Origin: a virus | Virus record (IMG/VR): IMGVR_UViG_3300044539_000252 | Coordinates: 1-25,762 of that record | Direction: 5' to 3' (one strand) | Length of the DNA: 25,762 nucleotides | Part shown: one piece after another, positions 1 through 25,762 of the stretch | Position numbering within the stretch: the stretch's first letter is position 1 | Layout of the letters: each line of letters starts with the position of its first letter | The notes under the pieces: model-generated | The model's database searches: none | The model's input: the letters and a program-made list of their open reading frames with translations, nothing else | What the model was told of the DNA's origin: nothing | Position numbers and translations under genes: made by a program

Positions 1-913
1 TGAAGATAGCTGAATAACGATCAGATGCACCGTTGCCAGTGAATGTAGCAGGGGTTGTGTAACCTCCACCAGCAGTTACTGTTGGGTTAGCAACAGCTGT
101 ATCAGCTGAGTAGCCAGCGCCAGCACCACCAGCAACCTTAAGAACCTGTGTGGTCTCAATGAATACTGTGTCGTACAAACGGCCAATCTCACCAAGCATG
201 AAGTTACCTGGAGCTGCGTACTTTGTGACTTCAATAAATTCTGGATTGTCACGAAGCTTACGGCTTTGGTGTGGGTGGATGAAAGCAACATATGTCTCAC
301 CTAGGCGAGGGATGTTCTTGGTTGCAAGTGTCTCAACTGCGTCCTTGACTGTCTTTGGTGTCAAGTTAAAGGCACCTGTCATAGAAGCGCGGCTTGTACC
401 CTTTGTACCATCTGCATACCAGTTATTAACTGCTGAGAGGTTAGAGCGGTCTTCACCGTAGATTGTTGATGTAGCTGCATATAGTGTGTCGCGTGAAAGC
501 TGATCTAGATAGATAGCCATGTTACGACCTAGAAGACGTGAGGCTGAAGCCATTACGTCATCGAATGAAGCGTTTAGAAGTAGTTCTGAAACAGCAAGAG
601 CATATCCATGCTCTGACACTGTGATTGAGAACTGTTGGGCTGTTAGTGCGTTAGTTTGCATACGAACGCCTTCAACGAGTGAACCCGCAAAGCCGAGGTT
701 GTTATAACGCATAAAGTTAATCTGAAGACCAGGCGCTACGCCTAGTTCTGTCTTCTTAACTGCAAACTGCTCAAAGCGAAGGATTGGCATGGCCTGGAAA
801 AGAATTTCCTTAGACCAGATTGTCTGGATCGCTTGTGTCAGTTGGGTATTGGTACCTGAGTACGCGGTAGGCGCAGCGGCTAAATTGCCAGTACCTGTAA
901 TGGATGATGCCAT
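1..913 (-). CDS. Major capsid protein, N4-gp56-like family (3' end beyond window)
   Basis: Capsid shell subunit. The open frame starts at ATG 913 and runs off the left edge after about 304 codons without a stop, so only the N-terminal part is visible. Recognisable stretches are INFMRYNNLGFAGSLVEGV near residue 65, the N-terminal-arm region rich in Thr/Gln, and TYVAFIHPHQSRKLRDNPEF followed by GEIGRLYDTVFIET near residues 210-255, which are typical of N4gp56-type phage coat proteins. An AAGGAG ribosome-binding site lies 8 bases before the ATG. It follows the scaffold and portal genes in the standard head-gene order, which supports the call. Family assignment is by motif memory; structural role is confident. 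Confidence 0.9.
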   Translation of the reverse strand, partial: MASSITGTGNLAAAPTAYSGTNTQLTQAIQTIWSKEILFQAMPILRFEQFAVKKTELGVAPGLQINFMRYNNLGFAGSLVEGVRMQTNALTAQQFSITVSEHGYALAVSELLLNASFDDVMASASRLLGRNMAIYLDQLSRDTLYAATSTIYGEDRSNLSAVNNWYADGTKGTSRASMTGAFNLTPKTVKDAVETLATKNIPRLGETYVAFIHPHQSRKLRDNPEFIEVTKYAAPGNFMLGEIGRLYDTVFIETTQVLKVAGGAGAGYSADTAVANPTVTAGGGYTTPATFTGNGASDRYSAIF

Positions 914-948
914 TTAAATTGACTCCTTGTTAGATTTTGGGTTGGGGG

Positions 949-1728
949 TTAACCGAACAGCCCGCGAGACTTCCCACGAGCGGTGTCGCTCATGAGTCGT
1001 TCTCTATATTTTGCGTATTCGTTCATCGGCATTGCCGCAATTTCTTGTGGCGTAAGGGTACGTTGCTCCATATTAGTTTCCAGTGGTCCAGCGGGAGGAG
1101 CAGAAATGCTCGTTCCCTTCATTTCTTTTCTGGCGTTCTGCATAGCAGACTGCGCAGATTCAAGAATACTTGCTGAACGTTCCTTCAATCGTTCTACGCT
1201 TTCAGCGATCTCTTCGCGGGTGTTACCCTGAATAAAATCAACTAACTGCGGAATGATATTGTCACGTTCTTCTTCAATTACTTGAGTACGATAAAATTGT
1301 AAATCTGCATATAACTTTTCTTGCTCCAGAAGAGCGAAGGCTCGTTCGCGTTCAGTACGCTCACGCTCCAACTGCTCCTGCAACTCTGACAATCGAGCAT
1401 CTGCATATGACTTGGAATCTAGTTCCGACAATGCCTCTACTCTTGCTCGTTCTGCCTCTGCTTGCGCATCTGCATTACGACGAGCTGCTTCTTCTTCTTT
1501 TTCTTTTCGTAGTGAATTAAGTTCTTCCTTCAAACTTTCAATTTGAGGGTAGAGCTTATCCTTTTCTTGATGTCGGACTCTTGCTAGATCTTCGTCAGTA
1601 TAGAACTTGTTAAGACTAGTAGAATCTGTAGTAGTAACAGTCGGCGCGTCAACGCCCGACACATTTACAACTGGAGCTGTGTTGGCTTCTGCTTCAAAAG
1701 CAGCCGCCATAGTTTCTGCATTTTCCAT
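949..1728 (-). CDS. Capsid scaffolding protein (coiled coil)
   Basis: A 259-residue acidic/charged protein between portal and major capsid genes, the usual place for the scaffold that templates procapsid assembly and then leaves the shell. Residues roughly 45-190 are almost pure heptad-like Glu/Lys/Arg/Leu sequence (many ER, EE and AE pairs), predicting a long coiled coil; the N-terminal 40 residues are Ala/Thr-rich and probably disordered. The C-terminal tail is basic and glycine-containing (TARGKSRGLFG), a plausible coat-binding end as in other scaffolds. GGATGT lies just before the ATG. No protease motif is visible. Function is inferred from synteny and composition, not from a specific domain. 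Confidence 0.82.
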   Translation of the reverse strand: MENAETMAAAFEAEANTAPVVNVSGVDAPTVTTTDSTSLNKFYTDEDLARVRHQEKDKLYPQIESLKEELNSLRKEKEEEAARRNADAQAEAERARVEALSELDSKSYADARLSELQEQLERERTERERAFALLEQEKLYADLQFYRTQVIEEERDNIIPQLVDFIQGNTREEIAESVERLKERSASILESAQSAMQNARKEMKGTSISAPPAGPLETNMEQRTLTPQEIAAMPMNEYAKYRERLMSDTARGKSRGLFG

Positions 1729-1818
1729 TTTTATACATCCTTTATGTCCTAGGGGTCGTTGTCCGAAGTAAGAGCACGAGTGACCAAACGTTGTATTACG
1801 AGTTTATTTTCTCTATCC

Positions 1819-1858
1819 CTATGAAAAATTACAGGCTAAACACCTTTATTTTTCATAG
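1819..1858 (-). repeat. 11-bp perfect inverted repeat across the portal stop codon
   Basis: CTATGAAAAAT (arm 1848-1858 read leftward) pairs with ATTTTTCATAG (1819-1829), with an 18-base loop that contains the portal stop region and the motif TTTAGCCTG. It is AT-rich and lacks a clean U-tract, so it is a poor intrinsic terminator. It may act as a transcript 3' end, an RNA-processing site or a regulator site between portal and scaffold. The remaining 1729-1818 stretch holds no gene that I can see. Confidence 0.5.
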
Positions 1859-3567
1859 CCTTCTGGAACACGTCTCTGTGGGAGTTGGGTTCCATAAGCT
1901 TGTGTGACGAGGTTGCCGCGCAGGGCTTGGTCGCCCATCTGTGCGGCAATAGTTGCGTCGTCAATTACTGGAGGTAATACAGACTGAGGAACTCCTGCTT
2001 CAGGACCTCCGCCGCCTACAGGCTGAGCTGGGCCTCCGCCAGGCCCTAGCTGTGCTGACTGCATACCAGTTAACATCATGATGTCATTTTCAATTTGAGT
2101 CTGTACCAACTTAAGAGCGCCATCAGATTTAGCATCTTCAATAAGTTCTTGACGAATTTCTGTAAGTTTTGCCGCTGGGAACTCTTCCCCAAGTGCCCGT
2201 AGGGCGCCTTCTTTAGATTCAAGGCCTAGAGACAGCTTGCTTTGAATCTCGTTAAGTGCAATAAGTTTATCTAGAGGCAGTGGCTGTGGAAAATAAACAT
2301 AGTTTTGAAAAGTTAATGGGTCATTAGGATCTAATTGAGCTGCCTGGCCTGGCTTTAGAGGCACCGTGTGGGAATTAGGATCCCAAATAAATGTTTCAGG
2401 CTCTTTGACTGCAAGGCTTACAAGGATTAACTCATTAACTCTTTCCAAGCCGTGCGCATATTGAATAATCTTTTGATGGTAACGGTTCATCAAAGGCTGG
2501 AATTGAATAGAAAGCGCTACGCCAGAGGTGTTAGAGATTGGTTGTGCTTGGCCAAGGGCGGTTTCAGGAACACCAATCATCTCGTGCATAGACTTCTTTA
2601 GTAAAGCCATGAAGTCCATGGCGCCTTTTAGGCCTTGAGCTCCGCCTTCAAGGTTTTCTACCTTAGCGTCTTTTGGAAGCCCGCCCCAAACTTTATTAGC
2701 ACCCTTTTCTAGCTGAGATGCCTTTGCTCCAATGATGACCGTAACTGGCGCTGCGTGGTAGTTAACGATGTCCGCAATATCTGTAGCGGTTTCATTGTAC
2801 GCACGGTTAATGTTAATAATGTCATTGCAGTCTGATAGGCCCCAAGGAGAACCAGATATACGAACGTTTGGAATATGAACAACAGGGATAGTACCAAGCG
2901 GGTTAGGGCGAGAGTCAATAAGCTCATCGTTGATATATTCCTCAATGATGTCGTCTGTCAAAATTTCTGTGTAAGTAAAGACTTGACGTGTTCCTTCTAA
3001 TGATGTTCCCCAGAAACGATACTTAAGCTTGAAACGGATTAAGCGTTCGCGGTCATGGGGGTGAAACTCTGGAAAAGCAAAAGATGAGTTAAGTGGGAGA
3101 ACGCGTACACGGCCAGGGTGGTTTCTACCAGCTGGATCAACCCAAGCTTCTTCATAAGCTACTTTGATAAAACAATCTCCAGAAACAGAGCCTTGCTGCC
3201 CAATCTCCCAAAGCACTGTAGCTTTGTTGTTATCTACTTCCCAAACGCGTTCAAGTAAGTCAGGGACAATAGCTTCTGTTAATTTAGATGAGCGAAAGTT
3301 AACGCCCTTACCAAATGTAAAGTTAATTAAAAAGTCTGTAAATGCTCTGTAATAGTTGAGCATGATCTGTGCTTCGCCTGTTTGACGGCGGTATGAATAG
3401 TGATGACCAAGGTACATCGCCCAGTTAAGGGAATAACGGTTTAAGCGAGGGCCGTGTACTTCAAACTCTTCATCTGCAAGCTCTACAAGCCCCAGTGGGG
3501 AGATAGAGATTGTTAAGTCAGAAGAGGCTGCGCGATAACTCGGAGGCGAGAAATCAATACCGCTCAC
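1846..3567 (-). CDS. Portal protein
   Basis: Forms the dodecameric ring at one capsid vertex through which terminase pumps DNA. The product is 573 residues. Support comes from its place directly between terminase and scaffold, and from portal-like sequence: an N-terminal region with YYRAFTDFLINFTFGKGVNF, a central beta-rich wing with repeated INRAYNETATDIADIV, and a helical stem/crown (MHEMIGVPETALGQAQPISNTSG is typical of actinophage portals). I chose GTG 3567, because AGAGG lies 6 bases upstream; TTG 3570 is also in frame but only 3 bases from the same site. The C-terminus is Gly/Pro/Gln-rich and probably flexible. Confidence 0.9.
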   Translation of the reverse strand: MSGIDFSPPSYRAASSDLTISISPLGLVELADEEFEVHGPRLNRYSLNWAMYLGHHYSYRRQTGEAQIMLNYYRAFTDFLINFTFGKGVNFRSSKLTEAIVPDLLERVWEVDNNKATVLWEIGQQGSVSGDCFIKVAYEEAWVDPAGRNHPGRVRVLPLNSSFAFPEFHPHDRERLIRFKLKYRFWGTSLEGTRQVFTYTEILTDDIIEEYINDELIDSRPNPLGTIPVVHIPNVRISGSPWGLSDCNDIININRAYNETATDIADIVNYHAAPVTVIIGAKASQLEKGANKVWGGLPKDAKVENLEGGAQGLKGAMDFMALLKKSMHEMIGVPETALGQAQPISNTSGVALSIQFQPLMNRYHQKIIQYAHGLERVNELILVSLAVKEPETFIWDPNSHTVPLKPGQAAQLDPNDPLTFQNYVYFPQPLPLDKLIALNEIQSKLSLGLESKEGALRALGEEFPAAKLTEIRQELIEDAKSDGALKLVQTQIENDIMMLTGMQSAQLGPGGGPAQPVGGGGPEAGVPQSVLPPVIDDATIAAQMGDQALRGNLVTQAYGTQLPQRRVPEGYEK

Positions 3568-3599
3568 CAATCACCTCTTTCAAAATAAGTAAAACTCAA

Positions 3600-3623
3600 T
3601 GTCGATATATTAACATATCGACA
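3600..3623. promoter_or_regulatory. 24-bp near-perfect palindrome with two TGTCGA half-sites
   Basis: The arms TGTCGATATATT and AACATATCGACA pair with one mismatch. It sits in the 55-base gap upstream of the portal gene, just after the stop of the 101-residue gene. The half-site TGTCGA also forms the core of the two AATTTGTCGACA elements at 6163-6174 and 24586-24597. It could be an operator for a dimeric phage regulator, or just an AT-rich RNA hairpin. Evidence is sequence symmetry only. Confidence 0.45.
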
Positions 3624-3625
3624 GC

Positions 3626-3931
3626 TTATATGAAGCGTTCGCCTCGGATGTTGCCTTGCCCGACCTTCTTGGTTATTTTCTTTTTCTTTTGCTCTTCTTC
3701 TTTGTCACGTTTTTCTTGGGCGTAGTCACGAAACCTAGGGTCTATATCTTTCTTAGATTTAACGTATTGACCGCCCATTTGGTTGTATTTAGCATGAATC
3801 CAGTGGCCGCGAGCGGGAGAGTTTTTAGAAAACTTTGCCCCTGCTTGAGCAGTAATCATGTTCCAAAGTTTAGGGTTAGCAGCAACCTGCGTTGGGGTTT
3901 CTTTTGCTTCTCTACCTGAGATGAGTGCCAT
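3626..3931 (-). CDS. Small basic protein of the head module, unknown function
   Basis: I do not recognise this 101-residue protein. It has a compact N-terminal half (WNMITAQAGAKFSKN, then ARGHWIHAKYNQMGGQYV) and a highly charged C-terminal helix rich in Lys/Glu (residues about 65-90), giving a basic protein that could contact DNA or RNA. AAAGGA lies 6 bases before the ATG. It lies between terminase and portal in the leftward head operon, so a minor structural or packaging accessory role is plausible. The similar ARGHWIHAKYNQ-type sequence is, from memory, common in actinophage small head-module proteins, but no function is known to me. Confidence 0.7.
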   Translation of the reverse strand: MALISGREAKETPTQVAANPKLWNMITAQAGAKFSKNSPARGHWIHAKYNQMGGQYVKSKKDIDPRFRDYAQEKRDKEEEQKKKKITKKVGQGNIRGERFI

Positions 3932-3952
3932 TTATAATCCTTTAGATAGGTA

Positions 3953-3991
3953 GCCGCCCCCTGCCGCCACGTAAGGGGCAGGGGGAACGGC
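3953..3991 (-). terminator. Strong GC-rich hairpin between two head-module genes
   Basis: Read leftward, GCCGttCCCCCTGCC pairs with GGCAGGGGGCGGC, a stem of about 13 bp with a two-base bulge. No U-tract follows, so it is not a standard intrinsic terminator. It lies between the stop at 4007 and the ribosome-binding site of the gene starting at 3931. It could partially attenuate or protect the transcript end and so set relative gene dosage. Confidence 0.5.
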
Positions 3992-4006
3992 TTGCTATTT
4001 AATTTA

Positions 4007-4405
4007 TTAGTCTTGAACTACAGCAGGATTAAGAGCCTGTTGATGAGCGCCATTACGGAATACCTCTTCAAAACGGTTATCGCCATGGTCAGCAAATGCG
4101 CCAGCAGAAAAATCATTTAAGCTGCTTGGAGCTTCTACCCAAGCTGCAGAACCAACGTGTGCGCGCTCGCGCATTGTTTCTTCTGGAAGCTTTTCAAATA
4201 CGTTTGCATTACGGTTTGGACGGCCAGGTGCAGGCATATATCCGTGCATTGCGCCTGTTGTAAAAGATTGTGGAACATCGGTATCAGTCGCGATACCTTC
4301 TTCAAAGCGTAGTGGGCCGCGTTGTCCTGGGACAGCGCCTGCCATCTTACGGTCGTATGTAGGGCTGTGCTTCTCAGGGAAGCGAGGGGCTGGTGCGATT
4401 GACAT
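4007..4405 (-). CDS. Hypothetical head-module protein, 132 residues
   Basis: I do not recognise a family. The sequence looks largely extended or disordered, with many Pro, Gly, Ala and Asn residues and few long hydrophobic runs (for example MHGYMPAPGRPNRNANVFEK and NDFSAGAFADHGDNRFEEVF). A good TAGGAG site lies 5 bases before the ATG. It is placed directly downstream of terminase, with a 78-base gap that carries a TTTAGCCTG motif and the palindrome TGAGG-A-CCTCA. A small virion or packaging accessory protein is the simplest guess from position alone. Confidence 0.7.
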   Translation of the reverse strand: MSIAPAPRFPEKHSPTYDRKMAGAVPGQRGPLRFEEGIATDTDVPQSFTTGAMHGYMPAPGRPNRNANVFEKLPEETMRERAHVGSAAWVEAPSSLNDFSAGAFADHGDNRFEEVFRNGAHQQALNPAVVQD

Positions 4406-4483
4406 ATAAACTCCTAAATTGGTTTGAGGACCTCAGTCAATAGTGTGCTACGTAAGTAAGACAAAATCAGGCTAAAGTCATAA

Positions 4484-6055
4484 CTATCTATAAAACGGTG
4501 AACTCGAAACCTCAACTGATGGCATAGTTAAATCCATGGTTAAGGCCACAGCAATAGCTAAAGAGTCGGCGTAGTCATCATGAGCATGTGCTTCGTCTGG
4601 TGCTTTGGCTAAAAAATTAGGGCCCTGGAACTTAGTCTCTAGATCTGTCATCTGCTGGTAGAACCGCTTCCAGGTACGTAGGCGGCGAGTTTTTGCGTGA
4701 GCAGGCCACCCAACCATACGTCGGTCAATAAGTGCCTTAAGGTGCTTCCACCGCTTTGACTGTTCGGGTTGGCTACTGCCAATTGAATAAACCTCAGATT
4801 TTGGTAAAAGCAGTTTAAGTCGTTGAGCTACTGCGTCACCAACACCGTTAGCGTCTACGCCAACACCTAGCACATCGTAACTACTTAAGAACTGAACAAT
4901 TTGAAAATATTGATCTTCCCAATCGTCACCTTGGATCTCTAACCAATTAAGAACGCGGTGGTCAAAGTAACCAAACTCATCTGGGCGATCCCAATCTACC
5001 CACACAACAGTAACTACAGTTGAGTCAAGTTTTCGTGCGGGGTCGATTCCAACAACGACAGGTGTTCGGTGCCAGGCTTTAACAGTTTCTTGGGAGGTGT
5101 CGCCGAGCTCGTCCATAATAGTTGATGTAACGAACATTCCGCGCTCCAACAACCATTTGCATGAGTACGACATCTGGAACTCATCGGAATCCTCCCCTAC
5201 ACGAAGCATTTCTTTTTTAATAAACTTACCGTAGTTCTCGTTAACCTTAGCTACATCTCGCCAGTCCCACTCAAAGTGGTTCTGTTTAGAACGTGCGCCT
5301 GTCTGTCTACGTTTGTTTAACTGAATAGAACGATAAAAATTATTCTTGTGCGTAGTCGGGGTACCCGTTTTAACCATGGTTCCTGAGTAGTACGCAAGCA
5401 TTGGGGAGATGGACTTTGACACTACAAAGTCATCCGCCTCTTGACACTCATCAATAACGATAAGGTGGAAAGATTTAGATTCAATCTTTGCGCGAGGGTT
5501 AGCTGTCATCATCATTAGAGATGAGCCAGAGTTCTTAAGTTTAATCTGCCGTGTAACGCCTGGAACTTTTCCTAGGGAGTCGTCAATTTCAGGATCACCC
5601 AAGATCTCTAGTGCGCGCTCTGATGTAAGACGGTTTACTGTACGACCAAATAGTGTTTCTACCTGACCCTCAACAGGAGCAAACATACCGATCCACACAC
5701 CATTAGCAAACTTGCCTAATAGGTCTGGGTACATCTTTGCTAAACGTGGGAGTAGCACCATTAGCGCGGCTACTGTGTTGGCAATGGTTTCTGACTTGCC
5801 TGACTGACGTGCGGCAAGCGCGGTAATTTCTTCACCATCGTTAATGATTACAGACTCAATAACTCTGCGGGCTAGAGGCATTTGATAAGGGTGTAGCTCA
5901 TGGCCTACAAGCGCAGTTTGAAACTGGATACAACGATCTACAAGTTTGTTAACAAATTCTTTTGAGAGCTCATCAAGCTCTTCAATTTCTTCTTCGGGCG
6001 CAAGGTCTTCTTCTTCATCAGGAAAAAACTCTTCTTCATCCATTGCTGTGTCCAT
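4484..6055 (-). CDS. terL: Terminase large subunit (ATPase and nuclease)
   Basis: Packaging motor that translocates DNA into the procapsid and cuts concatemers. In the 523-residue product, the Walker A-like P-loop AARQSGKSET is near residues 81-90, and Walker B LIVIDEC near 198-204 carries the Asp-Glu pair. The RNase H-like nuclease has three acidic positions: GIDPA near 337, GVDAN near 400 and the final HDDYADS near 492-498. The N-terminus is very acidic. An in-frame TTG at 6082 exists, but it lies inside a terminator hairpin, whereas ATG 6055 has AGGG about 8 bases upstream, so 6055 is preferred. No small terminase subunit was identified. Confidence 0.95.
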   Translation of the reverse strand: MDTAMDEEEFFPDEEEDLAPEEEIEELDELSKEFVNKLVDRCIQFQTALVGHELHPYQMPLARRVIESVIINDGEEITALAARQSGKSETIANTVAALMVLLPRLAKMYPDLLGKFANGVWIGMFAPVEGQVETLFGRTVNRLTSERALEILGDPEIDDSLGKVPGVTRQIKLKNSGSSLMMMTANPRAKIESKSFHLIVIDECQEADDFVVSKSISPMLAYYSGTMVKTGTPTTHKNNFYRSIQLNKRRQTGARSKQNHFEWDWRDVAKVNENYGKFIKKEMLRVGEDSDEFQMSYSCKWLLERGMFVTSTIMDELGDTSQETVKAWHRTPVVVGIDPARKLDSTVVTVVWVDWDRPDEFGYFDHRVLNWLEIQGDDWEDQYFQIVQFLSSYDVLGVGVDANGVGDAVAQRLKLLLPKSEVYSIGSSQPEQSKRWKHLKALIDRRMVGWPAHAKTRRLRTWKRFYQQMTDLETKFQGPNFLAKAPDEAHAHDDYADSLAIAVALTMDLTMPSVEVSSSPFYR

Positions 6056-6079
6056 TGTGTTCCCTAGTCTAGGTGAAAA

Positions 6080-6114
6080 CAAAAAGCCTGGGCGTTTAAA
6101 CCCAGGACTTTTTG
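6080..6114 (-). terminator. Intrinsic terminator upstream of the terminase gene
   Basis: Read leftward, CAAAAAG-t-CCTGGG pairs with CCCAGG-CTTTTTG around a TTTAAACG loop and is followed by TTTT. This closes the small-gene unit ending at 6178 just before the terminase start. Because the hairpin and its tail overlap the in-frame TTG at 6082, it also argues for the ATG start at 6055. U-runs on both sides make it potentially bidirectional. Confidence 0.75.
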
Positions 6115-6162
6115 ATTGCCATCACGGGGGAGAGAAGAGAGGCAAGAGAAGCTTAGCACAAT

Positions 6163-6174
6163 TGTCGACAAATT
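6163..6174 (-). promoter_or_regulatory. Putative operator AATTTGTCGACA, copy 1
   Basis: On the leftward strand this 12-mer is identical to the copy at 24586-24597, and its core TTGTCGACAA is a 10-bp perfect palindrome here. It lies in the 122-base gap in front of terminase, next to a TGCTAAGCT sequence that could be an extended -10 for a leftward promoter. Two identical copies in two control regions suggest a phage regulator site. This is inference from repeat and position. Confidence 0.5.
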
Positions 6175-6177
6175 GAT

Positions 6178-6423
6178 TTAATGGCGGGTTGTTCGGCGGT
6201 TTAACTCATCTATAACCGCATGCAAGGCTTCCGCCCCTAATAAAGCCTCATTTAAGAACATAGGCTCTCTTTGTTTTGAGTAAGCGGTCATGCAACGGCC
6301 GATCTCATACAATGATTGATCAACCCACTGCTCAAGCTCTGCGGTAGGGATCTTAGATACTCTATTAGAAACCTTTTCAGAAAACGGCTTTAACCAAGGT
6401 TCTTTCTTTTTAAAAAGATTCAT
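6178..6423 (-). CDS. Small helical protein, unknown function
   Basis: 81 residues, not assigned to a family. After a basic start (MNLFKKKEPW), it appears all-helical, with ELEQWVDQSLYEIGRC and FLNEALLGAEALHAVIDELN as amphipathic helices. From memory, similar small helical proteins occur in actinophages, but I know no function. I chose ATG 6423, which overlaps the end of the upstream gene by 14 bases with GGAT about 7 bases before it; TTG 6453 and ATG 6435 are in-frame alternatives with poorer spacing. It is the last gene before the terminator at 6080-6114. Confidence 0.7.
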   Translation of the reverse strand: MNLFKKKEPWLKPFSEKVSNRVSKIPTAELEQWVDQSLYEIGRCMTAYSKQREPMFLNEALLGAEALHAVIDELNRRTTRH

Positions 6424-6700
6424 CAAATAATCCATCCTCTGGCTTCCAAGCAATTCTAGCTTTCATAGCGTCAGATAGTATCTTATCAATCTTATCTTCA
6501 TCTTCCCAGCCAATTTGAGGGCGCTCGACCCACAGGCCTAAATAAAAACCTGGTTCTGTAAATGGAGCCCGCATCACCAAGCACTTACCTTTTCTGTAGG
6601 GCATTTCAGTTTCTTGGGTAGTTCCTATTTCAAAAATAGGTAGCACTTTTTTATGCCAGTAGCGTAGTTTTCCAACGTATAGGGGCCCGTATGATTTCAA
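6410..6700 (-). CDS. Conserved-looking hypothetical protein with TTG start
   Basis: 96 residues with a compact, aromatic-rich core: LRYWHKKVLPIFEIGTTQE, MPYRKGKCLVMRAPF and GFYLGLWVERPQIGW. I do not recognise a named family. The composition suggests a small folded beta protein with a C-terminal helix. The start is a TTG with an excellent AAGGAG site 5 bases upstream, which overlaps the stop of the preceding gene, so the two are probably translationally coupled; no in-frame ATG lies near the N-terminus. It is third from last in the leftward unit that ends at 6178. Confidence 0.72.
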   Translation of the reverse strand: MKSYGPLYVGKLRYWHKKVLPIFEIGTTQETEMPYRKGKCLVMRAPFTEPGFYLGLWVERPQIGWEDEDKIDKILSDAMKARIAWKPEDGLFDESF

Positions 6701-6702
6701 AT

Positions 6703-7245
6703 TTACTCCTTTGTGCCAAACAACGTCTCGTCAAGTGTGTAAGGGTCACCTTGTTGTATGCGGCTAGCCGTAGCCGCTGAATGACTGAAGCGCTCTTTAG
6801 TTCCCGCAGATAAAGCGTCCAGGTCAGCCTCGTGATGAGACGAACAAGCGTTCTCAATAATAGGTAAATAGTCATTAGTTGATGCGCTATTTTTAAGGCC
6901 TAGCCAGATATTAACTGGCACATCGTTGTACTGCCACCATTTACCGCTGCGCATAACAATTACTATAGTGTTTGTGTTGTTGTTGTACCCCACAGTGTAC
7001 GCTCTAGGACGCTTAGGGTTAGCTGTGGGCGCGGTGTACACCTCTGTGCCCACATTTGTAACGTCATTAGGTATAGATACTGACCAGTTTTTATCTATCT
7101 GGTTTGACGACGACTGAGCTGCAGGATCGTTATCAGAGGTGTTTCTTTTAAAAGTATTTAGATTACGTTCACTAGACTGTTTTAAAGCTGCCTCAGCTTC
7201 CGCAAGGCGTTGGTTCATTATTGCTTTAAGATCTTTTTTAGCCAT
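6703..7245 (-). CDS. KTSC-like domain protein
   Basis: 180 residues. Residues 1-60 are a charged helix and a Ser/Asn-rich linker. Residues about 80-130 resemble the KTSC domain, a small alpha-beta domain found in phage and bacterial proteins: VGYNNNTNTIVIVMRSGKWW, then QYNDVPVNIWLGLKNSAST gives the strand pattern and the VP...W..L..A.S signature. The remainder is Ala/Ser-rich. The function of KTSC domains is not settled; nucleic acid contact has been suggested. It starts at ATG 7245, sharing one base with the upstream stop (TGATG), with GAGG just before. Confidence 0.7.
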   Translation of the reverse strand: MAKKDLKAIMNQRLAEAEAALKQSSERNLNTFKRNTSDNDPAAQSSSNQIDKNWSVSIPNDVTNVGTEVYTAPTANPKRPRAYTVGYNNNTNTIVIVMRSGKWWQYNDVPVNIWLGLKNSASTNDYLPIIENACSSHHEADLDALSAGTKERFSHSAATASRIQQGDPYTLDETLFGTKE

Positions 7246-7508
7246 CAATCCTCGCAGGTATGATTCTCGGTTTCTGTTTCTATAACTCTAGCTAAACAAA
7301 GCGCACAACGTAAATATTTAGGTGGTTTAAACTCATTTTGAGCAGTAGCGCCGAGCGGGAAGTTAGCTCCGTCCTCTGCGTACTCGGATTCATAATTATA
7401 AACTATTTCTGGTTCATCAAATAGTTCTCGTGGGAATGGCCCTTTTGGGTCCATTGCTCTTTGCGGAACAGGATGAACTTGAACAGCTTGCTTCTTACTT
7501 ATCCTCAT
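7245..7508 (-). CDS. Small protein with C-terminal zinc-binding motif
   Basis: 87 residues. The N-terminus is basic (MRISKKQAVQ), the middle is acidic (NYESEYAEDG), and the C-terminus contains CALC ... HTC, a CxxC-x9-HxC arrangement that could bind one zinc ion. I do not recognise a family. The start at ATG 7508 lies inside the last codons of the upstream gene (14-base overlap); an earlier in-frame TTG has no support. Position in a run of very small genes and the metal motif suggest a minor regulatory or nucleic-acid-binding factor, but that is a guess. Confidence 0.68.
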   Translation of the reverse strand: MRISKKQAVQVHPVPQRAMDPKGPFPRELFDEPEIVYNYESEYAEDGANFPLGATAQNEFKPPKYLRCALCLARVIETETENHTCED

Positions 7509-7680
7509 CTTTATCAGACGCCTTCTTCGATGATTTTTTTTCAACTGGAAGAGGGAAGTGACCTTCGTCTGCTCGTACTTTAAGCCATGGTGGCAAGCAC
7601 GTGTTGCAATAAGCCGCAGGAGATTCGGTGGGGTCGTTTACATAATAAAGAGCTGGGTTAGTACAGTTATAACAAGTCAT
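7495..7680 (-). CDS. Zinc-ribbon mini-protein
   Basis: 61 residues. CYNC at residues 3-6 and CNTC at about 25-28 form a two-knuckle (CxxC...CxxC) zinc ribbon, followed by a Lys/Asp/Glu tail (KKSSKKASDKDEDK). Similar Cys-rich mini-proteins are frequent in actinophages, with no defined role known to me. ATG 7680 gives the compact protein; an upstream in-frame TTG at 7698 lies inside a terminator stem and is rejected. Only about 20 bases separate the ATG from the hairpin and no ribosome-binding site is visible, so translation may begin on a short or leaderless transcript. Confidence 0.65.
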   Translation of the reverse strand: MTCYNCTNPALYYVNDPTESPAAYCNTCLPPWLKVRADEGHFPLPVEKKSSKKASDKDEDK

Positions 7681-7692
7681 ATAAAAAGTGTA

Positions 7693-7728
7693 CAGCAAAA
7701 GGGGCGGAAAATCTCCGCCCCCTTGCTG
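7693..7728 (-). terminator. Intrinsic terminator after the holin-like gene
   Basis: Read leftward, CAGCAAGGGGGCGGA pairs with TCCGCCCCTTTTGCTG, giving a very stable stem with a short GATTT-type loop, starting 4 bases after the stop at 7732. The descending arm contains TTTT and TTTTTAT follows 8 bases later. It ends or attenuates the 8335-7732 transcript before the zinc-ribbon gene. Confidence 0.75.
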
Positions 7729-7731
7729 AAC

Positions 7732-8022
7732 TTACTTAGATTTCTTTTTTGCTGGTTTTTTGGCTGAAGCTCGGCTTAGAACTCCTGTGAGCTCTGAAAG
7801 GCCAATGTTTGCAACTCGTCCAAATGCTGGATCTAGCTTGTTAAAGTAGCGAAGTGCTACTGGTACTAGAGACGCCCATAGAGCGTTAGCGACTAATAAC
7901 CACTCGCTTGAACCAAACTCTAGAGGTGTTGCTGCTCCGCTTGTCTGCATAACAATCATAACTGCGCCGATAACCTGACCTGCTAGGTTACGTACGTAGG
8001 ATTCAATCATTGCTTTATTCAT
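7732..8022 (-). CDS. Holin-like membrane protein
   Basis: 96 residues resembling small actinophage holins, which make lesions in the cytoplasmic membrane so that the endolysin reaches peptidoglycan. The start MNKAMIESYVRNLAGQVIGA matches the familiar holin opening. Two hydrophobic segments are visible, about 12-30 and 40-60, separated by a short polar turn (PLEFGSSEW). The phrase RYFNKLDPAFGR precedes an extremely Lys-rich tail (KKPAKKKSK), usual for holins. One base separates it from the upstream stop, so it is co-translated with the LKPNGGSS protein. A terminator follows immediately. No lysin is adjacent on the same strand. Confidence 0.78.
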   Translation of the reverse strand: MNKAMIESYVRNLAGQVIGAVMIVMQTSGAATPLEFGSSEWLLVANALWASLVPVALRYFNKLDPAFGRVANIGLSELTGVLSRASAKKPAKKKSK

Positions 8023-8023
8023 G

Positions 8024-8335
8024 CTACTCGCCTTCTTCTACATGTTGGTCAAATCGACCCTCAAGTCTTGCTAATGATACTCTAACTTCGGTTATGTCGA
8101 GGCCAATTTTGTTAATCGCGTCGTGCATAGAAGACCCGCCATTAGGTTTTAGTTCTGCAAGATAATGTTTAATCGTCCACTTAATCCCAATAGCTGTGGT
8201 TCCGCCTACGGCCACTATAACTGAAATAAGCGCTGCCCAGTCTGATACTGTCAATGTTTTGCCAATCGTGTAGACATTAGATACAAGCGCGATAGTGTTA
8301 TCCGTAGTAAACCCCGAGGTATACAATATACGCAT
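8024..8335 (-). CDS. Membrane protein with LKPNGGSS motif (actinophage DUF2746-like)
   Basis: 103 residues: a polar N-terminus, one membrane helix at about 32-52 (WAALISVIVAVGGTTAIGI), then HYLAELKPNGGSSMHDAINK followed by a helical segment with ARLEGRFDQH. The LKPNGGSS segment after a single membrane helix is, from memory, a frequent signature in actinophages, often near holins. The role may be a holin partner or antiholin. The start is uncertain: ATG 8335 is the first available, without a ribosome-binding site, and a later GTG or TTG would still keep the helix. The AT-rich 8336-8390 gap probably contains its promoter. Confidence 0.7.
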   Translation of the reverse strand: MRILYTSGFTTDNTIALVSNVYTIGKTLTVSDWAALISVIVAVGGTTAIGIKWTIKHYLAELKPNGGSSMHDAINKIGLDITEVRVSLARLEGRFDQHVEEGE

Positions 8336-8390
8336 TTACTATTAGATTTGTCATATTAAATTAAATTTATTATTTAACCCTTAGTTTGTC

Positions 8391-8421
8391 TTGACACGTT
8401 TTGTAACGCCTGTGTTATGGT
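8391..8421 (+). promoter_or_regulatory. Sigma-70-type promoter for the rightward lysin cassette
   Basis: A perfect TTGACA at 8391-8396 is followed by TGTTATGGT, an extended -10 with TATGGT at 8416-8421 (19-base spacer; a 17-base register gives GTTATG). It faces the lone rightward gene at 8476 within an otherwise leftward region. Confidence 0.7.
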
Positions 8422-8432
8422 TGTTCATGACG

Positions 8433-8455
8433 AAGCCGCCCACAAGGCGGCTTTT
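8433..8455 (+). terminator. Leader hairpin with U-tract (possible attenuator)
   Basis: AAGCCGCC (8433-8440) pairs with GGCGGCTT (8446-8453) around CACAA, followed by TTTT. It lies after the promoter and before the ribosome-binding site GAGAGGAG, so transcripts may stop here unless antiterminated. It lacks the matching tail for leftward termination. Confidence 0.65.
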
Positions 8456-8475
8456 GCCTACTGAGAGGAGCAGCA

Positions 8476-8988
8476 ATGCTTAATATCAGAAAACGTACAG
8501 CAGTAGTAGCAACTGTTTTTATCTTTTTGGGAAACTGCCCACCAGCAATGGCGGAGCCAGTAGTTCAAGAAGAAGTAGTTACAGTTGTGAGCCCGTTAGA
8601 TTCATTTAAAGAAGCTAAGGTTCTTACCAAAGCAGAATTAAAGGATTTATTAAAAGCGGTTGGTTTTGAGGGAAACGCTCTCAAGACCGCTTGGGCAGTT
8701 GCTATGAAAGAATCAAATGGTCGTCCATTAGCGCATAACGGAAATAGTGGCACTGGTGACAACTCATACGGAGTCTTTCAAATTAATATGATTGGAACCC
8801 TAGGGAACGCCCGACGGGATAAGTTCAACCTAGAGTCTAACGTAGACCTCTTTGACCCAGTTACAAACGCTGAGATAGCGTTTCATATGACTAACGGTGG
8901 AAAAGATTGGTCTTCCTGGAAAATATATCCAGATCAAACAAATGGAGCTAGATATGAGAGTTTTCTAAAACAATTCCCAAAGAACTAA
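8476..8988 (+). CDS. Secreted lysozyme/transglycosylase-like muralytic enzyme
   Basis: 170 residues and the only rightward gene between the window start and 24758. Residues 1-26 form a signal peptide (basic LNIRKR, hydrophobic core, AMA cleavage site). The mature part resembles the lysozyme-like/SLT fold: AWAVAMKESNGRPLAHN places candidate catalytic Glu79, and GDNSYGVFQINM at 95-105 is the typical substrate-cleft motif of transglycosylases. Domain length (about 115 residues) fits compact actinobacterial secreted lysozyme-like enzymes. GAGAGGAG lies 6 bases before the ATG. It has its own promoter, leader hairpin and terminator. It could be a lysis enzyme, an infection-stage wall hydrolase or a host-derived moron. 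Confidence 0.82.
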   Translation: MLNIRKRTAVVATVFIFLGNCPPAMAEPVVQEEVVTVVSPLDSFKEAKVLTKAELKDLLKAVGFEGNALKTAWAVAMKESNGRPLAHNGNSGTGDNSYGVFQINMIGTLGNARRDKFNLESNVDLFDPVTNAEIAFHMTNGGKDWSSWKIYPDQTNGARYESFLKQFPKN

Positions 8989-9001
8989 AAATATAAAGCA
9001 A

Positions 9002-9030
9002 AAAGCCCCCTGCTATACGCAGGGGGCTTT
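9002..9030. terminator. Bidirectional intrinsic terminator between converging genes
   Basis: AAAGCCCCCTGC (9002-9013) pairs perfectly with GCAGGGGGCTTT (9019-9030) around TATAC. Downstream U-rich sequence is present in both directions (CTGTTT rightward; TTTGCTTTATATTTTT leftward). It ends the rightward lysin gene and the leftward gene whose stop is at 9046. Confidence 0.9.
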
Positions 9031-9045
9031 CTGTTTGTGTTGAGA

Positions 9046-10377
9046 TTATGAAGCTGTTGCGAACGGTGTGATTGTGATTGTAGCTGTTGAAAGCACTGAA
9101 GCTGTTCCAGCTGCAACTGACTGAGTCTTGATTGTTCCAGCAACACCAGAAACAACACCAGCAAGACTTGTTAGAGCCTGAACTGTTGTGGCTGTTCCAG
9201 TTACTGTGAATACGTTTGCGCTTGTAACAGCAAGAACTGTCCAAGCACCATTTACGCCATCGCCACCAGAGATGTCAGAAACTGTTACCTTGTTACCTGC
9301 AACAAAGCCGTGGCTTGCACAAGTAAGTGAGATAACTGCTGAACCTGCTGTACGGGCTGCTGCTGTAATAGTTTTACCGACGTTAGATGCTGCTGAAGCT
9401 GTAGTAATTGAAGCTGTCTCGTAACCAGCATCCTTAAGCTTATCAAGGGCTACTGCTGTTGTATCTCCAAGTACTGAAGGTACTACGATGTACTCAATTC
9501 CAGCGCCATCAGCTGCTGTAAGGGCTGTTGTTGATTCAACTTTTCCGTACCACTGTCCTGTAATTTCACCAGCGTTAGCTGCGTCAGTTATTGTGAAGCT
9601 AAGCGCGTTAGCTGTAGCAACTGTTGCTGCTGATAGGTTGTAAGCTGAGGCTGTTAGGCCTGTAATGTTTACAACGTCCCCTGGAGCAAGATCATTCTGT
9701 GACGTGTAGGTAACAGTTGTTCCGTTACCTGTGGCAGCTGTAACCTTGTAGTTACCTGCGCCTGGTGTAAATGATGGGTAGTTATTCCATTCAGCTTCTG
9801 CAATTACGTGGTTATCAAGTGCCGCGTTTAGACGTTCCCCTGTTACAGCTGTTGTGACTGCCCAAGCGTAGTCTGCGCCAACACCTGGTGTTGAGCCAAT
9901 AACAACCTTTGCAACTGCTGTAGCGCCTGTTACAGCGGTTCCTGTAGCTGCGTTAGTTACTGTAAAGCCTGTGCGAGCGCCTTCTGTACCAACAAGTGAT
10001 GCAATAAGAACGTTTGTTAGGTTGAAAGCTGATGTTGAAAGTCCTGTGATTGTTACAGTCTGTCCAACGTTAAATGAGTTGGTAGCTGTGTAAGTCACTA
10101 CGCCAGCTGAAGCAGAAGCAGCTGTTACTACAGCTGTCTGATATGCAAGCTGGTTTGAGCCCGTTGTTCCACCAATATTTACGGCCGCTTCTTCTGTACG
10201 GACGTCATTTGGGTGCATAGGGTGGTTGCCCCATACAAAATCTACTTTTACGTTTCCTGCTGAATCTGTAGCGTTACCGTTGCTTGTGGTTCCGCCAGCG
10301 GTCTCTGCGATAGCAATGGCGGCTGCGCCAGTGCCTTGCGCTGAACCCACAGGAAGTGGTGAGTTATAACTTGACAT
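9046..10377 (-). CDS. Beta-repeat virion surface protein with interrupted PASTA domain
   Basis: 443 residues, Ala/Thr/Val/Gly-rich. Three copies of a roughly 70-residue beta repeat are visible at about 82-160, 211-281 and 336-410, each with a pattern like FNVGQTVTITGLSTSAFNLT followed by FTVTNAATG. A PASTA-like domain, a small fold that binds peptidoglycan stem peptides, starts at 298 (VVPSVLGDTTAVALDKLKDA) and ends at 412-438 (GTIKTQSVAAGTASVLSTAT); repeat three is inserted in between. It lies downstream of the glycosyltransferase and fibre genes, so it is probably a capsid decoration or tail-tip protein. AGGT precedes the ATG and a promoter is seen upstream. Exact virion position is unknown. 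Confidence 0.75.
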   Translation of the reverse strand: MSSYNSPLPVGSAQGTGAAAIAIAETAGGTTSNGNATDSAGNVKVDFVWGNHPMHPNDVRTEEAAVNIGGTTGSNQLAYQTAVVTAASASAGVVTYTATNSFNVGQTVTITGLSTSAFNLTNVLIASLVGTEGARTGFTVTNAATGTAVTGATAVAKVVIGSTPGVGADYAWAVTTAVTGERLNAALDNHVIAEAEWNNYPSFTPGAGNYKVTAATGNGTTVTYTSQNDLAPGDVVNITGLTASAYNLSAATVATANALSFTITDAANAGEITGQWYGKVESTTALTAADGAGIEYIVVPSVLGDTTAVALDKLKDAGYETASITTASAASNVGKTITAAARTAGSAVISLTCASHGFVAGNKVTVSDISGGDGVNGAWTVLAVTSANVFTVTGTATTVQALTSLAGVVSGVAGTIKTQSVAAGTASVLSTATITITPFATAS

Positions 10378-10427
10378 ATTTACCTATTTCTCTAGAGTGG
10401 TTAAGCACCTGATCGGGGCGCAGTACC

Positions 10428-10456
10428 AGTATCCAAGAGGAAATAGAGAATGTCAG
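10428..10456 (-). promoter_or_regulatory. Putative promoter for the PASTA surface-protein gene
   Basis: On the leftward strand CTGACA (10451-10456) and GATACT (10428-10433) are separated by 17 bases, in the 96-base gap between the glycosyltransferase stop and the ATG at 10377. The gap holds no gene. A dedicated promoter would suit an abundant structural protein. Confidence 0.5.
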
Positions 10457-10473
10457 GGCTTAGATGTTAAAAT

Positions 10474-11382
10474 CTATCTTCCTTCTATTAGTTTACGTTC
10501 TTCAAAGCTTAAACCTGCCATATCTCCATACTCTTTTAGAGACCTTTCTGAGCCCAAAGCCCCAGGGCCTATCCTATTAGAGGTAAAGATGTCTATTACT
10601 TCTTGCTTTGCTATAGCATCTTTTTTGTAAAACTCCTCAGAGAAGTCTTGCCACACATGCCTGCGTAGGTTTTTTTGAAACACTACTGCTGGGTCATAGT
10701 AAAGGTGATAAAAGTATTGTTGGTCTGGAATAAATAGGTCAAACCCGTGGGTGTAAGCACGAGCTGCAGTGAGGATCTCTTCCCCCCAAAACATAATCTT
10801 TTCATTAAACCCAAGTTCAGAAAAGCTGCCGATAGTAAAAATAAACCCTGCTGATATAGAAGGCTGAAGACATTGTCCTTCGGGAGCTACCGCAAGCTGT
10901 GTTGGGATCAATTGAGTTGTAAATTGTTCTGGGCGCTCTTTAAACGAAATAAGGGTCACATCAGATGCGTAGTTAATAACCTCTTCTAAAGAGTCATTGT
11001 AAGAATAACCCCCTGGATACGCGCTAATTAATGGTTTTTTAATCCCATGCTCTTGAAGCTGTAAAACAAAGTTTATAAGTTTTTCATCCCAATCCTGCAA
11101 AAACCGTGTATGCGAGTCAATCTGTAAATAATAGTCTTCTCCGTCGTATAAATTGTTTGCTACACTCCGTGCGGCACCTACTCCAATGTTTTCAGGAGCT
11201 TTGCTTTCTATTATTTTTACATTCTCTAACGGTGGGATAAAAACCTGTTGAGCTTCGTTGTAACAAGCGTGAACCCCAAAAGTTAATTTATGCTTTTTAC
11301 TGCTTTTATTTATGCAGTCAAAGATAGTTTTGGGCAACTCAAAGTCGTGATACGAAGCAAGTTGGATAAAGATGCTAGACAC
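10474..11382 (-). CDS. GT60/PF11397-like polypeptide GlcNAc-transferase
   Basis: 302 residues. The family transfers GlcNAc from UDP-GlcNAc to hydroxyproline or threonine in polypeptides (Skp1 and mucin-type acceptors in protists). Visible signatures in order: IGVGAARSVANNLYDGEDYY near 66-85, LQIDSHTRF at 86-94 as the metal/nucleotide-binding DxH-like motif, SAGFIF near 177, FWGEEILTAARAYTHGFDLF at 198-217, and IPDQQYFYHLYYDP with His226. The fold is GT-A-like and no membrane segment or signal is present, so it acts in the cytoplasm. Start is GTG 11382 without a clear ribosome-binding site. It lies two genes downstream of a mucin-like fibre, the obvious candidate acceptor. Confidence 0.85.
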   Translation of the reverse strand: MSSIFIQLASYHDFELPKTIFDCINKSSKKHKLTFGVHACYNEAQQVFIPPLENVKIIESKAPENIGVGAARSVANNLYDGEDYYLQIDSHTRFLQDWDEKLINFVLQLQEHGIKKPLISAYPGGYSYNDSLEEVINYASDVTLISFKERPEQFTTQLIPTQLAVAPEGQCLQPSISAGFIFTIGSFSELGFNEKIMFWGEEILTAARAYTHGFDLFIPDQQYFYHLYYDPAVVFQKNLRRHVWQDFSEEFYKKDAIAKQEVIDIFTSNRIGPGALGSERSLKEYGDMAGLSFEERKLIEGR

Positions 11383-11407
11383 AAGATAAGCGTACCAAAT
11401 CTACCAT

Positions 11408-11776
11408 TTACCCATGGAACGCTGTTCCATCCCACGTATCTCCCGCAGTTGGCGTATCCATTCCAGTTATATCAATTACCTGTGGATCGCTTTGTAAGGC
11501 TGCATTAATCATTTCAGCTACAGGGCCGCCAAACTCATCTTTAATATGAGAAAATGTACCAACAACCTCATTATCAATAATTAAAGAGTATCTGTTTATT
11601 TTTTCAAATACTGGCTCTTCATTACTTAAAGTAATTTTTGGATTGCTTTTTAAGGCTGCTGTGTTGCTTTCAATAATTTGAGTTCCTTCTAAAGGGTATT
11701 CAAAAATACAAGCAAATTCATTACCTATAACAAGTGCATAAGAGACCATGGTAAACACAGGTTGAATAGTTGTCAT
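11408..11776 (-). CDS. Tandem-domain protein between fibre and glycosyltransferase
   Basis: 122 residues with an internal duplication: residues 12-49 (YALVIGNEFACIFEYPLEGT then AALKSNPKI) and 63-102 (YSLIIDNEVVGTFSHIKDEF then AALQSDPQV) align by eye. The C-terminus GDTWDGTAFH resembles the W-D-G ends of small tail-fibre-associated proteins. The start ATG 11776 shares one base with the fibre stop (TAATG), so expression is coupled to the fibre. A fibre chaperone, tip or capping protein is possible; no family was identified. Confidence 0.68.
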   Translation of the reverse strand: MTTIQPVFTMVSYALVIGNEFACIFEYPLEGTQIIESNTAALKSNPKITLSNEEPVFEKINRYSLIIDNEVVGTFSHIKDEFGGPVAEMINAALQSDPQVIDITGMDTPTAGDTWDGTAFHG

Positions 11777-12801
11777 TAGCAGAACCCATTCTCTAGTACA
11801 CAGTTACATGCCGCATTTAAGGTATAATTTGTATAGAAGCCTTCTGGGTAGCATGTATATCCAGAACCGCAAGATGCCCCTACTGTACATCCAGGGGCTG
11901 CTGTAGTAGTTGTAGTTGTAGTTGTAGTTGTAGTTGTAGTTGGAGCTGCTGTAGTAGTTGGAGCTGCTGTAGTAGTTGGAGCTGCTGTAGTGGTTGGGGC
12001 CGCTGTTGTAGTTGGAGGCGCTGTTGTAGCGGAGCCAGTTGTGGTAAAACTTGTTGCGGCAGATACGTTATTTCCAGTTTGGAAATTACCTGAGTAAATA
12101 GTTAACGTAATGCTATATGTTGTGCCAGGGCTTCCAAAAGAAATATTTCTAGATGTAGCCGTAGCACCAGTAGCTCCACTAATACTTAAGCCGCCAGGAG
12201 AAGTTGAAATAGAGTATGACTGTTGACCAACAGAGCTCCAACTTAAAGTTCCTCCAGTATTATCTATATTAGTAACTGTAAGGCTAGTAATACTTGGAAG
12301 TGCTTGTCCTGTTGTAGTACTGCTTCCATTGGTAAAACCAGATCTAACAGTAGTAACGGTGACAGTTGCACTCTGACCAGCGGTTAAACCAGTTACTGTA
12401 AATGGTAGTACAGTTCCCGTCGGTGGACTAAAGGCTATGCTGCCAGCGCTAGTCTGGGGCACCCATGTAGAGTTTCCATTGTAGTTTGTAACAGCTCCAG
12501 TAAAACCGTTTGAAGTAGCGGTATTGCCGTCAAAAGTAGGAGTAATTCCTGCTGGTGTCGGAGCTGCTGTAGTTGTAGTTGTGGTTGTAGGAGCAGCTGT
12601 AGTAGTAGTTGTAGGAGCAGCTGTAGTAGTTGTGGTAGTTGTAGTTGTAACAACAGGGGCGCAAACGTTGCGCCAAGTACCTGCTACTTTTACGTACGAG
12701 TCAGTTACTGTGCGCCAAGTTCCGCCTACTTTTATGTAGCCGCAATTTGCAGTCTCATCGACTTGGCGCCAAGTGCCACCAACTTTTACGTATTGTGGCA
12801 T
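11776..12801 (-). CDS. Mucin-like tail fibre/adhesin with Thr-rich linkers
   Basis: 341 residues. Three N-terminal copies of Y-[VI]-K-V-[GA]-G-T-W-R (residues 4, 22 and 36 on) are followed by a Thr/Ala/Pro linker (about 53-82), two Fn3-like beta domains (about 85-165 and 170-255, with LPFTVTGLTAGQSATVTVTT and TLSWSSVGQQSYSISTS), a second longer linker of TTAAP repeats (about 257-303), and a C-terminal Cys-rich knot with six Cys (CTVGASCGSGYTC ... CNCVLENGFC). The linkers resemble O-glycosylated mucin segments. An adhesin at the virion surface is likely; the Cys-rich tip would be the receptor contact. The start is ATG 12801, one codon after the upstream stop. Confidence 0.75.
   Translation of the reverse strand: MPQYVKVGGTWRQVDETANCGYIKVGGTWRTVTDSYVKVAGTWRNVCAPVVTTTTTTTTTAAPTTTTTAAPTTTTTTTAAPTPAGITPTFDGNTATSNGFTGAVTNYNGNSTWVPQTSAGSIAFSPPTGTVLPFTVTGLTAGQSATVTVTTVRSGFTNGSSTTTGQALPSITSLTVTNIDNTGGTLSWSSVGQQSYSISTSPGGLSISGATGATATSRNISFGSPGTTYSITLTIYSGNFQTGNNVSAATSFTTTGSATTAPPTTTAAPTTTAAPTTTAAPTTTAAPTTTTTTTTTTTTTAAPGCTVGASCGSGYTCYPEGFYTNYTLNAACNCVLENGFC
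11899..12028. repeat. Low-complexity coding repeat (TTAAP linker 2)
   Basis: Runs of GTAGTT followed by iterations of an approximately 21-base unit containing GGAGCTGCTGTAGTAGTT encode the second Thr/Ala/Pro linker of the fibre on the leftward strand. A similar shorter array for linker 1 lies at about 12557-12652. Such arrays are prone to length change by slippage or recombination, so fibre linker length may vary between isolates. Confidence 0.8.
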
Positions 12802-12804
12802 TAG

Positions 12805-13188
12805 TTATACGTATTTCAACCAGACATCCCCATCCATACCGCCAGTGGGGGTCGAGGTTGAAGAATAAATGTTTCTAACAACACCAGAGCTGGTGGATGC
12901 GGTAGTTACTACTCCGTCTACTTTTTTAACGTATTGAGTGTGCACATCGCCAAGAATGCCAATTTCATGGTTATTAAGGCGGGCAGTGACTGTTCCAAAC
13001 GCTGTAGCAGCCGATGTATAGGATCCTGAGCCGTTAGTAGATTGCGCAGGGTTAGTGCCTAAAGCGGTCTCAATTGCAATAACTTCTTCTTGAATAAGGT
13101 TTGGGTGCGACGCGTCAATAATATCTAAAGTGTTAGCTTTAGTAGTAAAGACGGCTGTGGATACAATCCCAGATGGATACGATGCCAT
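12805..13188 (-). CDS. Short fibre-type virion protein
   Basis: 127 residues. The N-terminus MASYPSGIVSTAVFTTKANT, followed by HPNLIQEEVIAIETALGTNP, is typical of actinophage tail-fibre or base-plate-associated proteins in which a trimeric coiled segment follows a short anchor. NNHEIGILGDVHTQYVKK and the ending GMDGDVWLKYV are also common in fibre proteins. It is directly upstream of the mucin-like fibre, 3 bases apart, so it may be the fibre base or adaptor. GAAGGGA lies about 9 bases before the ATG. The 65 bases upstream of it hold no gene. Confidence 0.72.
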   Translation of the reverse strand: MASYPSGIVSTAVFTTKANTLDIIDASHPNLIQEEVIAIETALGTNPAQSTNGSGSYTSAATAFGTVTARLNNHEIGILGDVHTQYVKKVDGVVTTASTSSGVVRNIYSSTSTPTGGMDGDVWLKYV

Positions 13189-13253
13189 TATGTAATCCCT
13201 TCAAGCTGTAGGTTCTAAGATAGAGCAAAGGTAAAGTTTTTTCCGTCTAAACG

Positions 13254-13415
13254 TTAAGTTTGAGATTCCCCACTTTGCCCGCGACCAGCGTGTCTATAGC
13301 TTTTAATGCGAGGGCGTTCTTGTGTATTTAATAGTAAACGGCGGATGCCAAACCTAGAGTCGTTAACAACTATTGGTTTAACTAAGCTCTCTTTAAACGT
13401 CTGTTTACGGTTCAT
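13254..13415 (-). CDS. Small basic hypothetical protein, 53 residues
   Basis: Recovered from a start/stop overlap: its ATG overlaps the TGA of the upstream mini-gene (ATGA) and has GAGGTGG 5 bases before it, an excellent ribosome-binding site. The product begins MNRKQTFKESLVKPIVVNDS and continues with FGIRRLLLNTQERPRIKSY; it is strongly basic and ends Ser/Gln/Thr-rich. No family is recognised. A nucleic-acid contact is plausible from charge only. It is the last gene before the 13189-13253 gap. Confidence 0.65.
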   Translation of the reverse strand: MNRKQTFKESLVKPIVVNDSRFGIRRLLLNTQERPRIKSYRHAGRGQSGESQT

Positions 13416-13591
13416 GGTGACCACCTCATCCATTGACGAGAGTGGGTATCAATCCCCTTTGTAGCTTTGCCGTTATAAGTTGCTCGGGTCAACATATCTC
13501 GACCTGCCCGTGAGGCGCCAACGGTTGCGCTAGCCTTAGCTGCGTCTGCAACAGTAGTAGTTGGGGCTAGACCTTTTTTTCTCTTTGCCAC
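13412..13591 (-). CDS. Small basic hypothetical protein with GTG start, 59 residues
   Basis: The reading frame starts at GTG 13591 with AAGGTG upstream, one base after the stop of the preceding gene, and ends at 13412, overlapping the next ATG by 4 bases. The product starts MAKRKKGLAPTTTVADAAKA and ends HSRQWMRWSP. It is Lys/Arg-rich, with an Ala/Thr-rich helix. Unknown function; the tight overlaps on both sides are the main evidence that it is real. Confidence 0.62.
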   Translation of the reverse strand: MAKRKKGLAPTTTVADAAKASATVGASRAGRDMLTRATYNGKATKGIDTHSRQWMRWSP

Positions 13592-13592
13592 G

Positions 13593-13991
13593 TTACACCT
13601 TAGGCGGGGCTGAACGCTTAAAGTTAGCTGTTCTTCCCATACCTGGAAGAGTCATTTGTTTATATCCAGGTTTGCGCTTTTTTTGAGGAGAGGCAACATC
13701 TGGCACTGGAGTAATGCGTGTTGATGGAACCATACGAGGGCCAGCTGTAATTGCTTTTGGTGATTTTGGTAATTCTTTTACAATAGTTCCGTCGTAGATT
13801 TCTGGCTCTTGTGCGATAGGGGTTGCCTGAGTTGGCTCAATTACTTCGCCTTCTACAACCTCACGCCCTGCTTTACCTGCTTTACCGCGAACCTTAGATT
13901 TGCTTCTAAGCATGCGGTTAGTAGGCGTAAGTGGGTTCTTAGAATGAATGCCTTTAGCAATATTCTGTGCGTTTCTTACCTCAAGACTCAT
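13593..13991 (-). CDS. Basic, probably disordered protein with QMTLPGM motif
   Basis: 132 residues. The N-terminus (MSLEVRNAQNIAKGIHSKNP) is possibly helical; the middle is Pro/Glu-rich, and the C-terminal third is basic with KKRKPGYKQMTLPGMGR (residues 104-120). The QxxLPG[MF] segment recurs near the C-terminus of other proteins in this window (see findings). No domain is recognised. Its ATG overlaps the end of the preceding zinc-finger mini-gene by 11 bases. A virion-associated, DNA-contacting or packaging-tagged protein is possible but unproven. Confidence 0.65.
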   Translation of the reverse strand: MSLEVRNAQNIAKGIHSKNPLTPTNRMLRSKSKVRGKAGKAGREVVEGEVIEPTQATPIAQEPEIYDGTIVKELPKSPKAITAGPRMVPSTRITPVPDVASPQKKRKPGYKQMTLPGMGRTANFKRSAPPKV

Positions 13992-14100
13992 ACTCTGATT
14001 GTAAATGCTTTTCTTCGCAAGATCGGGCTAAACCAGGCACGGCCCAGCGTTTACCGCATAAAGCGCATGTCCAGCGCTTTATGCGTTCAGCTTCGTCCAA
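13981..14100 (-). CDS. Zinc-finger mini-protein (or readthrough extension of the endolysin)
   Basis: A 39-codon frame starts at TTG 14100 immediately after the CHAP-gene stop TAA and in the same frame. It encodes LDEAERIKRWTCALCGKRWA, then an LARSCEEKH segment: CxxC-x12-C-x3-H, a plausible zinc site. It ends inside the next gene's start. Either it is a tiny separate gene with a weak start, or low-level readthrough of the TAA adds a zinc finger to the endolysin, whose own C-terminus CPTCGK is another CxxC. The intact Cys/His pattern argues against random sequence. Confidence 0.5.
   Translation of the reverse strand: MDEAERIKRWTCALCGKRWAVPGLARSCEEKHLQSEYES
14055..14085. repeat. 12-bp perfect inverted repeat downstream of the endolysin gene
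   Basis: CGCATAAAGCGC (14055-14066) and GCGCTTTATGCG (14074-14085) pair perfectly around a 7-base spacer. The repeat is inside the mini-gene frame, 15 bases after the CHAP stop. There is no U-tract, so it is not a normal terminator; it could be a transcript-stabilising hairpin, a protein-binding site or a readthrough-stimulating structure. Confidence 0.6.
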
Positions 14101-14658
14101 TTACTTACCGCAGGTTGGGCACTTAGCAGCTGCTGGCGCAGCTGGGGCTTCTCCTGTTGTTTTAAATTTAGGGCGACCAAAGCCAACAATTGAAATCTGC
14201 TCGCCAGCTTTGTTCTTCTTAAACGCACGAAGTTTCTTTGAAACCTGTCCGCCATTTCTCTGGCTTCCCTTTTTATCAGGGCTAGTGTTTCCTTCGATAC
14301 ACCAAACAGTTCCGTCTTCGTTATCTTTGATAACAATTCCTACGTGAGAAATTCTATCGACGCCGTCTGAGGGGAAATCAAAATACACGATATCGCCAGG
14401 CTCTGGGTCTGCGATGTCTCCGTCAATCCATGCGCCAGCCTTTTTAAATGCCTGTGCCCCACCTGGAGTGTAAACAGTATTAGGAATCTTTACTCCCGCC
14501 TCGTGCCCACACCAGTTTACAAAACTTCCACACCATGGTTGGAAGTTGGCCTTTGTATAAGCCCCGTATTTTGTTTCGTTATCTTTAGGGCCTTCAATAG
14601 TGCCTAGCTCTGCTGTAGCAACTTCAATAAGACGAGCTGCTGTTCCTTTGTCTGCCAT
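14101..14658 (-). CDS. CHAP-domain endolysin
   Basis: 185-residue peptidoglycan amidase/endopeptidase of the NlpC/P60-related CHAP family, the probable main lysis enzyme. Catalytic Cys43 is in QPWCGSFVNW, His105 in DRISHVGIVI, and the third residue is probably Glu122 in CIEGNTS. PGDIVYFDF is the usual CHAP strand. After the domain comes a basic region, an Ala/Pro linker and CPTCGK, which may bind zinc. No signal peptide is present, so it needs a holin. The start ATG 14658 shares one base with the stop of the upstream membrane protein (TAATG). Small membrane genes directly upstream complete a lysis-type cluster. Confidence 0.9.
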   Translation of the reverse strand: MADKGTAARLIEVATAELGTIEGPKDNETKYGAYTKANFQPWCGSFVNWCGHEAGVKIPNTVYTPGGAQAFKKAGAWIDGDIADPEPGDIVYFDFPSDGVDRISHVGIVIKDNEDGTVWCIEGNTSPDKKGSQRNGGQVSKKLRAFKKNKAGEQISIVGFGRPKFKTTGEAPAAPAAAKCPTCGK

Positions 14659-14861
14659 TATTTCACCTTATTTCCAAATTTAGCCCACACTCTTTCGTGT
14701 AGGAAATATCCAAGTGCTTCCCAACCAATGTAGATAAGGGCGCCAAGGCTTGCGTACTCCCATTCTCCAGTAAATAGGTAGATCACTCCAGCAACACCAA
14801 CAAGGTGAAAGGTTTCCCAACTTGCTGTCTTTAATAGTGTTCTTTTAGTTGAATCGGCCAT
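14658..14861 (-). CDS. DUF2061-like small membrane protein
   Basis: 67 residues. RTLLKTASWETFHLVGVAGV, the following hydrophobic helix, a second helix (ASLGALIYIGWEALGYF), and LHERVW near the C-terminus match the DUF2061 pattern (KT.SW ... HERVW). Two membrane helices are predicted. Family members are inner-membrane proteins of unknown function, common in bacteria and sometimes in phages. It directly precedes the CHAP endolysin with a one-base overlap, so a lysis-associated or holin-like role is possible from context. Confidence 0.82.
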   Translation of the reverse strand: MADSTKRTLLKTASWETFHLVGVAGVIYLFTGEWEYASLGALIYIGWEALGYFLHERVWAKFGNKVK

Positions 14862-14863
14862 GA

Positions 14864-15274
14864 TTATTCTTTATCCCAGTCTGTATCAACAGGTTGTTCT
14901 TCTGGCATAGCTCCATTTGGCTTTGCAGCTAGACGAGCAGCGGTAGCGTCAATTTCTGCTTCAAGCTTCTTATCGGCTTGTGTGTTCTTGGCATCCATCT
15001 CTTTGTTTGACAACTGGGCTGCCATAACATCTTTAGCCCCAGATTGACCAATAAGAATACCCGCAAGGGTTCCTGTAATAAAAGTAGCAATGCTTCCTAA
15101 AACATTAAAGAACATCTTGTCATTTTCTGACTGCGCCCCAATTGGCTGCGTCACAAATAAAAGGCCGTAAAGGATACCCAGTGAGGTGCAAAGCAAAATT
15201 GTGCCTAGGGTAATTCCTAGAATAAACTTTAATCTAGCGTCTAGATCTTGTGGTGTTAGTTTTTCTCTACTCAT
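14864..15274 (-). CDS. Two-helix membrane protein of the lysis cluster
   Basis: 136 residues. Two hydrophobic segments at about 16-40 (FILGITLGTILLCTSLGILY) and 58-77 (VLGSIATFITGTLAGILIG), then a charged, probably helical cytoplasmic tail (AQLSNKEMDAKN, EAEIDATAARLAAK) ending acidic. The layout fits holin-type or small structural membrane proteins of actinophages. It overlaps the lipoprotein gene by 8 bases and is followed by the DUF2061 and CHAP genes. It is a second holin candidate beside the gene at 7732-8022. Confidence 0.7.
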   Translation of the reverse strand: MSREKLTPQDLDARLKFILGITLGTILLCTSLGILYGLLFVTQPIGAQSENDKMFFNVLGSIATFITGTLAGILIGQSGAKDVMAAQLSNKEMDAKNTQADKKLEAEIDATAARLAAKPNGAMPEEQPVDTDWDKE

Positions 15275-15467
15275 TTGGTGTTCCTTCTGGTTGAGGTATC
15301 TTTACTAAGTCTACAGGACAAGTCTGTGTAGCAGTACAGATAGGAGGTTTACATTCTGGAGTTTCCCAGTTTTTTGGGTCTTGGCATGGGTATCTAAAAG
15401 AGCCGCTGTACCCGCAGCCAGTTAAAAACAAAGCCACTATTGCGGCTAGTAGAGCACGCTTAATCAT
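15267..15467 (-). CDS. Small secreted lipoprotein
   Basis: 66 residues with a clear lipoprotein signal: MIKRALLAAIVALFLTGCGY, where LTGC is the lipobox and Cys18 the lipidation site. The short mature part carries four further Cys residues (YPCQDP, TPECKPP, CTATQTC), suggesting two disulfides outside the membrane. It lies in the lysis cluster, next to two membrane proteins. Possible roles include a spanin-like or superinfection-immunity lipoprotein, as seen for small phage lipoproteins; the sequence does not decide between them. Its ATG overlaps the preceding TGA by 4 bases. Confidence 0.78.
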   Translation of the reverse strand: MIKRALLAAIVALFLTGCGYSGSFRYPCQDPKNWETPECKPPICTATQTCPVDLVKIPQPEGTPNE

Positions 15468-15634
15468 TCTTCATCCTTTGGGTTGCGTAGTGGGTAGGTA
15501 ACAGCCCATGCAAACAAAGTACCCATGATTGCGTATCCAACAATTGTTTTAGCTGAACCATCTAGAACTACCCAAGCAATAAACATGCCTAGTAGCGTCC
15601 ATAGCTGATCAACCATATCTCTTAGTACTCTCAA
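15464..15634 (-). CDS. Small membrane protein, 56 residues, TTG start
   Basis: The frame from TTG 15634 begins MRVLRDMVDQLWTLLGMFIA, followed by WVVLDGSAKTIVGYAIMGTL and FAWAVTYPLRNPKDEE: two short hydrophobic segments with a positive N-terminus. The TTG overlaps the stop of the long surface-protein gene (TTGA) and has AGGAGA 5 bases upstream, a better site than that of the internal ATG 15616. The stop overlaps the lipoprotein ATG (ATGA). No family is known to me; the overlaps on both sides make it a convincing gene. Confidence 0.7.
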   Translation of the reverse strand: MRVLRDMVDQLWTLLGMFIAWVVLDGSAKTIVGYAIMGTLFAWAVTYPLRNPKDEE

Positions 15635-18180
15635 GGCTTTCTCCTATATCCTGATTGTCCAGAGGCGCCTCCGCCTCCAGTACTTCCTCCCGTTGAACCG
15701 CTTGCAGCACCTGCAGCAGCACCAACAGCATTTATTGCAGCACCTGCCGCAATTACTGTTGCAACAACAGCTTTTGTTGATTCTTCACGCTCTTCAGTGG
15801 ACATATCAGCACCGATACTTGCAAATGCTTGTAGTGCCTCACCTGGGTCGCTAAAGATTGCGCCAATTAATTCTGATGGGTTTTCTAGTAAAACTAGAGC
15901 CGCAGCTACGTCTGCTGTAATTATAACTTCGTTACCTTCTTCATCCTGCCTAACCTCGACAGGAGTCTCTTCAGGAAGATCTTTATATTCAATTCCCGCG
16001 TCTTGGATCTGCTCTGTTGTAAGAGTTTCTCCTTCTGCTACTGATTCAATAAGGGCATCCGCCACTAATTCTTTTTCAACAGCAGTGAGTTTGCCATCTT
16101 CCGCAAGAGTCTCTGAAAGGTTATTAACCTCATCTTTAGTAACTTCTCCATCTGCGTTAAGAGAGGCAAGAACAGCTACAGCGTCTGCGGCAGATATTTT
16201 TCCATCCGACAACACGTTGGTTACTATTGCAGTTATTTCGGCTTTGGTGGTAGTATCTGAACTTTCTACTACAGGAGGCTCAGATGGCGTATTTTCCACA
16301 GGAACGGGCAAAGGATCCGAAGGCAGCACTTCTTCAACGGGGGCAGGATCGGGCTCTGGCTCGGGTTCTGGTTGAGGATCTGGAGAAGGCTCTTCAGGGG
16401 TCTCAGGAAGAGGTGGTTCGTCTACAGGCAATGGTGGTTCAGGCAAAGGATCTACTTCGTCAGTTGGAGGCAAAGGCGGCTCTAAAGGCGGTACCTCAGT
16501 TTCAGGTTCCTCGGTTAAAGGTGGAAGAGTTTCAGGCTCCAAAGGCGGAAGGTTGGCGTCACTAGTTGACTCTTCAGGAAGAACGGGATCTGGTTCTGGC
16601 GGAAATGTCGGATCTACGGGTTCTGGTTGAGGGTCTGCGGGTAATGCAGGCTCGTCAGGGTCAAGTGGAGGCATGGGTTCTACGTCTAGATCGGGATCTA
16701 ACTCAGGTACAGGAGTTGGTTCAGGCTGAGGCTCGGGCTCTGGCAACGGCTGAGGATCTGGTTCGGGCTGAGGCGTTGGTTGAGGTTCTGGAGCCGTGGA
16801 GGGACTAGGGACAGGAGTAGGTAATGGCTGAGGAGTTGGGTCAGGAGATGGCTCTGGAGACGGCTCAGGCGCTGGAACAGGCGGCACAACGGGCTCTGGC
16901 AAAGGCGTTGGAACTACAACAGGCACGGGCTCAGGCGAAGGAGTAGGTGATGGAGTTGGTTCTGGTTGCGGTTGTGGTGTTGGTTCCACTGCTGGTGGGA
17001 CTGTTGGTGTGGGCGTTGGCTCGACAGGAAGAGGAGTAGGCGATGGAATCGGTATTACTACTGGTGATGTTTGTGTTGGGCTTGGCTCTGGGGTGGGTGT
17101 TGGGGTCGGCTCCGCTGAAGCAGAAGGTGTTGGCTCTGGAGTCACAGTTGCGGTTGAAGTGTCTACGGGAGTCAGAGTTGGAGATGGCTCTGGACTCGGA
17201 GAAGTCGAAGGCGATGGGGCGGGATTAGGATCATCTCCGTATTGAAGTATTACCGCTAATGCTTTACCAACTCCGCTACAAGGGTCGCCAAATATGTCAT
17301 TGATTGCCATTATTGAAGCAATTGCTTTACCTAAAAATACTTCCGCCACTTTTTCAATACTGTTAGGAGCGTGACATTGCCCAATCGAATATCCGTTTGG
17401 GGTACCATAACTAGCAAATATAACAGATGTAAATATTTTACCAATAGGAGCAATTAGCTCTAGTAAACCGCTTTCATTTGTTGTACCTTGAACTGTTGAA
17501 GTATCGGAAGGAGTAATTGATGGAACTGGTGTTGGGCTGGGTGTTACTGATGGCTCTGGGCTGGGCTGCGGTGTGGTGGACGGGGAAGGCGAAGGAGAAG
17601 TACTGGTCGCCTCGGGAGAAGGAGTAGGGGATGAAGAAGGTTCTGGTGTCACTGTTGGTGATGGCGTTGGGCTCGGTTGGGGCGTTGCTGTTTCTGAGGG
17701 AGATGGTGAAGGCTCTGGAGTCGGAGTTGGAGTGGGAGTCGGAGTAGGAGTAGGGGTAAGAGTTGGTTCAGGGGCTGGAGCAGCGGTAGCCCCAGTTACA
17801 ACATTTGAATTTGCGGAATACATGCGCAAAGTATCGTTATCAGATCTAATATGAAATGACCATACCGTGCCTGCAGGTTTAAGGCTATCTAGTAATGACT
17901 TGTCAATAGATATTGTTGTATTAAGAGCGTTAGCATCTCCAACATTTCCAGTTGCTATTCCCCAACCACTTCCATCAACGCTAAACATAATGGCGTATCT
18001 TTCTGGTTGAACTGTAGCTGTCCCAGAGTCTGGCGCTTGCCAAGAAAGAATAAGAGAAGTCCCGCCATCAACAATTGTTAAGTTTGTAGGCGCGCCAATA
18101 TTACCTTCAGCGTTAGCAGGTGTTGGGAATAGTAAAGGGAAAAAAGCGGCGTATGTTAGTACGGATATTGCTGCGAACAT
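15631..18180 (-). CDS. Secreted Pro/Thr-rich surface protein with Fn3-, lectin- and EF-hand-like parts
   Basis: 849 residues. Signal peptide 1-24 (cleavage after ANA); Fn3-like domain about 29-130 (APTNLTIVDGGTSLILSWQA); a first linker of TP/EP/SP repeats; a domain at about 240-322 with IFTSVIFASYGTPNGYSIGQ and IFGDPCSGVGKAL, reminiscent of SUEL-type galactose-binding lectins; a very long Pro/Glu/Thr linker to about 655; three EF-hand/dockerin-like loops (SDGKISAADAV, NADGEVTKDEV, EDGKLTAVEKE); then an Ala-rich hydrophobic helix and a Gly/Ser tail ending RRKP, like a membrane anchor. ATG 18180 lacks a nearby ribosome-binding site; see findings. It may alter the host surface during infection or be an adhesin. 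Confidence 0.75.
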   Translation of the reverse strand: MFAAISVLTYAAFFPLLFPTPANAEGNIGAPTNLTIVDGGTSLILSWQAPDSGTATVQPERYAIMFSVDGSGWGIATGNVGDANALNTTISIDKSLLDSLKPAGTVWSFHIRSDNDTLRMYSANSNVVTGATAAPAPEPTLTPTPTPTPTPTPTPEPSPSPSETATPQPSPTPSPTVTPEPSSSPTPSPEATSTSPSPSPSTTPQPSPEPSVTPSPTPVPSITPSDTSTVQGTTNESGLLELIAPIGKIFTSVIFASYGTPNGYSIGQCHAPNSIEKVAEVFLGKAIASIMAINDIFGDPCSGVGKALAVILQYGDDPNPAPSPSTSPSPEPSPTLTPVDTSTATVTPEPTPSASAEPTPTPTPEPSPTQTSPVVIPIPSPTPLPVEPTPTPTVPPAVEPTPQPQPEPTPSPTPSPEPVPVVVPTPLPEPVVPPVPAPEPSPEPSPDPTPQPLPTPVPSPSTAPEPQPTPQPEPDPQPLPEPEPQPEPTPVPELDPDLDVEPMPPLDPDEPALPADPQPEPVDPTFPPEPDPVLPEESTSDANLPPLEPETLPPLTEEPETEVPPLEPPLPPTDEVDPLPEPPLPVDEPPLPETPEEPSPDPQPEPEPEPDPAPVEEVLPSDPLPVPVENTPSEPPVVESSDTTTKAEITAIVTNVLSDGKISAADAVAVLASLNADGEVTKDEVNNLSETLAEDGKLTAVEKELVADALIESVAEGETLTTEQIQDAGIEYKDLPEETPVEVRQDEEGNEVIITADVAAALVLLENPSELIGAIFSDPGEALQAFASIGADMSTEEREESTKAVVATVIAAGAAINAVGAAAGAASGSTGGSTGGGGASGQSGYRRKP

Positions 18181-18222
18181 GCGCAGTTGTTTTATTTTAT
18201 CTCCCCCGAGATGTGTGTGGTT

Positions 18223-18423
18223 CTATTCTAAAGCATTTAATACATCTTGCGGGTCATATACACTTACAGCTTTTTTTGTAAGCTCTGCACTTAAATTACG
18301 TGCGTGGTGCCCGCAAAACATAAGTTCACCATTTAAAAATGTAGCTACAACTAATGCGGCTGCAGAGCATGAATCACAACGATCATTGAGAGTAAGAGTT
18401 ACACGTTCTGCTGTATCTATCAT
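18223..18423 (-). CDS. DUF7455-like zinc-binding protein
   Basis: 66 residues. LTLNDRCDSCSAAALVVATF followed by GELMFCGHHARN reproduces the actinobacterial DUF7455 pattern (DRCD.C ... G.L.FC.HH): two Cys in CDSC, then Cys and His in CGHH probably bind one zinc. Members occur throughout Actinobacteria and their phages; the function is unknown. The start shares one base with the upstream stop (TAATG). It supports an actinobacterial host. Confidence 0.82.
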   Translation of the reverse strand: MIDTAERVTLTLNDRCDSCSAAALVVATFLNGELMFCGHHARNLSAELTKKAVSVYDPQDVLNALE

Positions 18424-18710
18424 TACTGATTACCTCCGCCGTCTCCGCCTCCAGCGTCTCCGCTTGAAGAATCTCCTGAGTTGCCTTGTGCATCTTGCGC
18501 AGTTCCGCCGTACCCTCCAGGTCCGCCAAATCCACCGTAAAAAGTGCCGTATCCATAACCGCTGTATCCATAACCAAGGCCGCTGTACGGACCTCCCAAA
18601 GGCCCCCCATAACCATAGCCATACCTTGCTTGAGCACCTTCACGTAAAAATGTTTCACGACGCGAGTCTACTTCATGGTGCCTTTTATTATGCTTTTTCT
18701 TTTTAGTCAT
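18423..18710 (-). CDS. Gly/Tyr-rich low-complexity protein
   Basis: 95 residues. A strongly basic start (MTKKKKHNKRHHEVDSRRET) is followed by ARYGYGYGGPLGGPYSGLGY and further GYGYG/GGFGG blocks to about residue 68, then an acidic Gly/Ser/Asp tail. It has no globular core. Such Tyr/Gly repeats resemble sticky, condensate-forming or adhesive segments, but no family is recognised. The start shares one base with the upstream stop (TAATG). Confidence 0.68.
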   Translation of the reverse strand: MTKKKKHNKRHHEVDSRRETFLREGAQARYGYGYGGPLGGPYSGLGYGYSGYGYGTFYGGFGGPGGYGGTAQDAQGNSGDSSSGDAGGGDGGGNQ

Positions 18711-18985
18711 TAAAAAGGAGGTTTACCGTATGTTTTACTATCTAACAAGTTTACTGTGTCAGAGTTTTTCGACATCTTTTCGTGTGCAGTTTCTGCTTGC
18801 TTATCCATCTCGTCTAATGACTCTGAAGTATGATCATAAAAACCTTCAGGCGCATGATCAGCATAATGTGAGCGGTCATAGTTATCAGTATTACCGCCAG
18901 CAGCTAAATGCGCACGACGGCGCTCAATTTCAGAACTAGGACTACGTCTTGGATGACGTGCTCTATCTTTAGGCGCTTTGCTCAT
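18710..18985 (-). CDS. Hydrophilic hypothetical protein, 91 residues
   Basis: Arg/Lys/Pro-rich at the start (RARHPRRSPSSEIERRRAHL), then polar and acidic (HYADHAPEGFYDHTSESLDE), with a helical segment near 60-75. It looks mostly disordered and has no recognised domain. The ATG has only GGAAA upstream; its stop overlaps the Gly/Tyr-rich gene start. Position in the leftward operon is the main support. Confidence 0.62.
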   Translation of the reverse strand: MSKAPKDRARHPRRSPSSEIERRRAHLAAGGNTDNYDRSHYADHAPEGFYDHTSESLDEMDKQAETAHEKMSKNSDTVNLLDSKTYGKPPF

Positions 18986-18999
18986 TTTCCAGTAGGGGA

Positions 19000-19374
19000 T
19001 TAGCCCCCTGCTTTCCTTGGCGTTATCTGGGATTTTACGTAGCCTTTTTCTTTGTTGTACTGGTCAGAGCGACGATTGTCTGTCTTACCAAAAACAGACC
19101 CCGCTACTTGTCCAATTTGAGTTGCAAGGTTCTTAATAGGAGCCATAGGGTTGTTGTTTCCGTTAGACCCAGTTGCCATAGCACCTTTTGAATCCAAAGC
19201 AGTTCCAAACGCTGTTGGTACGTCACGAACTGAACGTGCGACGTTACTGATGTAGTTTCCTACGCTGCGAGCTGCGTTTCCTGCGCGGTCAACTGGACTC
19301 ATAGGTGAGGCAGGAGGTGCAATTGGTGGTCGCGGCGGACTTCCGTATGGTCTAGGAGGCAAATTTGAATTCAT
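19000..19374 (-). CDS. Pro-rich hypothetical protein, 124 residues
   Basis: The N-terminus is a proline-rich tail (NLPPRPYGSPPRPPIAPPAS), followed by an amphipathic helical part (AGNAARSVGNYISNVARSVR) and a Gly/Ala/Asn stretch, ending basic (KGYVKSQITPRKAGG). No catalytic motif or family is visible. It is likely a virion-associated or disordered accessory protein, like its neighbours. The ATG lies 3 bases after the upstream stop, with no obvious ribosome-binding site, so coupling is likely. Confidence 0.6.
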   Translation of the reverse strand: MNSNLPPRPYGSPPRPPIAPPASPMSPVDRAGNAARSVGNYISNVARSVRDVPTAFGTALDSKGAMATGSNGNNNPMAPIKNLATQIGQVAGSVFGKTDNRRSDQYNKEKGYVKSQITPRKAGG

Positions 19375-19377
19375 AAT

Positions 19378-20025
19378 TTATGGCTTTATCGGAATAAACG
19401 GAGACTGTCCAGCAGCGCCCCTAGGATTAGGCATAAATGAAGGGAACGGCTTTGTTTTGTTTGCTGCTCTAGAATTTCTGCCATCTTCATTAACTGATGG
19501 TTTTGCTGCTCTAGAATTTTTGCCGTCCTCATTAACTGATGGCTTTGGTTTACTAGGTGTTCCACCAAATCCGTAAGGTGAGTTAGGACGACCAGATGCG
19601 GCTCTGTTTGCAGCTTGGGTTGCAGCTTGGGCATACGCATTTGGATAAACGCGCTTTACTGCTTCTTGGTATTGTCCTGCTGTTTTTTGATCATATTTAG
19701 CATCTGCGCCCGCGCCCGCGTTGCCTTTGCCCATACCTGCAGCCTTAGTTGCAGCGTTAACTCCCATGTTGCCTTTACCAGCGGCTTTAACGGCATTAAC
19801 AGTTGCTTGAGGAACTTTAATTCCTGTATTCCACTTGCTCTTATCAATTGCTTTTGGTGCAGACTTTACTGGAGCAGTGCCTGGACCAGTAGCTGCTGGC
19901 CCTTGCGAATACATTGATGAAGACTGCGCAACTGACACTGGTGAGGCTGCTGCGTCAGCTGTTACTGCTGCTGATGGTGTAAGCCCTGGACCGTCGCCGT
20001 CAAACTGTGGTGTTAATGAGTACAT
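19378..20025 (-). CDS. Disordered Ala/Gly/Pro-rich protein with tandem repeats
   Basis: 215 residues. Most of it is low complexity (Ala, Gly, Lys, Pro, Ser). A more helical part lies near 112-140 (QYQEAVKRVYPNAYAQAATQ). Two tandem copies of KPSVNED-G-[KR]-NSRAA lie at about 161-188. The end PRGAAGQSPFIPIKP is Pro-rich. No family is recognised. The start ATG 20025 shares one base with the stop of the HNH-like gene. A minor virion protein is a guess from position and composition. Confidence 0.62.
   Translation of the reverse strand: MYSLTPQFDGDGPGLTPSAAVTADAAASPVSVAQSSSMYSQGPAATGPGTAPVKSAPKAIDKSKWNTGIKVPQATVNAVKAAGKGNMGVNAATKAAGMGKGNAGAGADAKYDQKTAGQYQEAVKRVYPNAYAQAATQAANRAASGRPNSPYGFGGTPSKPKPSVNEDGKNSRAAKPSVNEDGRNSRAANKTKPFPSFMPNPRGAAGQSPFIPIKP
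19462..19545. repeat. Two tandem 42-bp repeats inside a coding region
   Basis: Two adjacent copies, period 42 bases, share the blocks TGCTGCTCTAGAATTT and CATTAACTGATGG-type sequence with a few substitutions. They encode two 14-residue repeats in the gene at 19378-20025. The frame is kept. Confidence 0.8.
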
Positions 20026-20315
20026 TATTCATTCTCCTTCTTGCCTGCGCGGCGTTTGTTTTCTTTAGCAACGTTTTTGCTGCCTTTAAGGGCTCTAAGG
20101 TTGCCCTTAGAATCATTATTTTTATCATTATCCACGTGATCTACGTGTGTGTCTTTGCTTAACTTACCGTTTTTTCCTTCATAATCGGCACGAGCCTTAT
20201 TCTTGGAAGTGGTATGCCATTTACCGTCTTTACCTTTAGTCTTATAGACGTAGATAGGGCGGCCGCCGTTTTCTTTAGACCCTTTATAAGGGCCAAACTT
20301 CTTTGTCTCAGCCAT
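20025..20315 (-). CDS. HNH endonuclease-like protein
   Basis: 96 residues. An N-terminal DNA-contact-like part (GGRPIYVYKTKGKDGKWHTT) precedes the HNH motif: THVDHVDNDKNNDSKGNLRA, where His-Asn-Asn-type residues fit the ββα-metal pattern VDHxDxxxxNNxxxNLR. It ends very basic (KNVAKENKRRAGKK). HNH proteins here may be homing-type nicking enzymes or packaging-linked nucleases; with no intron evidence and a position far from terminase, a homing-like origin is possible. ATG 20315 shares a base with the upstream stop (TAATG); an upstream TTG is in frame but unsupported. Confidence 0.8.
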   Translation of the reverse strand: MAETKKFGPYKGSKENGGRPIYVYKTKGKDGKWHTTSKNKARADYEGKNGKLSKDTHVDHVDNDKNNDSKGNLRALKGSKNVAKENKRRAGKKENE

Positions 20316-20578
20316 TAACAATCCCACTTTCTACGTGCTTTGTTCAAACGGCTATTTGGATCTGCTGCTGCTTTAGGAAAATCTTTTGCTTGTCCAGCAG
20401 AACGAGCACAATATGACTTACGACGTGCTGCAGACTTAGGAGACTTCTTTGCTTGCTCTTTGCTTACAGGTGGCTTAATGTTTTGACCTTTAGCTTTAAG
20501 TGATGCGCGACCCTTAGCGTTTAATCCGCCTTCAGGGTTTTGCCCCTCTTTACGAGTCCATGCTTCTGATTTAGCCAT
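20315..20578 (-). CDS. DUF6321-like phage protein
   Basis: 87 residues. The opening MAKSEAWTRKEGQNPEGGLN followed by AKGRASLKAKGQNIKPP is the DUF6321 signature (AWQRKEGKNPEGGLNAKGR), which I know from cyanophages and many aquatic phages. The C-terminal RRKSYCARSAGQAKDF and DPNSRLNKARRKWDC also fit. It is basic and has conserved Cys and Trp at the end. Biochemical function is unknown, with a possible virion or DNA association. Its start lies inside the last codons of the upstream gene (8-base overlap). Confidence 0.8.
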   Translation of the reverse strand: MAKSEAWTRKEGQNPEGGLNAKGRASLKAKGQNIKPPVSKEQAKKSPKSAARRKSYCARSAGQAKDFPKAAADPNSRLNKARRKWDC

Positions 20579-20759
20579 TGTTCTTATGCCATTCTCTAGT
20601 AGCTTTTACGCCTTGAGCAATTGTCTTAGATCCAGCTTTTTTTGTAAGGTTGATCTGATCGTATTTGCCAGTATTTCCTGCGTGGTCAACAATGACCTCG
20701 CCCTTTTTGTTTTTCTTAACAGTATGTTTTTTACCAGCAGCTTTAATAACTTTACTCAT
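20571..20759 (-). CDS. Small basic phage protein, 62 residues
   Basis: Start ATG 20759 overlaps the upstream TGA by 4 bases (ATGA). The product is basic: MSKVIKAAGKKHTVKKNKKG, then EVIVDHAGNTGKYDQINLTK and KAGSKTIAQGVKATREWHKN. The VDHxGxxGKYDxINLTKKAG pattern is, from memory, shared by small proteins of aquatic phages that travel with DUF6321 genes, as here. Function unknown. A longer in-frame TTG-type start exists but runs through the Pro-rich gene and is rejected. Confidence 0.72.
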   Translation of the reverse strand: MSKVIKAAGKKHTVKKNKKGEVIVDHAGNTGKYDQINLTKKAGSKTIAQGVKATREWHKNNG

Positions 20760-21544
20760 ACGATTGAGCTCGGGTTCCATCGATCTGGGAACTGCTTGCT
20801 TTTGAAAACAGGGGGTATTCCTGGAGGGGTAGGTCTTGTTGGCGTAATTGGTGGTGCAATTGGTGGCGCGGTTGGTGGCGCAGGAGGCGCCCACGGTCTT
20901 GGTTGGTTTTGAGGTTTATTAAAATAATCGTATGCAAGAGCTCCGCCAGTAATAAGAAGACCAAGTGCTCCAGGAGCTTTAAGACCAACTTTAGGTAACT
21001 TAGCTGGTTTTGGAACAGGAGCTTTTACTGGAGGCCTAGGTGCAGCTGGTTTTGGAACAGTAGGCGTTGTTGGAACTTTAGGAGTTGTTGGAACTTTAGG
21101 AGTTGTTGCGGGAGGTGGCTTTGGCATATCAGGCCAAGGATTTGTTTTTGGACCGTACGGATCCCACGGTTTTGTGTTTGGTCCATATGGATTCCATTTA
21201 GGTGGAGTAATTGTTGGAGGAGTACCTGGCTTTGTTACTGTGACTGCGCGAGGTGGTGCAGGTACTTTAGCTGCATCTGGGCCATAAGCGTTCCAACCAC
21301 TCTTTGGATTAGAACCTGTAGGACGTGGTTGTAAATAATCTGGTGTTGGTCTTGTTCCACCTTTAGGATCAAACGCCTGCCACTTAGGAGTTTTTGCTTT
21401 TTGCGCCGCTGCTTTTTTAGCAGCAGCTGCAGCTGCAGTTGTTGCTCCTTTTTTAACTGCCTCTTTACCAATTTGTTTTACGGCAACACCTGCACCAACG
21501 CGTGCGGCAGCTAAGGCAAGTGGTATTAATAGAGGGAAAGGCAT
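20756..21544 (-). CDS. Proline-rich protein with WxPYGP repeats
   Basis: 262 residues. N-terminal hydrophobic/Ala-rich helix (FPLLIPLALAAARVGAGVAV), an Ala/Lys segment, then long Pro-rich sequence with repeats of WNAYGP, WNPYGP and WDPYGP, a block of PKVPTTP repeats, a short hydrophobic segment near 194-206 (GALGLLITGGALAYDYF), and a final Pro-rich run. It has no catalytic signature. A membrane- or virion-associated spacer protein is likely. The start shares one base with the upstream stop (TAATG). Confidence 0.65.
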   Translation of the reverse strand: MPFPLLIPLALAAARVGAGVAVKQIGKEAVKKGATTAAAAAAKKAAAQKAKTPKWQAFDPKGGTRPTPDYLQPRPTGSNPKSGWNAYGPDAAKVPAPPRAVTVTKPGTPPTITPPKWNPYGPNTKPWDPYGPKTNPWPDMPKPPPATTPKVPTTPKVPTTPTVPKPAAPRPPVKAPVPKPAKLPKVGLKAPGALGLLITGGALAYDYFNKPQNQPRPWAPPAPPTAPPIAPPITPTRPTPPGIPPVFKSKQFPDRWNPSSIV

Positions 21545-21789
21545 TATCTAGTTCCTTTGTTCTTAGAACGGTTTAATAAATCAGCTGCCTGCTCAGATAC
21601 ATTGTATCGACCGTAAGTGGGCTTTGGCCCAGCAAACATACCTACGTTTGTATTACGGATATCTTTAACAGGTGATGGCTTCTTTGCTGTTTTCTTAGCT
21701 ACCTTTTTAGCAGGCTTTTTAGCATCTTTTGGATACGCCTCACCTAATGCTCGCATAGCGCGAGTGCGCCCTATTGCTGGATCAATCAT
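21544..21789 (-). CDS. Small Lys-rich protein, 81 residues
   Basis: The N-terminus (MIDPAIGRTRAMRALGEAYP) is followed by a histone-like Lys/Ala/Pro stretch (KKPAKKVAKKTAKKPSPVKD) and a second compact part (TYGRYNVSEQAADLLNRSKN). The Lys-rich tail suggests binding to DNA or another polyanion. No family is assigned. TAATG overlaps on both sides give good support for the start and for coupled translation. Confidence 0.68.
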   Translation of the reverse strand: MIDPAIGRTRAMRALGEAYPKDAKKPAKKVAKKTAKKPSPVKDIRNTNVGMFAGPKPTYGRYNVSEQAADLLNRSKNKGTR

Positions 21790-22664
21790 TATTCACCCAT
21801 CAGTTTTCCAGCGTACTCGCTGCGTAATTGTCGTGTGTCCATGCCTGGAAGTTCGTCTTGAAAACTATTCCAGCGCCCAGGACCTTTGCGAGTCATTTTG
21901 TCCATTAAACTATCTTCTGTCTCGACATCGCCAGCCCAATAACGTTGACCTGGTTCGGGTTTAGGTTTTGGTTTTTTACTAATGCCTCTAGCTTTTTCTG
22001 CAGCGGATAGTCGTTTAACAAAAGTTCGGCCGCCTTCAGAAAACTCATTACTGTCTAGTGGTACGACATCATCTTCATTATAAGAAGACTTTACATCTTG
22101 TATTGCGCGATGTGCGGTGTTCCAATCATAATTATTGTCTGTATCTTCTACTTCGGGCCCTGGTGACATACCCGCCCTAATTAAACGGTTTACCATTGGA
22201 CGGCTATATGCAGATAAATTTGTTGAATGAGTGACTTGTTGGCCCCAACGGTTAAGCGCTTCGTTATTTGCTGCCTCTAACATTGCGGGCACAGTATGGC
22301 TTGCGTCTTTAGTTGCAACCAGTGAAGATACTACAGGAGGTGTTCGGTTATCTTTAAATAGAACACCTTGTCTAGCAAGTTGTCTATCCCCATCTTTATT
22401 GCGTTCGTAAACTCTATTGTTATCGTTATCTTTAACTGGTGGAAACGCATCGTTATCATCTTCAGGATTGACGCCGTAACGCTCTGCCTCTTTTGCAAGC
22501 CTGTTATAATCTTTATATTCACCTGTTGGAGCATCTACGTTAAGTAGCGCACCTGATTGTGTTCCTACAGCGTTTTGGCCAATTCCGTGAAACAACTTAA
22601 AGTCTGTGCCACCACTGTTTTCCAGGTAAGTTCCTTTAATAAAATCGCCAACACTGCGTGGCAT
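21789..22664 (-). CDS. Hypothetical phage protein with C-terminal ELPGM motif
   Basis: 291 residues, hydrophilic, Asp/Asn-rich. Notable parts are KEAERYGVNPEDD near 73, NEALNRWGQQVTHSTNLSAY near 133-152, SEGGRTFVKRLSAAEKARGI near 209, a Pro/Lys linker, and WNSFQDELPGMDTRQL near the end. It looks distantly related to the 225-residue protein at 23803-24480 (same MPR start, YGVNP segment, [SE]EG[GS]RT segment and LPG motif). AGGAGG lies 5 bases before the ATG, overlapping the upstream stop. Function unknown; a virion or capsid-associated role is possible. Confidence 0.72.
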   Translation of the reverse strand: MPRSVGDFIKGTYLENSGGTDFKLFHGIGQNAVGTQSGALLNVDAPTGEYKDYNRLAKEAERYGVNPEDDNDAFPPVKDNDNNRVYERNKDGDRQLARQGVLFKDNRTPPVVSSLVATKDASHTVPAMLEAANNEALNRWGQQVTHSTNLSAYSRPMVNRLIRAGMSPGPEVEDTDNNYDWNTAHRAIQDVKSSYNEDDVVPLDSNEFSEGGRTFVKRLSAAEKARGISKKPKPKPEPGQRYWAGDVETEDSLMDKMTRKGPGRWNSFQDELPGMDTRQLRSEYAGKLMGE

Positions 22665-23162
22665 CTAGACCTCCTGGTAAAAAGGCAACTCCATCTGAAC
22701 CGCATTTGGGTTCTTGAGAACGTTTAACACAAAAGACTTTCCTTCACGTAAAAGTTCTAGGTCTAGGATACGTGCCTTTTGCGCGTTAAAAAGGCTAGAC
22801 CAGAGATCAATATTAGATAAGCTTGAAAACCAGTTTTCTTTATTAATAGGGGCGTCCACAGGCATCTGCCCTAATAGTTTAGCTAGGCGCCTTTGAATAC
22901 GAATGCTGTGGCATGACAAGTTATCAGAGCCGATAGGCAGCTCTCCGTATTTATTTATAGAGTGCATAGCAACTACGCCTAATATTGCGGGAGCATGTAT
23001 GCGAGAGCTCTTAGTTGCGTAGAGCATATTGATAACGCCTGATTGCCCAACTGTTGGTGGGCTATATGAACACCAAACCCCACCAGGTGTGCCAAATGTG
23101 GTAGTACCAGTTTCTAATAGAAAGTGGTGTTCGCCGTAAGCAAATAGGTGGCGTAGGTTCAT
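22665..23162 (-). CDS. Conserved-looking hypothetical protein, 165 residues
   Basis: A globular sequence by composition: HLFAYGEHHFLLETGTTTFG, then GGVWCSYSPPTVGQSGVINM, AMHSINKYGELPIGSDNLSC, and a helical C-terminal half. It ends in QMELPFYQEV, a Q-x-x-L-x-F motif like a DNA clamp-binding peptide. I do not recognise an enzyme family. The ATG is inside an 8-bp perfect hairpin (23155-23173), so translation may be regulated. The stop TAG immediately precedes the next ATG. Confidence 0.7.
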   Translation of the reverse strand: MNLRHLFAYGEHHFLLETGTTTFGTPGGVWCSYSPPTVGQSGVINMLYATKSSRIHAPAILGVVAMHSINKYGELPIGSDNLSCHSIRIQRRLAKLLGQMPVDAPINKENWFSSLSNIDLWSSLFNAQKARILDLELLREGKSFVLNVLKNPNAVQMELPFYQEV

Positions 23163-23173
23163 TTGATGAACCT
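23155..23173 (-). promoter_or_regulatory. Hairpin enclosing the start codon of the 165-residue gene
   Basis: Read leftward, AGGTTCAT pairs perfectly with ATGAACCT around CAA. The 5' arm includes the only AGG that could serve as ribosome-binding site, and the 3' arm begins with the ATG itself. Pairing would block initiation unless opened by coupling or a protein. Confidence 0.55.
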
Positions 23174-23200
23174 TATCCTACTGGCTAGTAGCTAAGCAAC

Positions 23201-23419
23201 TTAACCTAGGCCTACGCCGCCACAACCTTGGCAAGTAGCGCCCATGTGAGATCCGCCAGCAACGCCTAATTTTAGCGACTGCCCATATTTATTATAGTGA
23301 GCTTCGGTGTTGCGTGGAGTCATTGGGACAAGATCAGTCGCCCCGTGCCCATTACAAGTTTTGCACGTGGTGCGCTTCTTAGGCTCGCCATTGGATGCAG
23401 CTGTTTTCTTTGTTGCCAT
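23201..23419 (-). CDS. DnaJ-type zinc-ribbon mini-protein
   Basis: 72 residues with two CxxCxGxG repeats: CKTCNGHG near 19-26 and CQGCGGVG near 63-70, which together bind one zinc ion as in the DnaJ cysteine-rich region. The region between them (DLVPMTPRNTEAHYNKYGQS) is polar. The N-terminus is Lys/Thr-rich. No J-domain is present, so it is a stand-alone zinc ribbon; roles in protein or nucleic acid binding are possible. GGGAG lies 5 bases before the ATG, giving a strong start. Confidence 0.75.
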   Translation of the reverse strand: MATKKTAASNGEPKKRTTCKTCNGHGATDLVPMTPRNTEAHYNKYGQSLKLGVAGGSHMGATCQGCGGVGLG

Positions 23420-23435
23420 CTCTACTCCCTAAGCC

Positions 23436-23675
23436 TCAACGAATTTTTTCATGTAATACACTAGCCTTTTGATACTCCGCAAAAGAAGTTAAAAGCTGAG
23501 ATATAAGCTTATCCTTTTTATCCGAATGTTTCTCTTCAAAATGCTGTAACCAATCATTTGCCGAAAATTTAGTAGAGGCACACCCATTGTTGACATCGTC
23601 CCAGCACACCTTAGCAAAGGCATGCCCTGGACCAACTTCCTCTAACTGGTACCAAAGCCACGCTGTATATTTCAT
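23436..23675 (-). CDS. Hypothetical protein, 79 residues
   Basis: Starts MKYTAWLWYQLEEVGPGHAF, with two Cys (KVCWDDVNNGC), a middle SANDWLQHFEEKHSDKKDK and a helical end. The aromatic-rich N-terminus suggests a small folded domain. No family is recognised. Its ATG shares one base with the stop of the mini-zinc-ribbon gene upstream (TAATG), which supports both. Confidence 0.66.
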   Translation of the reverse strand: MKYTAWLWYQLEEVGPGHAFAKVCWDDVNNGCASTKFSANDWLQHFEEKHSDKKDKLISQLLTSFAEYQKASVLHEKIR

Positions 23676-23803
23676 TAATGAGCGCGGGCCTTGTTATTCG
23701 CGCAGGTGTAGCAGATACGCTCCACCAGATCTATTACGCCTAAAACAAAGGCATCTACGCCTGAGTAGACAATGTTTTCGTTAGTACCACATTCTGTACA
23801 CAT
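23675..23803 (-). CDS. Zinc-ribbon mini-protein, 42 residues
   Basis: ATG 23803 shares a base with the upstream TAA, and its own TAA shares a base with the next ATG, so it fills the gap exactly. The product is MCTECGTNENIVYSGVDAFV, then LGVIDLVERICYTCANNKAR-AH: CTEC and CYTC form a CxxC-x28-CxxC zinc ribbon. Function unknown; similar two-knuckle mini-proteins recur in this genome. Confidence 0.7.
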   Translation of the reverse strand: MCTECGTNENIVYSGVDAFVLGVIDLVERICYTCANNKARAH

Positions 23804-24480
23804 TATGACTTTTCAAATCCTGGTAGGGTTTCTTGCTTAAATGCAGGGCCTTGAGGAGATTCTTGTTTGAAAGAGCCTACTCTGCTCTCTTGCCTGTTCT
23901 TACGTAAGTTACTCATTACGCCACGAATAGTTCTAGACCCCTCCTCTATAGCTGAAGGAGGTAACATCGTTGTTTCATTTCCTGGTGGGCGATAGCCTTT
24001 ATTGTTTGCCATATCGTCTACCCAGTTGGTAGCATTATTTCCGTACTCGCGTAGATCTTCTGGCAAGTCATTAGGTCGATAATTTACATCGTGCTTTCCG
24101 CCAAGTAACTTATCGGCAACTCTTGCACTATCAGCTGTCAACGCGTGATCTGGGATCGGATTTACTCCATAACGCTTTTTTGACTCCGCAACTGCCATGC
24201 CAAGTGTTGTACCCAGATCTATCTCTGGAGAGTTATCTCCTCGGTATAAGCCTTTAATTCTTGGAGGTTCCCAATTAAAAAGCTCACCTTGCTTTGCGTT
24301 CTCTGGAAAAGGGTTGTAATGGCTTTCGTTATTAGTTCGGTACCCACCAGCTAACCGCGCTGCTGAGGTTCCATTTTGAGAGTCTACTCCGCCACGTAAA
24401 CCAAACCACTTATCAACATAGCCAGGATCTAAGTTCTCGCGTCCAAAACCTACTGTAAAGGCTTCTCTGTTACGGGGCAT
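23803..24480 (-). CDS. First gene of the leftward operon; hypothetical, with QxxL and LPGF motifs
   Basis: 225 residues, hydrophilic with many Asn, Pro and Arg. Segments include FGLRGGVDSQNGTSAARLAG, QGELFNWEPPRIKGLYRGDN, SKKRYGVNPIPDHALTADSA, and the C-terminal KQETLPGFEKS. It resembles the 291-residue protein at 21789-22664 in motif order. QGELF and QETLPGF both look like short linear binding motifs. No enzymatic domain is seen. The ATG is exactly where the upstream -10 (CATAAT, 24487-24492) predicts transcription to begin, so the mRNA may be leaderless. Confidence 0.72.
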   Translation of the reverse strand: MPRNREAFTVGFGRENLDPGYVDKWFGLRGGVDSQNGTSAARLAGGYRTNNESHYNPFPENAKQGELFNWEPPRIKGLYRGDNSPEIDLGTTLGMAVAESKKRYGVNPIPDHALTADSARVADKLLGGKHDVNYRPNDLPEDLREYGNNATNWVDDMANNKGYRPPGNETTMLPPSAIEEGSRTIRGVMSNLRKNRQESRVGSFKQESPQGPAFKQETLPGFEKS

Positions 24481-24486
24481 GAAGCA

Positions 24487-24492
24487 ATTATG
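24487..24492 (-). promoter_or_regulatory. Leftward -10 element giving a leaderless transcript
   Basis: CATAAT is followed by six bases and then the ATG at 24480, so the predicted transcription start coincides with the A of ATG. No ribosome-binding site is present. The -35 region is poor. Leaderless genes are common in Actinobacteria. The rest of 24498-24585 contains the third TTTAGCCTG copy (about 24514-24522) and nothing else that I can name. Confidence 0.5.
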
Positions 24493-24585
24493 GCAACCGC
24501 GTTAAACATATACAGGCTAAAGCAAAAAAGGCTACTGCCTCAGAAATCTCCCTTCACCTATGGGGATTGCCTGGTGGGGTATGTT

Positions 24586-24597
24586 AATTTGTCGACA
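24586..24597 (+). promoter_or_regulatory. Putative operator AATTTGTCGACA, copy 2
   Basis: Identical to the element at 6163-6174 (there on the leftward strand). The core TGTCGACA is palindromic. It lies 16 bases from the LexA box in the divergent control region, so a phage regulator may act next to the host SOS repressor. Confidence 0.5.
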
Positions 24598-24613
24598 TTT
24601 AACCTAGGGGGGG

Positions 24614-24629
24614 TCGAACATATGTTCGA
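24614..24629. promoter_or_regulatory. LexA (SOS) box
   Basis: TCGAACATATGTTCGA is a 16-bp perfect palindrome that exactly matches the SOS box used by Actinobacteria and Bacillus-type Gram-positives (CGAAC-N4-GTTCG). It lies in the intergenic region between the leftward operon starting at 24480 and the rightward promoter at 24681-24708. Host LexA bound here could repress one or both directions until DNA damage. Confidence 0.85.
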
Positions 24630-24680
24630 GCGCGAGATACAAGGCTGAAAACTATTCATCTGCCGTTCACCTTGCGTTAG

Positions 24681-24708
24681 TTGACTATTAACTATGCGCG
24701 TGTATTGT
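24681..24708 (+). promoter_or_regulatory. Rightward sigma-70-type promoter
   Basis: TTGACT (24681-24686) and TATTGT (24703-24708) with a 16-base spacer. The predicted start near 24715 gives a leader with two small hairpins, CTAGTC/GACTAG (24718-24734) and GTAGT/ACTAC (24741-24754); the second exposes TAGG, the ribosome-binding site, in its loop. It drives the four-gene rightward operon. Confidence 0.65.
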
Positions 24709-24757
24709 ACGCATTACCTAGTCACCGCGACTAGCGATTAGTAGTTAGGACTACATC

Positions 24758-25171
24758 ATGCCGAACGATCGCCTTTACCTTGTGGCTGGCTCACTAGGTT
24801 ACCTGCTAAACGAGGCTCTGCCTTCATTGGCAACCCCATTAGAGATCGATCTCGACCCTGAGCGCGAGTGCGTTCACGCCACCGTATCCATGGGTAATGG
24901 TACGGGATTCTCTCTCTACTTCATGGTAGAGAACAAGTCTATCAAAAGCACACTTCAACAATACGGTGAGGATATTGGCGCACCTGATAAGACCCTCACC
25001 ATTACCGAGTTCATGAGCGATAGCACATGGGCGCACTTTGCTTGCGATTACATCACCAGCGAGGTCAATCACTTTCTTGCTATGAACTCATTTAGCACAC
25101 GCAATAAGCCTACGGGCGACGATCTTGTAAAGTCGCAAGCCGAGTCTGAGCAAGGGTTCTCCCTAGCATGA
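24758..25171 (+). CDS. First gene of the rightward operon, unknown function
   Basis: 137 residues, acidic, no recognised family: MPNDRLYLVAGSLGYLLNEA, then a beta-rich part (ECVHATVSMGNGTGFSLYFM) and a helical part (FMSDSTWAHFACDYITSEVN), ending polar. It is compact and probably globular. AGGA lies about 8 bases before the ATG. GC content and codon choice (more GCG, CGC) differ from the leftward genes. As the first gene after an SOS-box-containing control region it could be an early-expressed gene, but that is inference. Confidence 0.72.
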   Translation: MPNDRLYLVAGSLGYLLNEALPSLATPLEIDLDPERECVHATVSMGNGTGFSLYFMVENKSIKSTLQQYGEDIGAPDKTLTITEFMSDSTWAHFACDYITSEVNHFLAMNSFSTRNKPTGDDLVKSQAESEQGFSLA

Positions 25172-25356
25172 GCGCGCTAATTGAGGCACTTAAAGTGCGC
25201 GCTCGCCAGTCACTATCGCCAACCATAACGCTAACGCGTAACGAGGATTATATTTACGCGCTCGGGTATCTAGTCGGGTGCCTACCACTAGATCAACAAG
25301 CAGAACTTACCGCTCAGATAGAAAAAGAAAATCAGAAAGATGAGGCTCTCGCATGA
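25168..25356 (+). CDS. Small hypothetical protein, 62 residues
   Basis: Its ATG overlaps the upstream TGA by 4 bases (ATGA). MSALIEALKVRARQSLSPTI, then TLTRNEDYIYALGYLVGCLP and DQQAELTAQIEKENQKDEAL: two or three helices, no known domain. The 4-base overlaps at both ends show a translationally coupled operon. Confidence 0.68.
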   Translation: MSALIEALKVRARQSLSPTITLTRNEDYIYALGYLVGCLPLDQQAELTAQIEKENQKDEALA

Positions 25357-25517
25357 TTTTCTATAACGGGTTTAATCTACTCGTGGACATGGTCGCCGTA
25401 ATGGCGACCATGTTCATCACCTACCGCTACGCTATCCGCCGAGGCTTTTGGCGCGGGGTTGAGTTCACTAACGAACTTACCGCCGAGGAGCATTGGCAGA
25501 GTGTTATCCATGACTAA
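25353..25517 (+). CDS. Small single-span membrane protein, 54 residues
   Basis: ATG 25353 overlaps the upstream TGA (ATGA). The product MIFYNGFNLLVDMVAVMATM is followed by FITYRYAIRRGFWRGVEFTN and ELTAEEHWQSVIHD: one hydrophobic segment at about 7-23, then a basic cytoplasmic flank and an acidic end. No family is recognised. GAGG lies about 10 bases upstream. An early host-membrane-directed protein is possible. Confidence 0.65.
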   Translation: MIFYNGFNLLVDMVAVMATMFITYRYAIRRGFWRGVEFTNELTAEEHWQSVIHD

Positions 25518-25653
25518 CGTCATACAGATAACACGTACGGTCACCGTTACCCGTAAGGTTATCCGTCAACAAGTACCCAATCACCCCACAGTTACGCAAA
25601 AGCCTGAGGAGTATTGGGAACAGTTAGAGTTGGACTTCGACTCGGTTTCGTAG
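25510..25653 (+). CDS. Small protein with C-terminal QLELDF motif, 47 residues
   Basis: ATG 25510 overlaps the upstream gene by 8 bases; an earlier in-frame TTG-type start has no support. The product MTNVIQITRTVTVTRKVIRQ continues QVPNHPTVTQKPEEYWEQLE and ends LDFDSVS. The N-terminal half is beta-like and basic; the end YWEQLELDF resembles a sliding-clamp-binding peptide (Q-L-x-L-x-F). Function unknown. Confidence 0.65.
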   Translation: MTNVIQITRTVTVTRKVIRQQVPNHPTVTQKPEEYWEQLELDFDSVS

Positions 25654-25732
25654 TGACCTAACCACTACGGATAGACACCGCCTTAGTTGGTTGCTGTCGG
25701 GCAAAGGGCAAGGGCTTCCCCCCTTGCCCTTT
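25649..25732 (+). terminator. Two hairpins ending the rightward operon
   Basis: CGTAGTG (25649-25655) pairs with CACTACG (25663-25669), spanning the stop of the last gene. Then AAAGGGCAAGGG (25703-25714) pairs perfectly with CCCTTGCCCTTT (25721-25732) around CTTCCC, a strong 12-bp stem with only a short U-run inside the arm. The second is a likely terminator. The last 30 bases of the window show no gene. Confidence 0.65.
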
Positions 25733-25762
25733 CGCATGCCGTAAAGCTGAAAGATGTTTGTG

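Follow-up and report, generated by a model that had tools for sequence, protein, structure and literature searches.

Mucin-type O-glycosylation of threonine runs is regarded as a eukaryotic trait, and in the Dictyostelium Skp1 prolyl hydroxylase/Gnt1 pathway a GT60 enzyme acts on hydroxyproline. In the GT60 and GT27 families alike, DxH takes the position of the DxD motif, and Ser/Thr residues of polypeptides are glycosylated (PMC7185993). The GT60 activity of Trypanosoma cruzi modified the synthetic peptide KPPTTTTTTTTKPP with Mn2+ (PMC3769586). In phages, the capsid and tail tube of the mycobacteriophages Che8, Corndog and Myrna are O-glycosylated (Freeman et al. 2023, via PMC12363180 and PMC12619734). 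The first-pass annotation of the present locus, which treated dedicated self-glycosylation of a phage fibre by the GT60 family as undescribed, has to be corrected to this extent: dedicated virion O-glycosylation is known in mycobacteriophages. In the open-access literature, we found no report of a phage system combining a GT60 enzyme with a Thr-run protein.

Gene order, enzyme and fibre-like protein of the window

The window analysed here is the full 25,762-base IMG/VR virus record IMGVR_UViG_3300044539_000252 (positions 1 to 25,762). Its phage is tailed, with matches to a terminase, an SPP1-type portal and a major head protein, and an actinobacterial host is plausible because its terminase and the one of Streptomyces phage BRock share 54% identity. 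Four genes on the minus strand are arranged, in the order of transcription, as a 127-aa protein, a Thr-rich fibre-like protein, a 122-aa protein and a GT60-family enzyme. We consider it likely that the window encodes a mucin-type O-glycosylation module of the phage's own, acting on the linker threonines of the fibre-like protein in a manner reminiscent of mucin production in animals and parasites. The features are as follows.

10474..11382, minus strand: PF11397/GT60-family glycosyltransferase, 302 aa, GTG start (Pfam, alignment, model, PDB fold neighbours)
11408..11776, minus strand: 122-aa protein between fibre and enzyme, its start overlapping the fibre stop (TAATG)
11776..12801, minus strand: fibre-like protein, presumed acceptor, 341 aa, 98 Thr (29% Thr) (composition, relatives)
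11869..12048, minus strand: second Thr/Ala/Pro linker, aa 252-311, 31 Thr, including a 13-Thr run
12529..12669, minus strand: first Thr/Ala/Pro linker, aa 45-91, 24 Thr
12649..12801, minus strand: fibre head with three YVKVGGTWR-type repeats (alignment, head-probed loci, gene maps)
12805..13188, minus strand: 127-aa protein, upstream neighbour of the fibre gene, with a weak C-terminal match to tail fibre phrog_14064

The enzyme matched PF11397 with an E value of 2.5e-40 and 139.4 bits (curated cut-off 21 bits), and the motifs LQIDSHTRF, FWGEEI and THGFD, on which the GT60 assignment in the first-pass annotation had been based, were all found in the open reading frame. That assignment stood, with an intact active site in which the DxH...E...H pattern is conserved. 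Alignment with 49 viral relatives revealed that D89 and H91 of the DxH motif and E202 are invariant and that H226 is conserved in at least 90%, as would be expected of a polypeptide transferase of the retaining DxH type. The AlphaFold (AF2) model has a mean pLDDT of 96.2 and displays a GT-A fold with DxH instead of DxD, an active-site acid and a C-terminal His. Comparison of this model with the PDB by Foldseek placed polypeptide GalNAc-transferases at all of ranks 1-35, with TarS and TarP further down the list; VIA-align placed them at all of ranks 1-29 (Z 18.9-22.4), the next family below being chondroitin polymerase (Z 17.0). No relatives of the enzyme were found in the PDB at the sequence level, the kinship being visible by fold alone. 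No membrane segment is evident in its 302 aa. Among isolate phages, relatives (26% identity) occur only in three jumbo phages of Xanthomonas/Stenotrophomonas. Bacterial PF11397 genes were rejected as the source of the enzyme, their 24 loci showing at most 31% identity and a Thr-run in none (0/24).

Analysis of the fibre-like protein confirmed the two TTTTT-AAP-type linkers that had been read from the sequence earlier, at aa 45-91 and aa 252-311. With 24 and 31 Thr they form the dense Thr/Ser-Pro-Ala stretches that mark a mucin-type acceptor, and the longest Thr run, of 13, exceeds the maximum of 11 obtained in 5000 composition-preserving shuffles. The tail of the protein is Cys-rich. No family match was found in Pfam and no match among sequenced isolate phages, and the product is presumed to be a fibre from its sequence context: the next gene has a weak tail-fibre match, and the same-slot gene of the relative L131 encodes fibronectin-III domains. 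The 127-aa protein is a conserved neighbour of the fibre head. The TAATG overlap makes translational coupling of the middle gene with the fibre plausible, in agreement with the co-translation proposed earlier. The 122-aa product contains, as judged by eye, a unit of about 40 aa in two copies, and its relatives occupy the equivalent slot in many loci of the enzyme's own clade (clade A, below). A relationship between this protein and the same-slot protein of locus L154 was dropped, the BLAST match being short and marginal (E 0.002).

Two further genes of the window were recorded. At 15631-18180 (minus strand), an 849-aa protein starts with a stretch resembling a signal peptide, and its C-terminus is hydrophobic with basic residues after it; it also has long Pro/Thr/Ser/Glu repeats and matches the SUEL lectin family PF02140 below threshold (E 7.9e-6). 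Its gene adjoins a lipoprotein-like gene and that of an endolysin (CHAP), and the product is possibly an envelope or lysis protein. At 8476-8988 (plus strand), a lysozyme-like SLT_3 protein, also with a signal-peptide-like N-terminus, is encoded by the sole plus-strand gene within the minus-strand structural region.

Threonine runs and enzyme clades across phages

The distribution of the pairing was analysed in 77 viral loci carrying relatives of the enzyme, together with PF11397 matches from other loci, and a tree was built from 63 enzymes, each below 90% identity. Thr-runs were scored upstream of enzymes with enough sequence (within 5 kb, same strand) and in a downstream window of 4 kb. An upstream same-strand Thr-run protein accompanies 29 of 36 non-redundant enzymes in clade A, to which the window belongs, versus 1 of 16 sister-clade enzymes (Fisher P 5e-7, which overstates independence, the phages being related). 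Counted per locus, the values are 40/50 and 1/27. No Thr-run lies within 4 kb downstream of any of the 63 enzymes, and the base rates are 1/74 in random viral loci and 4/80 in loci of window-terminase relatives. The pairing of enzyme and Thr-run is not due to chance, and it recurs in dozens of other aquatic phages, which bears out the co-occurrence of PF11397 genes with Thr-run fibres expected in the first-pass annotation.

In the reverse direction, 79 records were collected by the pattern Thr7-AAP-Thr4; PF11397 was found in eight of them versus 0/50 random records (P 0.017, again an overstatement of independence given phage kinship). In four of these phage records (79-103 kb), the long run shares the strand of the enzyme and precedes it by at most about 3 kb, and the remainder of each record, scanned almost whole, holds at most two weaker Thr/Ser-rich stretches. 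In record G036 the run is distant from the enzyme, which is located at the contig end. PF11397 is missing from the other 71 records, many of which are fragments. In some phages lacking PF11397, Thr-runs have other glycosyltransferases as downstream neighbours (GT2, Gly_transf_sug, Caps_synth and further families), and these may serve the runs there. Seven clade-A enzymes have no Thr-run at the cut-off applied. Among them, L036 and L045 possess weaker Thr/Pro linkers, and L022, L031, L043 and L050 appear to be true exceptions with no obvious Thr-run.

The proteins bearing the runs are diverse, ranging from 100-aa mini-proteins, half of which is linker, to 1,200-aa fibres. After masking of the linkers they fall into 12 sequence clusters at E 1e-3, of which 11 occur with clade-A enzymes (one of the 11 being the fragment L037). 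The run-bearing proteins are of at least ten kinds, among which no similarity is detectable beyond the linker. Threonine codons within the runs are mixed, with identical neighbours at 24% observed versus 32% expected, indicating selection on the protein sequence rather than slippage or plain codon expansion. Chance or a low-complexity artefact was rejected on the shuffles, the codon mix and the base rates.

In terminase relatives without Thr-runs, the slot between the fibre and the next structural gene is filled by other decorating enzymes: sister-clade PF11397 proteins, 2OG-Fe(II) oxygenases, GDP-mannose-dehydratase-like epimerases, a carbamoyltransferase, an APS kinase, a GT2-like protein and a protein with a weak sulfotransferase match. 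From its gene content, this slot looks like a modification cassette whose content varies with the fibre. In L094, L100, L108, L113, L114 and L117 (0-6 kb), the slot is hypervariable, and DUF6065 and glycosyltransferases are also present. In L047 (4121-5005) and L048, a DUF7164 gene with a weak Galactosyl_T match lies between the Thr-run fibre and GT60; this glycosyltransferase-like protein possibly extends the first sugar.

Near PF11397 genes, 2OG oxygenases are equally common in the two clades (P 0.40), and none was identified in the window; a Skp1-like hydroxyproline route for the window was rejected on the equal frequencies. In SAR86 and other gammaproteobacteria (L384-L396), chromosomal sister-type PF11397 genes were observed, about half of these loci also carrying 2OG-Fe(II) oxygenase-like genes, and the two enzymes could form a hydroxylation/glycosylation pair.

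The same data bear on the possibility that the enzyme targets a different protein of the virion or tail, or a different region of the fibre such as the Cys-rich tip or an Ig-like domain, with the Thr-runs serving merely as flexible linkers. The many decorating enzymes in related slots without Thr-runs indicate that the slot can carry enzymes in the absence of a run, and a strict run is missing beside some clade-A enzymes. However, the runs follow the enzyme clade and not the slot, given the 1/16 of sister-clade PF11397 enzymes, they occur on many unrelated proteins beside clade-A enzymes, and the T. cruzi precedent concerns Thr-runs (PMC3769586), so that we regard this reading as unlikely.

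Less probable still is modification of host-surface structures such as teichoic acid or capsule, for instance to prevent superinfection, with the proximity to the fibre reflecting a receptor theme. Phage glycosyltransferases that alter serotype are known (PMC12619734), and TarS and TarP do appear lower in the fold list, but the top folds are polypeptide GalNAc-transferases with a clear gap above the sugar-polymer enzymes, the enzyme lacks an evident membrane segment, and its gene stands among virion genes beside a Thr-run protein in dozens of phages.

Exchange of the glycosyltransferase

The fibre head alone was used as a probe, and every locus found in this way contains a Thr-run. In the window, L003, L004 and L042, the head is followed by GT60. 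In L154, L377 and L378, the shared head and Thr-runs are followed by a DUF6171 protein and then by an unrelated enzyme with the motifs GNRMHQYA, HLRRDD and SSFSWW, after which an epimerase/dehydratase (PF01370) is encoded in L154 and L377. The head is conserved in phages using either of two unrelated glycosyltransferases. The second enzyme matched the glycosyltransferase phrog_2644 (E 5.2e-6) and, below threshold, Pfam GT11. The top folds for its low-confidence model (pLDDT 58) are all fucosyltransferases (NodZ, FUT1 and FUT8), and at this pLDDT they serve as backing for the PHROG and weak GT11 matches. The replacement was located as follows.

L154, 2078-3972: fucosyltransferase-like enzyme and epimerase in place of GT60
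L377, 7253-9153: fucosyltransferase-like enzyme and epimerase in place of GT60
L404-L412: loci with the fucosyltransferase-like enzyme and epimerase in place of GT60

A search with the fucosyltransferase-like enzyme returned nine loci, and a Thr-run is present in 8/8 of those with the fibre gene in view; in L411 the run is borne by a different fibre. Two unrelated glycosyltransferases thus accompany Thr-run fibres, an association that would be difficult to account for if the runs were not glycosylated. Cassettes of both types, with GT60 and with the fucosyltransferase-like enzyme, encode the small, Cys-rich, zinc-ribbon-like DUF6171 protein directly before the glycosyltransferase, between it and the Thr-run fibre; L019, L024, L154 and L377 are among the loci in which this was observed.

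Common descent alone, with fibre and enzyme passed on as a single ancestral block and the Thr-runs being neutral expansions of low complexity, could account for the clustering visible on the enzyme tree (nine changes over 49 scored rows) and for Thr-runs in many phages without PF11397, but it is very improbable in view of the roughly eleven clusters beside clade-A enzymes with no detectable similarity outside the linker, the mixed codons and the same association with a second, unrelated glycosyltransferase (8/8).

Proposed mechanism and comparison with known systems

From the observed enzyme family, active site, fold and linkage, we infer the reaction, its donor and sites, the virion location and the benefit of the module. 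The GT60-like enzyme would be made in the host cytoplasm and act before assembly. UDP-GlcNAc, present in every bacterium, is the probable donor among UDP-sugars, with a divalent metal presumably held at the DxH motif. Threonines in the Thr/Ala/Pro linkers would receive an alpha-linked HexNAc, probably GlcNAc, in a retaining reaction, and the peptides TTTTTTTAAPTTTTT and AAPTTTAAPTTT are candidate acceptors. The glycosylated linkers would form extended, sugar-coated stalks bearing the Cys-rich tip and be built into the virion, where the sugars probably make the stalks stiffer and better protected and/or alter which surface or defence recognises the virion. Decoration of the linkers, as suggested in the first-pass annotation, gained from the ppGalNAc-T-like fold, the many unrelated Thr-run proteins and the glycosyltransferase swap; the sugar and the protective role proposed with it are guesses.

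In a wider sense, and with less assurance, we lean towards the view that aquatic phages have independently assembled mucin-type systems, in which Thr-run appendages are combined with a swappable cassette, either GT60 or fucosyltransferase-like enzyme with epimerase, and one and the same fibre receives another sugar coat when the enzyme is swapped. If phages do glycosylate Thr-runs of their own appendages with a GT60/ppGalNAc-T-like enzyme, this would provide a compact cytoplasmic system of one enzyme and one acceptor in which mucin glycosylation could be studied and engineered, account for the numerous poly-Thr linkers of phage proteins that lack an explanation so far, and extend the known routes of phage surface variation by exchangeable sugar coats.

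The phage enzyme shares Pfam family PF11397 and the DxH motif with T. cruzi TcOGNT and Dictyostelium Gnt2, GT60 enzymes with UDP-GlcNAc:polypeptide alpha-GlcNAc-transferase activity, and the TcOGNT acceptor, the Thr-run/Pro peptide KPPT8KPP, closely resembles the phage linkers (PMC3769586). However, TcOGNT and Gnt2 are Golgi enzymes acting on secreted mucins, whereas the phage enzyme is soluble and its putative acceptor is a presumed virion protein. The GT27 polypeptide GalNAc-transferases have the closest solved fold (Z up to 22.4), also with DxH, and their retaining transfer to Thr/Ser of mucin-like peptides resembles the proposed phage reaction; the phage enzyme differs in sharing only 11-15% identity over the aligned region and in having no lectin domain, and its donor, probably UDP-GlcNAc, may differ from the GalNAc donor of GT27 enzymes. 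The Skp1/Gnt1 pathway has the Pfam family in common with the phage enzyme, and several PF11397 phage loci encode 2OG-Fe(II) oxygenases, but its acceptor is hydroxyproline and the phage linkers offer mainly Thr. In the mycobacteriophages, virion proteins are decorated by a glycosyltransferase that the phage itself encodes, as proposed here. Capsid and tail tube subunits are modified there at their C-termini, whereas the present system has a Thr-run fibre-like protein as putative acceptor and a GT60/ppGalNAc-T-like enzyme. Compared with known phage virion glycosylation, the system proposed here differs in enzyme family, acceptor type and swappable design.

Follow-up and report, generated by a model that had tools for sequence, protein, structure and literature searches.

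A predicted host LexA operator in a variable slot between the divergent gene blocks of apparently lytic actinophages

LexA represses genes bearing its site until RecA is activated. Phages of the CTX, 186 Tum and SPC32H type are temperate, and their switches work by way of an antirepressor or a repressor pair. Host LexA controls an antirepressor, a co-repressor or a lytic gene in these switches, as summarised in PMC9437464, which also describes host master-regulator sites in intergenic control regions for CtrA-dependent lytic deferment in Alphaproteobacteria phages and for Spo0A in virulent phi29, as well as substantial turnover of CtrA sites among close phage relatives. In Bacillus phage GIL01, host LexA boxes in the phage promoter P1 together with the phage protein gp7 tie phage transcription to the SOS response (PMC4551915). 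LexA sites in Streptomyces venezuelae belong to the same box family as the site described here (TCGAAC...), and the regulon comprises host genes and a few phage-like genes (PMC9380542). Among the open-licence PMC papers listed, none was recognised as dealing with such sites in an actinophage that appears to be lytic, and the GIL01 work came closest.

The locus described here resembles GIL01 in that a LexA box, in this case predicted from sequence, lies within a phage control region. GIL01 is a temperate tectivirus with phage co-factors, whereas the family here consists of ~100-kb tailed actinophages with one box per slot and no co-factor known. Integrase (PF00589) was detected in 0 of 20 family records, which may be fragments, and GIL01 itself does not integrate (PMC9700832). 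Unlike the CTX, 186 Tum and SPC32H-type switches, no antirepressor or repressor pair was seen among the families searched (PF00589 and PF00717). The Streptomyces venezuelae sites belong to host genes and a few phage-like genes, and the present one to the control region of a free phage.

The window, which is the whole stretch of DNA analysed (25,762 nucleotides, the entire record G000), contains a gap of 277 bp (24481-24757) that separates a leftward block of structural genes from a rightward block of small genes, and the placement of the site between divergent operons given in the earlier note is borne out by the leftward and rightward ORFs on either side. Family scans of the genes flanking the control region gave nothing useful. 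The features referred to below are as follows.

4484-6082, minus strand: large terminase subunit, the query for finding relatives, 54% identical to the terminase of Streptomyces phage BRock
23436-23675, minus strand: 79-aa gene, orthologues of which mark the control region in relatives
23803-24480, minus strand: 225-aa ORF, first gene of the leftward (late/structural) block, no family match
24487-24492, minus strand: possible -10 element CATAAT, picked by eye, 6 nt ahead of the start codon (ATG) of the first leftward ORF (a putative leaderless start)
24530-24539, minus strand: GGCAGTAGCC motif, which recurs upstream of 'late'-block genes in relatives
24570-24579, plus strand: CCTGGTGGGG, kept by most relatives and reading GCC(A/G)CCAGG on the minus strand
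24589-24597, no strand: TTGTCGACA element adjoining the core, where relatives often carry TTATCCACA/TGTGGATAA
24598-24613, minus strand: conserved core, on this strand CCCCCCC-TA-GGTTAAA
24614-24629, no strand: predicted LexA/SOS box TCGAACATATGTTCGA, a perfect 16-bp palindrome and the occupant of a variable operator slot
24681-24708, plus strand: candidate promoter TTGACT-16-TATTGT for the rightward (early) genes, clear of the box and ~50 bp downstream of it
24758-25171, plus strand: 137-aa ORF, first gene of the rightward (early) block, no family match

Several further observations were made on the layout of the window. An SLT_3 transglycosylase-like gene (8476-8988) is on the plus strand inside the otherwise leftward structural block. 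A second copy of TTGTCGACA is located upstream of the terminase at about 6162-6172 and is kept before the terminase in several relatives, where it is followed by GTGNTAGACTA and is perhaps a late promoter. A GGCAGTAGCC-like motif was observed just upstream of late-block genes in L129, L131, L134 and L157, in some cases with TAGAAT and an ATG immediately after it. A hairpin, CTAGTC-ACCGC-GACTAG (24718-24734), is located in the leader of the first rightward gene, and at its place the sister phage G001 has a different, still paired stem and other relatives have other hairpins as judged by eye. The end of the window (25756-25762) and the starts of L130 and L145 stop at GTTTGTG/CACAAAC, part of a repeated early-region CCAACACAAAC element which is probably the reason assemblies break there.

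The window is a 25.8-kb piece of a phage family whose longest records are 95-100 kb. At least 80 viral loci with close terminases were found among the matches listed, several of these relatives being 80-100 kb long, and the window is therefore a fragment from which a missing repressor gene means little. The 95-kb relative G350 has a gene block of ~85 kb in one direction and a small opposite block. A Pfam scan of 68 of its ORFs (best 25 of 32 and best 25 of 26 families in two listings) included matches to DNA polymerase A, DnaB helicase, a RecA homologue, B12-dependent ribonucleotide reductase, T4-like tail tube, tail sheath and pyrimidine-dimer glycosylase. This relative (L339-L343) codes its own RecA homologue and the glycosylase as well as HSP20 and a proteasome-subunit-like protein. 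WhiB is an actinobacterial protein, and its gene was present in 19 of 25 family records versus 1 of 14 control genomes, a frequency that indicates actinobacterial hosts. The family of which the window is a fragment is one of ~100-kb contractile-tailed, WhiB-coding actinophages.

Peptidase_S24 (PF00717), the LexA/CI-type repressor family, was detected in 0 of 25 family records, several of them 54-100 kb in length, although these may be fragments. The observation in the earlier note that no phage repressor gene was visible nearby agrees with this count, while for the window itself it carries little weight. With neither integrase nor an S24 repressor detected in records that are possibly fragments, the family is apparently lytic. 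The terminase had no match in bacterial genome contigs nor in 296 Nanopelagicales genomes, so no prophage was seen there and host assignment by this route was abandoned. The host order of the window phage is inferred to be Nanopelagicales (freshwater Actinobacteria) from the actinobacterial affinity of the family, a G+C content of ~45% and comparison with reported freshwater actinophages (PMC10202952, PMC6802176).

The 16-mer was the only match within three mismatches in the window, where shuffled sequence gave 0.07 expected, and it fits the TCGAACNNNNGTTCGA-like actinobacterial LexA (SOS) box. Boxes were identified upstream of lexA in all 32 Nanopelagicales loci examined, with one or two boxes each within 260 bp upstream. 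These loci comprised 30 listed out of 110 genomes in which lexA was found (121 Nanopelagicales genomes searched) and two from another search, and their boxes were of the type TCGAAC(A/G)NNTGTTC(G/T)A, accepted with at most one mismatch to TCGAACNNNNGTTCGA. A weight matrix built from the 58 boxes in these promoters scored the window box at 26.5 bits, compared to 19.5-26.2 for the host training sites, 12.5 for the next best window position and a highest score of 16.0 in 60 Markov windows. The exact 16-mer was found at no fewer than 118 loci in bacterial genomes, 94 of them actinobacterial by title among the matches listed, including a Ca. Nanopelagicales genome. The two statements made at the outset, that the palindrome is an exact actinobacterial SOS box and that a chance match is very unlikely, both held, and judged by its letters the palindrome is an actinobacterial LexA box rather than a chance match.

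A total of 26 homologous control regions were readable, the window included, and were located by means of 79-aa gene orthologues together with two patterns for the core in which the slot plays no part. Contigs with the orthologue in which the core was absent, cut off or unrecognised were dropped from this count (G015, G022, G030, L140, L142, L144, L147, L153 and L154; the six L contigs had no score of 14 or above), as was L357, which matches the pattern without the family gene, and second copies of counted records were left out (L139, L148, L155, L348, L349, L351, L354, L355 and L358). The 26 regions share an order of elements consisting of the core (C6, 2-6 bases, TTAA), followed as a rule by a TTGTCGACA or TTATCCACA-type element, by CCAGG and by GGCAGTAGCC, with the core reading CCCCCC-N2-6-TTAA and a G-run replacing the C-run in 3 of 26.

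A LexA box was present in the same slot beside a C6-N4-TTAA core in six of the 26 contigs (the window, G029, L350, L353, L359 and L360), corresponding to four of 22 distinct slot sequences. The same box at the same place in related phages, which had been proposed as a check, was thus seen in part, in six regions counting the window, the relatives having otherwise different flanks, while the other 20 slots contained other sequence. The number of chance boxes expected in the slots (26 x 75 bp) is ~0.01. Only five matches of at least 20 bits occurred in 597,162 family bases, of which two were the window and G029 slot sites and at least two lay in genes, so two of five fell in a slot of ~75 bp per genome and predicted sites for the host regulator are concentrated in the control region. 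Boxes inside ORFs were not counted (G014, two in G015, G344/G345 and G013/G339/G340).

The G029, L350 and L360 slots are identical, and L350, L359 and L360 share the G029 clade by slot sequence; the six carriers are therefore not independent and the independent count is below six. G029 was first noticed through its box. L353, picked up by a core pattern blind to the slot sequence, offers the best independent example of a box at the homologous slot; its box (TCGAACAGATGTTCGA) directly adjoins the core as in the window, in a region with conserved CHAP, HNH and DUF6321 genes and the divergent 79-aa orthologue. A tree of the HNH protein for counting box gains and losses was unresolved, with no starred branch, and was set aside. 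Elsewhere, the 80-kb relative G349 has a LexA-like box of 22.5 bits (G349:C1:15161-15176, L331 1662-1677) that overlaps a stop codon and is followed by a hairpin. Other viral contigs carry repeated exact LexA boxes, namely one contig (L038 and L005) with three at 35-bp spacing and a fourth, and the L033 contig with two at 31-bp spacing.

A position at or just behind the -10 element is the classical operator position, where LexA usually represses. Five of the six carriers (G029, L350, L353, L359 and L360) have a perfect TATAAT just upstream of the box, with a TG extension in four. The box starts at the last base of the TG-extended TATAAT in G029, L350, L359 and L360, where this element reads toward the large gene block, while in L353 the TATAAT is 10 bases before the box. 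The window box is overlapped by no sigma70-like promoter, and the TATAAT of the other carriers is absent there. The candidate at 24681-24708 was the one promoter-like site found in the window control region, where 1.5 were expected from shuffles. LexA could instead act positively, or as a roadblock or architectural factor between the divergent operons, and not as an SOS-relieved promoter repressor. This is unlikely given the box position relative to TATAAT in the five other carriers, at which repression is the usual outcome, although the sole promoter-like site in the window is downstream of the box. The Streptomyces study likewise reports genes with LexA sites going down after damage (PMC9380542), which would suit such a role.

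The box-free slots contain other recurring sequences. CTCAG/CTGAG pentamers were found in 11 of 20 box-free regions and in none of the six box carriers. As a candidate host operator the spaced CTCAG/CTGAG repeat was rejected, as it was not clearly enriched in 61 host-order genomes (21 versus 14 control places). TTATCCACA/TGTGGATAA, which we take to be the DnaA-box consensus, occurred in the slot in eight of the 20 box-free regions and none of the six carriers, and next to the core in others. This distribution (8 of 26 slots overall) and the conserved G/C-run core would be consistent with a control region that is primarily the phage replication origin, the LexA box being one of several protein sites. 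We regard an origin as quite unlikely, since TTATCCACA recurs at several early intergenic regions, suggesting a promoter element, and the cumulative GC skew of the 95-kb relative, a weak test, has no turning point at the control region (~3.8 kb). The early intergenic regions with TTATCCACA were seen in L155, L157 and L158, and in L157 they were accompanied by GTTCACC-N4-GTTCAC-like direct repeats, which resemble the actinobacterial PHO box.

The nearest sister phage, G001, is ~95.5% identical to the window over a 6-kb block spanning the control region and has the same flanking genes. There was no box within three mismatches in its first 9,642 bases (L003), and a different sequence is located exactly at the box position, where the G001 slot has another inverted repeat, TCGGCT...AGCCGA. 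Lack of conservation in relatives with conserved flanking genes had been named as evidence against the site, and it applies in part, to G001 and to the 20 regions with something else in the slot. The CTCAG-type slots in other relatives (G013, L143 and L146) suggest that the box may be the newer state in the window. This near-identical pair, sharply different at the slot, constitutes a natural experiment on operator exchange.

The inverted repeats of the window and G001 pair also prompted a terminator or hairpin reading, in which the slot needs only an inverted repeat or RNA structure and the palindrome is a chance or historical match without LexA function. Folding of the 26 slots revealed no conserved stable stem and this reading was rejected; folding was unremarkable in every slot (z from -1.6 to +1.5), no stem is common to all and the window stretch scored -1.4 and -1.7 on the two strands. 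In the box-like slots the bases that LexA contacts are preserved exactly and the variation falls in the centre; the boxes of G029 and L359 are distinguished by two central, unconstrained positions. A match without LexA function is accordingly very improbable, even with the G001 repeat at the same place. Binding by a phage-coded LexA-like regulator is more improbable still: GIL01 is reported to code a LexA homologue (PMC6182141), but S24 domains were undetected in the family records described above, in a search that, among helix-turn-helix repressors, covered the S24 type, and the lexA operator in the likely host order has the same box.

Weighed against these alternatives, the box probably serves the host's own LexA as an operator, sited in the master control region between the divergent gene blocks of a ~100-kb actinophage that appears to be lytic. 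It is likely functional as one of several interchangeable occupants of the slot and not as a fixed switch. On entry into an undamaged cell, LexA would bind the slot and keep one of the phage's two divergent transcription programmes in check. Damage to host or phage DNA, from sunlight or from the infection itself, would activate RecA, which would lead to LexA self-cleavage and the start of the held-back programme. In the relatives bearing TATAAT, LexA would be repressing the large 'late' block, which spans ~85 kb in the 95-kb relative, since the TATAAT there reads that way and the box is at or just after it. The outcome would be the deferment or timing of lytic infection, which fits better than a lysogeny switch because neither integrase nor an S24 repressor was detected. 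In close relatives the LexA box would have been swapped for different operator-like sequence, making SOS control a strain-level trait.

Host-regulator sites in intergenic control regions with turnover among close relatives are shared with the CtrA and Spo0A phages. Unlike in those systems, the sensor here would be LexA and hence DNA damage, the hosts are probably Actinobacteria and a single slot beside a conserved core is exchanged. More tentatively, the slot could be a plug-in sensor site holding operators for different regulators within one lytic actinophage family (LexA, DnaA-box-like and CTCAG-repeat), so that one and the same master promoter region would answer to different host states, and near-identical strains would exchange this wiring.

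Co-option of host LexA is known in temperate phages and here appears in an apparently lytic actinophage family. Should LexA gate this region, host DNA damage would govern whether an apparently lytic phage, infecting bacteria that are abundant in sunlit fresh water, holds back or starts its programme, with no lysogeny involved. Lytic deferment by a host regulator would then become testable outside the Alphaproteobacteria. These seemingly purely lytic viruses may therefore time their gene expression by the stress state of the host.
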